Assembly (NCBI GenBank): GCA_017437945.1
Contig: JAFRWP010000007.1
Coordinates: 1-64,000 of the forward strand
Reading direction: 5' to 3'
DNA from: Candidatus Saccharimonadota bacterium
GTDB lineage: Bacteria; Patescibacteriota; Saccharimonadia; Saccharimonadales; Saccharimonadaceae
DNA length: 64,000 nucleotides
Both the position numbers and the translations under genes were made by a program. Under the pieces are notes generated by a model. The model ran no database searches. It saw only the letters and a list, made by a program, of their open reading frames with translations, and was not told the origin of the DNA. The number at the start of each line of letters is the position of its first letter. Position 1 is the first letter of the stretch. Below are positions 1-64,000 of the stretch, piece by piece.

Positions 1-23
1 GTTCGCGGCGTCGCCTCGCAAAT

Positions 24-41
24 AAAAATGCTAGCATTTTT
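24..41. other. Perfect palindrome at left edge
   Basis: AAAAATGC and GCATTTTT flank a short centre, an 18-base palindrome that could act as a weak bidirectional terminator for whatever lies left of the window. Positions 1-107 otherwise show only a small GC-rich inverted repeat near 67-82 (GAACCC/GGGTTC). I see no gene in them. Confidence 0.35.
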
Positions 42-101
42 GCTTGCCTCGGCTCCTTGCTCGCACGAACCCTGCGGGTTCTCGTCCCGTCCAAATAGGA
101 C

Positions 102-131
102 AAAAATATGACCCACTTGGGTCATCTTTTT
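102..131. terminator. Bidirectional terminator after tRNA-Leu
   Basis: ATGACCC and GGGTCAT form a stem at 108-125, with an A-run on the left (102-106) and a T-run on the right (127-131). It can therefore stop transcription on either strand. It sits just downstream of the minus-strand tRNA genes. Confidence 0.65.
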
Positions 132-135
132 GTTC

Positions 136-222
136 TGGTGGGCAAGATGGGACTCGAACCCATAATCCGGTAAAGGAAGCAGATTTTAAGTCTGCCGCGT
201 ATACCAATTCCGCCACTTGCCC
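136..222 (-). tRNA. tRNA-Leu (anticodon UAA)
   Basis: On the minus strand the acceptor stem GGGCAAG (222-216) pairs with CTTGCCC (146-140), followed by A73 and an encoded CCA (138-136). The anticodon stem-loop GCAGA-CTTAAAA-TCTGC gives anticodon TAA. A long variable arm, typical of class II leucine tRNAs, forms a TCC/GGA stem. The T-loop TTCGAGT and the D-loop GG pair are canonical. The gene lies 18 bases downstream of tRNA-Cys and is probably co-transcribed with it. Confidence 0.96.
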
Positions 223-236
223 AAATTCTTAAAAAA

Positions 237-310
237 TGGAGGTGCGTACCAGAGTTGCACTGGTCTACGAGGTTTTGCAGACCTCTGCGTAACTGCTCCG
301 CCAACGCACC
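237..310 (-). tRNA. tRNA-Cys (anticodon GCA), unusual elbow
   Basis: On the minus strand the acceptor stem GGTGCGT (310-304) pairs with ACGCACC, followed by U73, the cysteine identity base, and an encoded CCA. The anticodon arm GAGGT-CTGCAAA-ACCTC gives GCA. The T-arm is ACCAG-TGCAACT-CTGGT, so position 55 is G rather than U. The D-loop reads AGCAGTTA, so the usual G18 is A while G19 is kept. Both partners of the normally universal G18-Psi55 contact are changed together. A TATAAT box ends only 8 bases before the mature 5' end. Confidence 0.93.
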
Positions 311-318
311 ATGCAGGT

Positions 319-324
319 ATTATA
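319..324 (-). promoter_or_regulatory. -10 box of the tRNA-Cys/tRNA-Leu unit
   Basis: TATAAT on the minus strand lies 8 bases before the first base of mature tRNA-Cys, so the predicted start is within about 2 bases of the tRNA 5' end. I see no good -35 box. Confidence 0.55.
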
Positions 325-350
325 TCATACATTAGCGGGCCTTTCTTACC

Positions 351-379
351 TTGAAAAATGGCCGAATTTATTATATAGT
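351..379 (+). promoter_or_regulatory. Sigma-70 promoter of the 441 gene
   Basis: TTGAAA (351-356), a 17-base spacer and TATAGT (374-379). The predicted start near 386 coincides with the first base of a hairpin. Confidence 0.7.
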
Positions 380-385
380 AAACCC

Positions 386-407
386 GTAAACAGCGCTGGC
401 TGTTTAT
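386..407 (+). promoter_or_regulatory. 5'-end hairpin in the leader of the 441 gene
   Basis: GTAAACAGC (386-394) pairs with GCTGTTTAT (399-407) around a GCTG loop. The stem starts at the predicted +1. It could protect the 5' end of the mRNA or act as a regulatory leader. Similar hairpins occur before other accessory genes in this window. Confidence 0.55.
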
Positions 408-440
408 ATTTATTGCTCAAAAACGCAAGGAGGGACGTGA

Positions 441-938
441 ATGAGTGAACTTTCCGATTTTGAAATCTTCAGTCCAGAAGCCGCAGAGGAACTTGCTCGA
501 AAGGTCTACTCAATGGTGCCAGATGACGTATTTGTTACGGTGTTGTGCTTAGAATTAGATATCAATGCAGACGTACGCACTAAGGGTCCAGACACCGACG
601 AAATGCCATCAATAATGGTTGCGCGAAACGAGCGCCGCATCGGCGAGTTGCTCGATATTATCGAGATTCAGCCGCCCTGGCACTATGACGTCGAAAAGTA
701 CCCCGTTTTAATGATCGCAATCGAAAGCGCTCGGTGCTATTACGGCTATGTTGGCATCACACTGAGCCGAGAATTACCGGCGGAATATGATAGCCCTATC
801 ATTCAGGCCGTATTTGGCTATATTCGCAAACATCTGCCGGAGCCATTCATTGATGATGAAGGTGGTGTTCCCGATGTGGGATACTTCTACGGCGTTCTTT
901 CGAACACGAATACCTGTTACGATCCGTCTGAGGATTAA
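441..938 (+). CDS. Hypothetical protein, 165 aa
   Basis: I do not recognise this protein. It starts at ATG 441 after a strong Shine-Dalgarno (AAGGAGGG, 427-434). It is soluble and acidic, has no signal peptide or membrane segment, and contains only a few scattered cysteines. The middle of the protein alternates hydrophobic and charged residues in a pattern suggesting a mixed alpha/beta fold. It is a complete transcription unit on its own, with a sigma-70 promoter, a leader hairpin and a terminator at 941-963. That construction matches the other unrecognised genes here (11443, 55123, 55900) and differs from the leaderless core genes. Confidence 0.75.
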   Translation: MSELSDFEIFSPEAAEELARKVYSMVPDDVFVTVLCLELDINADVRTKGPDTDEMPSIMVARNERRIGELLDIIEIQPPWHYDVEKYPVLMIAIESARCYYGYVGITLSRELPAEYDSPIIQAVFGYIRKHLPEPFIDDEGGVPDVGYFYGVLSNTNTCYDPSED

Positions 939-940
939 TG

Positions 941-963
941 CCCCGCGTATGGCGGGGCTTTTT
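941..963 (+). terminator. Terminator of the 441 gene
   Basis: CCCCGC-GTATG-GCGGGG followed by CTTTTTG, a compact GC-rich intrinsic terminator directly after the TAA stop. Confidence 0.85.
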
Positions 964-969
964 GCGCAT

Positions 970-996
970 AAAAAACCGGCGTCACACTGACGCCGG
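970..996 (-). terminator. Terminator of the 1017 gene
   Basis: CCGGCGTCA and TGACGCCGG form a 9-bp stem with a CAC loop. The A-run at 970-975 becomes a T-run on the minus strand. It ends the convergent gene at 1017-1427. Confidence 0.85.
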
Positions 997-1016
997 GCGC
1001 TGACATCGTCTGTATA

Positions 1017-1427
1017 TCAGACTTTGACAGCCGTGAAGGTTCTCTGGGCGTTTTCCAGAATGGTCTGACCGTGCTCGGTCGTGTCGGCCAAGACGCCAAT
1101 CGCGATAGTAAAACCGTAGCCGTCCTTTCCGGATCCATAATCTACGGTCCCCAGCGCAATTTCTGCATCCCATGCCATCGACGGGGCATTGCCCCTGTGA
1201 TCTCGCACGTATTTTCTAACGAAATCACATTTGGACTCATCGGGGCAACCCCACGTCATCACTCTTTCGATACTGATTTCATCGGTCATCGATGGCGTGG
1301 AACCTTCTTGAGGAATGTTCTTGATAGAGACAACGAAAATACAGTATTCAATGCCCCCATCAATGGCTTGCCTGCGCGCATCTTTCATGCAGACATCGAG
1401 TGCTTTGAAAGCGTAATAGTCCGTCAT
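1017..1427 (-). CDS. Hypothetical protein, 136 aa
   Basis: I do not recognise this protein. I chose the ATG at 1427 because a strong Shine-Dalgarno (GGAGGAGGTG) sits just upstream on the minus strand. An in-frame ATG at 1472 would abut a TATAAT box (1478-1473) and has no ribosome site. The product is soluble, with no signal peptide, and has four cysteines, including two in the stretch WGCPDESKC. It ends in TGA, one of only three genes here that do. It converges with the 441 gene and each has its own terminator. Its style is that of the accessory class, and the function is unknown. Confidence 0.75.
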   Translation of the reverse strand: MTDYYAFKALDVCMKDARRQAIDGGIEYCIFVVSIKNIPQEGSTPSMTDEISIERVMTWGCPDESKCDFVRKYVRDHRGNAPSMAWDAEIALGTVDYGSGKDGYGFTIAIGVLADTTEHGQTILENAQRTFTAVKV

Positions 1428-1472
1428 GATTTCACCTCCTCCGATAAGATAGGAATGCCTACAGACACCCAT

Positions 1473-1478
1473 ATTATA
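1473..1478 (-). promoter_or_regulatory. -10 box upstream of the 1017 gene
   Basis: TATAAT on the minus strand, about 45 bases before the chosen start codon. I see no good -35 box at 17 bp spacing. Confidence 0.5.
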
Positions 1479-1596
1479 CAGTATCGAAAATGCTGATGCT
1501 TTTAATTGTCCGAAAAAACTATATATTTTCTACATGACCCGCAAAAACTATTACATTTCTTGGCATGAATCAGGCGCCCACTCGTCCTGAAGCTTA

Positions 1597-3138
1597 GTGG
1601 AGTTTTTGCGCAAAATTCACAATTGGCGATTTTTACACCGCGCACGTAAACGCACTATACTTTGTGGCGGTTTTCCGCTTGACCGACAGCAAATTGAGGC
1701 CGTTGTTGCTTGCGAGGATGCGCAATTGGTCTTAGCTTCGGCCGGTTCGGGCAAAACCATGAGTCTTCTGGCGAAAATCGAATATCTCTATCGCGAATTA
1801 CGCATTCCGGCGGAGCAAATATTGGCAATATCGTTTACGAAAAAGACTGTCGACGAGCTAGCAGAACGCTGCGAAGTGAAAGGCGTGGAGTTTCGTACTT
1901 TTCATGGTCTCGGCAATAGTATTCTGCATGGTGCCGGGCGCGATTTTCGTGGTCAAACGCTCATTAGTGAATCTGAAACTAAGAGTTTTCTTCAACAACA
2001 AGTATCGAAGCTGCCAAAATTGCCCGACAACAAGGATTTTTTCGTGAACCAACTCCAAACGTTTTTGTCTTTGCATAAAAATGCTCAGTATTCTCCAGCG
2101 GATGTCATAAAGCGGGAAATGGTTGGCAGCGAAACGGTGCAAGCAAAAGCGCAGCAGTTCTTAAAAATCTATTTCAAAATCTATTTTGCGTACGAAGAAT
2201 ATTTAAAAACTCACCACAAATATGATTTTGCCGATATGATCAACTGCGCAGAGCAGACTGTTCGTGACTATCCGAACGTTGCGCGTGGATATAAATATAT
2301 ATTATTAGACGAAGTGCAGGACCTTTCGCGCAACCGATGCTTGTTGATCCGCGCCATCCTGCAGAAAAATCCGGGCTGCAAATTGTTTGCCGTCGGCGAT
2401 GATTGGCAATCTATCTACCGTTTTACTGGCAGCGACCTAACTTTGATTCGGGATTTTGAAACAACTTTTGGATTAAAAACTCGCCACAGCCTTATTGAAA
2501 CGACGCACCGTTTTGGTAATCCCACCATCAGAATCAGTAGCGAGTTCGTGCAAAAGAACCCTACTCAATCGCACAAGAATGTATTTAATTTAAGGGGCAA
2601 GCCAACGCCTATCCATGTCATATTTAATCGCCCCAAAGTTCGAGACGATGATACTGAGTCGTTGAACATCATTCTGCAGACTATTATCGATAAGCATGGC
2701 TACGACAGAGTGCGCACAAAAGAATTTCAAATTATTTCGCGGTTTAATCATGACATTAATCGGCTGACGCAATCCGAGAATCTCAAAATCGTCAAGGATT
2801 CTGATAGTGGTACGGCTACAATTTATTGGCGGAGCGCACGTAGTCCCACGGAGATAATAAAACTAGAATTTTGCTCCATGCATAAATCCAAAGGCATTAC
2901 TCGCGATATCGTGATTGTCTTGAATATGAACTCTAACCTAATGGGTATGCCGGCCCGTCGCGAAACTGATCCAATTATTGATAGGCTTCTATCCCATGAA
3001 GATGACTATGCTTTCGCCGAAGAACGCCGTCTATTTTATGTGGCCATTACTCGTGCTCGTGAGGCGACGTATTTGATTGCGAATTACGAAAAACCGTCGC
3101 CTTTTGTGCTCGAAATCTCTGATAATGAAGAAAAATAG
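1597..3138 (+). CDS. UvrD/Rep superfamily 1 helicase, DNA helicase IV (HelD)-like
   Basis: ATP-dependent 3'-5' DNA helicase core of superfamily 1. Visible motifs in order: Walker A ASAGSGKT (about residues 47-54), DEVQD motif II (about 239-243), motif III GDDWQSIYRFTGS, motif V MHKSKGI, motif VI VAITRARE and a closing PSPFVLEI. The GDDWQ-IYRF and PSPFV signatures resemble E. coli DNA helicase IV more than UvrD or PcrA. At 513 residues it is shorter than E. coli HelD (about 680 aa): the N-terminal region that precedes the helicase core there is missing. The start is GTG 1597, with no convincing ribosome site, and no continuation is visible upstream in other frames. It is monocistronic and its start is the least certain part. 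Confidence 0.85.
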   Translation: MEFLRKIHNWRFLHRARKRTILCGGFPLDRQQIEAVVACEDAQLVLASAGSGKTMSLLAKIEYLYRELRIPAEQILAISFTKKTVDELAERCEVKGVEFRTFHGLGNSILHGAGRDFRGQTLISESETKSFLQQQVSKLPKLPDNKDFFVNQLQTFLSLHKNAQYSPADVIKREMVGSETVQAKAQQFLKIYFKIYFAYEEYLKTHHKYDFADMINCAEQTVRDYPNVARGYKYILLDEVQDLSRNRCLLIRAILQKNPGCKLFAVGDDWQSIYRFTGSDLTLIRDFETTFGLKTRHSLIETTHRFGNPTIRISSEFVQKNPTQSHKNVFNLRGKPTPIHVIFNRPKVRDDDTESLNIILQTIIDKHGYDRVRTKEFQIISRFNHDINRLTQSENLKIVKDSDSGTATIYWRSARSPTEIIKLEFCSMHKSKGITRDIVIVLNMNSNLMGMPARRETDPIIDRLLSHEDDYAFAEERRLFYVAITRAREATYLIANYEKPSPFVLEISDNEEK

Positions 3139-3154
3139 TCTATAATATTTATAT

Positions 3155-4022
3155 ATGGCAGTTTCCATGCGCAAACAAATCGCGCAGAATAAACGCAATA
3201 CTATCGTAATCATGGTTGTTTTTGTCGCCATGATTACACTAATCGGCTGGCTTTTTGCTTGGCTCTGCGATAATCCTACGCTTCTCATCGTTGCAGTTTT
3301 AATTAGTGCGGGCTATGCCGCATTCCAATATTTTGCTGCCGACAAAATTGCTATCAGTGCCGCTGGCGCCCATCAAATTGAACGCGCCGACAATGAACGT
3401 TACTATCGCACGGTCGAACATCTTGTCATGGATGCGAATATTCCGCTACCAAAAATCTACATAATTAACGACGATGCGCCAAACGCATTTGCGACCGGAC
3501 GTGACCCGAATCACTCGCATCTTGCTGTAACTACCGGCCTGCTTGAAGTTATGGATGATAACGAGCTTCGTGCCGTAATCGGACATGAACTTTCGCATAT
3601 CAAAAATTACGACATTCGCGTTAGTATGATTGTTTTCGGACTCGTCTGTCTAGTTGGTTTTATGTCTGACTTTGGTTTGCGTGTGCTATTTTACAGTGAC
3701 CGCAAGGAAGAAGATAACTCACCGGTTGGGGCATTAATCGCACTAATCGTCCTGATTCTCTCGCCAATTGTCGCGACGCTCGTACAAATGGGTATTTCGC
3801 GTCAACGCGAATATCTCGCCGACGCTTCCTCGGCGACGTTAATTGGTAATCCTGACGACATGATCGCGGCTCTGCGTAAACTCGAAACACATACTCGCCC
3901 GATGCATCAACAGAATGTCGCAACGGAAGCAATGTACATTTCAAATCCGCTTCGAAAATCGACCATTAGTAAACTTTTCTCTACTCATCCACCGATCGAA
4001 TCGCGTATAGAAAGGCTCGAAA

Positions 4023-4036
<14 letters not shown>
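3155..4036 (+). CDS. htpX: Membrane zinc metalloprotease HtpX (M48)
   Basis: Integral membrane endopeptidase that degrades misfolded membrane proteins. The HEXXH motif appears as GHELSH (H144-H148), and the downstream third ligand lies in REYLADASS (about residue 219). Two transmembrane segments lie at about 20-65 and hydrophobic stretches at about 150-215 flank the catalytic site. The length of 293 residues is normal for the family. TATAAT at 3141-3146 ends 8 bases before the ATG with no Shine-Dalgarno, so the mRNA is probably leaderless. The 3' end overlaps the next gene by 14 bases, indicating a htpX-4023-ligA operon. The family is usually stress-linked, but I see no CIRCE here. Confidence 0.95.
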
Positions 4037-7116
<3,080 letters not shown>

Positions 7117-7178
7117 TAAAAATTTGTATTTTGTTGTAGTTTGCTCGTATTATATGGTGACTTGTCGAAACTCCATAA

Positions 7179-7205
7179 TTAGCACTCTTGCATTGTGAGT
7201 GCTAA
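7179..7205. promoter_or_regulatory. CIRCE operator (HrcA site) upstream of clpC
   Basis: TTAGCACTC-N9-GAGTGCTAA is a perfect match to the CIRCE consensus bound by the heat-shock repressor HrcA. It ends 5 bases before the -10 box TACAAT (7211-7216), so bound HrcA would block the promoter. Confidence 0.96.
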
Positions 7206-7223
7206 TGCTCTACAATAGATTAT

Positions 7224-9698
7224 ATGATTGACGATTTTAATGAAATTATGAGTCACTTAAGCGAAAACGCTCGTTTTGCGCTCCAGAAAGCCGACTTGTA
7301 CAGTAAACGTTACAATCAGGGCTACATGGGCACTGAGCATTTGTTGATGGGTATTCTTGCACAGGACACCAGTACGGGCGCTAAATTGCTCCGCGATGAG
7401 GGCGTCGATATTGATCAAGTCGAACGTGCCCAGGGTAAAGTTGCAGTTGATGTTCCGGCCGCCCCAATGGCTATGATGTCTCTTTCCGAAGCTACCGTTT
7501 TAACGCTCCGCATGTCAATGAATTTTGCTCGCGAAAACGGCCTCGATGTAATTGGTACCGAACATATGGTCTATGCCATCGTCCGCCAGCCAAACTCACG
7601 CGCCTGCGCGCTGCTGAACAAACTCGATGTCGACATTGAGCATCTCGCCGATAATATTGAGGAATTAGTCGAAAAGCAGGCTAGTGAAGCTAAGGTTGAA
7701 GAACAAAAACGCAAAGCCGGCAAGCGTACTAATTTCCGTTTCTTAACTAAGTTTGGTACTGATCTCACGAACCTTGCCAAGGAAGGCAAGCTCGACACGG
7801 TCATTGGCCGCGAACAGGAAATTGAACGTGCCATCACGGTACTTTGTCGTCGCACTAAAAGCAACCCAGTTTTAATTGGTGAAGCTGGCGTTGGTAAAAC
7901 CGCCATCGTGGAAGGTCTCGCCATGCGCATCGCCAAAAACGATGTGCCGGGAAAACTTATCGGCAAACGTATTTTCCAAGTCGACTTAAGCTCCGTCGTT
8001 GCTGGCACTAAATTCCGTGGTGAATTTGAAGAGCGCATTAAAGGCATTATCGACGAAGCAATTAGTGACGATTCCGTGATTTTATTCATCGATGAATTAC
8101 ACCTTCTTTCTGGTGCCGGCTCGGCCGAAGGCAGCATGGATGCGGCAAATATTTTGAAGCCGGCCCTAGCGCGCAATTCTTTGAAACTCATCGGCGCTAC
8201 GACGCTTGATGAATATCGTAAAAGTATCGAAAAAGACAAGGCGCTTGCACGCCGTTTCCAAACCGTGATGGTTAATGAACCGTCGCCAACAATTACTTTG
8301 CGTATTCTAAAGGGCATCAAAAAACATTATGAAAACTATCACCAAGTTGTAATTTCCGACGAGATTCTAGAAGAGGCTATCACGCTTTCTGAACGTTATA
8401 TTTCTGATCGTTTTATGCCAGACAAAGTCATTGACGTAATTGACGAAGCCAGTGCCATCGCGCGCGTTTCGCTCGATAAAAAAGGTGGCAGCGAATACAA
8501 GAAATGTAAAATTGAACTTGCGGACTTGCAGAACAAAATCGAGCAAGCCGCCGAAAAAGAAGATTATGAAAAAGCGGCCATGTACAAGACTCGCGCCGCG
8601 CAAGTTGAAGACGAAATTAAAAAGCTCGAAAAAGCCAATAAAAACATCGATCAAGCGCCGGCTGTTACATCCGAAAATCTTGCAACCGCCATTAGTCTCA
8701 AAACCGGCATTCCAGTCAAACGCGTCCATGGTTCTGAGCAGGAAATCCTGGTTAATCTCGAAAAACATCTCCAAAAAGACATCATTGGCCAGGATGCGGC
8801 CATTAGGGCAGTTAGCAAAGCGATTCGTCGTGGCCGTTCCGGAATTAGCGATCCACATCGCCCAATTGGCTCTTTTATTTTCATGGGCCCAACTGGTGTT
8901 GGCAAAACCGAACTCGCAAAAGTAATTGCGCGCGAAGTATTTGGCGGCGAAGATTCGTTAATTAAAATCGATATGTCTGAATTTGCGGAAAAACATAACG
9001 TTGCGCGTCTCGTTGGTGCACCAGCTGGCTATGTTGGTTATGATGATGGCGGCAAACTCACTGAACAAATTCGCCGTCGTCCATATTCGGTAGTATTGTT
9101 CGACGAAATCGAAAAAGCCGATCCAGAAGTTTTCAATATTTTGCTACAAATTTTAGAGGACGGTACTCTCACGGACGGGCAGGGCACGAAAGTTAAATTC
9201 AACAACTCAATCGTGATTTTGACCAGCAACTTAGGCGCAGAAGATATGTATCGCGAATCCGAAATGGGCTTTTCCGTAAAGACCAAAAAAGACGCCAAAG
9301 CACTCGAAGCTGAGCATGCCGCCAATGAAGCAGCTGCTATGAAAGCTCTTCGCAAAATGATGCGCCCAGAACTTGTTAATCGTTTCGATTCAATTATTAC
9401 TTTCAATGCACTCAGTGAAAAAGATGTGAACCAAATTTTCGACAATATGATCGAAAATCTGAAGAAACGTTTGGCCGAAAAGTCAATCGGCTTGCAACTT
9501 ACAGACGCCGCCAAAAAACAACTCATCAAAAAAGGCTACGATCCCAAGAATGGCGCTCGCCCACTTCGCCGCGAAATCGAGGACGATCTCGAAACCTTAC
9601 TTGCCGACCACATTTTGCAAGGCAAACTCGACAAAGGTGATATTGCGAAAGTTGATTTTAATAAATCCGCCTTCACGATTAGTGTCGTCAAAGAATAA
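7224..9698 (+). CDS. clpC: AAA+ unfoldase ClpC
   Basis: Unfolds substrates and feeds them to ClpP. It has an N-terminal double Clp_N repeat (1-150), AAA-1 with Walker A GEAGVGKT (about 219), a UVR-like coiled middle segment ([15 protein letters not shown], about 445) and AAA-2 with Walker A GPTGVGKT (about 555). The UVR segment and the 824-residue length favour ClpC over ClpB or ClpA. A CIRCE operator at 7179-7205 predicts HrcA-controlled heat induction. The -10 box ends 7 bases before ATG 7224 and there is no Shine-Dalgarno, so the message is probably leaderless. The partner clpP lies 1.1 kb downstream under its own CIRCE. Confidence 0.97.
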
Positions 9699-9714
9699 GC
9701 GCTATAATTAAAAC

Positions 9715-10752
9715 GTGGAATTACTATACGATCCAACTGTTGGCATGGAATTGCCAAAGCCAAAACGCCACATTAGTATTTGGATTATTTCTGCTGTCCT
9801 AGTTTTAATACTTGGTTTTGGTTTTCTTTTGTTCGGTCAACGCATCGCAGATTATTTTGCCGGCCGCGACTATGAACCGTCTCCGGAACTTGCAAAAGTT
9901 ATCGAAAAACTACATTTAACCGAAGATGCCGATTTGGTTTTGCGCGCCGTCCATCCCGTTCAGCAAAACGCTGAAGAGTTCAATAAAAACTGCCCGAGTG
10001 GTGATGAAGAGATGTCGACGTTGGGCTGTTTTTCGCCGAGCGCAAGTCAAATTTTTATCTACCAAATTGACGCCGAAGAACTCGACGGCATAAAAGAATC
10101 AGTATTAGCGCACGAACTTTTGCATGCAATTTATCAGCGCCTGAATAATTTTGACCGTTCGACTGTGCACGAGGCATTAAAAGAATATTACGATGCGCAT
10201 CGCGACGAGTTTGAAGATTATTTGTCGAGCTATTCGGAAAAACTTTTTTACACTGAGTTGCATTCAATCGTGGGGCAGCGCGTAAAAGGTTCTGATTTGC
10301 CGGAAACACTGCGCAATCATTATGCGAAATATTTCAAAAACCAAGACGAAATCGCGGGTTATTACAAAAAATATCGCTCCGTCCTGGAAACGCTCGAAAA
10401 AAATATCAACGCCCTTCATGATGAAGTCGAAAAAATCCGCACCGGCATAAATGAGCGTCGTGCGGAGTATGATCAAAAATTGGCTAGCTATGAAAAACTC
10501 AGCGCCGATTTCCAGAAACGCTCAAGTGAAGGCGCCTACAGTAATTACTCCGAAATGATGAAAGCTTACGACGTCGTCAAAGATACCTATGAAAAACTTG
10601 AGGCCGAGCGCAAAGTCCTCAATGAGGATATTGACGCGTTGAACGAAAAGATTAATCAGTTGAACGATTACGTCGACCGCAACCGCGCTCTTAGCAGAGC
10701 CATGGATAGCCACGTCAAAGTCGAAGAAGTCCCTACCGCCTCCGCTGAGTAA
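9715..10752 (+). CDS. Membrane-anchored putative HEXXH metalloprotease with coiled coil
   Basis: Not a protein I can name. A single transmembrane segment (about residues 20-42) is followed by an extracytoplasmic domain with AHELLHAIY, an HEXXH zinc-protease motif; a possible third glutamate ligand lies in FYTELHS about 40 residues on. The last ~130 residues are a long charged coiled coil. It starts at GTG 9715, six bases after TATAAT (9703-9708), without a ribosome site, so it is probably leaderless. It lies between clpC and clpP, and its stop codon touches the CIRCE of clpP. The position suggests a role in envelope protein quality control. Protease activity is inferred from the motif alone. 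Confidence 0.7.
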   Translation: MELLYDPTVGMELPKPKRHISIWIISAVLVLILGFGFLLFGQRIADYFAGRDYEPSPELAKVIEKLHLTEDADLVLRAVHPVQQNAEEFNKNCPSGDEEMSTLGCFSPSASQIFIYQIDAEELDGIKESVLAHELLHAIYQRLNNFDRSTVHEALKEYYDAHRDEFEDYLSSYSEKLFYTELHSIVGQRVKGSDLPETLRNHYAKYFKNQDEIAGYYKKYRSVLETLEKNINALHDEVEKIRTGINERRAEYDQKLASYEKLSADFQKRSSEGAYSNYSEMMKAYDVVKDTYEKLEAERKVLNEDIDALNEKINQLNDYVDRNRALSRAMDSHVKVEEVPTASAE

Positions 10753-10779
10753 CTAGCACTCTTGATTTGCGAGTGCTAG
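10753..10779. promoter_or_regulatory. CIRCE operator (HrcA site) upstream of clpP
   Basis: CTAGCACTC-N9-GAGTGCTAG keeps the perfect CIRCE core. It is followed by TATAAT (10785-10790) and begins immediately after the stop of the previous gene. Confidence 0.95.
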
Positions 10780-10807
10780 AAGGCTATAATAGTTCTCAAG
10801 GAGGAAA

Positions 10808-11389
10808 ATGAAGAATTATCTAGTCCCAACCGTTATTGAAGAAACTAATCGTGGCGAACGTGCCTTTGATATTTATTCGCGTCTTTTGAAGGAGCGCGTC
10901 GTTTTTATGGGCGATCAAGTAACGCCAGAAACCGCCAATATTGTCATTGCGCAGCTTCTGCATCTCGCTTACGAAGATCCAAAGAAGGATATCAAGCTTT
11001 ATATTAATTCGCCTGGCGGTTCTGTTTATGATGGCCTTGCCATTATCGATACTATGAATTATATCGAGCCAGACGTGCAGACTATCGGCATTGGCCTGCA
11101 GGCCTCTATGGGCGCCATGCTGCTTTCGAGCGGCACCAAAGGGAAGCGCTATTGTTTGCCAAATGCTCGCATTATGATTCATCAGCCAAGCTCTGGCACG
11201 GAAGGCAAAATTACCGATCAGGAAATTGCTCTCAAAGAAGGCATTTACCTCAAACAAGTTCTTGCCGAAATGATGGCTAAGAACACTGGTAAATCCGTCA
11301 AAGAAGTCGAAAAAGCTATGGACCGCGACCATTGGATGTCTGCGGAAGAAGCTCAAAAATTCGGCATTATTGACGAAGTTATCAGATAA
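10808..11389 (+). CDS. clpP: ATP-dependent Clp protease proteolytic subunit ClpP
   Basis: Serine protease barrel that degrades proteins unfolded by ClpC/ClpX. The catalytic triad is visible as S100 (QASMGA), H125 (IMIHQP) and D174 ([11 protein letters not shown]), with spacing matching E. coli ClpP. At 193 residues it is a typical length. Unlike clpC it has a real leader and a strong Shine-Dalgarno (AAGGAGG, 10799-10805) before ATG 10808. The CIRCE at 10753-10779 places it in the HrcA regulon together with clpC. A terminator follows at 11404-11434. Confidence 0.98.
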
Positions 11390-11403
11390 TCCAGAAATGA
11401 GAT

Positions 11404-11434
11404 GAGCCCGACGCTGAGGCCGGGCTCTTTTTTT
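11404..11434 (+). terminator. Terminator of clpP
   Basis: GAGCCCG and CGGGCTC form the stem, followed by seven T residues. Confidence 0.88.
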
Positions 11435-11442
11435 GCAGAGTT

Positions 11443-12081
11443 TTACGCGGAGATTTCATTCATGCCGTCGCGGAGAATCCGCAACCGCCAAATCTTCAGC
11501 CTCAGGAAGGGATTAAACAGAATTCCCTTGGTGTAGAGGATGTCGAGCGGTACGCAAATTGCCGCGAAGCACAGAATGATCGCACCCAGGAGTATCCAGC
11601 CATTCGACAAATTGATGCCGACGACCAAACCGAAGAAGCATAGCACTCCGATGATCAGGGCCATTTCGATTATGGCCAAGACAAGGACCTGGCAGGACAT
11701 TCCAAACATGGAAGAGCCGCCAAACGCATAGCCACTTCTTTCGGTGACAACAGCGTCATCGTAGTAGTCGATGGCTTTACTGGCCTTGCGAACGGCCTTC
11801 TGGGCATTTTTTACCCAGTTGTCATCATCCAGGATTACCAGCCTCCGCCGGATATAGGCGATTTTCTCGTCGGTGCGGGCGTTGAGGTAGGCTCTCCTCT
11901 CGGAGACCTTGTCTTCACGCCAGTTCAGGAAACGAATCCACATCTTGCGGCGCCCATTCGCCTTCCCCAGCGCAACCCGGATCTTCATGAGCTTGCCATT
12001 GGCCCGCTCATTCATATCCTTCCGGCGCTGATTCAGCTTCTCGATTTTGTTCTTCAGATAGTTCAGCCAGAATTTTGCCAT
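11443..12081 (-). CDS. Hypothetical membrane protein, 212 aa
   Basis: I do not recognise this protein. The N-terminal ~125 residues are strongly basic and helical, followed by two hydrophobic segments (about 135-160 and 165-190) and a short basic tail, suggesting a cytoplasmic domain with a membrane hairpin. Start ATG 12081 follows a GGGGAGAGAG ribosome site. The gene is a complete unit with a consensus sigma-70 promoter at 12223-12251 and a ~135-base leader with three hairpins. It is inserted between clpP and radA on the opposite strand. It belongs to the accessory class seen at 441, 55123 and 55900. Function unknown. Confidence 0.75.
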   Translation of the reverse strand: MAKFWLNYLKNKIEKLNQRRKDMNERANGKLMKIRVALGKANGRRKMWIRFLNWREDKVSERRAYLNARTDEKIAYIRRRLVILDDDNWVKNAQKAVRKASKAIDYYDDAVVTERSGYAFGGSSMFGMSCQVLVLAIIEMALIIGVLCFFGLVVGINLSNGWILLGAIILCFAAICVPLDILYTKGILFNPFLRLKIWRLRILRDGMNEISA

Positions 12082-12104
12082 TTCTCTCTCCCCCTTAAAA
12101 ACAG

Positions 12105-12216
12105 TTGTTCTAGCTACCCGCCGATTCGGGCTAGCATTTAGGCCTCTCTCCTAAAAGCTAGTCCGAATTCAAAACTCTGCTTTTGAATGTTCGATGACCT
12201 CATTATCTGAGGCCAT
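12105..12216 (-). promoter_or_regulatory. Three-hairpin 5' leader of the 11443 gene
   Basis: Read on the minus strand from about +1: ATGGCCTCA-GATAA-TGAGGTCAT (12216-12194, 9 bp); then ATTCAAAA/TTTTGAAT around CTCTGC-like bases (about 12189-12168); then CTAGCCCGAA/CGGGTAGCTA-type pairing (about 12135-12110). The first hairpin begins at the predicted start site. There is also a 15-codon reading frame from its ATG ending in TGA. Either the structure or the short frame could be regulatory. Confidence 0.5.
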
Positions 12217-12222
12217 AATTAC

Positions 12223-12251
12223 ATTATAGCATAAGTGTGTAAAAAAGTCAA
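12223..12251 (-). promoter_or_regulatory. Sigma-70 promoter of the 11443 gene
   Basis: On the minus strand TTGACT (12251-12246), a 17-base spacer and TATAAT (12228-12223). Confidence 0.88.
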
Positions 12252-12312
12252 TACCTACAACATATTTTGTGCTTATGCTTGGCGCGTTTTTTGGACATGC
12301 TAAACTATAGAT

Positions 12313-13674
12313 ATGGCAAAAGCGAAAACGAGGTTTATCTGTCAAAAATGTGGCGCAAGCTACGCCAAGTGGGCTGGCCGTTGCGAAAACTGCGGTGAGT
12401 GGAATTCGCTCTTAGAGCAAGTCGTTCCCACTGAGGCAGAATCTAAATCCGCTCTTGCGCGCGGTGCTGTCTCGGGTAAAAAACTCGAAGCTGTTTCTAT
12501 CAATACTATCGAGCCTTCCGATGCCGGCAGCCGACTACCCTCGGGCTTCAATGATCTCGACAATGTCCTTGGCGGCGGTATTTTACTTGGCTCCGTTAGC
12601 CTGCTCGCCGGCCAACCGGGTATTGGCAAATCTACGCTGCTCATGCAGATTTGCGCAACCGTCTCGGCCGCCGGTCATAATGTGCTCTATGTCTCGGGCG
12701 AGGAATCGGCCGGCCAGGTCAAGCTCCGCGCGGTTCGTCTAGGCGCATCATCCGATAAGTTACATTTCGCCAGTTCTACCTCCGGCAATGATATTGCTAA
12801 GACTATCGAGGAGGGCGGCTATGACCTTGTAATCGTTGACTCTATCCAGACCCTCAGCCTCGCCGAAATCACCTCGGCTCCGGGTACGGTTAGCCAGGTG
12901 AGCGGTTGCGGTAATCTCATTATTCGCGCCTCTAAGGCTAGCAGCACCGCCACGATTATTGTCGGCCACGTTACCAAAGAGGGTACTTTAGCTGGTCCGA
13001 AGGTACTTGAGCATCTCGTGGATGTAGTTCTGAATTTTGAGGGTGATCGCTATGGCGGTTTCAAAACTGTCCGCGCCGTCAAAAACCGTTTCGGTTCCAC
13101 TACCGAAGTTGCGATTTTTGAAATGGCCGCTCAAGGGCTTGTTGAGGTTAAGAACCCATCCGAAGCACTGCTTTCTGAGCGCCAAAACACTGATGGTAGC
13201 ATCATTATGGCTACTATTGAGGGTACGCGGCCCCTACTCGTGGAAATTCAGGCACTAGTTAATCATACGAATTTTGGCTACCCAAAGCGCACCGCGTCTG
13301 GCTTTGACCTAAACCGCCTTAATCTGTTAATCGCCGTACTCGAGAAGCGCACCAAGCTCAATTTTCAAGATAAAGATATCTTCATTAATGTCGTTGGCGG
13401 CATGCGCCTGAACGATTCTGCGGCCGACCTTGCTATTTGTATGGCGATTGCGAGTGCCGCCGCCGGCCGTAAGCTCGATGAGAAAGTAGTGGTATTTGGT
13501 GAAGTTGGTCTCGGCGGGGAAATTCGCAGCGTTATTGCGCCGGATCGCCGCATTGCTGAAGCCAAGAAGCTCGGTTTCGATCACGCTATCGCCCCGGCCA
13601 CAATTAAAGACAAATTCGTCCTCCCGGTTAAAGACCTCCGCTCCGCCCTCGTCAAGTACATGAACAATAAATAG
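12313..13674 (+). CDS. radA: DNA repair protein RadA (Sms)
   Basis: RecA-like ATPase that promotes branch migration during homologous recombination. It has an N-terminal four-cysteine zinc finger (CQKCGASYAKWAGRCENCG, intact), Walker A GQPGIGKST (about residue 100), the RadA-specific KNRFG motif (about 258) and a C-terminal Lon-protease-like domain. The length of 453 aa is typical. The start is probably leaderless: TGCTAAACT, an extended -10, ends six bases before ATG 12313. The zinc finger is kept although RpoC and LigA in this window have lost theirs. Confidence 0.97.
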   Translation: MAKAKTRFICQKCGASYAKWAGRCENCGEWNSLLEQVVPTEAESKSALARGAVSGKKLEAVSINTIEPSDAGSRLPSGFNDLDNVLGGGILLGSVSLLAGQPGIGKSTLLMQICATVSAAGHNVLYVSGEESAGQVKLRAVRLGASSDKLHFASSTSGNDIAKTIEEGGYDLVIVDSIQTLSLAEITSAPGTVSQVSGCGNLIIRASKASSTATIIVGHVTKEGTLAGPKVLEHLVDVVLNFEGDRYGGFKTVRAVKNRFGSTTEVAIFEMAAQGLVEVKNPSEALLSERQNTDGSIIMATIEGTRPLLVEIQALVNHTNFGYPKRTASGFDLNRLNLLIAVLEKRTKLNFQDKDIFINVVGGMRLNDSAADLAICMAIASAAAGRKLDEKVVVFGEVGLGGEIRSVIAPDRRIAEAKKLGFDHAIAPATIKDKFVLPVKDLRSALVKYMNNK

Positions 13675-13690
13675 CTAATATGCTCGAAAT

Positions 13691-13795
13691 CCCCACTATT
13701 TAACTAGGACTCTACGGAGGCCGCAGCCGAGTACAAGGTAGCTGCCGCTCGTAAAGACGAGCTGGCAGACTACCGTGTCCTAGCTAAATAGGGGG
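13691..13795 (+). ncRNA. Long structured intergenic element, candidate structured RNA
   Basis: The 5' arm CCCCACTATTTAACTAGGAC pairs with the 3' arm GTCCTAGCTAAATAGGGG through about 18-21 bp with small bulges. Inside is a second strong hairpin, GGTAG.TGCC.GCTCG (13736-13750) with CGAGC.GGCA.CTACC (13757-13774). No T-run follows, so it is not a simple terminator. It lies between radA and the rpsO promoter. The middle also reads as an open 27-codon frame without a start codon, so a degraded coding remnant is an alternative. It matches no RNA family I know. Confidence 0.45.
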
Positions 13796-13841
13796 AAAAT
13801 TCCTTGCATCTTATCTATTTCTGTGTTAAAATTTGGCTAAT

Positions 13842-14108
13842 ATGATTACTAAAGATAACAAGGCTAAGGCGATCAAAAAGCTCGCCCGTGGTGACAAGGA
13901 TGTCGGCTCCCCAGAGGTGCAGGTCGCTATTTTGACCGAGCGCATCAAAGAAGTTACTGAGCATGTCAAGACGAACAAGCACGACTTTATGGCTAAGCGT
14001 GGCCTCATTCAGATGGTTGGTCAGCGCAAGAAGCTTTTGAAGTATCTTGAAAAGAATGACTTCGAAACTTACAAAGCTACTGTCGCAAAGCTCGGTCTTC
14101 GCAAATAG
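13842..14108 (+). CDS. rpsO: 30S ribosomal protein uS15
   Basis: Binds 16S rRNA early in 30S assembly and contributes to bridge B4. It is recognisable by GSPEVQVAILTERI and the C-terminal KKLLKYLEKNDFETY. I chose ATG 13842 (88 aa, family length) over TTG 13833. A TTAAAAT box (13826-13832) ends 9 bases upstream with no Shine-Dalgarno, so it is probably leaderless. In many bacteria rpsO and pnp are adjacent; here pnp is 7 kb away with a giant gene and others between. The large intergenic hairpin upstream ends before this promoter. Confidence 0.96.
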   Translation: MITKDNKAKAIKKLARGDKDVGSPEVQVAILTERIKEVTEHVKTNKHDFMAKRGLIQMVGQRKKLLKYLEKNDFETYKATVAKLGLRK

Positions 14109-14120
14109 TATCGACATTAC

Positions 14121-14149
14121 AAATCTGGCTTCTAAAAGCCAGATTTTTT
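14121..14149 (+). terminator. Terminator of rpsO
   Basis: AAATCTGGCTT and AAGCCAGATTT pair around CTAA, followed by a T-run. Confidence 0.9.
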
Positions 14150-14195
14150 GTTATATACTCTCGCATTTTGCTTATACTTTTAGTAAAATGAAAGC

Positions 14196-15131
14196 ATGAG
14201 CGCTAAAGACGCACCAGGTGAGGTGAATAAAGATAAGGTTTTTGATTCCCCTAGCTCTTCTTCGGGGGATGATGAAATTATTTATAAAGCAGCCGACATT
14301 AAGAAAAGACGAAAAACCGAGTTTTTCGTAAATGTCGAAGGCGCCGAAGAACGTGCCAAAGCTGCTCAGAAACGATTAGAAGAAGAAGAAAAGGCAATTG
14401 CTAAGGCCGAAAAAGACCTGCAGAAGATTGCCGACGCCGAACAGGCAGAAGTAGATAGGGAACTTGTCGAGGAAAGAAAAAAGGTCGACGAGGTTAATGC
14501 CTATATCCAAAAACAACGTAAGGAAAAAGTAAAAGCCGAAGTTAAGGAACGCAATAAGAAACGCAATTCTCGTATCACCAAAATTGTCGCTATTGCCGTA
14601 GCAGCAGTTGCCGTAATTGCAATTGCGGTTATTACGGTCGTTAATCTTGTTATCATTCCGGAACAGAAGCGGCTGGCCGAAGAAGAAGAGCAGCGTCGTA
14701 TCGACGAGCAGGTTAAAGCCGAATTCTTAGCCATTGAGCATAATGCCATTATCGCCAAGTTAAATGTTGACGCCGATCTATTTGAAGCCGTTGAAAACTA
14801 CCATTTCGACGACGTTAAGCGCATTTATGCCGAATATCTTGAAGATGTCACCGATAACGAAACTAAGGCCTATGTATACCTGGATATGGCCGATCGGATT
14901 GCCGCTCACACGACGGATGAATACGATGAGATCATCAATGCGCTCGAGACCGCACGCATTTATGCGCCGAAAGATACTTATGTGCTAAGACGTCTTCGCG
15001 ACGCATATTTAATGGTCGACAACAACGAACAAGTTGCTGCCATCGACGAGGAACTTAAAGAAATTGGCGGCAAAAGGCCAACCGATGAAGAATTAGAAGA
15101 ACAAAACGAGGAAGAGGATGGTCAAGGGTAG
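14196..15131 (+). CDS. Hypothetical single-pass membrane protein with coiled coil and TPR-like domain
   Basis: Not recognised. Residues 1-50 are polar, about 50-125 form a highly charged Glu/Lys coiled coil, and about 127-155 are one transmembrane helix rich in Ala/Ile/Val. The remaining ~155 residues, presumably outside the membrane, are helical with TPR-like spacing and an acidic tail. TAAAAT (14184-14189) ends six bases before ATG 14196, so it is probably leaderless. The stop lies 3 bases before the giant secreted protein, so the two are almost certainly co-transcribed. A role in anchoring or exporting that protein is an inference from position. Confidence 0.75.
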   Translation: MSAKDAPGEVNKDKVFDSPSSSSGDDEIIYKAADIKKRRKTEFFVNVEGAEERAKAAQKRLEEEEKAIAKAEKDLQKIADAEQAEVDRELVEERKKVDEVNAYIQKQRKEKVKAEVKERNKKRNSRITKIVAIAVAAVAVIAIAVITVVNLVIIPEQKRLAEEEEQRRIDEQVKAEFLAIEHNAIIAKLNVDADLFEAVENYHFDDVKRIYAEYLEDVTDNETKAYVYLDMADRIAAHTTDEYDEIINALETARIYAPKDTYVLRRLRDAYLMVDNNEQVAAIDEELKEIGGKRPTDEELEEQNEEEDGQG

Positions 15132-15134
15132 AGT

Positions 15135-18100
15135 ATGAAAAAGAGACTTATATTATCAGTATTAATCGTTTGTTTCTCGCTACTAGGCGCAGTGCTGTTT
15201 GGCGGGAATGATACATATGCAGCAACTGAAAAATGTCTTAGCGCGAACGGACATATGTATGTTAGTTCGCCAAGGGTCGGCCTCGATATTTACGATCTTG
15301 GCGGCGAAACCGGTGTTGGCTGGGCTTGTGATCGTTGGAGCACGAATAGTGCAGTGATTTTCTTCGCAAACTCCGTCAGTATCTCAAATGGTGTTTACAC
15401 GATTTATCCAGATACCGAGTTGTCGAACGGCGATTATACTACTGTTCAGCTTCGTGGCATGGTGCATTACCATGGTAGCGGTACCTCTACGCAATACGCT
15501 AGCCATATTGGGTTCTGCTTAACGGAGGGGACATGCGGCGGTACTGGTCGTACGGGCGAGGCTTCTGTTAATCTGAGCGCCGAGGGCGGCACGGCTGGTG
15601 GAATTGTTAGGGCTGGCTATTCCGGTATTTTGCAGCGCGCCGGAGCATCAAATCCGCATAATCGTGGTACGGATTATTGGGCATTACCATATTATTACAA
15701 TAATATCCAAATTAACAACGCTGTCCTGAGAGATAAAATTAAAAACTGGCGCACATCCGGCCTCACTATTAGCCAGAGCCTCAAAAACGGCGGCCAAGAT
15801 GGTTGGGTGAAGTTCTACATTCACCGTTGCTATAGTACGCGCTCCGACGGTTTGGTCACTGGTAGAAGTACTTGCGAGGAGGGTGCCGTTTATCTATATG
15901 TGACTGGCCTTGTTACGGATAATCCAACTACGTTTGACGGTGCCGTTACGGCCAAAGTTGGTACTTGCACGGGCACTTGTTGGATAGATTCCGCCTCTTC
16001 GTCCGTTACCTTCTATCATCAGATGACGCGCAACAATAACGGCCCAAACTCAAACATTAGCAGCGATTATTGGCTTTACTACGACAAGACGGCCTCTCAG
16101 GTTAATGTTAATACGGCATCTAGTGCTAAATATAGTTATACTTTTGCGAAAAATAGTGGCTGGAAGGATATTAGATCGCATGTCGTAAGCGTCTCTTTGG
16201 ATCCTGGCGAAAGTGTGCAAAAGTGTCAGACGCTTGGTTTTTACGAAACACGAAACGAAAACGGTACCGTCAAATCTGGCAGCGCATTTAAGACGAAGTC
16301 CTCCTGTGTTACCGTTAATCGTTATCAGGACTATACCTTTAGTGGTTCCGTGTCTGGATCGGTCAGAGGCGTAACGAGAGCGGCAGACGGCAAATATTAT
16401 ATCGATTCCGATAGTGCAACCGTAGACTTTGAATCTAACGTTTGCCGCACTGATACGAGTGGCGAAGCGAGCGCGACTACGAACTGGCAGGCTTGGCACG
16501 ATAAAGCGAGTGGCAGCGTTAGCTCGGCCACCAATCCAACAGCTAGCACTACTGGTTCGGCCGCTTTGGCAAAAAAGAATCAAACTGGTCAATGTAGGAA
16601 AGTTCACATAGATACACGTCCTATCACGGGCATTGCTCAAGGCGACTACACGACCAGGGATACGCTTGGCTACTATAATACGGTCTATCATAGTGGCGGT
16701 ATGCATAACTGGACAAAGACTGATGGCGCCGTGACAATTCACCGCTATTACTGGTACAACCTAACCGGCAAAGTGGATGTTTCGGTAACTGGCGCTAAGA
16801 AAGAAGCCAGTACGGGCTATTGGTGGACAGAAAACAACTTTGCTACTCTTCGCTTTACGCACTCTATCAAGAGTGATACGGCTGGCAAAAAGACGAAGTT
16901 CAAGACCAGTAAGAATCCGACTATTAGCAACGATTTTGGCAATCAAGCAAGTTATACCGAAACTTCTGTTCTAACTAATGCTGACACTTGGTATGCTCAA
17001 CTCTATAGCCCTTCATCGGAAGCTAAAACGGCGAACGTTGATAAAGGAGATAATGGCACACAGTTCTGCCAGACGCTTTCCTATTACAGCAAAGTCCGTG
17101 AAGATTTGAATTGGAGCAATTCCTCGACCTATAAAGATGAAGCTACGACTAGCGGCTGTGTGACCGTAAAGCGTCGCAAAACTACCTTCACTGGCTCATC
17201 GAAAGTCTACATTCAGGACAATGGTGCGTCTGTCGAATATACCAACGATCGATATAGCGCCACCGGCTCAACCTATCCAATAATCGTACCGATTACGTTC
17301 GCCCACACGGTGGTACGAAGTAGCAATGATGCGCATGGCTCCGAAAATAACAAGCATTCTCACATTAAGACTTCAATTAATAATGACTCCATCCTTGTGG
17401 TCCATGACGGCGATGATGATGGCAGCGTAATTAATACCGATACTAACGATCTTGCGCCTGGTGGCAGTGATACGAGATCCAATACCTTTAACCTAAAGGT
17501 CTATCCGGGACAGACCGTAAAACTTTGTCAGCAAATGAATTATGTTAGCGAAGTCCAAGGTACGGAGCCAACAGCCACGGCTAATGCTAGTGAAGTATGT
17601 GTAACTGTTACCGCCGCTTCGGCTACTTGTCTTGGTCAAGAGTACGGTATTCATAACGCCAAAAACTATCTTCGCGCTAGTATCTACAAGAATAATGCTG
17701 AGACCGCCAACCAATCGTCTGGCGTTAAATACCAGGGCAGTACTACTATTACGGCTTGGGCAAAACCTGGCGATCAAATTAACTTTAAGTATGAAGGCTG
17801 CGCAGGCGGTGAACTTGCTCGGCAGTATGCCAACGCGACTAATAAAACAGTATATAATGCTGCCGGCAAATCGACAAAGACCAGCCCCGCCTCAGGCGAA
17901 AGCGCCACAGTATATGGCTACCTATTTGGCCGCAGCATGAGCGACTCGCCGTACACTGCATCTAATAAAAATTTCAGTAATGCCAGCGACATTCTTGGTA
18001 CTGGTCCATTCACTGATGGCTCTTACACTATTACTACCTATTCGCCTAGTGGCGACCAAGATGATGATCGTCTCTATTCTTGCGATTTTTATGGTACAAA

Positions 18101-20057
18101 TGGCTTGAATAATTTCTATCGTATTCCAGCGTATATTAATAATTTGACGAATAGTACGTTCCGCAATAGCTGTAAGTCTGACGATTATGGCCGCGTAAAT
18201 GACCTTGGTAGTGTTATTACGCAGGAAGTGACTTGGTCTGACACTCAGTATGTTAATGGCCGACCGGTTACTGATCATAACGGCGCCACTGCAACCATGA
18301 AGTCGGAAGTTAAAATACCTTACAACTACACGACGACCGTAAACAACTCTGGCGTTGGCGGTTATATCATTCCGGGCACCAATCACACCGAGAGCATTAA
18401 GCTTAATGTAGATAGGCGTAGGAATACTCCAGTTAACGGCGCGAACGAATATGCTACTGTCACTAAGCCAACCAAGTATCGCTTGTTGGAAATCGTAATT
18501 GATTCGGATAATACCGATACTTCGACCTACTTCAACAACCTAGTTAATAACCAGGAATACTTCGTCGATGGCAACGGTACTAAAGCCCTAAACAGCACCT
18601 TAAATGTCTGCATACGTTACGGTTGTAGAGTTGTGGCGACTAGTGGTGATAATAAGTATCAGTATGATCCAGCCAAAAACGTTGCGGGCGGCCAGACTGT
18701 CGTTTCGTATACTCGTTATATTCCATATGATACGGAACCTGGCGTTAAATTCTGCTATATCTCTGCCGTATGGCCATCCGATAGCCATAGTCCAGTTACG
18801 GACAGCGAAACTGGCAAACTCGTCCCAATCACCGATCCGACGGCTGCTCAGAATGAGGCTTATGCGCTTTCTAATAACGGCTCTTACTGGCACGTTTCCG
18901 GTGCGACTTGCTATACGGCCGCCAAACGCCCAAGTGTCAATATTCTTGGTGGCGATACCTATGCACAGGGTTACATCTCTGCTCGCGTCCAGAAGTACCC
19001 AGCCGACAACAATAATACTAACCCACGCATCTATGGTTCCTGGACTGAATATGCCGCTATTTCTGGCCTTAGCTTAAAGGGTCTAGCATCTGGTGCATCT
19101 CTTTGGGGTGGCTCTAATATAATTGAGAGCGCCGGTGATGTAGCCGTATCCTGCACTTTCTCGACCTATACCTTTGCAAACGCTGACTGTAAAGACGATA
19201 AGCTAGGCGAATTTGGTATCGATCCTACAACTTCGAGTAATCCGGAAACAATCGCAAACCAAATTATGACTCGTTACACTCGTACCGATAGCACGGGCGA
19301 AATGAATCCAACTAACAGCAATCCTATCGTCGTAAAGGATGGTGGCATTTGCAAGTACAACAACAGGGATAACACCTACGAGCCTTACGATAAGGAAGCC
19401 GGCGCAACCTTCGCATGCATCGGCGACACTGGCGCCAAGTATACGCACGTCAAGAACGAGAACGGTCCAGTCGCCTATATTCCGAACGATGTAAACTACT
19501 GCATGGTCAAAGGTGATACGAACAGTAACCGTACGTCCATTATTCATGCAGATGGCACACTTATTATCGGTACCAATGTCGTCTATGGTAATACGCAACG
19601 ACAATATGTCGGTCAAGACACTACGGATGCTGGCATGTGTTACGAGGACCAATACAACAGCATTTCTGAAATTCCACAGTCAATCATGATTGCAAAGAAA
19701 ATCATTATTAAGGGAAATGTTAAGCATGTTGATTCTTGGTTAATTGCTGATGAAATCATCACCTGTGACCCAAGTGGCAGCTGGCGTAGTGATGTTCCAA
19801 TCTCTGATATTAATGCACATAACTGTAATACACAGCTCACGCTTAATGGTCCAGTTATGACTAAGAGCTTAAAGCTGTATCGTACCTACGGTTCCGGATT
19901 TACCTATGACTCACGGGGTCGCAGAGTAAGTCTAAAATCATCTCCGGCTGAAATCTTCATGATGGGTCCTGAAGTGTACCTCTGGTCATTCAACCAGGCT
20001 CAGCGCTACTCGCAGGCTACCACGACTTACGCCCGTGAGCTCGCACCAAGATACTAA
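15135..20057 (+). CDS. Giant secreted repeat protein, 1640 aa
   Basis: A Sec signal peptide (basic start, hydrophobic core, AYA-like cleavage near residue 30) leads a Ser/Thr/Asn/Gly-rich exported protein. Four tandem ~140-residue modules begin at about residues 266, 402, 542 and 685. Each opens with F/L-x-G-x-V and the first three carry a YW/YYIDS-like strand; modules 1, 2 and 4 have CQTL-or-CQQM-like and CVTV segments, while module 3 ends in CVTVKR. The paired cysteines suggest one disulfide per module. Module 2's closing segment has lost its cysteines (DTLGYY, AVTIHRY). Residues 830-1400 are less repetitive. The C-terminal ~240 residues are beta-rich (IIIKGNVKHVDSWLIADEI) and end in ARELAPRY. 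I see no LPxTG motif, C-terminal membrane anchor or enzyme motif. A surface adhesin or sheath component is plausible but inferred. Confidence 0.85.
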   Translation: MKKRLILSVLIVCFSLLGAVLFGGNDTYAATEKCLSANGHMYVSSPRVGLDIYDLGGETGVGWACDRWSTNSAVIFFANSVSISNGVYTIYPDTELSNGDYTTVQLRGMVHYHGSGTSTQYASHIGFCLTEGTCGGTGRTGEASVNLSAEGGTAGGIVRAGYSGILQRAGASNPHNRGTDYWALPYYYNNIQINNAVLRDKIKNWRTSGLTISQSLKNGGQDGWVKFYIHRCYSTRSDGLVTGRSTCEEGAVYLYVTGLVTDNPTTFDGAVTAKVGTCTGTCWIDSASSSVTFYHQMTRNNNGPNSNISSDYWLYYDKTASQVNVNTASSAKYSYTFAKNSGWKDIRSHVVSVSLDPGESVQKCQTLGFYETRNENGTVKSGSAFKTKSSCVTVNRYQDYTFSGSVSGSVRGVTRAADGKYYIDSDSATVDFESNVCRTDTSGEASATTNWQAWHDKASGSVSSATNPTASTTGSAALAKKNQTGQCRKVHIDTRPITGIAQGDYTTRDTLGYYNTVYHSGGMHNWTKTDGAVTIHRYYWYNLTGKVDVSVTGAKKEASTGYWWTENNFATLRFTHSIKSDTAGKKTKFKTSKNPTISNDFGNQASYTETSVLTNADTWYAQLYSPSSEAKTANVDKGDNGTQFCQTLSYYSKVREDLNWSNSSTYKDEATTSGCVTVKRRKTTFTGSSKVYIQDNGASVEYTNDRYSATGSTYPIIVPITFAHTVVRSSNDAHGSENNKHSHIKTSINNDSILVVHDGDDDGSVINTDTNDLAPGGSDTRSNTFNLKVYPGQTVKLCQQMNYVSEVQGTEPTATANASEVCVTVTAASATCLGQEYGIHNAKNYLRASIYKNNAETANQSSGVKYQGSTTITAWAKPGDQINFKYEGCAGGELARQYANATNKTVYNAAGKSTKTSPASGESATVYGYLFGRSMSDSPYTASNKNFSNASDILGTGPFTDGSYTITTYSPSGDQDDDRLYSCDFYGTNGLNNFYRIPAYINNLTNSTFRNSCKSDDYGRVNDLGSVITQEVTWSDTQYVNGRPVTDHNGATATMKSEVKIPYNYTTTVNNSGVGGYIIPGTNHTESIKLNVDRRRNTPVNGANEYATVTKPTKYRLLEIVIDSDNTDTSTYFNNLVNNQEYFVDGNGTKALNSTLNVCIRYGCRVVATSGDNKYQYDPAKNVAGGQTVVSYTRYIPYDTEPGVKFCYISAVWPSDSHSPVTDSETGKLVPITDPTAAQNEAYALSNNGSYWHVSGATCYTAAKRPSVNILGGDTYAQGYISARVQKYPADNNNTNPRIYGSWTEYAAISGLSLKGLASGASLWGGSNIIESAGDVAVSCTFSTYTFANADCKDDKLGEFGIDPTTSSNPETIANQIMTRYTRTDSTGEMNPTNSNPIVVKDGGICKYNNRDNTYEPYDKEAGATFACIGDTGAKYTHVKNENGPVAYIPNDVNYCMVKGDTNSNRTSIIHADGTLIIGTNVVYGNTQRQYVGQDTTDAGMCYEDQYNSISEIPQSIMIAKKIIIKGNVKHVDSWLIADEIITCDPSGSWRSDVPISDINAHNCNTQLTLNGPVMTKSLKLYRTYGSGFTYDSRGRRVSLKSSPAEIFMMGPEVYLWSFNQAQRYSQATTTYARELAPRY
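15930..17610 (+). repeat. Four tandem protein-level modules in the giant secreted protein
   Basis: Module starts at nucleotides of about 15930, 16338, 16758 and 17187, spaced 408, 420 and 429 bases. The conservation is visible in the protein (opening F-x-G, SATV-x-F, closing CQTL-x-x-Y and CVTV) and not as DNA identity, so this is an old duplication series. Confidence 0.7.
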
Positions 20058-20071
20058 AAATCAAACATGAG

Positions 20072-20103
20072 AAAAGGCCCGGCATAATTGCCGAGCCTTT
20101 TTT
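20072..20103 (+). terminator. Terminator of the giant secreted protein gene
   Basis: AAAAGGCCCGGC and GCCGAGCCTTTTTT pair around ATAATT, with a T-run on the plus strand and an A-run on the minus strand side. Confidence 0.85.
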
Positions 20104-20115
20104 GTTGAAAGGTGC

Positions 20116-20739
20116 TCAGGATTGATGGTCGATACTCTCTGCAAATGCCATGGAGACTTCGTCCATGACGTGATTGGCTTCGAGAATCCTACTTTGGTCA
20201 GATGCAACAATTACCTGCAGCTGCTCGGTCATCAAGCCGGTAGCTCTGTCCAGAGTTGCCGAGACGTTTTCCTCCTTGCAGCCACGCGGATCGTGTGAAT
20301 TTTCATTGTAGACCTCGATAAAGAACGAAATCTCCGTTGTTACGGTTTTCAATTCGTTATCTTTAACGATGCGGGGAGTGACGACTACCCATTTCAGGTC
20401 ATCCTCGCTCCTCTTCGCACGCTTTCGTGCGGGCACCCAGAGCTTCTCGATAATTTTGTCGTAGCTTGCCACGATGCCGGGAATCACGATTTTGCGCTCA
20501 AAACTGATGTCGCTGTTTACGTGCTTTTTGACCTCCGGAGGCATATCGATTGAATATACTCGATAGGGAAGGAAGTGAATCGTGGTCCGATCCAGCTTCT
20601 GGTCGTAGTTGTACTGCATGCTGATTGTGGGATGCTCGTTCGTGATATCCATGAAGATTATCTGCGCTTCGTCCTTCGGCAGTAAGCCTTCGATAACAAT
20701 CTTGGAATCCTTGACCTCCCGAATTCTTTTAATTGGCAT
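20116..20739 (-). CDS. Hypothetical protein, 207 aa
   Basis: Not recognised. I chose ATG 20739, preceded on the minus strand by GGGGTGAT; a longer in-frame ATG at 20793 falls at the predicted transcription start. The protein is soluble, predicted beta-rich in its first half, and has no signal peptide or membrane segment. A basic stretch (VPARKRAKRSEDD) lies mid-protein. It ends in TGA. It has its own consensus promoter (20800-20828) and a short leader with a TCTCG/CGAGA hairpin. It sits between the giant protein gene and pnp on the opposite strand and shares the accessory-class construction. Confidence 0.75.
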   Translation of the reverse strand: MPIKRIREVKDSKIVIEGLLPKDEAQIIFMDITNEHPTISMQYNYDQKLDRTTIHFLPYRVYSIDMPPEVKKHVNSDISFERKIVIPGIVASYDKIIEKLWVPARKRAKRSEDDLKWVVVTPRIVKDNELKTVTTEISFFIEVYNENSHDPRGCKEENVSATLDRATGLMTEQLQVIVASDQSRILEANHVMDEVSMAFAESIDHQS

Positions 20740-20799
20740 TCTATCACCCCTTTTTTCTGTAGTGCCAACCTTATCTCGCCATACACGAGACATATTACT

Positions 20800-20828
20800 A
20801 TTATATCACAGATAGCTTAAAAAGTCAA
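20800..20828 (-). promoter_or_regulatory. Sigma-70 promoter of the 20116 gene
   Basis: On the minus strand TTGACT (20828-20823), a 17-base spacer and TATAAT (20805-20800). Confidence 0.88.
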
Positions 20829-20863
20829 GATAAGGCGCCTTCGCGTAGACCGTTGAACTGTGC

Positions 20864-20966
20864 TATAATACCATGAGTAACAACTATCGAGAAAATGATA
20901 GATACCCACGGCGGTAATTATTAATCACGGCTACGGATACTTATTATTTTCTCGAGGAAAGGAAAA
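20864..20966 (+). promoter_or_regulatory. pnp promoter and long-hairpin leader
   Basis: An extended -10, TGTGCTATAAT (-10 at 20864-20869), is followed by a ~90-base leader. TCGAGAAAATGATA (20887-20900) pairs with TATTATTTTCTCGA (20942-20955), a 14-bp stem closed over a ~40-base loop and abutting the AGGAAAGG ribosome site. The arrangement recalls the RNase III/PNPase-controlled pnp leader of E. coli, by position and shape only. A 14-codon frame (20873-20917) runs through the 5' arm. Confidence 0.65.
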
Positions 20967-20967
20967 T

Positions 20968-23154
20968 ATGGATATCATAAATCCAAGCGGAAAGAAAACT
21001 TTCAGTGTGGAAACCGATTTTTGTGGTCGTCCACTTAAGCTCGAAGTCAACCGTGTTGGCTTCCGCACCACCTCTTCCGTGCTCGTAAGCTACGGCGATA
21101 CCGTCGTACTTGGCTCGGTTGTAGTTGGTAGCAAGCCTGTAATGCAAGATTTCTTCCCACTCTCTATCGATTACGAAGAGAAATACTATGCTTCTGGCAA
21201 AATCAGCAGCAGCAAATTTATTAAACGCGAAGGCAAACCCTCCGACAACGCCGTTTTGGTTGGCCGTCTCATCGACCGTCCAATCCGCCCATTGTTCCCG
21301 AAGGGTTATCGCCAGGAAATCCAGGTTGTCGCTACGGTTCTTTCGATGGACCCAGGCTTCCGCCCAGATGTCATTGCTATGATCGCCGCTTCTAGCGCCC
21401 TCATGCTCGCCGGCGTGCCATTTGACGGCCCAATTGCTGGTCTCCGCATCGGTCGCGTCAACGGCGAATACAAAGCCTTCTTAACCCCAGAAGAACGCGA
21501 TGCTTCCGATCTTGACCTCGTCGTTGCCGGTAAAGATTCCGGTATCACCATGGTTGAAGCTGGTGCTAATGAAGTTCCAGAAGATGTTATTATCGGTGGT
21601 CTCGAATGGGGTCTCAAGATGATTCAACCAGCTATTAAACTTCAAAACGAACTTCGCGAGAAGGTTGGCGTAGAAGAGAAGGAATACACTCTCATTTTGC
21701 CTAACGAAGAAGCTCAAGCTAAGGTTGATAAGTGGTTCGACGGTAAAATGACCGAAGATTTCCGCATCAAGAATACTATTCTTCGTGATCAGATGATTAA
21801 GGATCTCAAAGAACAGATGCATGCCGATTTCATCGCGGAAATTAGCGACGAAGAAGCTGGCGTAACTGACGATATGGACGACGAGGCTAAACTCGCCGCC
21901 AAGACTGCTTATTACGAAGCTAACGGCAAAGCTGATTACTCCGAAGCCTTCGAGCTCGCTGTTAAACATGATGTTCGCAAACATATTATTGAAGACGGTA
22001 TTCGCCCAGATGGTCGCAAGCTCAACGAGGTTCGCCCACTCAGCTCGCAGGTTGGCATTTTGCCACGCACGCATGGTTCCAGCCTCTTTACTCGTGGCGT
22101 CACCCAGGCTATGAACATTGTCACTTTGGCACCACTTAGCTACGCACAGCTCGTTGACACGATGGAAGTTACCGACGGTACTCGTCGCTATATGCATCAC
22201 TATAATGCTCCTGGCTACACCGTTGGTGAAGTTAGTCGCATTGGCAGCCCAGGACGCCGCGAAATCGGCCATGGCTACCTTGCCGAGCGTGCCCTTATGC
22301 CAGTTTTGCCATCCGAAGAGGAATTCCCATATGCTATCCGTAGCGTCACCGAGATTATGTCTCAGAACGGTTCCACTTCAATGGCCGCTACTTGTAGCTC
22401 CTGTCTCGCTTTGATGGACGCAGGTGTCCCACTTAAGCGCCCAGTCGCTGGTGTCGCTATGGGTCTCATGATGGACGGCGATAAGCCATACGTCCTTACT
22501 GATCTTATGGACGCCGAGGACTTTGCTGGCGATATGGACTTTAAGGTTACTGGTACTACCGAAGGCATTACGGCTCTCCAGATGGATATGAAAGTCCACG
22601 GTCTTCCAGTTAGTGTTTTGTCCGAAGCCATCAAGAAAGCTCATGATGGCCGCATGTTCATCATGAAGCACATGCTTAGCGTACTTGATGGTCCACGTGA
22701 TCACATCAGCCCATATGCGCCACGCATTGAAAAGCTCATGATTAGCCCAGACAAGATCGGTACGGTCATTGGTAAGGGTGGTGAAACCATCAATAAGATT
22801 ACCGCCGAAACTGGCGCCGAAATTAACATCGAAGAGAATGGTCTCATCACAGTTTCCGCTGCCGATAACGATAAAATCACCAAGGCGCTCGACTGGATTA
22901 AGTCCCTCGTTGAGGAACCGGAACCAGGGAAGATCTACAAAGGTAAAGTTGTCACCATTAAAGATTTCGGTGCCTTCGTGAACATCTTGCCAGGCATTGA
23001 CGGCATGCTTCATATTTCGCAGATTAGCGACAAGCGTCTCGAAAAAGTCACTGATGCACTTCAGGTTGGCGATGAGATCAATGTTCGCCTTGATGCTATC
23101 GATGAAAAAGGTCGTCTCAGCCTCTCTATGAAGGGCGTCGACCAAAAGATTTAG
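20968..23154 (+). CDS. pnp: Polynucleotide phosphorylase
   Basis: Phosphorolytic 3'-5' exoribonuclease and central mRNA decay enzyme. Two RNase PH-like cores are joined by an alpha-helical linker (about 215-330), followed by a KH domain (IGTVIGKGGETIN, about 596) and an S1 domain (GKVVTIKDFGAFVNI, about 655). The second core retains the active-site segment SDGSTS-like as SQNGSTSMA. The 728 residues are full length. Start ATG 20968 follows AGGAAAGG. The long leader hairpin suggests autoregulation. RNase III (rnc) is also encoded in this window, at 43404. A terminator follows at 23178. Confidence 0.98.
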   Translation: MDIINPSGKKTFSVETDFCGRPLKLEVNRVGFRTTSSVLVSYGDTVVLGSVVVGSKPVMQDFFPLSIDYEEKYYASGKISSSKFIKREGKPSDNAVLVGRLIDRPIRPLFPKGYRQEIQVVATVLSMDPGFRPDVIAMIAASSALMLAGVPFDGPIAGLRIGRVNGEYKAFLTPEERDASDLDLVVAGKDSGITMVEAGANEVPEDVIIGGLEWGLKMIQPAIKLQNELREKVGVEEKEYTLILPNEEAQAKVDKWFDGKMTEDFRIKNTILRDQMIKDLKEQMHADFIAEISDEEAGVTDDMDDEAKLAAKTAYYEANGKADYSEAFELAVKHDVRKHIIEDGIRPDGRKLNEVRPLSSQVGILPRTHGSSLFTRGVTQAMNIVTLAPLSYAQLVDTMEVTDGTRRYMHHYNAPGYTVGEVSRIGSPGRREIGHGYLAERALMPVLPSEEEFPYAIRSVTEIMSQNGSTSMAATCSSCLALMDAGVPLKRPVAGVAMGLMMDGDKPYVLTDLMDAEDFAGDMDFKVTGTTEGITALQMDMKVHGLPVSVLSEAIKKAHDGRMFIMKHMLSVLDGPRDHISPYAPRIEKLMISPDKIGTVIGKGGETINKITAETGAEINIEENGLITVSAADNDKITKALDWIKSLVEEPEPGKIYKGKVVTIKDFGAFVNILPGIDGMLHISQISDKRLEKVTDALQVGDEINVRLDAIDEKGRLSLSMKGVDQKI

Positions 23155-23177
23155 GCCACACGAAGCTTAATTTAAGC

Positions 23178-23208
23178 AAAAAATGCTCGTTCAAGTGCGA
23201 GCATTTTT
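23178..23208 (+). terminator. Terminator of pnp
   Basis: AAATGCTCG and CGAGCATTT pair around TTCAAGTG, followed by a T-run. A TATAAT box for the next gene begins 3-4 bases later. Confidence 0.88.
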
Positions 23209-23245
23209 GCTATAATGAAAGTGGATATAATTAAATGGAGTAAAT

Positions 23246-23902
23246 ATGGCGGAAGCTACAAACAAACCGGTGGTGGACCCGGTTAAAATGCCTAAAATAA
23301 AAACTAATGCTAAGACTTTAGCTCACCTGAACACCTGGGCTATCGCTCTTTCATCGTTCCTTGGGTTCTTCCTAATCTTTGCGGCAATTTCGTCCTTCAC
23401 TAAAGAATGGGCGTTCATGCCAGCTCTTAAACAAATCATTCCATTTGGCGCAACTAACTCAACGCTAGCAATGAGCGTTCCGTATACGCTGTTCTTAGCG
23501 CTTACTGCTTTAGGTTTTGGCCTCTATGGCATTATCACCATTGGTAAGATTACTGACGCTGAAGCACTCAAGAAAGCCTGGAAGAATGTCTCCAAGTTGA
23601 TGTTCTCCTTTGTGGCTATCTATACAGTTTATCTTGTAGCCCTCATTATCGGCTCGCTTGTACTTATCGGCGTAAGCGGTAAAACTTACTACAAAGATAC
23701 TCAGAAAATCGTCTGGCTCTATCAGTTCCTCCCAAGCTTCCTCATGTGCCTTGCTGCAGGCGGCATCGCCTTCCTCGCTAAGACTATTGCTGATGGCAAA
23801 ACTGCCAACGCTCGCGTTGCTAGCTTCATCGGCATCGGTATCAGCGGCGTAGCATTCATCTTGATGTTCATCGCTCTCATGGTATCCATCTACGGAAACT
23901 AG
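23246..23902 (+). CDS. Hypothetical five-pass membrane protein, 218 aa
   Basis: Not recognised. A polar N-terminal 28 residues is followed by about five transmembrane helices (roughly 30-51, 72-96, 117-142, 158-180, 191-217). The loop at 96-115 is Lys-rich and probably cytoplasmic. TATAAT boxes occur at about 23211 and 23225, and a weak GGAG lies before ATG 23246, so it has a short leader. It is flanked by terminators on both sides and is therefore monocistronic. No transport or enzyme motif is visible. Confidence 0.78.
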   Translation: MAEATNKPVVDPVKMPKIKTNAKTLAHLNTWAIALSSFLGFFLIFAAISSFTKEWAFMPALKQIIPFGATNSTLAMSVPYTLFLALTALGFGLYGIITIGKITDAEALKKAWKNVSKLMFSFVAIYTVYLVALIIGSLVLIGVSGKTYYKDTQKIVWLYQFLPSFLMCLAAGGIAFLAKTIADGKTANARVASFIGIGISGVAFILMFIALMVSIYGN

Positions 23903-23917
23903 ATCAACTAATAATAA

Positions 23918-23948
23918 AATCCGGCCCTGAAAATGGGCCGGATTTTTT
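23918..23948 (+). terminator. Terminator upstream of ftsK
   Basis: AATCCGGCCC and GGGCCGGATT pair around TGAAAAT, followed by a T-run. Confidence 0.9.
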
Positions 23949-23964
23949 ATGGTATAATTATCTT

Positions 23965-26175
23965 ATGGCAAAAAAGCGAGGTAGAAAGAAAAAAGAAGAA
24001 ATCGCCAACAAGCATGAATTACCTGGCGGTTTTTGGCGCCAAATTATGGCGTTCTTGATGATTGTTTTAGCAATTCTATTGATTGTGTCGTGGCTCGGCA
24101 GTGGCGGTATCGCCCTCCAGAAGACCGACGAGTTCTTAATGAAGATTTTTGGCTATACCAAATATCTCTTTCCGTTTATCTTAGTCTATCTTTCAGTATT
24201 AATCTTCCGCGCTCCAGATAACCGCGTCGATCCAAGCGTTTGGGTAGCATCCGTGTTAATTATCTTCTGGTTCTGCGGTATTTTCGGCGTTCCATCCTAC
24301 GGCAAAGCTGTTCAAACTGGCGGCATGATTGGCGAAAGCATGAACAGCGTCATGGTTAAGAATCTCGATCAGCCAGTCTCCATCTTGATTTATGTCGTAT
24401 TAATTATTATTACCGCGCTCTTCATGTATGCCGAAACTCCAGCTGCACTATTCCGCAAAATCGGTTCGATGTTTAAGACTAAAGAAACCGAAGATGCCGA
24501 GAATGCGAATGTTATTCGCCGCACCAAAGCTGCTGCGAACGATGACGGTATGCGCAACTTTAAGGTCAATTCGAACGTCGAAATCGTCGACAATAGCAAG
24601 AAAGAAAAGAAGGGCTTGCTCGTTAAAAATTCTGATAAAGTCGAGAAAGTTGTCGAAGAGCCAACTGCGCTCATTTCTGTAAGCGATCCAAACTGGAAGA
24701 TGCCACCAATGGATCTTCTCAACAAGAAGCATTCTCCAGCCGATCCTGGCGACACGCATAGTAACGCTGCTACGATTAAGGATACGCTCGAGCAGTTCGG
24801 CATCGACGTGGAAGTCGAGGGCGCCAACGTTGGCCCGCGTATTACGCAATATACTTTACGTCCACCGGCAGGTGTGAAAGTCAGTAAAATCGCTCAGCTC
24901 GACCGTGAGCTATCGCTTAGCCTAGCGAAGGAAAAAATTCGCATCGAGGCGCCAATTCCTGGCACTCGCGCCGTCGGTATTGAAATTCCGAATAACAAAG
25001 CTGCTAGCGTTGGCCTCCATGAGCTACTTAAGTCTAGCGAATGGAGTAAGATGATTATCGAAAAACCGCTTGCTTTTACGGTCGGTAAGGATATTTCCGG
25101 TCACGTCATTCTTGGCAACTTGGCTAAGATGCCACACCTTCTCATTGCCGGTACTACCGGTTCTGGTAAGTCCGTCATGACTAACACTTTGATTATGTCG
25201 ATGCTTTACCATAACTCTCCGGCCGACTTGAAGCTTATCATTATCGACCCGAAGCAGGTTGAAATGGCAGCGTACGACGGTATCCCGCATCTTCTTTCGC
25301 CGATTATTACTGACGTTACGGAAGCACTTAGCTCAATGGAATGGGCAGTTAAGGAAATGGAGCGCCGCTATACCGAAATGAAGAACGCGCGCGTCAAGAA
25401 CATTATCGATTATAACGCCAAGATGTCGCAGTCAGGCGAAACCGTCACGATTACTGATGAGAACGATAACGAGCAGAAGCACGATAACGGCAAGATGCCA
25501 TATATCGTAATCATCGTCGATGAGATGGCGGACCTTATGATGATGGCGGGGAAGGAACTTGAGAATCGCATCGTCCGCATAGCCCAGAAAGGCCGTGCTG
25601 CTGGCATTCACCTCGTACTTGCTACGCAGCGTCCAGAAGTTAAGGTCGTTACTGGCTTGATTAAAGCCAACATTCCGGGTCGCATCGCATTCGCAGTCAA
25701 TAACAACACTGACTCTCGCGTTATGCTCGATATGGGTGGCGCCGAGAAGCTTCTTGGCTCAGGTGATATGTTGTTCCTTACAACCGAGATGATGGGTAAA
25801 CCTGTGCGTGTCCAGGGTGCCTTCGTCAGCGATGCCGAAATTGGTGCCGTGACCGACTATTTGCGTCAGCAAGCTCCAGCCGACTATAATCCGGAAGTCA
25901 CATCGCAGTCTGTTGCGATTGGCGGCAAGGGTTCCAGTATCGGCATGGATTTTGGTCCAAGTGGTGGCGACACGACCCGTCAAGCAGCTGAGATCGCGCT
26001 CCGCGAGGGTAAGATTTCCACTTCGCTCCTGCAGCGTCGTTTGCATGTCGGTTACGGACGTGCGGCTGCAATCATTGATGAACTCGTCGAAAAAGGCGTA
26101 GTTAGCAGTGAATCCGGCGGCGGCAACCGCGGCCGCGACGTGCTTATCTCTTCTATGGACGAGTATCCAGATTAG
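23965..26175 (+). CDS. ftsK: DNA translocase FtsK/SpoIIIE
   Basis: Septal DNA pump that clears chromosomes from the division plane. Four transmembrane segments (about 25-155) are followed by a short charged linker (160-265), the RecA-like motor with Walker A GTTGSGKS (about 395) and a C-terminal gamma winged helix (STSLLQRRLHVGYGRAA). At 736 residues it resembles the short-linker form. TATAAT (23953-23958) ends six bases before ATG 23965 with no Shine-Dalgarno, so it is probably leaderless. The proS promoter overlaps its 3' end. Confidence 0.97.
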   Translation: MAKKRGRKKKEEIANKHELPGGFWRQIMAFLMIVLAILLIVSWLGSGGIALQKTDEFLMKIFGYTKYLFPFILVYLSVLIFRAPDNRVDPSVWVASVLIIFWFCGIFGVPSYGKAVQTGGMIGESMNSVMVKNLDQPVSILIYVVLIIITALFMYAETPAALFRKIGSMFKTKETEDAENANVIRRTKAAANDDGMRNFKVNSNVEIVDNSKKEKKGLLVKNSDKVEKVVEEPTALISVSDPNWKMPPMDLLNKKHSPADPGDTHSNAATIKDTLEQFGIDVEVEGANVGPRITQYTLRPPAGVKVSKIAQLDRELSLSLAKEKIRIEAPIPGTRAVGIEIPNNKAASVGLHELLKSSEWSKMIIEKPLAFTVGKDISGHVILGNLAKMPHLLIAGTTGSGKSVMTNTLIMSMLYHNSPADLKLIIIDPKQVEMAAYDGIPHLLSPIITDVTEALSSMEWAVKEMERRYTEMKNARVKNIIDYNAKMSQSGETVTITDENDNEQKHDNGKMPYIVIIVDEMADLMMMAGKELENRIVRIAQKGRAAGIHLVLATQRPEVKVVTGLIKANIPGRIAFAVNNNTDSRVMLDMGGAEKLLGSGDMLFLTTEMMGKPVRVQGAFVSDAEIGAVTDYLRQQAPADYNPEVTSQSVAIGGKGSSIGMDFGPSGGDTTRQAAEIALREGKISTSLLQRRLHVGYGRAAAIIDELVEKGVVSSESGGGNRGRDVLISSMDEYPD

Positions 26176-26191
26176 TGATAAGATAACAATT

Positions 26192-27427
26192 ATGAAGTTA
26201 AGTCAATCATTTACTAAAACTACCAAAACTGCACCGGCTGACGAAGTTAGTAATAGTGCGAAATACCTTTTGCGTGCTGGCTATATCTATAAGGAAATGG
26301 CCGGAGTATATGATTACTTACCACTAGGCATGCGTACGCTCGACAAGATTATGAACGTCATCCGCGAAGAAATGAACGCGATTGGCGGCGAAGAGCTTCG
26401 TATGACTAGCCTTCAACCAAAGGAAGCTTGGGATGCAAGTGGCCGTTGGGACGATAAGGTTATGGACGTCTGGTTCAAAACTAAGCTTAACGCTGGTGGC
26501 GAACTCGGCCTTGCTCCTACCCACGAAGAGCCATTTACGCGCCTTATGAAAACGTATATTTCAAGCTATAAGGATCTTCCGCTTTACGTTTATCAATTCC
26601 AAACTAAGTTCCGTAACGAGTTACGTGCTAAATCCGGCATTATGCGTACGCGCGAATTCATGATGAAGGACCTATATAGCTTCAGTAAAACCCGTGAGGA
26701 GCACGACAAGTTCTATGAAACTGTCGCAGCAGCTTACCTTAAAATCTTTGATCGTTTAGGAATCGGTGATTGTACTTTCCGTACTTTCGCAAGCGGTGGT
26801 TCGTTTAGTCAGTTTAGTGATGAATTTCAAACTATTTGCGATGCTGGCGAGGATATTATCTACCTCGACCGCGAAAAGAAGATTGCCGTCAATGAAGAAG
26901 TCTATAATGATGAAACCTTAAAAACTCTCGGTCTAGATAAGGCCAAACTCGAGCAGGTTAAAGCCGCTGAGGTCGGCAATATCTTCACCCTTGGCTATAA
27001 ATATTCCGACGCACTCGATCTTTGTTTCAATGACGAGGAAGGGAAGCGCCAAAAAGTATTTATGGGCAGTTATGGTATTGGACCAAGTCGCGTCATGGGC
27101 GTTATCGCTGAAAAATTGAGCGACGATAAGGGTCTCGTCTGGCCAGTCGAAGTCGCACCGTATAAATATTATATTGTCGGTATCGGCGAAGCCGGAGAAG
27201 CGAAAGCAGCCGAACTTCACGATTTAGCTCCAGAAGACGTCATCCTCGACGATCGTAAAAACGCCCGCACTGGTGAGAAATTCGCCGATGCGGAACTCAT
27301 GGGGATTCCATACCGCGTCGTAGTCAGCGACAAAACTTTAGCGGAAAATAAAGTCGAACTTAAAAATCGTTCAACAAATGAAACAAAACTCTTGACCTTG
27401 GAAGAGTTTGTTAGTAAACTTTCTTAG
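26192..27427 (+). CDS. proS: Prolyl-tRNA synthetase, short form without editing insert
   Basis: Class II synthetase charging tRNA-Pro. Motif 2 region (FRNELRAKSGIMRTREFMMKD) and motif 3 (GSYGIGPSRVMGVI) are clear, followed by the anticodon-binding domain. At 411 residues it lacks the ~180-residue insertion (INS) that clears Ala-tRNA-Pro in most bacterial ProRS: motif 2 runs almost directly into the IIYLDREKK segment. I chose ATG 26192, since an extended -10 (TGATAAGAT) ends 7 bases before it and longer in-frame starts lie inside ftsK. It is probably leaderless. Confidence 0.95.
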   Translation: MKLSQSFTKTTKTAPADEVSNSAKYLLRAGYIYKEMAGVYDYLPLGMRTLDKIMNVIREEMNAIGGEELRMTSLQPKEAWDASGRWDDKVMDVWFKTKLNAGGELGLAPTHEEPFTRLMKTYISSYKDLPLYVYQFQTKFRNELRAKSGIMRTREFMMKDLYSFSKTREEHDKFYETVAAAYLKIFDRLGIGDCTFRTFASGGSFSQFSDEFQTICDAGEDIIYLDREKKIAVNEEVYNDETLKTLGLDKAKLEQVKAAEVGNIFTLGYKYSDALDLCFNDEEGKRQKVFMGSYGIGPSRVMGVIAEKLSDDKGLVWPVEVAPYKYYIVGIGEAGEAKAAELHDLAPEDVILDDRKNARTGEKFADAELMGIPYRVVVSDKTLAENKVELKNRSTNETKLLTLEEFVSKLS

Positions 27428-27478
27428 AAATAATTATTACCAACATCCTGTTTTTTGTGTGGGAAAAGGAGATAAGTT

Positions 27479-27925
27479 ATGGCTAAGACAGTTAGTATTA
27501 CAGAGGAAGGTCGCAAAGACCTCGAAAACGAACTCGAACAACTTATTGCACGCCGCCCTGAAATTGCCGAAAAAATCGCCCTTGCGCGTTCTTACGGTGA
27601 TTTGAGCGAGAACGAAGATTATTCTGCCGCTCGTGGCGAACAAAAGGTTGTCGAAGGGCGCATTTTAGAAATTCAAGACATTCTATTGCATGCCAAAATC
27701 ATTAAAGGTGGCAAGAAGCAGAAAGTCGATATGGGTAGTGTTGTTACACTCGAAACGAGTGGTAAGACCAACACTTACACTCTCGTTGGCGCTGTAGAAG
27801 CTAACCCGCTTGAAGGCAAAATTAGCAATGAATCACCGATCGGCCAAGCCATATTCGGCAAAAAGGTTGGCGAAGAAGTCACCTTGCCAAATGGCAAAAC
27901 ATTCAAAGTGGCCGCCATTAATTAA
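27479..27925 (+). CDS. greA: Transcription elongation factor GreA
   Basis: Rescues backtracked RNA polymerase by stimulating transcript cleavage. It has the N-terminal coiled coil with the acidic tip (ARSYGDLSENEDYSAAR), which contributes the catalytic carboxylates, and a C-terminal FKBP-like domain (NESPIGQAIFGKKVGEEV). At 148 residues it is slightly short of the usual ~158 but complete. Shine-Dalgarno AAAAGGAG precedes ATG 27479. It follows proS by 51 bases with no terminator between them, so co-transcription is possible. Confidence 0.97.
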   Translation: MAKTVSITEEGRKDLENELEQLIARRPEIAEKIALARSYGDLSENEDYSAARGEQKVVEGRILEIQDILLHAKIIKGGKKQKVDMGSVVTLETSGKTNTYTLVGAVEANPLEGKISNESPIGQAIFGKKVGEEVTLPNGKTFKVAAIN

Positions 27926-27932
27926 TGAATTT

Positions 27933-27972
27933 CCAAAACGCGTCGAGAATCAAAAACCGGCGCGTTTTTATA
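27933..27972 (+). terminator. Weak terminator of greA
   Basis: AAAACGCG and CGCGTTTT pair across an ~18-base loop, ending in a T-run. Confidence 0.55.
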
Positions 27973-28005
27973 TGCGCAATAATCAATTAAAAAAGGAAAT
28001 TTAAA

Positions 28006-29805
28006 ATGACAAAACATGATAGCAAGCAGCGTCGTAAGTCGGTTGCGAAGCGCACGCTGTACTACTATTGGCAAAGTTCCAAAAAATACAAATGGTACGC
28101 TTTAGGCTCTTTCATTTCCACGCCTATTGTCGTATTTATTCGCACCGCAGCAATCCCGCTGATAACCGCCAACATGATTGACGCAATTTCAGCTGGATTA
28201 AGTAACGACGAAATCATCCCAGTGCTATTACCGCAGGGCATTGCCCTAGTCGCGCTGTATCTCTTCGGTAGTGCAATCTTGGGCTGGTTCCGCGTTTACT
28301 GGATATGGAAATTCGAACTTCTCGCACTCTTCGATTTAGGACGAGTTTGTTTTGATGCTGTCAGTGAACAATCGATGCAGTTTCACAGTGATCGCTTTTC
28401 TGGCTCGCTGGTTTCGCAAACCAACAAATTTATCAGCTCACTTGAACGCTTCTTTGATTTAATGATCTTCGAAGTGCTGTGGCTCGTTTCCATGATTACT
28501 TTCATCATGATCGTTCTCTTTGGTCGTGCACCGCTATTTGCGGCAATACTATTGGGCTTAATTGCCATCTATGTTCTTTGCTCGGCATTAACTTTCAAGA
28601 AAATCACTCATCTCAGCAAAGAGCATGCCGAAAGTGAAACCAAGCAGACCGGCCAATTGGCGGACTCAGTATCGAATATTCTTTCCGTTAAGTCGTATGG
28701 TCGCGAGGAGCACGAACGTCGTCGTTATGCCAACTTCAACCGTGCCACATATAATACCGGTATGGCCGAAATGAAAGCGACTATGCATCGTGATTTAGCC
28801 TTTAACTTGGTTAACATCAGCATTGTGGCCGCGTTGGTAGCCTTCATGATGGCCGGCGTGCCAGTATTTGGCCTCTCCGTGTCGACCTTAATATTGATCG
28901 TGAGCTATTCTATCAGCATCCTGAACGGCCTTTGGGATGTGAATGGCATCTTCAAAAACCTCAACCGCACATTTGGTGATGCTTACGAGATGACACTGAT
29001 TCTCGATACGCGCAATGATGTCGTCGATCACCGCGGCGCAAAGCCACTCAAAGTTAAACATGGCGTCATTGATTTCGAAAAAATCACCTTCAAACATCAT
29101 GATGCCAAAACGCCAATCTTCAACGATTTCTCGTTGCGCATTAAAGCCGGCGAACGCGTGGGCTTAGTTGGTATTTCTGGCTCTGGTAAAACCACATTAA
29201 CCAAATTGCTTTTGCGCTTCGCGGATGTTGACAGTGGGGAAATCCTAATTGATGGCCAAAACATCAGCGAGGTTCAACAGGTGTCTCTGCGCGAGAATAT
29301 TGCCTACGTCCCGCAGGAAACCACGCTCTTCCATCGCTCCATTGCTGAAAACATTGCCTACGGTAAGCCGGATGCTACCCAGAAGGAAATTGAGCGCGCC
29401 GCCAAACTTGCGAACGCGCATGAATTCATCCAAGAGTTGCCAAATGGCTACGAAACATTAGTCGGCGAGCGCGGCATCAAGCTTTCTGGCGGCCAGCGTC
29501 AACGTGTCGCAATCGCACGCGCAATCCTCAAAGATGCACCAATTCTTGTGCTCGATGAGGCGACTTCGGCACTAGACTCCGAATCCGAAGCGCTCATTCA
29601 GGATGCGCTCGAGAAGCTCATGAAAGGTCGCACCAGTATCGTAGTAGCACATCGTCTCTCCACGATTGCTAGTATGGACAAGATTGTAGTGCTCGATGAC
29701 GGCAAGATCGTCGAACAAGGAAGCCATCACGCTCTTATCAAGCGTGGCGGCGCCTACAGCCAACTTTGGTCTCGCCAATCGGGCGCATTCCTAGAAGAAA
29801 AATAA
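28006..29805 (+). CDS. ABC transporter, fused permease and ATPase (exporter type)
   Basis: Type IV ABC exporter half-transporter that would work as a homodimer. A basic N-terminus leads six transmembrane helices over residues ~30-310. The nucleotide-binding domain (about 340-599) has Walker A VGISGSGKTT, Q-loop YVPQET, signature LSGGQRQR, Walker B ILVLDEAT and the switch histidine in VAHRLST, all intact. Start ATG 28006 has AAAAGGAAAT upstream. Substrate cannot be read from sequence; lipid, peptide and drug exporters share this layout. It is followed by a GH3 hydrolase with its own -10 box. Confidence 0.93.
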   Translation: MTKHDSKQRRKSVAKRTLYYYWQSSKKYKWYALGSFISTPIVVFIRTAAIPLITANMIDAISAGLSNDEIIPVLLPQGIALVALYLFGSAILGWFRVYWIWKFELLALFDLGRVCFDAVSEQSMQFHSDRFSGSLVSQTNKFISSLERFFDLMIFEVLWLVSMITFIMIVLFGRAPLFAAILLGLIAIYVLCSALTFKKITHLSKEHAESETKQTGQLADSVSNILSVKSYGREEHERRRYANFNRATYNTGMAEMKATMHRDLAFNLVNISIVAALVAFMMAGVPVFGLSVSTLILIVSYSISILNGLWDVNGIFKNLNRTFGDAYEMTLILDTRNDVVDHRGAKPLKVKHGVIDFEKITFKHHDAKTPIFNDFSLRIKAGERVGLVGISGSGKTTLTKLLLRFADVDSGEILIDGQNISEVQQVSLRENIAYVPQETTLFHRSIAENIAYGKPDATQKEIERAAKLANAHEFIQELPNGYETLVGERGIKLSGGQRQRVAIARAILKDAPILVLDEATSALDSESEALIQDALEKLMKGRTSIVVAHRLSTIASMDKIVVLDDGKIVEQGSHHALIKRGGAYSQLWSRQSGAFLEEK

Positions 29806-29822
29806 GCTATAATAAAGCCAGA

Positions 29823-31043
29823 ATGATGCACAAAATCATAATCGTTATTCTGGCTTTATTGGCTTTGGGCGGGATTTTTGCCTTAGGCCAAACGTTACTA
29901 TTTGGACGCGAAGTAAAAGAAGTTATCGACGAGAACATTGTACCGGTTAAAACCGCAGAAGAAATCTTGAACGAAGAAGTTGAAGCGGAATTACAATTAA
30001 TGACACTCGATCAGAAAATCGCTCAATTATTAATTGTTGATGCGCCAAGACTTGTAATTAGTGATCAGCTTACAGAGCGGCTCGCGACTGCGCCGTATGG
30101 TGGTTTTATACTCATGGGCAGCAGTTTCGGTACGCTTTCCGAAACGCGCGCGTTTATTCAGCAATTGCGCGAAAAAAGTGCCTACCCGTTAATTATTTCT
30201 ACCGACCAAGAGGGCGGAAACGTGCAGCGCTTGCAGAGCATCTCTTCGCCAAAAGCTACCAATATCCCTTACATGTCGCAACTTGGTTATATCGGCTCAA
30301 TGGATTTGACACACAAGGTTGGCAAAGTTGTTGGTGACGAGTTGAGCGCGGTCGGTATTAACGTTGACTATGCGCCCGTACTTGACGTCAATTCAAATCC
30401 GCGTAATCCAATTATTGGCAAACGTAGCTTCTCGAAAGATCCAACCATTACTTATAAAATGGGGATTGCCTTTGCGGAAGGCCTCGCCGAAGATCATGTC
30501 ACGGCCGTCTATAAACATTTTCCGGGGCATGGCGACACGTCGGTCGATTCGCACATTAGCCTCCCAATTGTTAATAAAACTCGTGCCGAATTAGACGCAA
30601 TCGAGCTCGTGCCGTTCAAAGAAGCCATTAAATCTGGCGCCGAGATAATAATGGTCGCCCACATCGCGCTCCCAAAAATCACTAACGATATGACCCCAGC
30701 TTCGCTCTCGTATAAAATTACTACCGAATTATTACGCAACGAGCTCGGCTATAAAGGTCTTGTCATTACGGATGGTCTCAATATGGGCGCACTTACAAAG
30801 AATTATAACGAAGCAGATATTTATTGGCGCGCTATTGATGCCGGTGCCGATTTGCTCTGCCTTCCGACTAATCCTGAGCTTGCCATTTCCAGTATTAAAT
30901 CTCATATTTCCGAGCAGCGCATCGACGAATCTGTCCGCCGAATTCTGCATTACAAGCTCGGCTCAATGTCGAAATGGCAATTACTGGATGAATCATATTT
31001 CGCCAACGCCGAAAACCAAGCTATCGTCAACCAAGTCAAATAA
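29823..31043 (+). CDS. Membrane-anchored glycoside hydrolase family 3 (beta-N-acetylhexosaminidase-like)
   Basis: GH3 enzyme resembling NagZ, which removes terminal N-acetylglucosamine. Diagnostic segments are STDQEGGNVQRL, APVLDVNSNPRNPIIGKRSF, KHFPGHGDT (catalytic His/Asp pair) and the nucleophile Asp in ITDGLNMGAL. A hydrophobic N-terminal helix (about 3-22) anchors or exports it, so it probably acts on peptidoglycan or host glycans outside the membrane. Start ATG 29823 lies 9 bases after TATAAT (29808-29813), with an alternative ATG at 29826 and no Shine-Dalgarno. At 406 residues it consists of the single TIM-barrel domain, without the second GH3 domain. Confidence 0.9.
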   Translation: MMHKIIIVILALLALGGIFALGQTLLFGREVKEVIDENIVPVKTAEEILNEEVEAELQLMTLDQKIAQLLIVDAPRLVISDQLTERLATAPYGGFILMGSSFGTLSETRAFIQQLREKSAYPLIISTDQEGGNVQRLQSISSPKATNIPYMSQLGYIGSMDLTHKVGKVVGDELSAVGINVDYAPVLDVNSNPRNPIIGKRSFSKDPTITYKMGIAFAEGLAEDHVTAVYKHFPGHGDTSVDSHISLPIVNKTRAELDAIELVPFKEAIKSGAEIIMVAHIALPKITNDMTPASLSYKITTELLRNELGYKGLVITDGLNMGALTKNYNEADIYWRAIDAGADLLCLPTNPELAISSIKSHISEQRIDESVRRILHYKLGSMSKWQLLDESYFANAENQAIVNQVK

Positions 31044-31088
31044 AGCCTGCGCTCGACTAGATTGCGAAAAAATGTTATGATTTAAGAT

Positions 31089-32519
31089 ATGGCAACTCTT
31101 AAAGATTTTCGCGATGAAAGACTTCGCAAACTAAACGAACTCCGGGCGGAGGGTATTGATCCGTATCCAGCACATTCTAACCGTAATACTAAAATCGGGG
31201 ATATCCTTAAGAGTTACGATAAGTATGCCGACAAGGACGTTTGTGTTGCCGGCCGAATTGCCAGCATACGTAGCTTTGGCAAGCTCGCTTTTGTTGTAAT
31301 CGCCGATGATTCTGGTCAGATTCAAATCTTCCTCAAAGACGATGCTGCTAAGTTTACGAAAAAGCTCGACACGGGTGATTATCTTGAGGCCTCCGGCAAA
31401 GTCGGTCGCACTAAAACTGATGAGATTTCTGTTTTCTGCGACATGCCACGTTTGCTTACGAAAGCTTTGCGTCCGCTTCCTGGCCGTGATGGCTTTACCA
31501 ATAAGGAAGAGCGTCTCCGTCGTCGCTATGTCGATATGGCGGTCAATCCAGAAGTGCGCGAGCGCTTCATTCGTCGCTCTAAATTCTGGACCGCTACGCG
31601 CCAATTTTTAAACGATCATGGCTTTGTTGAAATCAACATTCCTGTACTCGAAGTTACCACTGGCGGTGCCGATGCTAACCCATTTGTCACCCATATGGAC
31701 GCGCTTGACCAAGATTTCTATCTTCGCATTTCGCACGAACTTCCGCTTAAGCGTTTGATTGGTGGTGGTTATGAGCGCGTTTACGATATTGGTCCACGTT
31801 TCCGCAATGAGGGCATGGACGAAGAACATCTTCCAGAGCACGTCGCCATGGAATCCTATGCCGCTTACCAAGATTACATCGAGGGTATGGACCTCTATGA
31901 AGAGATGATTAAATATGTCTGTATGCAGACTTGGGGTACGCTCCAATTCGAACATGACGGCATGAAAGTTGACCTCGATTGCAAATGGCCACGCATTGCC
32001 TTCGCGGACATTTTGAAAGAAAAGTTCGACGTTGATGTCTTTAATCCTGATATGGACAAAATCAAAGGCATTCTGCGCGCGCATCAAGTTAAATTTGACG
32101 AAAATGCCCAGGCTTCACGCCTCCTCGATTATCTCTGGAAGATCATTCGCAAGGAATCGGCTGGTCCATTCTGGCTAATTCATGAGCCAGTGGAGCTTTC
32201 GCCGCTCGCCAAGCGCCATGCTGAGGACCCACGCGTTACTGAGCGCTTCCATCCAGTCATTTTCGGCACCGAGATGGGCAACGGCTTCTCTGAATTGAAC
32301 GACCCAATCGACCAGCTCGAACGCTTCCAGCGTCAGCAAGCCATGCGCGATGCCGGCGACGACGAAGCGCAGATGCTCGATATGGACTTTGTTGAAATGC
32401 TTGAATATGGCATGCCGCCAACTTGTGGTTGGGGAAACTCTGAGCGCAATTTCTGGCTCTTCGAAGGCGTTTCCGCTCGCGAAGGCGTGCCGTTCCCACC
32501 AATGCGCAGGGAAGAATAG
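31089..32519 (+). CDS. lysS: Lysyl-tRNA synthetase, class II
   Basis: Charges tRNA-Lys. It has an N-terminal OB anticodon-binding domain (VAGRIASIRSFGKLAFV) and a class II catalytic core with motif 2 (GPRFRNEGMDEEHLPEHV) and NDPIDQLERF. The C-terminus reads GWGNSERNFWLFEG where most bacterial enzymes have GxGIGIDR, so motif 3 is one residue shorter with its arginine in SER. I take this as a lineage-specific form rather than a defect, because the surrounding sequence is well kept. TATGAT (31076-31081) ends 7 bases before ATG 31089, so it is probably leaderless. Length 476 aa. Confidence 0.95.
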   Translation: MATLKDFRDERLRKLNELRAEGIDPYPAHSNRNTKIGDILKSYDKYADKDVCVAGRIASIRSFGKLAFVVIADDSGQIQIFLKDDAAKFTKKLDTGDYLEASGKVGRTKTDEISVFCDMPRLLTKALRPLPGRDGFTNKEERLRRRYVDMAVNPEVRERFIRRSKFWTATRQFLNDHGFVEINIPVLEVTTGGADANPFVTHMDALDQDFYLRISHELPLKRLIGGGYERVYDIGPRFRNEGMDEEHLPEHVAMESYAAYQDYIEGMDLYEEMIKYVCMQTWGTLQFEHDGMKVDLDCKWPRIAFADILKEKFDVDVFNPDMDKIKGILRAHQVKFDENAQASRLLDYLWKIIRKESAGPFWLIHEPVELSPLAKRHAEDPRVTERFHPVIFGTEMGNGFSELNDPIDQLERFQRQQAMRDAGDDEAQMLDMDFVEMLEYGMPPTCGWGNSERNFWLFEGVSAREGVPFPPMRREE

Positions 32520-32528
32520 CGCTTAAGC

Positions 32529-32597
32529 TTGACTTTTAGGCCAAAGTGTGCTATAATAGAAATATGTATGCGTCATCTGTAAGGGTGGCGCATTTTT
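32529..32597 (+). ncRNA. Orphan strong promoter followed by a hairpin-terminator
   Basis: TTGACT (32529-32534), a 17-base spacer and TATAAT (32552-32557) form a near-consensus promoter. The predicted transcript immediately enters a 10-bp hairpin, ATGCGTCATC/GGTGGCGCAT (32568-32593), followed by TTTTT. Only ~35 bases would be made. No gene follows under it before the separate dprA start. It could be a tiny RNA, an attenuator, or what remains after loss of an accessory gene whose 5' hairpin survives. Confidence 0.5.
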
Positions 32598-32645
32598 ATT
32601 GCACTCGTGCTTTTTTCTTGCTTTGATTCGGCCTAATATGAGCAC

Positions 32646-33503
32646 ATGAATTATTACAAAACCGACCTAAATCACCCGTTCTTGCGTCAAATGATCAAAT
32701 ATCCAGAGATGCCATCCGAGCTCTGAATTCGCGGTCATCTTCCGAATACTGAGCCGCGTCCGCGTGCTATTGCTATAGTCGGTAGTCGCCGCTGCACGAA
32801 GTATGGTGAGCAGGTGGCATACGAAGCGGCATATCAACTAGCCAAGCTCGGGATAATAATCGTGAGTGGTCTGGCTTACGGCATCGATACTTGCGCGCAT
32901 CGTGGCTGTCTAGACGCCGGGGGTATCACGATAGCAGTACTCGGCACACCAATCGACCAGATCCACCCTCGCTCCAATGAGCAACTCGCCGAGCGCATTC
33001 TTGAGCGCGGTGCGATAATTTCTGAGCTCCCGAGCGGTGCGGCCGTTCATGCTTTCAATTTTTCTTTTCGAAATCGCATCGTAGCGGGGCTTGCCGACGC
33101 CACACTAATTGTTGAGGCGGCAGACAAATCGGGTACCATGAGCACAGCCAAGTATACTGATGATCAAAATAAATCTATATATGCCGTACCGGGTGACATC
33201 AACCATCCGATGTCTAAAGGTTGCAACCGCCTAATCCAGGAAGGCGCCATGGTGTATACTGAGCCGAGCGACTTGATGTATGAATTTCATATTGAAGGGC
33301 GCAGTGCCAAGGTTCGTGATTATCTTGCCTGTTCGCCAGAAGAGCAACTGATTATTTGCGCTATAGACCGCGGCAAGAATCGCGATGAGGATATTATTTC
33401 TGAGACTGGTTTAAGCCCAGCCGTTTTTACGAGCAATACCACGATGTTGCAGCTCAAAAACTTAATAAAATCCATCGGAAACGGCGAGTGGGCCCTTGTC
33501 TAG
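32646..33503 (+). pseudogene. dprA: dprA (DNA processing protein A) with in-frame TGA at codon 27
   Basis: DprA loads RecA on incoming single-stranded DNA during natural transformation. From ATG 32646 the frame encodes a DprA N-terminus up to MPSEL, meets TGA at 32724-32726, then continues in the same frame as IRGHLPN and the Rossmann-fold core: IVGSRRCTKYGE, GLAYGIDTCAHRG, FSFRNRIVAGL and GDINHPMSKGCN. In relatives the stop position is often aromatic (L-[FYW]-[IV]-[RK]-G), so TGG to TGA is the simplest change. The next possible start, GTG 32814, would drop the GSR nucleotide-binding loop. A TAATAT box (32634-32639) lies just before the ATG. Recent nonsense mutation, sequencing error and read-through are all possible. 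Confidence 0.75.
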
Positions 33504-33560
33504 AATTATGCTTGTGCTAAAATATAATCAGATAATAAGGTCAAAAAGGGCATCATACAA

Positions 33561-34478
33561 ATGGCTAACAAAGTTATGATCGTTGGAACCGGAAATGTCG
33601 GCATGAGCTACGGCTATGCCCTCGTCCACCAACGTACAAATGTAAATGAATTAATCCTCGTCGACATTAACGCCGACGATGCTGAAGGTGAAGCGATCGA
33701 TCTTCGCGATACACTCGCTGTTTCGCCAGCTTATCTCAAGGTCCGCAGTGGCACTTACGCCGATGCAACTGATTGCGATTTGATTGTCATCACTGCAGGT
33801 GTTCCGCAGAAACCAGGCGAAACTCGCATGGATCTTCTCAAGAAGAACGCAGCTATCTTTAAGGATATGATTGGTCAAATCATGGCTTCTGGCTTTGATG
33901 GTATTTTCCTCGTCGTCAGCAACCCAATGGATGTTTTAACTTACCTCACTTGGCGCTATTCTGGTTTGCCATCTGAACGCGTGATCGGTTCCGGTACAGT
34001 GCTCGATTCAGCCCGTCTCCGCTTCCGCTTGAGCCAGCGTCTTCATGTTCATCCAAAGAACGTTCACGCTTATCAAGTTGGTGAGCATGGTGATACTGAG
34101 TTCGCTATCTGGAGCAGTGCAAACGTTGGTTGCCAGCCAATCATGGATCTTATTCCAAAAGATGAACTCAACGAAATCGAAGATTATGCTCGCAAAGAGG
34201 CTTACACGATTATCGAGAAGAAGGGCGCTACCTACTATGGTATCGGTAGCTGTCTAGCTGCTATTACTAACTGTATTCTCAATGATGAGAATCGCATCCT
34301 TTCCGTCAGTAGTTACGATGAATTGAGCGGTACCTACAACGGTTATCCATCCGTCGTTGGTCGTAATGGCGTTGTGCGCCGCATCGGCCTTGGCCTTAGT
34401 GACGAAGAAAAAGAAAAATTCAATATCACAGTTTCGACCTTAAAGGCCGCCATCAAGGAAGTCGAAGAGGGCGAATAA
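33561..34478 (+). CDS. ldh: L-lactate dehydrogenase
   Basis: Reduces pyruvate to L-lactate and regenerates NAD, the expected end step of a fermentative metabolism. The NAD-binding loop is GTGNVGMSYGYAL. The specificity loop AGVPQKPGETRMDLL carries Gln, as in lactate rather than malate dehydrogenase. VVSNPMDVLTYL and catalytic His in GEHGDTEFAIWS are intact. At 305 residues it is full length. ATG 33561 follows a ~35-base leader with only a weak AAAGGG, and extended -10 boxes lie at about 33518-33528. A terminator follows. Confidence 0.96.
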   Translation: MANKVMIVGTGNVGMSYGYALVHQRTNVNELILVDINADDAEGEAIDLRDTLAVSPAYLKVRSGTYADATDCDLIVITAGVPQKPGETRMDLLKKNAAIFKDMIGQIMASGFDGIFLVVSNPMDVLTYLTWRYSGLPSERVIGSGTVLDSARLRFRLSQRLHVHPKNVHAYQVGEHGDTEFAIWSSANVGCQPIMDLIPKDELNEIEDYARKEAYTIIEKKGATYYGIGSCLAAITNCILNDENRILSVSSYDELSGTYNGYPSVVGRNGVVRRIGLGLSDEEKEKFNITVSTLKAAIKEVEEGE

Positions 34479-34491
34479 TAGTTAGCCATTC

Positions 34492-34523
34492 AGAGCACCC
34501 CCGTCCAAAGGGGGTGCTTTTTG
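34492..34523 (+). terminator. Terminator of ldh
   Basis: GAGCACCCCC and GGGGGTGCTTTTTG pair around GTCCAAA. Confidence 0.92.
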
Positions 34524-34548
34524 TCGGATGATGATATAATAATCAATT

Positions 34549-35325
34549 ATGGAATTATTTTATATTATTATTCTCTTGGCAATCTTTGCCGAGACGAGCG
34601 CGCTGACGGTTAAAACCTTCGCCACGAAGGCCAACCGTGTCGGCCAAAAAGCGCGCCGTAAGCTATTTGTCGACACATCAACTTTAATGGACGGACGGAT
34701 TCTGTCGGTTGCTAAGACTGGTTTCCTGGGCGATGAGATACTTATTCCGCGCTCAGTTATTCGCGAGTTGCAACTGCTCGCGGACGGTAACGATAGCGAA
34801 AAACGCGCCCGGGCTCGCTTCGGCCTCGACGTTGTAAATGAGCTAGAGCGCGTCGAGCTCGCTACGGTTGAGATTTTTGCTGACGAACTTGGCCGTACAA
34901 AGGTGGACGAACGTCTTCTCGAGCTCGCCAAAGAATACAGAGGTATTATTTTAACCAATGACTTTAATCTCATTAAGGTCGCAACCGCAGAGCATATCGA
35001 CGCGATTAATATCAATGATCTCGCTCAGAGCCTTCGCAGTGAATATCTGCCGGGTGATCGTATTTCAATCAAAATCATTAGCGTCGGCAGCAACCCGCAT
35101 CAAGGCGTTGGCTATTTACCAGATGGCACTATGGTTGTCGTGGATGAAGCGGAGAAGTTTGCTGGCAAGAATCTGCTGGTAGAAGTTGAATTTGTCCGCT
35201 ACTTGCAGACGAGCGCTGGTAAGATGATGTTTGCTAAACTTGCCCCGCACAATAATCCGCAGAAACAGCAAAAAAGAAATCATCAAAACGGCCGCAAGAA
35301 TAATCGCAACAAAAAGAATCTATAA
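34549..35325 (+). CDS. PIN-TRAM domain membrane protein (YacL-like)
   Basis: One N-terminal transmembrane helix (about 2-22) precedes a PIN nuclease-like domain with the acidic motifs FVDTSTLMDGR and ILTNDFNLIK. A TRAM RNA-binding domain follows (about 165-230), then a Lys/Asn/Gln-rich basic tail (LAPHNNPQKQQ onward). It resembles Bacillus YacL, which has four membrane helices, whereas this has one. An RNA-directed role at the membrane is likely from the domains, but no substrate is known from sequence. TATAAT (34535-34540) ends 8 bases before ATG 34549, so it is probably leaderless. It converges on the PBP gene across a shared terminator. Confidence 0.88.
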   Translation: MELFYIIILLAIFAETSALTVKTFATKANRVGQKARRKLFVDTSTLMDGRILSVAKTGFLGDEILIPRSVIRELQLLADGNDSEKRARARFGLDVVNELERVELATVEIFADELGRTKVDERLLELAKEYRGIILTNDFNLIKVATAEHIDAININDLAQSLRSEYLPGDRISIKIISVGSNPHQGVGYLPDGTMVVVDEAEKFAGKNLLVEVEFVRYLQTSAGKMMFAKLAPHNNPQKQQKRNHQNGRKNNRNKKNL

Positions 35326-35326
35326 A

Positions 35327-35355
35327 AAAATCCCCCTCTTGAAAGGGGGATTTTT
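35327..35355. terminator. Bidirectional terminator between the PIN-TRAM and PBP genes
   Basis: AAAAATCCCCCT and AGGGGGATTTTT pair around CTTGAA. A- and T-runs on both sides serve the two convergent genes. Confidence 0.92.
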
Positions 35356-35356
35356 G

Positions 35357-38215
35357 CTATCTTGTTGCCGTCGTGACGTAGCCGCCAACGTCCGTGATGC
35401 GGAAGCTAATATTCTTTGGTTCAGTTGTGGTTTCGTAAGTAATTGTGCCACCTTCGGCGCTCATCGATCCGCTCTTTACGAGCGTGCCATTCACGCGTAA
35501 CTCATAGCTCGAAAGCTTGAAGGTACCAAAGGCTGCCGTAGCCGTGACTGTCCAGTGACCTTCGTCTTCTTCGGTTTCGCCTGGAGCACCAGTGTATGCC
35601 ACCGTTGCTACTGGTCTCTTATCGGTACACTTATGAACATCATCTTCGTTTTCCGTATCGTAATCAGTCGACACTAACTCATCTTTCTGGGTCATTGGAT
35701 CCCAAATTTTGCTGACAGTTACATTAACACGCGTTTCGGCTGGCGTACAATCGGTCGCTACTTTGCGGCTAATAGAGTCGAACGTCATATCTTCGTTCGA
35801 GACGCCGCTATTTTTCTGATTATACCAGCTTGGCCAGACGTCATTCTTGCCGTTGATCGTAGCGCGCTTCATGCCAGAAGGCATTGGGATTTCATCGCCT
35901 GGATTCCATTTTCCTTCAGGCTGCAGAACTTCTTGATGAACACGATCGATATATGCTGCGCTAATCTTCCAAGCTACCGTGTGACTATCGTTTCTGAGGA
36001 CGCGACCATCGTGGTTACCATTCCAGATTGCCGTTGCGAGAGCTGGTGAGTAATTCAAAACCCAAGAGTCTTTTGCGCGACCAGCACCGTTTTCGGTGGT
36101 ACCGGTCTTAGCGGCGAGTTTAACCTTGCTGCTATAGAAACCAGCTGCGTAAGAAGAGCTACCCCATACAAAGCGGCGCGCTTCAGCATCGGAAAGAATG
36201 CTGGTAGTCATATAAGCGGTCTGTTCATCAACAACGCGTGTACCTTGGTTATCTACCCAAGAATCAATTACGTCACCGGAACCATTCTTAACTTCTAGCC
36301 AGTAGACAATATCCTTATAAACGCCGCCACGAGCAAGAGAAGCGTAGGCGTTAGCGTGCTCAACTGGGCGAACGCCACAACCACCGCCGATTGCCATGGA
36401 TAGACCGGCTACTTCGCCATTGGCACAGTAAGATTTGTCACCGAGGGCATGTGCAACCTTCAAGCTATTCTCGATGCCATTAATATATAGTGCTTTTACG
36501 GCCGGAATATTCAAGGAGCCAGCGAGTGCTTGGCGGAAAGTAATATTGCCATAGAAGCGACCAGTAGCGTTGCGGAGGAGACATTTGCCAACCGTGCCTT
36601 TGCAATATATTGCATCGATATTCTTATCGGCAATGATTGAACCTGCGGCATAGTTGACGCCATCGCGTTGCATGAAGAGTGGCGTATAGTCGAGAATCGG
36701 CTTAATCGTTGAGGCCGGCTCAAGCAGGGAGGTTGTGGCGTTTACCTGGCCATAACCTTGCTTGTGCCAGTCGTAGCTACCGACCATTGCGATAACCTGA
36801 CCAGTTTCAACATCAAGTGAGACAAGACAGGCGTTATCGGAGCCGTTGATGTAGAAATACTGAGAACCTTCGTAAATTGCCGCTTCGGCAATCCTTTGTG
36901 CTGGTAAATCAAGAGTGGTCTTAATCGTGAAGCCACCTTCGCGCATAGTCTTGATGCCATACTTTGCCTCAAGCTGAGCTTTAACTTCGAGCACGAACCA
37001 TGGCGCGATAATATTGTCATACTGGTTTTCTTCAGGTTTAATCTTGGCCAATATATCAATAGCTTTCGCTTCTTCAGCCTGTTCTTTGGTGATGTAACCC
37101 ATTTCGGCCATCACGTCGAGCGTATGGTCTTTGCGCCAGATCAACTTATCGTGACCAGCAATATTGTATGGGTTAAGTACGCCTGGGTTGTTCGGAATTG
37201 AAGCGAGCAATGCCGACTCGGCCAAATCGAGATCCTTTGCGCTCTTACCAAAGTAGGTTTGCGCGGCCGATTCGACACCGTTACGACGACCACCATAAGG
37301 AGACTGGTTGAGATACAGGGTAATAATCCGTTCCTTGTCGTACATCTTCTCGATTTCAATCGCGAGAATCATTTCCTTAATCTTACGCGGCAAACCGGAT
37401 GCATCACGCTTGCTGGCCTCATCGGAGAAGTAGACCTGCTTAATTAACTGCTGGGTCAAGGTTGAACCACCCTGAACTTGTCCGCGCTGAATCAAAGTCA
37501 CGTAAGCGGCACGTAGCAAGCCGCCGAAATCGATACCGATGTGGTTATAGAAGTTTCTATCCTCAATAGCGACCGTAGCTTGGCGCATATAAGTTGAAAT
37601 ATCATCGCCGTCCACGACGAGACGATAGTCACCGCTACCTTTATCTTCCCAAAGTACGTTGCCGTTGCGGTCAAGATAGGTATTAACAGTATTTTGAACG
37701 CGATTTGCGAGTGCCTCGAGATCAATTTCGGCCAAGTCTTTTTTAAAGTAAAGGAAAAGACCGCCGATGCCAATAATAATAATTAATATTAACGCGGCAA
37801 AAATTTTCAGAATGGTAAAGAGGCCGCGTTTTGAGAAGATTGCCTTAAGCACGCGATCAGGACGGAGCCTTGCAAAGAAACGTAGAATTGGATTCTTTGG
37901 TAGCTTCGCCAGTTCTTCGGCTTTTTTACGCGCACGCGCATCTTCGCGCACCTTGCGTTTGTAAGCCAAATTGGAATATAAGCTCATTCCGGATTTGCTG
38001 GATTTCTTCGCTTTTTTAGCCTTTTCAGACTTGTCTTCCTTCTTAGCCTTGCTAACACTTTTTAGCTTACTAATAGGATTTCTAGTTCTAGCCGAGGTCT
38101 TCTTTACCTCTGCTTTTTCTCTTGCTTTAGCGATATCTTCAGCTTTGACGATATCCTTATTAACCCTCTTAGCCTTCACGGCTCCGGGTTTACTCGCAGT
38201 TTTTCCCTTTACCAT
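35357..38215 (-). CDS. Class A penicillin-binding protein (PBP1A type)
   Basis: Bifunctional murein synthase. A ~125-residue Lys-rich cytoplasmic N-terminus leads one transmembrane helix (about 128-154). The glycosyltransferase domain follows with VAIEDRNFYNHIG and GGSTLTQQLIKQVYF, then the transpeptidase domain with the nucleophile Ser in EPASTIKP, SLN and KTGTT. The last ~90 residues form an Ig/FN3-like domain. I chose ATG 38215 (952 aa) because TATAAT (38227-38222 on the minus strand) ends six bases before it; the upstream in-frame ATG 38233 precedes that box. It is probably leaderless. With uppP, sortase and the GH3 enzyme it represents the wall functions here. Confidence 0.95.
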   Translation of the reverse strand: MVKGKTASKPGAVKAKRVNKDIVKAEDIAKAREKAEVKKTSARTRNPISKLKSVSKAKKEDKSEKAKKAKKSSKSGMSLYSNLAYKRKVREDARARKKAEELAKLPKNPILRFFARLRPDRVLKAIFSKRGLFTILKIFAALILIIIIGIGGLFLYFKKDLAEIDLEALANRVQNTVNTYLDRNGNVLWEDKGSGDYRLVVDGDDISTYMRQATVAIEDRNFYNHIGIDFGGLLRAAYVTLIQRGQVQGGSTLTQQLIKQVYFSDEASKRDASGLPRKIKEMILAIEIEKMYDKERIITLYLNQSPYGGRRNGVESAAQTYFGKSAKDLDLAESALLASIPNNPGVLNPYNIAGHDKLIWRKDHTLDVMAEMGYITKEQAEEAKAIDILAKIKPEENQYDNIIAPWFVLEVKAQLEAKYGIKTMREGGFTIKTTLDLPAQRIAEAAIYEGSQYFYINGSDNACLVSLDVETGQVIAMVGSYDWHKQGYGQVNATTSLLEPASTIKPILDYTPLFMQRDGVNYAAGSIIADKNIDAIYCKGTVGKCLLRNATGRFYGNITFRQALAGSLNIPAVKALYINGIENSLKVAHALGDKSYCANGEVAGLSMAIGGGCGVRPVEHANAYASLARGGVYKDIVYWLEVKNGSGDVIDSWVDNQGTRVVDEQTAYMTTSILSDAEARRFVWGSSSYAAGFYSSKVKLAAKTGTTENGAGRAKDSWVLNYSPALATAIWNGNHDGRVLRNDSHTVAWKISAAYIDRVHQEVLQPEGKWNPGDEIPMPSGMKRATINGKNDVWPSWYNQKNSGVSNEDMTFDSISRKVATDCTPAETRVNVTVSKIWDPMTQKDELVSTDYDTENEDDVHKCTDKRPVATVAYTGAPGETEEDEGHWTVTATAAFGTFKLSSYELRVNGTLVKSGSMSAEGGTITYETTTEPKNISFRITDVGGYVTTATR

Positions 38216-38304
38216 TACTTCATTATACACCATTCGCCCAGGTCTTGGCGAGAAAACACAAGCATTTTACATCATCTGTTATTTAGGTTAAAATATTACG
38301 TATT

Positions 38305-40689
38305 ATGAGTCACTATGAGCCATTAAAAATAGAAGAAAAATGGCAAAAGCGCTGGGAAGAAGAGAAGCCTTTTGCCGCCAAAGACAACGATAAACGGCCA
38401 AAGATGTATCTAGCCGAGATGTTCCCATATCCATCTGGAGCGGGCCTTCACGTCGGACACGTCCGCAACTTTAGCATCGTCGATTGTCTAGCGCGCTTCT
38501 ATACTCAGCAAGAAATGAATGTCTTGCGTCCATTTGGCTACGATACTTTTGGCCTTCCAGCCGAAAACTACGCCATTAAAACCGGCATTGCGCCACAAGA
38601 TGTGACAATTACTAATATTGATAATTTTCGTAAGCAGGCCAAACGCTTAGGCTATGCTATCGATTGGGATCGCGAAGTAAACACGTCCGATCCGAATTAT
38701 TATAAATGGACTCAATGGTGCTTCCTTCAGCTCTTTAAAAAAGGACTCGCATATCAAAAAGAATCATATCAATGGTGGTGCCCAGTCGATCAGACCGTGC
38801 TTGCTAACGAACAAGTAGAAAACGGTTGCTGCTGGCGCTGTGGTCATGAAGTTGAAAAGAAAAAGATGAAGCAGTGGTTCTTCAAGATTACTGCCTATGC
38901 CGATGAATTGCTCGATGAAATTGACTCACTTGATTGGCCAGAAAAAATCAAAGTCATGCAGAAGAACTGGATTGGCCGCAGCGAAGGTGCCGAAGTTGAT
39001 TTTCAAATCGCCGAATCGGGCGGTAAAATTACAGTCTTTACGACTCGCCCCGACACGATTTTTGGTTCAACCTTCATGGTACTTGCTCCAGAAAACGAAT
39101 TAATTGACGAATTAGTTAACGATGATACGCGCGAAGCAGTCGAAAAATATTGCAAGCAAGCGTTAAAGAAATCCGAAATTGAACGCCAAGAGAACAAAGA
39201 GAAGACCGGCGTATTCACTGGCTCATATGTTATTAACCCGGCAACCGGCAAAGAAATGCCAGTCTGGGTAGCCGATTATGTTTTAAGCGGCTATGGCACT
39301 GGCGCCGTGATGGGCGTTCCAGCCTGCGATGAACGCGATTATCAATTTGCAACTAAATTTGAATTACCAATCGTTAAAGTCATTGAGAAACCGGAAAACT
39401 CTACCGACGATTCACCATGCTATGCTGGCGAAGGCGAAATGGTCAACTCTGGCCCATTTAGCGGTAAGCAGAGTAGTGAAGTGCGCGAGCAAATTAACGA
39501 TTGGCTCGAGCAACAGGGAATCGGCCACAAAAAGGTTACTTACCGCATGCGTGACTGGTTGATTTCTCGTCAGCGCTACTGGGGCTGCCCAATTCCGATT
39601 GCCTATGACAAAAAAGGCAATCCGCATGCTATCCCAGAAGATCAACTTCCGGTAATGTTGCCGAAGATTGATGATTATAAACCAGATTCTACCGGTCGCA
39701 GCGCGCTTGCAAAATGTGACGAATTCTTGAAAGTTACAATTAATGGCGAAGAAATGACTCGCGAAACCGATACGCTCGATGGCTACGCCTGCTCGAGCTG
39801 GTACCTCTGGCGCTATACTGATCCACACAATGATAAAGCGGCTTGGGACAAGAAAATTGTTAATTACTGGGCACCACTTGATGTATATTGCGGTGGCGAC
39901 CATGCCGTAGCGCACTTGTTGTATGTTCGCTTCTGGTGTAAGTTCTTTGCCGACGAAGGTTACTTAGGTTTCCGCGAGCCAATCAAACGCTTACTTTACA
40001 ACGGCTACATTAATGCCCCAGACGGCAAGAAAATGTCAAAGTCCAAAGGTAACGTTATTGATCCACTTGACGTAATTGATCAAGGTTACGGCGCCGATAC
40101 GCTCCGTACTTATGAATTATTCATTGGTCCATACGATCAGAAGGCTACTTGGAGCACAGAAGCTATTGGTGGCGTCTATCGCTTCATGAATCGTTGCTGG
40201 ACGCTCGTGTTCGATAGTAAGTTGAATACTGAAGATAAGAATATTGCTTATCGTCATAAGACCATCAAAAAAGTGACTGAAGATATTTGCCGCGCCAACT
40301 TTAACACGGCTGTGGCGGCCATGATGGAATATGTTAATGAGCTCTACAAGAATGGCGCAAATAAAGAAGATTTAATCGTACTCGGCAAAATTCTTAAACC
40401 GTTCGCACCACATTTGGCTTCTGAAATGCTCGAAGAGCTTGGCTCTGATGACATCTGGCCAAAATGGGACGAGAAATTACTCGTTGAAGATGAAATCGAG
40501 ATGGTTGTTCAAGTAAACGGTAAATTGCGCGGTCGTATCATGATCCCGGCCGACGACGCGGAAGACAAGGATAAGCTTGAGGCCTACGCGCGTGCCGATG
40601 AAAAGGTGAAGACCTTTACTGACGGCAAGGATATTATAAAAGTCATCGTGATTCCAAAGACTCATCTTGTAAATATTGTCGTTAAATAA
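38305..40689 (+). CDS. leuS: Leucyl-tRNA synthetase
   Basis: Class I synthetase charging tRNA-Leu. The HIGH motif appears as HVGHVRN (about 46-52) and the KMSKS motif is intact in KKMSKSKGNVIDP. The zinc-binding segment WCPVDQT...GCCWRCG keeps its cysteines. The CP1 editing domain is present with TTRPDTIFG and GTGAVMGVPACDERD. At 794 residues it is shorter than E. coli LeuRS (about 860), with trimming mainly after the catalytic core. ATG 38305 lies 5-10 bases after TATTAC/TAAAAT boxes and is probably leaderless. It is divergent from the PBP gene. Confidence 0.97.
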   Translation: MSHYEPLKIEEKWQKRWEEEKPFAAKDNDKRPKMYLAEMFPYPSGAGLHVGHVRNFSIVDCLARFYTQQEMNVLRPFGYDTFGLPAENYAIKTGIAPQDVTITNIDNFRKQAKRLGYAIDWDREVNTSDPNYYKWTQWCFLQLFKKGLAYQKESYQWWCPVDQTVLANEQVENGCCWRCGHEVEKKKMKQWFFKITAYADELLDEIDSLDWPEKIKVMQKNWIGRSEGAEVDFQIAESGGKITVFTTRPDTIFGSTFMVLAPENELIDELVNDDTREAVEKYCKQALKKSEIERQENKEKTGVFTGSYVINPATGKEMPVWVADYVLSGYGTGAVMGVPACDERDYQFATKFELPIVKVIEKPENSTDDSPCYAGEGEMVNSGPFSGKQSSEVREQINDWLEQQGIGHKKVTYRMRDWLISRQRYWGCPIPIAYDKKGNPHAIPEDQLPVMLPKIDDYKPDSTGRSALAKCDEFLKVTINGEEMTRETDTLDGYACSSWYLWRYTDPHNDKAAWDKKIVNYWAPLDVYCGGDHAVAHLLYVRFWCKFFADEGYLGFREPIKRLLYNGYINAPDGKKMSKSKGNVIDPLDVIDQGYGADTLRTYELFIGPYDQKATWSTEAIGGVYRFMNRCWTLVFDSKLNTEDKNIAYRHKTIKKVTEDICRANFNTAVAAMMEYVNELYKNGANKEDLIVLGKILKPFAPHLASEMLEELGSDDIWPKWDEKLLVEDEIEMVVQVNGKLRGRIMIPADDAEDKDKLEAYARADEKVKTFTDGKDIIKVIVIPKTHLVNIVVK

Positions 40690-40706
40690 TTAATCAAAGG
40701 AGGCAA

Positions 40707-41129
40707 ATGGAATATCGTCGTTTTGATAACACCATCGTGGCCAGAATCGACCGCGGTGAAGAAATTTTGAGCAAAATTAAAGAAATCGCACTTAAGGAGA
40801 ATATTAAGCTCGCAAACATCAACGCTCTCGGTGCAGTTGATCACTTCGTCGTGGGCGTCTATCAGCTCGACGAAAAACAATATCACTCCAATGAGTTTAA
40901 TGGTTCATACGAGATCGTTTCTCTGACTGGCTCAATTAATACGATGGATGGCGAATTCTATTCACATCTTCATATGTCATGCGGCGACGATCAGGGCCGC
41001 GTGTTTGGCGGACATCTCAATGAGGCGACCGTTTCGGTCACCTGCGAAATGTTTATCCGGGTTATCGACGGAGAGGTTGATCGCTTCAAAGATGAAGAGA
41101 CTGGCATCAATCTATTCAAATTTATCTAG
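40707..41129 (+). CDS. PPC domain (DUF296) protein
   Basis: Small protein of the plants-and-prokaryotes-conserved (PPC/DUF296) family, in which a beta-rich fold forms trimers and a conserved histidine pair is thought to bind a ligand or metal. The segments NINALGAVDHFVVGVY and FYSHLHMSCGDDQGRVFGGHL are diagnostic. Start ATG 40707 has a strong AAAGGAGG. It follows leuS by 17 bases without a terminator and is probably its operon partner. Its cellular role is unknown. The family is often called DNA-binding by analogy with plant AT-hook proteins, but no AT-hook is present here. Confidence 0.88.
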   Translation: MEYRRFDNTIVARIDRGEEILSKIKEIALKENIKLANINALGAVDHFVVGVYQLDEKQYHSNEFNGSYEIVSLTGSINTMDGEFYSHLHMSCGDDQGRVFGGHLNEATVSVTCEMFIRVIDGEVDRFKDEETGINLFKFI

Positions 41130-41946
41130 CTTGGCGCTTGATTAATTTTGCGTGTAGCACAACACGCTCTTTAGTGTTCCAGCACGTCGATAAAGTTAAG
41201 ACTCTATCAGTCGCTGAAATCGTAGCACCGAAATCTTTCGTGCTACGGTTTTTTATAGTCTCGAGAAACTTTAAAAATTGCTTATCGCTAGCAAATGACG
41301 TCTGGATATAATCCGTAGTAGTTGGTATGCGATAAACGCTAAAGACTTGCCAGAGTGCCATCTCGCCATCGCTGGCCGTGCGCACATAGTAATTGTCTGG
41401 ATTATTCAGCCAACCGTTTGTTAGAATGGTGCGCAGCGTGCCAAACATTGAGCCATCGTTGCGACCGTGTGCGTAGAGGATAATATTTTTATCATTGCCA
41501 TCGTTTTTATTGCGAAAATCTTCAAAAATCCAACCAGCCGTGTTGTAACTTTTATCGAACGAGTGCTTTAGATAGAAATCGTTATTAGAAGTCTGAACGA
41601 ACGGGTAATTAATATTAGTGCCGCCGAGTTGAATCCAGCCAGCAGTTTCATTGTTAATATTGCGTAACTCTGTAAAATCTACATCCAGCAAATTTGTATG
41701 TAGATATTTCCAATATGGTGCGTCATCTGGCTCACCCGAGCCGATAACCTGCGTCTTGTCATTATCTTTTATTTCGATAGTTTTGGTGACGTCGTTGATT
41801 TTTGCAGTCTGATCGGATGTGCTGGCGGAATCCGTCACCCATTCAAAAATTTTGTATCCAGAATAGCCCAGACCAATCACACATGCGAGTGCAATTACGC
41901 AGGCAATACTAATCTTAACGCGAGATTTAACCTTCCGGATTTTCAT
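41122..41946 (-). CDS. Class B-like sortase
   Basis: Membrane transpeptidase that attaches or cross-links surface proteins. One N-terminal helix (about 10-32) anchors it. The catalytic histidine is in ILYAHGRNDGSMFG and the catalytic cysteine in LTLSTCWNTKERVV, followed by the arginine in that stretch. The NYPFVQTSNNDFYLKHSF segment resembles class B enzymes. I chose ATG 41946 because TATAAT (41959-41954 on the minus strand) ends 7 bases before it; the longer open frame runs through that promoter. The stop overlaps the convergent PPC gene by 8 bases. No LPxTG or NPxTN substrate is seen in the window. Confidence 0.92.
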   Translation of the reverse strand: MKIRKVKSRVKISIACVIALACVIGLGYSGYKIFEWVTDSASTSDQTAKINDVTKTIEIKDNDKTQVIGSGEPDDAPYWKYLHTNLLDVDFTELRNINNETAGWIQLGGTNINYPFVQTSNNDFYLKHSFDKSYNTAGWIFEDFRNKNDGNDKNIILYAHGRNDGSMFGTLRTILTNGWLNNPDNYYVRTASDGEMALWQVFSVYRIPTTTDYIQTSFASDKQFLKFLETIKNRSTKDFGATISATDRVLTLSTCWNTKERVVLHAKLIKRQAR

Positions 41947-42059
41947 AAAAACAATTATATCATAAGAAGCTTGAACGCACTCCGCCATCCCCTTGCGGAA
42001 CTGTAAAAAATATAGTAAACTAGGTCCAAAGTAATATATCAAAGAAGGAGCATTTTTAC

Positions 42060-42257
42060 ATGCCTGAACCGAAAAAACAGAGTAGCCCTCGCAAGACCGG
42101 CCTTCGCCGCAGTCATTTGCGTTTGGATCTCGCTCGTAGCGTAAACAAGCATTCGCCTGTGAAAGCTTTCGAGACCGCAAAGAAAACCCCAAATCTTAAG
42201 CTCAAGACTTGCAAGAAGTGCGGTAGCAAATCCTGCACCTGCAAGAAAACAAAATAA
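42060..42257 (+). CDS. rpmF: 50S ribosomal protein bL32
   Basis: Small zinc-ribbon protein of the large subunit. The N-terminal LRRSHLRL motif and the C-terminal cysteine cluster fit bL32. The cysteine spacing here is C-x2-C-x4-C-x-C (CKKCGSKSCTC) instead of the usual C-x2-C-x9-C-x2-C, a much compacted ribbon. AAGGAG precedes ATG 42060. A TATAGT box lies at 42011-42016. It heads an rpmF-nusB-nudix-rnc cluster and is divergent from the sortase gene. Confidence 0.88.
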   Translation: MPEPKKQSSPRKTGLRRSHLRLDLARSVNKHSPVKAFETAKKTPNLKLKTCKKCGSKSCTCKKTK

Positions 42258-42275
42258 ATAGGGAGGCAACTTAAC

Positions 42276-42779
42276 GTGGCAAGCAATCGACATCTCGGCA
42301 GAATCATAGCTCTCCAGAGTTTGTATGAGTACGAATTCAGAAGCAAAGCAGGCGACGCCTCGGCCGACATCGATAGTATCGTCGCAAAAAACATAGAACC
42401 CTACGAAAAAGCCTTAGGGGATGTAGATTTTGTACATGATTTAACTCATGGAGTTTTTGATGAAATGGATAAGCTCGACGAAGAGCTTCAACCGATGGCG
42501 CCAGAATGGCCAATTTCGAGCATTTCTTCAATTGATCGTAACGTCCTAAGGATTGGTCTTTTTGAGCTCACGCGTCGAAAAGACACCGTTCCGCCAAAGG
42601 TTGCTATTAACGAAGCTGTAGAATTAGCAAAGGCATTTGGCTCAGATAACTCATCTAAGTTTATCAACGGCGTATTGGGTACTGCTTATCGTAATATTGG
42701 GGGAGAGGAACAGAAACAGCATGCAGAATCAGAAAAGTCCGAATCCCACGCGACCGCAGAGGACAAACAAGGCGAATAA
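42276..42779 (+). CDS. nusB: Transcription antitermination factor NusB
   Basis: Binds boxA RNA with NusE (S10) in rRNA antitermination. It has the all-helical NusB core, with [31 protein letters not shown] and [28 protein letters not shown]. The start is GTG 42276 after GGGAGG, 18 bases behind rpmF. The last ~20 residues are polar, and the 3' end overlaps the next gene (ATG 42721) in another frame, so translation is probably coupled. Confidence 0.95.
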
Positions 42780-43404
42780 GCCTAAAGGTAGAGGGGCGAC
42801 ATCGCGGATGTCGCGTTCTGCTAACAATCGACCGAAGAAGAAAATTAGTTCAAAGAACAAACGGGGCTCATATAAGATCCCGGAAGCTTTACCAACCGAA
42901 GAATACAAAGAGCCAAGGCTTGAAAAGATTCGTCAGGTTGTATTCCGCAAGAAACCAGAGATTAAAGAAATTGTACGTGAACCAACCGCCGGCGGTATTG
43001 TTTTTCGCATGACTCCGGATAATCGCGACATTGAAATTCTTTTAATCCAAGATAGTAAAAACCGATGGACAATTCCGAAGGGTCACATCGAACCGGGCGA
43101 GACCGCTAAGCAGACGGCGGTGCGCGAAATCGGTGAAGAGTCTGGCCTCAAACATGTCGATGTGTTGACGTGGCTCGGTAAAATCCATTTCAAATATCGC
43201 CGTCTCGACAAACTTGTACTCATGACGACACAGGTTTATCTCGTGCAGTCTACTGACAAGAAAGAGCATCCGACTAAAGAAAAATGGATGAATGGCATTC
43301 GTTGGTTTAGCTTTAGTGATGCGCTCGACGCCATCGAATATGCTGACATCGAAAAATTAATGTTGATCGCAAAAAAGAAAATTCGTAGCGGGGAATATAA
43401 TTAA
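42721..43404 (+). CDS. Nudix hydrolase with basic N-terminal extension
   Basis: The Nudix box [20 protein letters not shown] is complete, so the enzyme should hydrolyse nucleoside diphosphate-linked substrates with a divalent metal. About 75 N-terminal residues are Lys/Arg/Asn-rich and look disordered, which could bind RNA. I chose ATG 42721 (227 aa), which has GGGAGAGG upstream; the longer open frame from 42637 lies inside nusB. It overlaps nusB by 59 bases and its stop overlaps the rnc start. Placement beside RNase III makes an RNA-related substrate plausible, but the actual substrate is unknown. Confidence 0.9.
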
Positions 43405-44141
43405 TGAATAAAGAGCAGATTGATGCTTACAAGGCCTACGCTAAAGAAAAGCTAGGTATAGAGTTTCATGACATTAATCTTTTAATTGTCGCTTTGACGC
43501 ACCGTTCTTATGTGAATGAGCATAAAAACACGTCCGAGCACAATGAGCGTCTAGAGTTTTTGGGTGATGCTGTATTGGAACTCGTTTCATCGGATTTTCT
43601 TTTCCGTCAATACGAGCAGCCAGAAGGCATTATGACTTCTTGGCGTGCTGCTCTCGTTAACACCGAAGCTAACGCCGACGCCGGCGAAAGATTAGGCTAT
43701 CGCGAGTTAATCCGACTCAGCCGCGGTGAGAAAAATGGTTCCGAACGCGCCTTGCGTGTCATTATGGCCGACTGTTATGAAGCAATCATTGGTGCTATTT
43801 ATCTTGATCAGGGCTATACTGTAGCCGAAAAATTTATTCAGGAAAATAGCCTGTCGCGAATTGATGAAATCATCGAGAGTGAATCATGGCGAGACTCAAA
43901 GTCATTCTTGCAGGTCTTGTCGCAGCATATCGATAATGTCACGCCGGTGTATCGCGTCATCAAAGAAGAAGGCCCAGATCACGATAAGACCTTCACACTT
44001 GGCGTCTACATTAATGATCATCTCAAGGCTACTGGAGTAGGACACAGCAAACAGGAAGCACAAATCAAAGCCGCCGCCGAAGCTGTTCGCCAGTATAAAC
44101 GCGAGTTTCCAGAACAGGTTAATCAATTCCGCGTTATCTAG
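43404..44141 (+). CDS. rnc: Ribonuclease III
   Basis: Double-strand-specific endonuclease maturing rRNA and processing structured mRNAs. The signature is HNERLEFLGDAVLELVSSDFLF, with the second catalytic cluster in MADCYEAIIGAIYLD. The double-stranded RNA-binding domain occupies about 165-240. ATG 43404 shares a base with the Nudix stop (TAATG). The 245-residue length is normal. The long perfect stems at 13691-13795 and in the pnp leader would be potential substrates. Confidence 0.97.
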   Translation: MNKEQIDAYKAYAKEKLGIEFHDINLLIVALTHRSYVNEHKNTSEHNERLEFLGDAVLELVSSDFLFRQYEQPEGIMTSWRAALVNTEANADAGERLGYRELIRLSRGEKNGSERALRVIMADCYEAIIGAIYLDQGYTVAEKFIQENSLSRIDEIIESESWRDSKSFLQVLSQHIDNVTPVYRVIKEEGPDHDKTFTLGVYINDHLKATGVGHSKQEAQIKAAAEAVRQYKREFPEQVNQFRVI

Positions 44142-44150
44142 TATTTACCC

Positions 44151-44179
44151 TTGAAAAACTACTAAAAAATTGATATAAT
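44151..44179 (+). promoter_or_regulatory. Promoter of rpsP
   Basis: TTGAAA (44151-44156), a 17-base spacer and TATAAT (44174-44179) with an extended TG. A leader of ~20 bases carries AAGGAG before the ATG. Confidence 0.85.
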
Positions 44180-44208
44180 AAGCAAAGTTAAATAATTTAA
44201 GGAGAATT

Positions 44209-44574
44209 ATGCTTGCGATTCGCTTACAGCGTAATGGCCGTAAAGCTTTACCGCTTTATCGGATAGTCGTCCAAGAAGCGCAACGTCACCCTCTTTCGGG
44301 TCGTATCGTCGCTCAGGTCGGCAACTACAACCCACATACCAAAGCTACGGTTTTGGACAAAAAAGAAGTTGAAAAATACTTGAGCAACGGCGCTCAGCCA
44401 AGCTCTCGTGTTGTCCGCATCCTTGTCAAGGAAGGCATCAAGATGCCTAAATGGGTCAAGGTTGCTCCAGAAAAGCATGTTGCTGCAAAGCATGCTGACA
44501 AACTTCGCAAGAATCAGCCAAAAGAAGAAGCTCCAGCAGAAGAACCTGCCACAGAAGCTCCAGCTGAGGCTTAA
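44209..44574 (+). CDS. rpsP: 30S ribosomal protein bS16
   Basis: Primary 16S-binding protein of the 30S body. MLAIRLQRNGRKALPLYRIVVQE and GRIVAQVGNYNPHTK are diagnostic. The core is ~85 residues, and a C-terminal Ala/Glu/Pro-rich tail (EEAPAEEPATEAPAEA) extends it to 121. TAAGGAG precedes ATG 44209. A terminator follows, but the KH-domain gene is only 107 bases downstream, as in the common rpsP-khpA arrangement. Confidence 0.96.
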   Translation: MLAIRLQRNGRKALPLYRIVVQEAQRHPLSGRIVAQVGNYNPHTKATVLDKKEVEKYLSNGAQPSSRVVRILVKEGIKMPKWVKVAPEKHVAAKHADKLRKNQPKEEAPAEEPATEAPAEA

Positions 44575-44587
44575 GATTTATGAAGGG

Positions 44588-44619
44588 TATCTCACGTCAA
44601 TCGGCGTGAGATATTTTTT
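44588..44619 (+). terminator. Terminator of rpsP
   Basis: TATCTCACG and CGTGAGATA pair around TCAATCGG, followed by a T-run. Confidence 0.88.
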
Positions 44620-44681
44620 ATGCTTATTTTTCCAAATTAATATATACTAAATATATAAATCATTAACAATATGGAGAACCT

Positions 44682-45125
44682 ATGGCTACTATAGACCAGC
44701 AATTCGTAGAATATATCGTAAAAACTCTCGTCAATAATCCTGACAAAGTCTCTATTGATCGCACAATTGATGAAAAGGGTGTGCTATTAAGTTTGGAAGT
44801 TGATCCTGAAGATGTCGGCCGCATTATCGGTCGCCGCGGCGCAACCGCACAAAGCATCCGCACGCTTCTTCGCGCTCTTGGCACCAAGAATGATGCTCGT
44901 TACAACTTGAAGATTGTCAACAACGACGATTTTAATCCTGGCGAAAAGAAAGAAGTTGCTTCAATCTCTTCCGATGATGATGCCGAAGAAGATGCCCCAG
45001 AAGCTCCAGCCGCTGAAGAAATCGATGAAGTTGAAGATGCCGATGATGAGCCAACCGCATCCAGCAGCGAACTTGCAGAAAAAACTCGCGCAGAGCTTGC
45101 AGACTTGGACGATTTGGATATATAA
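44682..45125 (+). CDS. khpA: KH-domain RNA-binding protein KhpA with acidic tail
   Basis: Small single-KH RNA-binding protein. The GxxG loop is in VGRIIGRRGATAQSIRTLL, preceded by FVEYIVKTLVNNPDKV. Typical KhpA has ~76-80 residues; here ~65 more follow, dominated by Asp/Glu with Pro/Ala (DDDAEEDAPEAPAAEE). GGAG lies before ATG 44682. Position after rpsP is typical of the family. The acidic tail may compete with RNA or bind basic proteins, which is inference. Confidence 0.93.
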   Translation: MATIDQQFVEYIVKTLVNNPDKVSIDRTIDEKGVLLSLEVDPEDVGRIIGRRGATAQSIRTLLRALGTKNDARYNLKIVNNDDFNPGEKKEVASISSDDDAEEDAPEAPAAEEIDEVEDADDEPTASSSELAEKTRAELADLDDLDI

Positions 45126-45203
45126 TAACTCTAATGCTTTGTTCAGGCATTAAGCTAACTGCGAGTCAGCTTTAAAACATAAAAGTTGAGAGCTTATATG
45201 CTT

Positions 45204-45231
45204 AAAAACCACCCCGGGTAGGGTGGTTTTT
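45204..45231. terminator. Bidirectional terminator between khpA and the 45252 gene
   Basis: AAAAACCACCC and GGGTGGTTTTT pair around CGGGTA between convergent genes. Confidence 0.92.
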
Positions 45232-45251
45232 AGGTTCTTGACGATATTATG

Positions 45252-47441
45252 CTACTTCGCGATTTTCTTTTCAGCTGGCCCGTCGTCGCTTTTAGCTTCG
45301 GCGCGCAGTCTAGCGCGATTAATCTTAGTGAGACGCCAAATTACTACGCCGATCAGGATGAGACCGAGAATACCGAACCAAATATATGTAAATCCACCCG
45401 TTAGGCTAAGAGCACAGATTGGCATGGCAATAATTGTAACCCATACCAACCATTCAATGTCGTTGAGTGCCGCATAAATGAGGTAAGCTACTTGTGCAGC
45501 AAGACAGAACGCCATCCAATGACCGCCAGCGGTAACACCAACTGCATAGAGGCCTATACTCATCAAGATATAGCCAAGGAAGAAGCGTCCACGGTCTTTT
45601 TCGTCGAGGTCGCGTTCTTTGATTAAGCTTACAGCCGTGAGAGCACCGCCTATGATGAACGAGCGAATAACGTTGATAGTGGCTATCCAGTTCGTGTATA
45701 AGGATGCTGCCTCTGCGCGGCATGGCTTCATAACCGGGAAGCTATTATTCACGCAGCTCATGGCCGACTCCGGCAATAAGAAGTCGCCAACCGTACCAAC
45801 AAGGCTATATAGACACAATGCTCCGCAGTAAATACTGAGCTCGTAGAGAATCAACTTGCTACCAAGGTATCCGATTAAGGCAAGGTAAAGTGCCGAAATC
45901 AACCAGCCAATCTCTGCATAACCAGTATCAGCCGCACTATAGACAATAAGTAATAGACAAATCACCATTTCGGTCATAGTAATGGCGAACATATCCTTCT
46001 CGTTGTATTTGCGGAAGAAATGATACATCAGTATGATAATGCCGCCAATGATCGTGAAGTAGATAATGTCTGACCAGGCGCTCCAGCCCTTTGCGAGAAG
46101 GCTGTCCATGATGGCGAGACGCCCCAAGAGCAGCGAAGCGGCGGTGGCAATGCTCCAGCGCGCATCTTTATGGACAATTGTATAAGAAATACCAAGTGCA
46201 GCAATTACGAAGCAAATAATCAAGCGGACCGTTGCACCGACTGGATCCACGAGGTCATACGTTAGTATTGGCGTAATGAAGATGCCAACAAGAGAGCATA
46301 CTTCGGCGCGGTGCTCGGCCTTTTCGATTTCTTTGTCTGCTTTTGGTATAAAGAGCGAGAGCATGGTCTGAGCCAGGAAGCTCAGTAGCCAGACGGTAAT
46401 AATTACGAGTTGCGCCATGTCATCTGGACGATGTAGTGTTGATGCAAACAGGGAATAGTTAAGCGCGTCCATAGTCACGGTCAAAAGAAGACCCTGGGCA
46501 ATGAATCGGGTAAATATAAATAGGTTATATGAGCGGTTAATTGACCAGTGGATAATTAGCCATGCGAGGAATAATGCGCAAAGAATCGTGCGCAGGAATG
46601 GGAAGTAAATAATTGAATCCGGGATAATGTAAAGGCTAATCGTAAACAACATTACGGTTGGCATGAAACCGCCGGCGAATTCCTTGGTCGGCAGGCGGAA
46701 GTACAATGGGAGCCAATTTGGTTTTAGTCTCCATAGAATCGCCGGAATCATGGCTACAACCGCGCTAGACGTGTATAGCCAGTAGGCTTGAGTATTTATG
46801 CCGCTATCGGAAACTTTGCCTTCAGGTGTCATTGACCAGGCGATTACGAATAACCAGATGTATGCGAAGTAGGCTGGAATCTTAGATTTGTATATAAATG
46901 CTGTCGTCATGAAGGCTAAGAATGAAATAATCGAGGACAGAATCCAAGCCCCGCGCCAGCTCATGCCGAAGAAATTAAAGGAGATTACCCAGAATGGGAA
47001 AATAGCAAGGGATATATATGTAAAGGCTACACCAACAATCTTAAGATAGTTGATTTTCTTATATATAAATATTCCCAGTATATAAAAGAACAAGGTTAAA
47101 CAAATCGCTACCGGCGCTACGAGGCTATCATTTGCATTATGCGTAAACATAATGATGGCGACTACGAGGAGCGTACTACCAGCGAGCAACATCGCGTTGA
47201 TGCCAGCATACGGATTCTTCTGCTTTGGCTTTGGGGCTGGCTTTGAAGTTGGTTGGGTTACCAAATCTGCAACATCGCTATTTGTATACGAATCGGATGC
47301 TTTATTCTTTTCCTGTGCGCGTTTCCGATTATCGTTTTGTATAAGTAGTAGTATGATCGCCCCAACAATGGCAGGCAGCAACAATGCGCCTAGCGCTCCA
47401 GATAAACTGGAATTGCCGAACATATACCGGAATAATCCCAT
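45252..47441 (-). CDS. Large polytopic membrane protein, 729 aa
   Basis: Not recognised. One hydrophobic N-terminal segment (about 12-32) is followed by a charged linker rich in Lys, Ser and Pro (to about 78), then about twenty hydrophobic helices in close succession. A short Arg/Lys/Asp-rich tail ends it. The helix density recalls DUF2157/DUF2339-type proteins, but I cannot assign it. ATG 47441 follows AGGAGG. It is convergent with khpA and divergent from rpoB. No ATP-binding or glycosyltransferase motif is visible. Confidence 0.8.
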   Translation of the reverse strand: MGLFRYMFGNSSLSGALGALLLPAIVGAIILLLIQNDNRKRAQEKNKASDSYTNSDVADLVTQPTSKPAPKPKQKNPYAGINAMLLAGSTLLVVAIIMFTHNANDSLVAPVAICLTLFFYILGIFIYKKINYLKIVGVAFTYISLAIFPFWVISFNFFGMSWRGAWILSSIISFLAFMTTAFIYKSKIPAYFAYIWLFVIAWSMTPEGKVSDSGINTQAYWLYTSSAVVAMIPAILWRLKPNWLPLYFRLPTKEFAGGFMPTVMLFTISLYIIPDSIIYFPFLRTILCALFLAWLIIHWSINRSYNLFIFTRFIAQGLLLTVTMDALNYSLFASTLHRPDDMAQLVIITVWLLSFLAQTMLSLFIPKADKEIEKAEHRAEVCSLVGIFITPILTYDLVDPVGATVRLIICFVIAALGISYTIVHKDARWSIATAASLLLGRLAIMDSLLAKGWSAWSDIIYFTIIGGIIILMYHFFRKYNEKDMFAITMTEMVICLLLIVYSAADTGYAEIGWLISALYLALIGYLGSKLILYELSIYCGALCLYSLVGTVGDFLLPESAMSCVNNSFPVMKPCRAEAASLYTNWIATINVIRSFIIGGALTAVSLIKERDLDEKDRGRFFLGYILMSIGLYAVGVTAGGHWMAFCLAAQVAYLIYAALNDIEWLVWVTIIAMPICALSLTGGFTYIWFGILGLILIGVVIWRLTKINRARLRAEAKSDDGPAEKKIAK

Positions 47442-47531
47442 TAATATAACCTCCTAATATAAGAAAATTATAAATGCTCATGCCTAAAATTTCAAACACA
47501 TTCAAAAGACCATTTTCGTTCAAAAATACCC

Positions 47532-47560
47532 TTGTATTTCTTGTATTTTTGAGCTAAAAT
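47532..47560 (+). promoter_or_regulatory. Promoter of rpoBC
   Basis: TTGTAT (47532-47537), a 17-base spacer and TAAAAT (47555-47560). About 110 bases of leader follow, including a GC-rich stretch (47601-47655, CCGGC...CCGGCC) that may fold. GAGGGAA precedes the GTG start. Confidence 0.65.
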
Positions 47561-47678
47561 ATTGTACTAAGAAGTAGTGTGCTTTGAATTATTTTGTGCG
47601 TTCGCTCCGGCAATGCGGACCGTTTCAAGGCGGTGATCTTCCGGCCAAAGTATCAACACTAAAAACAGCGAGGGAATA

Positions 47679-50600
47679 GTGGCAAAAACTACTAAAACTG
47701 CAACTAGTGGTACCCGTGTGCAATTCACAGAAGGGGACCAAGTTCTTCCAATACCAAATTTAACCGAGCATCAGACTAAATCCTGGAAAGAATTCGTGGA
47801 TTACGGTCTGCAAGAGGTCTTCAACGAGCTCAACCCAATCGATGACTACACCGGTCAGAAGATGAGCTTGCGCTTTAAGGATTACTATTTCAAGGATCCA
47901 GTAGAAGATGACCACACGGCTAAAGAAAATCTAACAACTTATGAAGTTCCACTTCATGTAAACATTGAGCTTACTAATAAAGTAACCGGCGAAGTTAAAG
48001 AGCAGGATATTTATTTTGGTGATTATCCTTGGATGACTGATCGTGCCAGCTTTATTATTAACGGCACTGAGCGCGTTATCGTTTCTCAGCTAATTCGTTC
48101 TGCGGGCGTATTTTTCTCCGCCGATACGGTTGCCGGCCATAATTATTATGGTGCAAAAATCATTCCAGGCCGCGGTGCATGGCTTGAGTTTGAGACCGAC
48201 ACGAAAGGCGTTATCTATGTCAAGATCGATCGCCGCAAGAAAGTTCCAGTAACTACGCTCTTGCGCGCTCTTGGTCGCAAAAAGACTGAAATCGTTGCTG
48301 ACTTCAAAGACATTGACACCGGTAACGTTCGTTACATTGAGAATACCCTCGAGAAGGACCCTTCCGATAACCAAGGTTCCGCTCTTCTCGAAATCTATCG
48401 CCGTCTCCGCCCAGGAGATTTGGCAACCGTTGAAAACGCTAAGAACATGATTGAGCGCACTTTCAACGATTATCGTCGTTATGATTATTCTCGTGTTGGC
48501 CGCTACAAGATTAATCAGCGCTTAGGCTTTGATACGCCAAACGACGAAGCTCATCGCACGCTACAAATGCAAGATCTTATCGCGATTATTCGCGAGATTA
48601 TCCGCTTGAACAATACTCAGGAACCAGCCGATGATATCGACTCTCTTGCTAACCGCCGCGTTAAATTGGTCGGCGAACTTGTTCAACGCCAATTCCGTCT
48701 TGGTATGCTTCGCCTCCAGCGCAACATCCTCGACCGCATGTCGATGAGTGATCCTCAAACTGTCACTCCATCTCAGTTAGTCAACTCTCGTCCAGTTACT
48801 GCAGCAGTCAAAGAGTTCTTCAGTAGCTCTCAGCTCAGTCAGCTCATGGATGAAACTAATCCATTCTCTGAGCTTTCACACAAGCGCCGTCTATCCTCTA
48901 TGGGCCCTGGCGGTCTTACTCGTGAACGCGCCGGCTTCGAAGTACGCGATACGCATCCAACTCATTACGGTCGTATTTGTACGGTTGAAACCCCAGAAGG
49001 TGGCAACGTCGGTCTCGTATTGAACCTTGCTACCTATGCACACATTAACGATTATGGCTTCATTGAAGCCCCTTATCGTGTAGTCAAAAACGGTAAGGTC
49101 ACTAACGAAGTCGTATACGTTGACGCCGCTGCCGAAGAGAACATGGTAATTGCTGACACCAGCGCCAAGCTCGACAAAGACGGTAAATTCATCGATGAAT
49201 ACGTCTCTGCTCGTAAAGGTCTCGTACCAACTCAGGTCGCTGCATCTGAAGTTACTCATATGGATGCCGCTCACAAGGAAATTCTTGGCGTAGCCGCTTC
49301 TATGATTCCATTTGTCGAAAAGAACCGCGTTGACCGCTCCTTGATGGCCTGCGCCATGCAGAAACAGGCAGTCCCACTAATTAAGCCTGAAGCTTCTATC
49401 GTTTCTACTGGTATCGATGCCGAAGTTGCAAAGAACCTATCCCAGATCGTTTACGCCGAAGGTGACGGTGAAGTTGTCAAAGCTGATTCCAACTCTGTCG
49501 AAGTTAAATACACCGGCAAGAAGGAAAATAAGGTCTATAACCTCATCCACTTCATGAAGACCAACGATGATCGCTGCTATGACGAACGTACTGTCGTTAA
49601 ACGTGGTCAGAAGGTTAAGAAGGGCGATGTCTTGATTGAGGGCGCTTCCATCGATAATGGTGAACTCGCACTTGGTAAGAACTTGCTCGTCGCCTTCATG
49701 CCATGGCGTGGTTACAACATGGATGATGCTATCGTCATCTCCAGCCGCCTCGTCCAAGATGATACTTTGACCAGCATTAATATTCGCGACTTCGACGTAG
49801 AAGTTCGTGAAACCAAGCTTGGCCCAGAACAAGTTACCCGTGATATTCCAAACGTTAGCGAAGCTGCTCTCCGCCACCTCGGTGAAGATGGTATCGTTAC
49901 TGTTGGCTCCGAAGTTAAGAATGGCGATGTGCTCGTCGGTAAGATTACGCCAAAAGGCGAACAGGAACTCAGCTCTGAGGAACGTCTCCTCCGTGCTATC
50001 TTTGGTGAAAAGGCTAAGGATGTCCGCGATACGTCCGTTCGCATGAACGGTTCCGATGGTGGTAAAGTCGTTGGTGTTAAAATCTTCACTCGCGAACAGG
50101 GCAATGATCTCAAATCTGGCGTTATTATGCAGATTAAGATCTACGTTGCTGAAATGCGCAAGATTAGCGTAGGCGATAAGCTCTCTGGTCGTCACGGTAA
50201 CAAGGGTGTCGTCGCTCGCATTCTTCCAGTCGAAGATATGCCATTTATGGAAGACGGTACTCCTGTCGATGTCGTACTTAACCCAATGGGCGTGCCAAGC
50301 CGTATGAACCTCGGTCAGCTCTTTGAAGTTCACCTTGGTATGGCTGCTCGCGCACTTGGTTACAAAGTCACAACCCCATCCTTCGATTCTGTTTCTGATG
50401 AAACCATTTCTGCCGAGCTTAACAAGGCTGGCTTCGAACATGACGGTCGCGTTACTCTCTATGATGGTCTCACTGGTGAGCCATTCGAGGAACGCATTAC
50501 CGTTGGTGTGATGTATATGCTTAAGCTCCATCACATGGTTGCCGATAAGATCCACGCTCGCTCTACTGGTCCATATACGATGGTTACTCAGCAGCCACTT

Positions 50601-51110
50601 GGTGGTAAAGCTCAGAACGGTGGTCAGCGCTTTGGTGAAATGGAGGTGTGGACGCTTGAGGCTTATGGCGCTGCATCGACTCTTCAGGAAATGCTCACTA
50701 TCAAGTCCGATGACGTCTACGGTCGTGCTAAAGCTTACGAATCAATCATTAAGGATACTCCAATTGAAGGACCAAAGCTCCCAGAAGGCTTCAACGTCTT
50801 GGTGAAGGAACTTCAAGGTCTTGGCCTCAAGGTTGACTTACTCGACAACGGTGACGCTCGTGACGCCGATCGCGTCATTGAGAAGACGACCGAAGAAGTC
50901 GAACGCCAACGTGATGACTCCGTGATTTACGCCCAAAAAGACGAAATACCGCCGGAGGAGTATGTGGAGGAAGACGAATTTGTCTCCGACGACACTGCGT
51001 CTGACGACGAAGAAGACGATCAGGGCGATGATAACTACGAAGACTACGATATTGACGAAGCCGGCGATATCGAAGACGATATAACAACTGACTTAGGGGA
51101 GGATCTATAA
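47679..51110 (+). CDS. rpoB: RNA polymerase subunit beta
   Basis: Catalytic beta subunit, 1143 residues, without the large lineage-specific insertions of E. coli. The rifampicin pocket reads SQLSQLMDETNP and SHKRRLSSMGPGGLTRERAG, with the usual sensitive-type residues (D516, H526 and S531 equivalents). The C-terminal GGKAQNGGQRFGEMEVWTLEAYGA is intact. The last ~55 residues are an unusual acidic extension (many Asp/Glu, e.g. SDDEEDDQGDDNYEDYD). Start is GTG 47679 after GAGGGAA. rpoC follows 1 base after the stop. Confidence 0.98.
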   Translation: MAKTTKTATSGTRVQFTEGDQVLPIPNLTEHQTKSWKEFVDYGLQEVFNELNPIDDYTGQKMSLRFKDYYFKDPVEDDHTAKENLTTYEVPLHVNIELTNKVTGEVKEQDIYFGDYPWMTDRASFIINGTERVIVSQLIRSAGVFFSADTVAGHNYYGAKIIPGRGAWLEFETDTKGVIYVKIDRRKKVPVTTLLRALGRKKTEIVADFKDIDTGNVRYIENTLEKDPSDNQGSALLEIYRRLRPGDLATVENAKNMIERTFNDYRRYDYSRVGRYKINQRLGFDTPNDEAHRTLQMQDLIAIIREIIRLNNTQEPADDIDSLANRRVKLVGELVQRQFRLGMLRLQRNILDRMSMSDPQTVTPSQLVNSRPVTAAVKEFFSSSQLSQLMDETNPFSELSHKRRLSSMGPGGLTRERAGFEVRDTHPTHYGRICTVETPEGGNVGLVLNLATYAHINDYGFIEAPYRVVKNGKVTNEVVYVDAAAEENMVIADTSAKLDKDGKFIDEYVSARKGLVPTQVAASEVTHMDAAHKEILGVAASMIPFVEKNRVDRSLMACAMQKQAVPLIKPEASIVSTGIDAEVAKNLSQIVYAEGDGEVVKADSNSVEVKYTGKKENKVYNLIHFMKTNDDRCYDERTVVKRGQKVKKGDVLIEGASIDNGELALGKNLLVAFMPWRGYNMDDAIVISSRLVQDDTLTSINIRDFDVEVRETKLGPEQVTRDIPNVSEAALRHLGEDGIVTVGSEVKNGDVLVGKITPKGEQELSSEERLLRAIFGEKAKDVRDTSVRMNGSDGGKVVGVKIFTREQGNDLKSGVIMQIKIYVAEMRKISVGDKLSGRHGNKGVVARILPVEDMPFMEDGTPVDVVLNPMGVPSRMNLGQLFEVHLGMAARALGYKVTTPSFDSVSDETISAELNKAGFEHDGRVTLYDGLTGEPFEERITVGVMYMLKLHHMVADKIHARSTGPYTMVTQQPLGGKAQNGGQRFGEMEVWTLEAYGAASTLQEMLTIKSDDVYGRAKAYESIIKDTPIEGPKLPEGFNVLVKELQGLGLKVDLLDNGDARDADRVIEKTTEEVERQRDDSVIYAQKDEIPPEEYVEEDEFVSDDTASDDEEDDQGDDNYEDYDIDEAGDIEDDITTDLGEDL

Positions 51111-51111
51111 T

Positions 51112-54100
51112 ATGGCTTGGCAAGATAATTTCATTAGTGCAAACGATTTCGATTCTATTCGCCTTTGCGTTGCCAGCGAGGAAGATATCCTCAACTGGAG
51201 CTACGGCGAAGTCTTGAAACCAGAAACAATTAACTATCGTACTCAAAAACCAGAACGTGACGGTTTGTTCTGTGAGCGTATTTTCGGTCCAGTAAAGGAC
51301 ATTAATCCAAACGATCCGAAGCTCAAAGGTGTTCGCTCCCGCGAAGCCGCCGTCGACAAGGAAGGTAACCTCGTCACCAAGAGTATTACTCGTCGTGAGC
51401 GCATGGGTCATATTACCCTCGCTGCACCAGTAGCACATATTTGGTTCATGCGTGGTACTCCATCCGCACTTAGCCTTTTGCTTGACATTACGGTTAAGAA
51501 CATTGAAAAAGTTGTCTACTTCGCTTCTTACATTATTACCGATGTTGAACAGGAAGAAATCGACAAGCGCCTCGAAGACCTCGAAACTCAAACCGATGTT
51601 GCTCGTCAGGCCATTCAGGTCCGCTACGAGAATGAAGCTAAGGATAAGAACGGCGAAGAAATCAAAGCTCTCGCTGAGGCACAAACTAAAGAGCTCGAAG
51701 AGCTTGAAAATGATTATCGCTCTAAGAAAGCTATCCTTACTGGCTTCGTAAAGGGCGCCGTTATCAATGAAGTCGACTATCGCAACCTCGATGAAGAATA
51801 TGAAGATCTCATTACCGTCGAGATGGGCGCTAGCGGCATCAAGAAACTTCTCGAAGAAATCGATCTCGATAAGATGATCGAAGACCTTCATGAAGAAGCA
51901 GAGAATTGCAAGGGTCAGAGGCAAAAGCGCATTATGAAGCGCCTCAAAATCCTTGAAGGTATGCAGAACGCTGGTATTAAACCAACCGATCTCATCCTCA
52001 ATGTGATCCCGGTAATTCCTCCAGATTTACGCCCAATGATTTCGCTCGCCGGTGGTCGCTTTGCTACCTCCGATTTGAACGATCTCTATCGCCGTGTTAT
52101 CAACCGCAACAACCGTTTGAAGAAACTTGTTGACCTCAACGCTCCAGAAGTTATCCAGCGCAACGAAAAGCGCATGCTTCAAGAAGCTGTCGATGCTCTT
52201 ATTGATAACAACGCTTCTCGTGGTGGTCGTACCGCCAACTCCCAAAACGGTCGCCGCAAACTCAAGAGCTTGTCCGACCTTCTCAAGGGTAAGCAGGGTC
52301 GCTTCCGTCAGAACCTTCTTGGTAAGCGTGTAGACTACTCTGGCCGCTCTGTCATCGTGGTTGGTCCAGAACTCCGCATTAACCAATGTGGTTTGCCAAA
52401 ACAGATGGCGCTTGAACTCTTTAAGCCATTCGTCATCTCTTGGCTCATTAAGAATGAATACGCTAACAACATCCGTTCCGCTTCTCGTATGATTGAGCAG
52501 GGTGAAACCGTGATTTGGGATGCGCTCGACGAAGTTATTGAGGGCAAATACGTCCTTCTTAACCGCGCTCCATCTCTCCACCGTCTCTCCGTCCAGGCTT
52601 TCCAGCCAAAACTCGTCGATGGTAAAGCAATTAAGCTTCATCCACTCGTAGCAAACGGCTTCAACGCCGACTACGATGGTGACCAGATGGCTGTCCATCT
52701 ACCACTTTCTGCTGATGCTCAAGCTGAGGCTCGTGAACTCATGGCTGCCGGCAAGAACCTCTTGAAGCCAGCCGACGGTGCACCAGTCCTTTCCATTACG
52801 CAGGATGTCGTACTTGGTAGCTACTACCTCACCTACGAAAAGCCATCCGCTCAAACTGAGCGCAAGGCATACACTAGCGTTTACGAAGCTGAGCTCGCCT
52901 ATGATATGGGCCTCATTCAGCTCCAGACACCAATTCGTGTCCACACGAAGGGTGAAAAGCGTGATACTACCCTTGGCCGCGTCTTCTTCAACGAGATTTT
53001 GCCAAAGGAATATCCATACGATAACGAAGTTCAGAACAGCAAGCACTTGAAGAAAGTTATGGCTAACATCCTTGATCAATTCGGCGCCGACGCTGCCGTT
53101 GAAGCCGCAGATGCTATTAAGGACCGCTCCTTCAAGTACGAAACCGTTGCTGGTGTCTCCACCTCTAAAGACGACTATCCATACTACCCAGAGGTAGAAG
53201 GTATGATCGCCGAAGGTGAAGGTGTCGCTGCTCAGATTTCCGAACAATTCAACGAAGGCCTCATTACTGAAGATGAGCGCTATCGCTTGACTGTCGCTGC
53301 ATGGCGCAAGGTCGACGATGAAGTCTCGAAGCTCGTTAAGGACAACCTTGCCAGCCTCGATACCAACGTTTCCATCATGACCAACTCCGGTGCTCGTGGT
53401 TCCGCAGGTAACATTAAGCTTGCGTCCGCAACCATCGGTATCATGGTCGATGTGTTTAACCGCGAAATTGAGCTTCCAGTTAAGTCCAGCTACAAGAAAG
53501 GTCTCAATACCCTCGAATCCTTCATCGCAACCCGCGGTGCCCGTCAGGGTCAGGTGTCGACCGCTCTTCGTACTGCTGACTCCGGTTACCTCACTCGCCG
53601 TCTCGTCGATGTGTCTCAGGATGTCTTCACGGTTGAAACTGAAGCAAACGATCCTGGTTTCCGCATCTACAAGTCCGAATCCGAAATCACCGGCATTAGC
53701 TTCGCTGATCGTATCTACGGTCGCTATTCCGCTGAAGCCGTTGAGAAATATGGCCTCGCCGCTGATGAATTAATCAGCCGCGAAGTAGCCGATCAAATCG
53801 CAGCCGATGAAGATATTGATAGCCTCAAGATTCAGAGCGTCCTCACTACCGAATGCAATGATGGCGTTCCACGCAAGGCTTACGGTATCGATATGTCGAC
53901 CCGTCAACCAGTTGCCTACCACGAACCAGTTGGCGTTATCGCCGCTCAGTCCGTCGGTGAGCCTGGTACCCAGCTTACGCTCGATACTAAGCACTCGAGT
54001 GGTGTTGCAGGTTCCGGTGCTATCTCCCGTGGTCTTCCACGCGTCGAGGAGCTTCTCGAAGCTCGTACGCCAAAGGGTCAAGCTTACATTTCGACCGTCG

Positions 54101-54960
54101 CTGGCGTCGTTTCCACTTGGGAAGAAGGCCGCTTCAATATTGTTCAAGTTACCCCAGATGCAGGCAAAGCTGAGCACTTCAAACTCGAAGGTCGCAAGGC
54201 AAAGATCAAAGACGGCGCAACCGTTAAGACTGGTGCAGTTATCGCCAGCAAAGCAAAGGGTGCTGATCCAATCATCGCTCCATTTGATGGCGTAGCTGAA
54301 CTTACCGAAGACGAAATCGTCTTGGTCGCCAACGCCGGTGCACCACTCAAGGTATCCGTACCGATGGATTATGCTCTTACCGTCAAAGAAGGTGAGCATG
54401 TTGAGCCAGGCGATCGTCTATCTGAAGGTTCCCTCAACTTGCAAGATTTGATGAAGTACAAGGGTATCGAAGAAACTGAGCGCTATATCTTGAATGATAT
54501 TCTTACGATTTATGCAGCTCAGGGTCACGAAATCTCCGCTAAGCACCTCGAAGTTATCATCCGCCAGATGTTCTCTCGCGTGATGATTGATGAGCCTGGC
54601 GATACTGCATTTGTGACTGGCGATATCGTCAGCAAGGCTGCTGTCGCCGAAGAGAACGCTCGCGTCATCGCCGAAGGCAAGACTCCTGCCGAATTTACTC
54701 AGATGCTCCTTGGTATTTCTAAGGTCTCCATCTACTCTGATTCGTTCCTCTCCGCCGCATCCTTCCAGGATACGACCCGCGTCTTGATCTCGAGCGCCAT
54801 TTCTGGTCGCGTCGATCATCTCCGCGGTCTCAAGGAGAACGTCATTATTGGCCGCAAGATCCCAGTAGGTACTGGTATTGAATCTCTCGCTGAATACACC
54901 GGCGAAGAAGAAGCGTCCACCGATGCAGAGCCAGCCGCTGAAGAATTAGAAAACGTCTAA
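51112..54960 (+). CDS. rpoC: RNA polymerase subunit beta' lacking both zinc sites
   Basis: Largest polymerase subunit, 1282 residues. The Mg-binding NADYDGD motif (about 518-524), bridge/trigger region and the C-terminal [13 protein letters not shown] segment are intact. The N-terminal zinc-ribbon, normally four cysteines between [12 protein letters not shown] and RRERMGHI, is replaced by a cysteine-free stretch (about residues 62-90, [13 protein letters not shown]). The second site is also lost: the REEDCGT cysteine becomes Ala (about 845), and CxxxxxxCxxC becomes T913, P920, A923 with spacing preserved. All eight ligands are absent. ATG 51112 overlaps the rpoB stop region. A terminator follows. 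Confidence 0.98.
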
Positions 54961-54972
54961 TCTTCTAAAGCC

Positions 54973-55002
54973 AAAAAACTCCCCATAACAGGGGAGTTTT
55001 TT
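54973..55002 (+). terminator. Terminator of rpoBC
   Basis: AAAAAACTCCCC and GGGGAGTTTTTT pair around ATAACA. Confidence 0.93.
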
Positions 55003-55023
55003 GTTGGCTAAGCTTGAGCGATA

Positions 55024-55052
55024 TTGACTTTTTTAGCAAAGTGTGGTATAAT
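55024..55052 (+). promoter_or_regulatory. Sigma-70 promoter of the 55123 gene
   Basis: TTGACT (55024-55029), a 17-base spacer and TATAAT (55047-55052). Confidence 0.9.
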
Positions 55053-55060
55053 AAAAGTAT

Positions 55061-55108
55061 ATGCTCGAATTCGCGGGCATCGCACTCCATATTGGAGAAT
55101 ATTGACAG
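55061..55108 (+). promoter_or_regulatory. 5'-end hairpins in the leader of the 55123 gene
   Basis: ATGCTCG (55061-55067) pairs with CGGGCAT (55074-55080) starting at about +1 or +2. A second small hairpin, CTCCA/TGGAG, lies at about 55085-55097. The first ATG also opens a 14-codon frame ending in TGA just before the GGGGAGGG ribosome site. Confidence 0.5.
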
Positions 55109-55122
55109 GGGAGGGAAATCCT

Positions 55123-55740
55123 ATGAAGAAGATCGTTTCTATTTTTCTTGCGGTACTGATGCTCTGCACGAGCGTTGCGGCCTATGCCGACTGGACCAAG
55201 AATGGCTGGTGGCATAACCCCGAAGATCCTGAAGGAACCTACCATTTCGACGACGACGAACTGAATGATTTGCGGCTGGAAATCTCCGAGCAGCTGAATA
55301 AGGCTGCCGGCATGGCGGCCCTATACGAGCTTGCAGTCAAGCTGCAGGAAAACGGCATGGCCCTGATGAGGTATGAAATCACCGCCCAAAGATCTGCTAA
55401 CTTTGTTTTCTACATTGAGGCCATCAATCGCGATGGTATGGTATGGAGTTGTTATTACTTCACCTTCACTCACGACAGCGCCAAGAAGGTAGTAAATAAC
55501 CTACTGAACGGCAAGACGACATACTACGGCATCTTCATGACGGAGTATGTCATCAACCAGAAGATTAAGGACTACGGCGACGAGCAGATGATCACCGGTT
55601 TTGACCTGGCCACCGACCAGGCAATCGAACAATTCATCAACGTTTTGAACAACTACGATTATTACTACCGTATCTATTACGGCGACGACAACTACGATCC
55701 CGAATGGGATGACGACTGGGACCAGTGGGGTAACGGTTAA
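55123..55740 (+). CDS. Secreted acidic protein, 205 aa
   Basis: Not recognised. A Sec signal peptide (MKKIVSIFLAVLMLC, cleavage after AYA near residue 22) precedes a ~180-residue mature domain with WTKNGWWHNPEDPEGTYHF, then a mixed helix/strand domain. The C-terminal tail is Tyr/Asp/Trp-rich (DDNYDPEWDDDWDQW). Leucine is mostly encoded by CTG, unlike core genes nearby. Start ATG 55123 follows GGGGAGGG. It has its own promoter, leader hairpin and terminator. The secretion signal and isolated unit suggest an exported cargo protein, possibly acquired. Its function is unknown. Confidence 0.8.
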   Translation: MKKIVSIFLAVLMLCTSVAAYADWTKNGWWHNPEDPEGTYHFDDDELNDLRLEISEQLNKAAGMAALYELAVKLQENGMALMRYEITAQRSANFVFYIEAINRDGMVWSCYYFTFTHDSAKKVVNNLLNGKTTYYGIFMTEYVINQKIKDYGDEQMITGFDLATDQAIEQFINVLNNYDYYYRIYYGDDNYDPEWDDDWDQWGNG

Positions 55741-55779
55741 CTTAGTTCTCAACTCTCATCTCTCATCTCCAAAACATGA

Positions 55780-55808
55780 AAGCCTCTGCAGCCAGCAGGG
55801 GCTTTTCG
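55780..55808 (+). terminator. Terminator of the 55123 gene
   Basis: AAGCCTCTGC and GCAGGGGCTT pair around AGCCA, followed by TTTTC. Confidence 0.8.
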
Positions 55809-55813
55809 CATGC

Positions 55814-55841
55814 TTGAAATTATCCAAGAATATGCTATAAT
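55814..55841 (+). promoter_or_regulatory. Promoter of the 55900 gene
   Basis: TTGAAA (55814-55819), a 16-base spacer and TATAAT (55836-55841). A weak ATGTT/GGCAT hairpin lies at 55846-55860 near the predicted start. Confidence 0.75.
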
Positions 55842-55899
55842 TTATATGTTCGAACGGCATTTTCTTGACCGACACGAAAGAACGTTTGGAGGGATTAGG

Positions 55900-56646
55900 A
55901 TGAGAAGGAACAACTACGATCGGAATCGTGATTACCCGCACCCTAGCTACGACGCAAGCGAAGATTTTCTCAGAGAAGCCCGCGGCGATCGTGGCTATTA
56001 TGGTGGAGGCAGATACAGCGGATCCGGCGAACTGAGCACAGCTCAATTCAATTTGCTCATCGGAGTCATTCTGCTTTTCGGCCTGTTTTTGAACTACCTG
56101 ATGGCCAAATACTGCACGGAATACTTCATCAACATCAACCCGGTTGTGCTGATTATCGGCTACTTGGTTCTTGGTTTTGTGGGCATCGGTATTAGTAACA
56201 CCAGTGACAACCCCTTTATCAGCTTCATTGGCTACCTGATGGTGGTCGTGCCGACCGGCGTGCTGATTAGCATCTTTGTTGTCGGAGAAGAGGGCGCAGT
56301 AATCCTGAACGCCATTTTGACGACAATCGGCGTAACAGTGGTAATGATCATAGCTGGCCAGGTTTTCCCGGGTGTATTTATGTCGATGGGTAGAGCCCTG
56401 GTTGTCGCACTATCTGCATTGATTGTCGTTGAGATTATCATGCTGATAGCTGGCTGGTCAGAACCGGGATTCGTAGATATCATCGCAGCGATTATCTTTT
56501 CCGGTCTGATTGGCTATGACTGGGCAATCGCCCAAAGCCGCCCACACACCGTGGATGGCGCCGTAGATGCTTGCGCCGGTCTCTACCTCGATGTCATCAA
56601 CCTTTTCCTGCGCATTGAGAGCAGCAGTAGCCGTCGCAGGAAATAA
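55900..56646 (+). CDS. Bax inhibitor-1 (BI-1/YccA) family-like membrane protein
   Basis: A polar, Arg/Tyr/Gly-rich N-terminus (~50 aa) is followed by about seven hydrophobic helices. The end matches the BI-1 signature: IIFSGLIGYDWAIAQ (conserved Asp) and AGLYLDVINLFLRI. BI-1 proteins form Ca2+-leak channels or interact with membrane proteases such as FtsH. Start ATG 55900 follows GGAGGG; an in-frame ATG at 55846 falls at the predicted transcription start. Leucine codons are CTG-rich. It is a self-contained transcription unit inside the accessory island. Family assignment rests mainly on the C-terminal motif. Confidence 0.72.
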   Translation: MRRNNYDRNRDYPHPSYDASEDFLREARGDRGYYGGGRYSGSGELSTAQFNLLIGVILLFGLFLNYLMAKYCTEYFININPVVLIIGYLVLGFVGIGISNTSDNPFISFIGYLMVVVPTGVLISIFVVGEEGAVILNAILTTIGVTVVMIIAGQVFPGVFMSMGRALVVALSALIVVEIIMLIAGWSEPGFVDIIAAIIFSGLIGYDWAIAQSRPHTVDGAVDACAGLYLDVINLFLRIESSSSRRRK

Positions 56647-56663
56647 TCACCCCTCAAAAAATA

Positions 56664-56699
56664 CCCCCGCACCGAAAGGCGCAGGGGCTTTTTGTTTTT
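56664..56699 (+). terminator. Terminator of the 55900 gene
   Basis: CCCCCGCACC-GAAA-GGCGCAGGGG with two mismatches, then TTTTTGTTTTTG. It also lies at the end of the convergent 56703 gene. Confidence 0.8.
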
Positions 56700-56702
56700 G
56701 CT

Positions 56703-57911
56703 TTACTCTTGTTCAGAACCGAAGTAGTCATGGAAGTCGGCATAAACATACGAAACGGCAGATCCATCTACATTGCGTATGCCGACATGGATTAATTGAC
56801 CGTCGACATTGTAAACCGACTCAATTTCGCCATCATTCGTCTTAACGTTCTCGCGGATGAGTACGCCATTTGCGATGAGGATGTTTTTCAACTTCTGTAT
56901 CGTGTCCCCGGAACTGTCGTAGCTCTCCCAGCTGATGCGCTTAATCTCAAGCATATTGAGTAGCGTCACCACGAGACGGCCTTTAAGGCCATAGAACTCG
57001 ATGTCGTTGAAAATGGTAGGATTCTCGTAGTCTCCTTCCGGACAGTCGAAAGTCCACTGCATCAGCATTGTGTTGTGTTCAACGTAATACTTGAAATCTT
57101 CCACGTTGAAATCCGTTTTGGGATGTCCCCATTTCGACAAATCGATGCCGAAACGCTTGTCGAATTCTTCCGTTTCGGGATGTATACCGTCAAAATCCCA
57201 GACATACAGCGAGCCGCAGTAGTCGAGGAATTCGTCAGTATCCAGGTCGACTATTTCGATCGGGTGATAAGAGAAGTAGCGTTGATTGCGCTTGTTCATC
57301 TCGGCAAGACTTGCGTTTAAAACATGCGTACCGAAATCGTCGGCGAAGAAGACATACTCTCCGTCCGCGTTAACCCGGTAGACGCCGCTGTTCGCAAGTG
57401 TCACAAGGGCGTATGGCGACCAGAATAGAAGCACACCGTCTTTTATGGCGAAGAAATGACTGCATGGAGCGCCGCATTTCGCCAAGAAAAATCGATTAAG
57501 CTCGTCTTCTGGGAAGCCAAAGAAAGAAACGTCTTCTACTTCAATTGCCATAGAGATGTCGTCTCGGAAACTGCAGATGTCGGACCCCAAGACAGCGAAC
57601 AAATCATAGTCACTGTTCGGATAGGCAATCTTGGTACTACAGAAGAAGTCCTCGTAGGTGGTTTCATGCGGCCAAATCGCGACCGGGTTACCGTTAACGA
57701 AGTAGCCAACTTCATCGCCTTCGAGTGTGGCGACGATGCCATCCTTCCAGCGAGCCGCCATGAAGACACGATTATAGTAGTTGCCAGCGTGTTTGGCGAT
57801 TTCATCGTCTTCCATAGCAATGTCGTCATTAAAGATATCCGCCGAAGCGACCGCAATGGTCATTGTCACCATCAGTACGATGGTGAGCAGAATGGTAAAG
57901 AATTTCTTCAT
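56703..57911 (-). CDS. Secreted protein, 402 aa
   Basis: Not recognised. A clear Sec signal peptide (MKKFFTILLTIVLMV, cleavage after ASA near residue 25) precedes a large acidic, aromatic-rich mature domain. Repeated short motifs such as DEVGYFVNGNPVAIW, GVYRVNADGEYVFF and YNVDGQLIHVG look like successive beta-hairpins. Five or six cysteines could form disulfides outside the cell. ATG 57911 follows TTGGAGGTGAG. The promoter lies at 57984-58011. It converges with the 55900 gene. With the 55123 product it is one of two exported proteins in this island, and its function is unknown. Confidence 0.8.
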   Translation of the reverse strand: MKKFFTILLTIVLMVTMTIAVASADIFNDDIAMEDDEIAKHAGNYYNRVFMAARWKDGIVATLEGDEVGYFVNGNPVAIWPHETTYEDFFCSTKIAYPNSDYDLFAVLGSDICSFRDDISMAIEVEDVSFFGFPEDELNRFFLAKCGAPCSHFFAIKDGVLLFWSPYALVTLANSGVYRVNADGEYVFFADDFGTHVLNASLAEMNKRNQRYFSYHPIEIVDLDTDEFLDYCGSLYVWDFDGIHPETEEFDKRFGIDLSKWGHPKTDFNVEDFKYYVEHNTMLMQWTFDCPEGDYENPTIFNDIEFYGLKGRLVVTLLNMLEIKRISWESYDSSGDTIQKLKNILIANGVLIRENVKTNDGEIESVYNVDGQLIHVGIRNVDGSAVSYVYADFHDYFGSEQE

Positions 57912-57983
57912 TTATCTCACCTCCAAAATTGGTCGAGTAAAGCTTTCAAAGAGCGGTTTTCGAGTTCAGCAAAAACTATTATA

Positions 57984-58011
57984 ATTATACCACAAACAGT
58001 ATAAAAGTCAA
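57984..58011 (-). promoter_or_regulatory. Sigma-70 promoter of the 56703 gene
   Basis: On the minus strand TTGACT (58011-58006), a 16-base spacer and TATAAT (57989-57984), with a second TATAAT directly after it (57983-57978). A weak GTTTT/AAAAC stem follows. Confidence 0.82.
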
Positions 58012-58061
58012 ATATACTCAAGCTATGAACCCTATCGCAGAGATGATATAATATTAGAGAT

Positions 58062-59225
58062 ATGGAGGATTTTGATTATTTAGGCGAGAGAGATATCTAT
58101 CTCGACTCCGCGTGCCAATCTTTGCGTCCACGCCCAGTAATTGAGGCTTTGGAACGATATTATACAGAACATAATTCTTGTGGCGAGCGCGTAAAATACG
58201 CATGGGGTCGTGAAACCGACGAGCTCGTTGAGGATACCCGTGCCGCCGTGCTGAAATATCTAAAGTTGAAGGAAAAAGATTATTCCGTCTCGTTTACATT
58301 AAACACGACTTACGGCATCAATTTGCTGCTTTCTCAATTTAAAGATGGCTTATTTAAGAAAGTTGTCACGTCTGATATTGAGCACAATTCGCCGTTCCTT
58401 TCCACGATGACTTTTGCTAGAAAACACAAAGTTAAACGCGAAGTTATGGTCCGCAATGATGATGGTTCCATTAATATTGATGATTATGATTTCACTAAGG
58501 CGCTTGTAGTCGTAAACTGTGCCTCCAACATTGACGGCCGCAAACTTCTAAATATCAAAGATTTGATCAAAAAAGTTCATAAACAGGGCGGCGTAATTAT
58601 TGTTGATGCCGCTCAGGCACTCGCGCATCATCCAGAAATCCTCGAAAAGACCGAAGCGGATGCTATTTGTTCGTCTGCTCACAAAATGTACGGCCCATCT
58701 CTCGGTGTGATGATTGTTCGCCGCGATTTGTTTAAGAAGATCGACACCAGCTTTATTGGCGGCGGTATGGTGGATGATGTCGATAAAGAAACCTATAAGC
58801 TTTCCGCAGAATCGCCAAACCATGCATATACCAAATTTGAATCCGGTCTGCAGGCTTGGGGCGAAATCGTTGCTTTCGGCGAAGCCCTAAAATGGCTAAA
58901 CCGTGTTCCGAAATCCGCCAAAAAGAACTTCAAAGAATGCTATACGCGCCTATTTGAATATTTACGCGATAATCCGAAAATTCACCTCATCAACGCGGAG
59001 GCAAACCCGACCATGTCGTTCTATATTGAAGGTCTTGACTCGCACCTAGTTGGTGGCGCATTGTCCAGCAAGGGCATCATGGCGCGCACGGGCTATTTCT
59101 GCGTCCACTATTATCTCGATCACGTCAAACATTACCCACCACTAATCCGTTTCTCGCTCGGCTACTATATCCGCCCATCCGACATCGATAAAACAATTGA
59201 AGTTCTCGATAAGGTAACTAAGTAA
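58062..59225 (+). CDS. Class V aminotransferase, SufS-like cysteine desulfurase
   Basis: PLP enzyme predicted to release sulfur from cysteine for Fe-S cluster or thio-modification use. The PLP lysine is in ICSSAHKMYGP and the upstream VDAAQALAHHPE binds the cofactor. A candidate catalytic cysteine lies in ARTGYFCVHYYL, matching the R-x-G-x-x-C loop of SufS; GYYIRPSDIDKTIEVL closes the fold. TATAAT (58047-58052) ends 9 bases before ATG 58062, so it is probably leaderless. It overlaps the next gene by one base (TAATG). No scaffold gene (sufU, iscU) is adjacent; its neighbours are an exported thioredoxin-fold protein and uppP. Confidence 0.88.
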   Translation: MEDFDYLGERDIYLDSACQSLRPRPVIEALERYYTEHNSCGERVKYAWGRETDELVEDTRAAVLKYLKLKEKDYSVSFTLNTTYGINLLLSQFKDGLFKKVVTSDIEHNSPFLSTMTFARKHKVKREVMVRNDDGSINIDDYDFTKALVVVNCASNIDGRKLLNIKDLIKKVHKQGGVIIVDAAQALAHHPEILEKTEADAICSSAHKMYGPSLGVMIVRRDLFKKIDTSFIGGGMVDDVDKETYKLSAESPNHAYTKFESGLQAWGEIVAFGEALKWLNRVPKSAKKNFKECYTRLFEYLRDNPKIHLINAEANPTMSFYIEGLDSHLVGGALSSKGIMARTGYFCVHYYLDHVKHYPPLIRFSLGYYIRPSDIDKTIEVLDKVTK

Positions 59226-60286
59226 TGACTTGTATTGCTGCGTTTATTATTCTTGCGATTGCCGGTATATTTGTGGCATTTATTTCGATTTTCAAACCGA
59301 AAGTCGGCAAGCGCTATCTCAAAATGCTCAAGAAATCCTGGGGCTGTTTTGGCAAACGCATTACGCTGCAGAAATGTGAGACCGGTTTCGGCGATGATGT
59401 CAAAAACTCCATTCTTAGTCGCGTGCTGTTAAAGAATCCAAAGCTCGTTAAGCCGCTTTCGGCGCTGATAGAAGTACTATCTATTCTGCTCGTCGTTGTG
59501 ACGATTTGGTCGGTTGTTGAGAGTGCCAAAGCTGGGCTTGCGCTTTGGTCGCTTGGCACTTGTAATGTTAAGCACGCCGAAGCTTGCTCGCTTGGCTCTG
59601 AGGTTTGTAGTATTGATAACAACTCTGAGCCGCAAAACCCGATTGAAGCTATCGGTTTCTGGTTCTCCGACTGGGGCGAGATCTTTGGCGCTATTCCGGA
59701 TAAATTCCGCAGCTGGGATGTAAATCAATTTGATTTTGCCGGTATCGAAGTGGGTGAAGGCGACCTTAAAGCCATTGATATTTTCGATCCAGGCTGCGTG
59801 GTGTGCCTGCAATCTTTCCGCGCGCAATTAGATTCCGGTTTCTTCGACAATGGCAAAACTATACTTGTGCCATTTCCGATTCAGGACAACGAGGGGAAGT
59901 TTAAATATAAGAACTCTAAGCTGATTGCTGGTTATATATTTGGCGCGGATCGAGCCGAAGCTAAGACTGCCGATGGCGCGAAAGTTTCGTTTGAAATTCT
60001 CAAACGCATCTACACCGAAAAAGACGAAGAGCATCGTTCGTACCAGGATCTATTTAATGATTTTTATTCCGCTGAAGATGCGGAAGCGAAACTAACGGCC
60101 TGGTTGAGTGAATTTGGTGTCGACGAAGAAACTCAGGCAAAGATTGCTACGTTTGCTCATTCCGATGAGTACGAAGAAATCGTGAAGAAAAATAATAATA
60201 TTGTCGTGAATAACATTCACGCAAAAGGCATTCCAACCATGATTTATGATGGTGGTAAACATACAGGAAGGTACGAGGCGAAATAA
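59225..60286 (+). CDS. Membrane-anchored thioredoxin-fold (DsbA-like) protein
   Basis: Two hydrophobic segments (about 3-23 and 78-99) precede a C-terminal thioredoxin-like domain with redox motif CVVC (about residues 190-193, DPGCVVCLQSF) and a cis-proline loop (GIPTMIYDG). A helical insertion of the DsbA type lies between. Six further cysteines occur in the N-terminal half (KSWGCFGK, LQKCE, GTCNVKHAEACSLGSEVC). It probably makes or isomerises disulfides outside the membrane. ATG 59225 overlaps the previous stop and its stop overlaps uppP, forming one operon. The cysteine-bearing giant secreted protein is a plausible client, by inference. Confidence 0.85.
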   Translation: MTCIAAFIILAIAGIFVAFISIFKPKVGKRYLKMLKKSWGCFGKRITLQKCETGFGDDVKNSILSRVLLKNPKLVKPLSALIEVLSILLVVVTIWSVVESAKAGLALWSLGTCNVKHAEACSLGSEVCSIDNNSEPQNPIEAIGFWFSDWGEIFGAIPDKFRSWDVNQFDFAGIEVGEGDLKAIDIFDPGCVVCLQSFRAQLDSGFFDNGKTILVPFPIQDNEGKFKYKNSKLIAGYIFGADRAEAKTADGAKVSFEILKRIYTEKDEEHRSYQDLFNDFYSAEDAEAKLTAWLSEFGVDEETQAKIATFAHSDEYEEIVKKNNNIVVNNIHAKGIPTMIYDGGKHTGRYEAK

Positions 60287-61089
60287 TGCAAGGATTTGAA
60301 GCTTTTTGGCTTGGTTTAACGCAGGGTTTAACGGAGTTCATTCCGGTTTCTAGTTCTGGTCATCTTGAAGTTGTTCAGGAAATCATGGGCGGCCGCAGCG
60401 CAGATTTTCATCTATTCCTTGAATTTATTAATCTTGGCACATTTCTCGCGTTAATAATTTTCTATCGCAAACGCATTATGCAAATTTTGCGCGAAATTTT
60501 CGTTGAACGTAATTTTAAATTCACGCTCAACATTATTATCACGTGTATTCCGGTTATTATCGTTGGCTTCCTGCTCTCCGACTTCATTGAGCAAAGTCCA
60601 TTCTTCTCCAGCATGTACACGATTGCAGGAGCCATGGCATTCATTGGTATTCTAATGATTTGCATCGACAAGTTACCGAAGATGAAGAAAGTCAAAGACG
60701 ACCATCATCTCACTTGGAAGCAAGCGCTATATGTCGGCCTAGCGCAGTGTTTGGCGCTAATTCCGGGCACTTCACGCTCTGGTTCTACGATTGTTGCGGG
60801 TCGTATGGTAGGTATGGATAATAAGAACGCTGCTAACTACTCCTTCACGGTTAGTATGGTTGTGATGGCGGGTGTAATGGTAAAAAGTCTCTTCTCGAGC
60901 TCATCACGTGAGTATATTGCCGCCAACTGGCAAATGCTCACACTCGCAAATGTCGTCGCATTTATTTCTGGTCTGGCTGCGATTTATTTCGTAATGAAAT
61001 TTCTCGAAAAGAAAAAATCGCTCCAAGCTTTTGGTTGGTACCGCGTCGTATTGGCAACCATTATCATCATTTTTGAATTACTTAAATAG
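60286..61089 (+). CDS. uppP: Undecaprenyl-diphosphatase UppP (BacA)
   Basis: Integral membrane enzyme recycling undecaprenyl pyrophosphate, the lipid carrier for peptidoglycan precursors. The N-terminal GLTQGLTEFIPVSSSGHLEV and the central PGTSRSGSTIVAGRMVGM are the two family active-site motifs, both intact. About eight transmembrane helices are present in 267 residues, which is full length. ATG 60286 overlaps the previous stop by one base (TAATG). It is the last gene of the sufS-like/DsbA-like/uppP operon, with the metK promoter following. Confidence 0.97.
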   Translation: MQGFEAFWLGLTQGLTEFIPVSSSGHLEVVQEIMGGRSADFHLFLEFINLGTFLALIIFYRKRIMQILREIFVERNFKFTLNIIITCIPVIIVGFLLSDFIEQSPFFSSMYTIAGAMAFIGILMICIDKLPKMKKVKDDHHLTWKQALYVGLAQCLALIPGTSRSGSTIVAGRMVGMDNKNAANYSFTVSMVVMAGVMVKSLFSSSSREYIAANWQMLTLANVVAFISGLAAIYFVMKFLEKKKSLQAFGWYRVVLATIIIIFELLK

Positions 61090-61092
61090 TGC

Positions 61093-61098
61093 TATAAT
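61093..61098 (+). promoter_or_regulatory. -10 box of metK
   Basis: TATAAT, preceded by TGC as an extended element. The predicted start near 61105 is ~15 bases before the riboswitch P1. Confidence 0.7.
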
Positions 61099-61119
61099 AT
61101 ACGGGCATTAACAATTTAA

Positions 61120-61208
61120 TATCTAGAGACAGGGAGGGACCGGCCCGATGAACTGTCAGCAACCTACCGTTTGGCAAGGTGCTAATTCCGTCCAAGAAAG
61201 GAAAGATA
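61120..61208 (+). promoter_or_regulatory. SAM-I (S-box) riboswitch controlling metK
   Basis: The conserved core is clear: AGAG, GGGAGGGACCGGCCCGATGA, CAGCAACC and AAGGTGCTAATTCC, in the order and spacing of the S-box family. P1 can form between TATCT (61120-61124) and AGATA (61204-61208). That 3' strand lies just after the AAAGGAAAG ribosome site and includes the first base of the start codon. Ligand binding would therefore hide the start, implying translational control. No separate T-rich terminator is visible. Confidence 0.92.
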
Positions 61209-62233
61209 TGAAACAATTCATCTCTTTGAGCGATGGCTCACTTCAAACCAAAATCGTAACGCGCACGGCTGAATTTGTGTCGCCAAAACATCCAGACAAA
61301 ATCTGCGATCAGATTTCTGACGCGATTCTCGATGCATATTTAGCCAAAGATAAGCATGCGCGCGTGGCCGTGGACGTAATGGCTGCGCACAACCAAATGC
61401 TTATAACTGGCGAAATTACTAGCAGTACCGAAGCTATTGATATTCAAAAAATCGCACGAAAATACGTTGATGAAAAAATGCGCATCGGTGTTAATATTGC
61501 CAAACAAAGTCCGGAAATTGCGCGCGGTGTCGATGTGGGTGGGGCTGGCGATCAAGGAATCATGGTAGGCTACGCCTGTGCCGAAAATGACGACTATATG
61601 CCGACAGAATATCTGCTTGCGCGTGGACTCTGTCAGTACATTTATGATCGATATTCATTTGACGGCAAAACACAAGTTACGGTTGATTTGGTTTATTATA
61701 ATAACGTTTTTGTTTCCGCCAATATTAAACATATTGTCATCAGCTGGCAAAATGTTTCAAAAATCATACTAATTAAATTACTGAAAAAATGGACAAAGAC
61801 GCTACCGGAAAACATCAAAATTAGTGCCGATTATTCATATAATATTAATCCGGCAGGCGATTGGTCAATTGGTGGTTTTGACGCGGATTCTGGGCTAACC
61901 GGACGTAAAATCGTTGTAGATAATTATGGCCCGCGTGTTCCGGTCGGTGGCGGTGCATTTTCGGGTAAAGATCCGAGTAAAGTTGATCGCTCGGCGGCTT
62001 ATATGGCGCGCAAAATCGCAGTAGATTATTTAAAGAAACATCGTGCCAACGAAGTAATCGTTAATATCGCATATGCGCTTGGACGAGTTGAGCCGGTTGA
62101 CGCCACGGCATATATTGACGGACATAAATGCGGTATCGCGGGCTATGATTTATCACCAAATGGCATTATAAGTCAGTTAGATTTGCTCCGGCCGAATTAT
62201 GCAGAACGCGCAAAATGGGGGCACCATCTATAG
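61208..62233 (+). CDS. metK: S-adenosylmethionine synthetase
   Basis: Makes SAM from methionine and ATP. PKHPDKICDQISDAILDA, GGAGDQGIMVGYACAE and GGGAFSGKDPSKVDRSAAY are diagnostic and intact. I chose ATG 61208 (341 aa) because the longer frame from 61148 lies inside the riboswitch. The protein is shorter than E. coli MetK (384 aa); the trimming is in the central and C-terminal loops. The end overlaps nothing. Control by SAM is expected through the upstream riboswitch. Confidence 0.96.
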   Translation: MKQFISLSDGSLQTKIVTRTAEFVSPKHPDKICDQISDAILDAYLAKDKHARVAVDVMAAHNQMLITGEITSSTEAIDIQKIARKYVDEKMRIGVNIAKQSPEIARGVDVGGAGDQGIMVGYACAENDDYMPTEYLLARGLCQYIYDRYSFDGKTQVTVDLVYYNNVFVSANIKHIVISWQNVSKIILIKLLKKWTKTLPENIKISADYSYNINPAGDWSIGGFDADSGLTGRKIVVDNYGPRVPVGGGAFSGKDPSKVDRSAAYMARKIAVDYLKKHRANEVIVNIAYALGRVEPVDATAYIDGHKCGIAGYDLSPNGIISQLDLLRPNYAERAKWGHHL

Positions 62234-62267
62234 AATTTATACTTTTAGTAGCATAATAAAAATAAGC

Positions 62268-63020
62268 ATGAATTCTACAAACGATAATCTCACAAAAGCA
62301 CCAGTTACTCCATATGGTGACCAAACTGTAAAAATTGAATATGCCGGGTATAAGAAAAGCGGTGGCGAAACATTTTCATTATTCTTGTTTTTCGGATTCC
62401 TGATACTCCCTAATGTAATGATGCTAGTTACTGTCATTTCGATGCGTGATCGTATAACGGTTGAAGAAGGCTATAATCCGTGGGAAATGCTTTCCGGCTA
62501 CATTCCAACTATGGTTTTTGCAGCGATATTGATTGGCCTACATGTATATTTCCGTAAAAAACGGCTAAAGAAACTAGCCACAATTCAGGAAGTAATCGCC
62601 AAAGGCCAAATGGTGATCGGGGACATAATGAATTTAGAGACCGTTACGACTGGTTCGGGCGGCGATAGGACTACAAATTACTATTATCACGTTAAATATA
62701 AGAAACCGGGCAGCGATGATGAAGTGCAGTTTGACACTCCTTATCTAGCAAGTCATCCGCAAATCAGGAATGAAGAATTACCTCTAAAGGTCAAAGTGTA
62801 TATCGGCGACGGGTCATTTTCTTATGCCGATGAAATTATTAATCCGCCAATCGAAAAAATCAAATCACGTAAACAGCTTCGGGCATTATTAATAACAGCG
62901 TTGTTAATATTGGCGGTTGGCGGAATATTTACGATGGCTATAAATACGATAATTGGCGGAATTATGTTCGGAACGGCAATGGTGATTGCTGTCGTTATTA
63001 GTATACTTGATAGAAAATGA
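62268..63020 (+). CDS. Hypothetical membrane protein with DUF3592-like middle domain
   Basis: Not confidently recognised. Four hydrophobic segments (about 34-58, 74-96, 205-225, 228-247) flank a soluble beta-rich middle (GDIMNLETVTTGSGGDRTTNYYYHV; KVYIGDGSFSYAD), which resembles DUF3592-type modules. I chose ATG 62268, since the longer frame begins inside metK. CATAAT (62252-62257) ends 10 bases upstream and no Shine-Dalgarno is seen. It ends in TGA, rare here. No terminator separates it from metK, so partial co-transcription is possible. Confidence 0.75.
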   Translation: MNSTNDNLTKAPVTPYGDQTVKIEYAGYKKSGGETFSLFLFFGFLILPNVMMLVTVISMRDRITVEEGYNPWEMLSGYIPTMVFAAILIGLHVYFRKKRLKKLATIQEVIAKGQMVIGDIMNLETVTTGSGGDRTTNYYYHVKYKKPGSDDEVQFDTPYLASHPQIRNEELPLKVKVYIGDGSFSYADEIINPPIEKIKSRKQLRALLITALLILAVGGIFTMAINTIIGGIMFGTAMVIAVVISILDRK

Positions 63021-63087
63021 GTATTAGGCCGAAATAATAGACTAGCCTCACCTATCATTTTCTTGACAATATGTTAAAATATATCAT

Positions 63088-64000
63088 ATGGATATTGAGA
63101 AAATCCGTAATTTTTGTATTATCGCGCATATCGACCACGGGAAATCCACTCTAGCTGATCGAATGTTAGAATTAACCGGCACAGTAGAAAAGCGCGAGAT
63201 GAAGTCGCAACTCCTCGATAGTATGGAGCTTGAGCGTGAAAAAGGTATTACCATCAAGCTTACGCCAGCGCACATGCATTACAAGGGTTACATTTTGAAC
63301 TTAATCGATACTCCGGGTCACGTTGATTTTTCCTATGAAGTTTCGCGATCACTGCAAGCTGTGGAAGGTGCTATTTTAGTAGTTGACGCAACGCAGGGAA
63401 TTCAGGCGCAAACACTTGCTAATGTCTATTTGGCGCTCGAGCAAGACTTGAAAATCATTCCAGTAATTAACAAAATTGATCTTCCGGCTAGCGACGTCCC
63501 GCGCGTAACAGCAGAAATAATTAATTTGCTTGGCTGCGACGAATCAGAGATTATTAAAGTCTCTGCTAAAACTGGCGAGAATGTCGATAAGGTTCTGGAT
63601 GCCATTATTGAACGCGTTCCTGCACCGGCAAAGTCAACCGACGGGCATACGCGCGCTTTGATTTTTGATTCATATTTCGACGATTATCGCGGTGTTATTC
63701 TTTATGTCCGCATGTTTGACGGTACTTTACTAAAGAATGCTAATATTCGCATGATGGCGACCGAATCAAACGACATCGCACTTGAAGTTGGCGTACTGAA
63801 TCCAAAAATGTCGCCACGCCCGGAACTTAGCTGCGGCGAAATTGGCTACATAGTTACTAACCTGAAAGCTACGCGCGAGGCAAAAGTTGGCGACACGGTT
63901 ACAATTGCGAGTAATCGCGCTACTGAACCGCTTCCTGGCTATAAGAATGTTCATCCATTTGTGTATGCCGGATTTTTCCCAGTCAGCAATGATCAGTACA
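63088..64000 (+). CDS. lepA: Elongation factor 4 (LepA), 5' part, cut by window edge
   Basis: Ribosome-associated GTPase that back-translocates or assists initiation. G1 AHIDHGKST, the switch-region segment REKGITIK, G3 DTPGH and G4 NKID are intact. REMKSQLLDSMELEREKG is typical of LepA rather than EF-G or TypA. The open frame runs to the window end (304 codons seen of about 600). TAAAAT (63075-63080) ends 7 bases before ATG 63088 with no Shine-Dalgarno, so it is probably leaderless. Confidence 0.96.
   Translation, partial: MDIEKIRNFCIIAHIDHGKSTLADRMLELTGTVEKREMKSQLLDSMELEREKGITIKLTPAHMHYKGYILNLIDTPGHVDFSYEVSRSLQAVEGAILVVDATQGIQAQTLANVYLALEQDLKIIPVINKIDLPASDVPRVTAEIINLLGCDESEIIKVSAKTGENVDKVLDAIIERVPAPAKSTDGHTRALIFDSYFDDYRGVILYVRMFDGTLLKNANIRMMATESNDIALEVGVLNPKMSPRPELSCGEIGYIVTNLKATREAKVGDTVTIASNRATEPLPGYKNVHPFVYAGFFPVSNDQY

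Follow-up and report, generated by a model that had tools for sequence, protein, structure and literature searches.

The gene pair and the modules of the secreted protein

The window, a stretch of 64,000 nucleotides, comes from a 952-kb genome of the Saccharibacteria type in 14 contigs. Between rpsO and pnp, and with no type IV pilus (T4P) gene adjoining, two open reading frames lie on the + strand. The upstream frame (14196..15131) encodes a protein of 311 residues, here called the partner, and the downstream frame (15135..20057) encodes a secreted protein of 1640 residues, here called the giant. The gap between the two genes is 3 bases. A terminator-like hairpin of 11 pairs with a T-rich tail (14121..14146, + strand) separates the pair from rpsO, and a second one (20072..20101), terminator-like on both strands, follows the 3' end of the giant gene and faces the convergent gene at 20116-20793. 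Since a hairpin is found on either side, the two genes seem to form a transcription unit of their own, in agreement with the co-transcription claimed in a preliminary description of this DNA.

The convergent gene (20116-20793, - strand, 225 residues) and another gene (11443-12081, - strand, 212 residues) border the radA-rpsO-giant-pnp region on both sides and encode proteins that match no Pfam family at E<=0.01; the same applies to a 729-residue protein at 45252-47441 (- strand). The window also carries a dprA homologue (32814-33503, + strand; DNA_processg_A, 6e-54), which fits natural competence.

The N-terminus of the giant, MKKRLILSVLIVCFSLLGAVLFGGNDTYAATEK, was recognised by inspection as a Sec-type signal peptide (about residues 1-30; 15135..15224, + strand). 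It contains no prepilin-peptidase motif of the [GA]FTLIE type and no type IV pilin N-terminal helix. The hydropathy profile showed this one N-terminal hydrophobic segment and no second transmembrane segment. The motif scan and the hydropathy analysis revealed neither an LPxTG/NPxTN-like motif nor a C-terminal hydrophobic segment, which rules out anchoring by a sortase and upholds the earlier view that the giant is exported without LPxTG or a membrane anchor. A sortase-domain protein is encoded at 41122-42192 (- strand; Pfam Sortase, 2e-10; TTG start) and must therefore serve other substrates.

The four tandem modules of about 140 residues that had been described before proved to be real. They span residues 264-828 (15924..17618, + strand) as m1 (264-399), m2 (400-536), m3 (537-681) and m4 (682-828), with lengths of 136-147 residues. 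In Smith-Waterman comparisons against shuffled sequences m1 to m3 were mutually similar with z values of 5.6 to 9.5, and m4 was joined to the others through m1 (z 6.3); the m2-m4 and m3-m4 similarities were not significant. The giant contains 33 cysteines. The conserved cysteine pairs ascribed to the modules were found as CQ(T/Q)(L/M)..CVTV in m1, m3 and m4, but are missing at that place in m2. Another pair, C1207/C1259, is conserved throughout the family and lies in the region preceding the C-terminal domain (residues 1091-1264; 18405..18926, + strand). By position, this region corresponds to an Ig-like (CARDB-like) domain that was modelled in a distant homologue (L131) just before its solenoid (CARDB, Z 10.3; RbmA, Z 11.0).

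The C-terminal domain, its family and the carboxyl tail

Whole-genome searches found that the relatives share the C-terminal part of the giant and not its modules. In an alignment of 42 members every protein ends with a conserved stretch of about 430 residues; the family-defining part is the C-terminal ~360 residues of the giant, in which C1544 is invariant and C1564 near-invariant. An AlphaFold2 model of residues 1181-1640 (mean pLDDT 78, pTM 0.80) predicted a beta-solenoid from about residue 1265 to 1621. From the alignments, the model and the fold matches, the domain was assigned to residues ~1265-1625 (18927..20009, + strand). With its 15-residue tail, the distinct C-terminal beta domain noticed earlier is larger than had been stated.

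Beta-solenoids are common, and the structural matches of the model were ranked among the Foldseek candidates. DUF3494 ice-binding proteins were matched with Z values of 10.8-12.7 over 170-186 residues and the competence pilin ComZ of Thermus (6qvi_C) with Z 11.8 over 231 residues, at an rmsd of 4.2 and about 10% identity. The model of the distant homologue L131 again showed a DUF3494-like solenoid (Z 10.5). A library of viral structures contained no match. For the ComZ structure, its authors likewise found a DUF3494-type ice-binding protein as the nearest relative, and they argue that its place has to be the tip of the pilus (PMC6561018).

When the giant or its C-terminal profile was compared with Pfam, NCBIfam and the PDB sequences, nothing usable was obtained; zero Pfam families matched the giant at E<=10, and among the PDB sequences no solved structure related to the C-terminal domain was found. 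Neither did a scan of named genomes with a single domain of the window as the query return relatives. The distribution was obtained with a profile of the last ~200 residues, which matched 222 of the 245 genomes sampled from the order (~90%; 219 of 242 among those of good quality), and weaker, more divergent matches occurred across the phylum (89/380). Most members inspected are about 560 to 1900 residues long. The complete TM7i genome (CP075337) encodes one. The profile also matched at G384:C2:316141-316590, in a genome from the same class, where the domain forms part of an exceptionally long open frame (25,343 codons). The accessible literature, outside subscription papers and supplementary files, yielded no published description of the family.

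Within the genome of the window, three paralogous partner-giant pairs are present. The identity of the paralogs to the giant of the window was 26-38% for residues 1-263, 30-52% for the modules, 58-61% for residues 829-1264, 83-84% for the C-terminal domain and 100% for the tail. A rise in identity from the N- to the C-terminus, as seen in these sequences, would be expected of variable heads carried on a constant base.

The tail itself (residues 1626-1640; 20010..20054, + strand) ends with TTTYARELAPRY-COOH. It is conserved and predicted to be unstructured, the last 15 residues having low AlphaFold2 confidence. A sequence close to E-[LV]-[PA]-P-R-[YF]-COOH occupies the exact end of 111 of 112 members, which share kinship and were partly gathered by sequence patterns, so that the counts are not independent; these patterns left the tail out. 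Arginine occurs at position -2 in 108 of the 112, and the columns -2 to -6 each exceed 3.2 bits. The sole exception, NELSPR, looks truncated by one residue. As the tail is conserved yet unstructured, it may be a peptide recognised by the minor-pilin tip or by the partner. Members from other classes of Patescibacteria (L111, L117-L119, L125, L129) have different tails, for example WREVNP, WEEVAP, WQEVAP and WEEVTE, that have no more than an E-[VIL]-x-P-like core in common; some of these members adjoin pilM.

The partner and the type IV pilus gene context

The partner is an N-in, single-pass protein with a charged coiled-coil N-terminus, a transmembrane helix and a putative extracytoplasmic TPR-like domain. 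Its one transmembrane helix was placed by hydropathy at approximately residues 124-152 (14565..14651, + strand) and is preceded by KKRNSR, as expected from the positive-inside rule; the single-pass topology of the preliminary description was thus recovered. The TPR-like repeats are a putative assignment. The partner of the window had no TPR hit in Pfam and no meaningful match in Pfam or NCBIfam, but weak Pfam TPR hits below the cut-off were obtained with a homologue (L075), and the predicted model of the L131 homologue matched TPR domains with Z up to 14.0 over 116 residues. Because helical repeats score high easily in fold comparisons, the TPR call leans also on the weak Pfam hits. Overall, the partner resembles a TPR protein anchored in the membrane. 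When the L131 partner and giant were modelled as one chain, the TPR, Ig-like and solenoid domains were folded, and the tail had a pLDDT of 35-42 with no readable contact.

The linkage of the two genes in relatives, a check that had been named beforehand, was confirmed. The partner is encoded upstream of the giant in all three copies of its own genome. Among the 112 non-redundant close members, 93 loci had enough flank, and in 75 of these a single-transmembrane protein of 120-380 residues was encoded immediately upstream of the giant, compared with 18% for other genes of the same loci. A plain sequence search across the order matched the partner in its own genome only; the linkage was established by position and by iterated profile and HMM searches, which placed most of the small upstream proteins in one family with the partner of the window.

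The downstream neighbours were counted at 101 non-redundant loci with usable flank. Within 3.5 kb, pilM and/or pilN were found in 54 loci and prepilin genes in 23; the identity of PilM was confirmed (Pfam PilM_2, 2.8e-39). A T4P gene was nearby in 77 of the 101 loci and in none of the other 24, the locus of the window included. In strain TM7i the partner-giant pair is placed between ychF and pilM, and the order is a small single-transmembrane gene (84 residues), the family member (1142 residues), pilM, pilN and a pilO-like gene, followed by pilB-like, pilT-like, pilC-like and prepilin genes. Except for PilM and PilN, the genes of TM7i were named by inspecting their sequences. In the genome of the window, the pilM operon (contig C8) lies directly behind ychF with no giant there, and one paralog (C10:53301) is found in the order rny, partner, giant and four prepilin-type genes. 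Since the pair occurs at a minor-pilin locus in this genome and at the ychF-pilM locus in TM7i, it occupies two T4P loci in different lineages. The pair of the window is a dispersed extra copy without T4P neighbours, as are the copies in the 23 other loci.

Tandem arrangements were also observed. Two partner-giant pairs follow each other directly at L041 (G171:C9:31000-43500), in a relative from the same genus. With giants of 1046 and 1261 residues, this tandem suggests a duplication of the cassette. A different arrangement of tandem cassettes occurs at L053 and L054 (G133, G139), where a second homologue of the partner and a further protein with a signal peptide come after the giant.

Possible roles and comparison with known systems

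The earlier interpretation of an exported, unanchored protein with a special C-terminal domain and a linked upstream gene stood, but it had missed the tie to T4P operons. Given this tie, attachment of the family to the pilus tip or to minor pilins is likely, and not attachment to the cell surface at large. We infer an association of the giant protein itself with the pilus, which the gene context supports well. Our preferred reading, which we hold to be reasonably probable, is that the giant is a PilY1-like T4P tip adhesin composed of a variable head and a constant docking base and served by a TPR partner. It would be a non-pilin, Sec-exported component of the pilus located at the tip. The fast-evolving N-terminal half, i.e. 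the N-terminal region and m1-m4, would contact the host surface, and the C-terminal beta-solenoid with the E-[LV]-[PA]-P-R-[YF] tail may form a constant base for docking on the minor-pilin complex. The single-pass TPR protein might hold the giant after export, on the outer side of the membrane, or hand it over, before it is loaded onto a pilus. As the pair of the window is one of three paralogous cassettes, we propose that it could supply an alternative tip, in which the base is unchanged and the head differs. The host contact suggested in the preliminary description would then be better founded than before.

A membrane-anchored, adjacent and conserved partner would also be expected if the giant were a cell-surface adhesin held at the membrane by the TPR protein independently of the pilus, with the proximity to T4P genes reflecting a shared neighbourhood of surface genes. 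Short peptides are well-known ligands of TPR domains, and the copy of the window and 23 other loci of the 101 have no T4P gene nearby. However, at 77 of 101 loci the neighbours are specifically core assembly genes (pilM, pilN) or minor pilins, and two different operons are involved; we regard such a tethered adhesin as unlikely. The fold match to the DNA-binding ComZ raises the question of whether the giant is, as proposed for ComZ, a DNA receptor at the pilus tip for natural competence and not a host adhesin; natural competence has indeed been exploited in the genetics of Saccharibacteria (PMC10633639). Here it counts that the ComZ solenoid is inserted in a pilin, whereas the giant carries a Sec signal and lacks any pilin portion, and that repeated modules, fast-evolving heads and three paralogs better fit the recognition of a variable surface. 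In addition, the T4P genes of S. epibionticum are essential but comEC is dispensable (PMC10633639), and a DNA receptor seems quite improbable.

The near-universal presence of the family in the order would suit a structural factor that primes pilus assembly at the start of filament growth and has no direct adhesive role. In Myxococcus, PilY1 together with minor pilins is reported to prime the assembly of pili (PMC7541494). For priming alone, however, a single genome would not need three paralogs whose heads diverge, and we consider a mere priming function very unlikely. The tip-adhesin reading can also be taken further, to a T4P tip system specific to Patescibacteria in which the tail would be an address tag, and a membrane-anchored TPR escort would read it and load swappable giant heads onto the minor-pilin tip. 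This extension is rather doubtful; if it were true, an episymbiont could swap its host-recognition tips by expressing different partner-giant cassettes.

PilY1 of P. aeruginosa and PilC of Neisseria are tip adhesins of the type IV pilus and also priming proteins. Like them, the giant is a large secreted non-pilin with a variable N-terminus and a conserved C-terminus, and the paralog C10:53301 is encoded with minor pilins, although the copy of the window is not. Unlike them, it has a C-terminal domain predicted to be a beta-solenoid. The giant had no Pfam hit at all and hence none to the C-terminal beta-propeller of PilY1/PilC (Pfam Neisseria_PilC), which was not matched by the 42 C-terminal regions either. 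We know of no counterpart of the conserved carboxyl tail or of the TPR partner in PilY1/PilC. By sequence, the giant is outside the PilY1 family, and it is not a pilin.

With ComZ of Thermus thermophilus (PDB 6qvi) the giant shares a DUF3494-type beta-solenoid in a T4P setting, a likeness of fold only. ComZ is a pilin with an inserted solenoid, whereas the giant has a Sec signal, large N-terminal modules and no pilin helix. The DUF3494 ice-binding proteins are the best fold matches of the C-terminal domain, and this likeness, too, is one of the predicted fold; the DUF3494 profile had no match in the giant of the window or in the 42 C-terminal regions.

Within the Saccharibacteria, PilX2 of Nanosynbacter lyticus TM7x resembles the family in being encoded at a minor-pilin locus with no PilD signal predicted, and it is needed for normal host binding (PMC12206443). 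It is described with an RCC1 beta-propeller as its C-terminal domain (PMC12206443), unlike the predicted solenoid of the giant. Most genera of the family to which the genome of the window belongs are rich in proteins with RCC1 repeats, in open frames of up to 6781 codons. Among the genomes listed there was no RCC1 match in the genus of the window, and the RCC1 domain was discarded as a link to PilX2. In S. epibionticum the T4P genes are essential (PMC10633639). Together with the role of PilX2, this leads one to expect a pilus-borne adhesin in the group, but not that the giant is this adhesin.

How the ultrasmall Patescibacteria recognise their bacterial hosts is a main open question, and type IV pili are the leading suspects. 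The accessible literature names no adhesin that is conserved across the group. The family, with a member in ~90% of the sampled genomes of the order and usually found with pilus genes, is a concrete candidate for a host-recognition protein. It offers a constant base with variable heads, and a short tail with which the docking idea can be probed.
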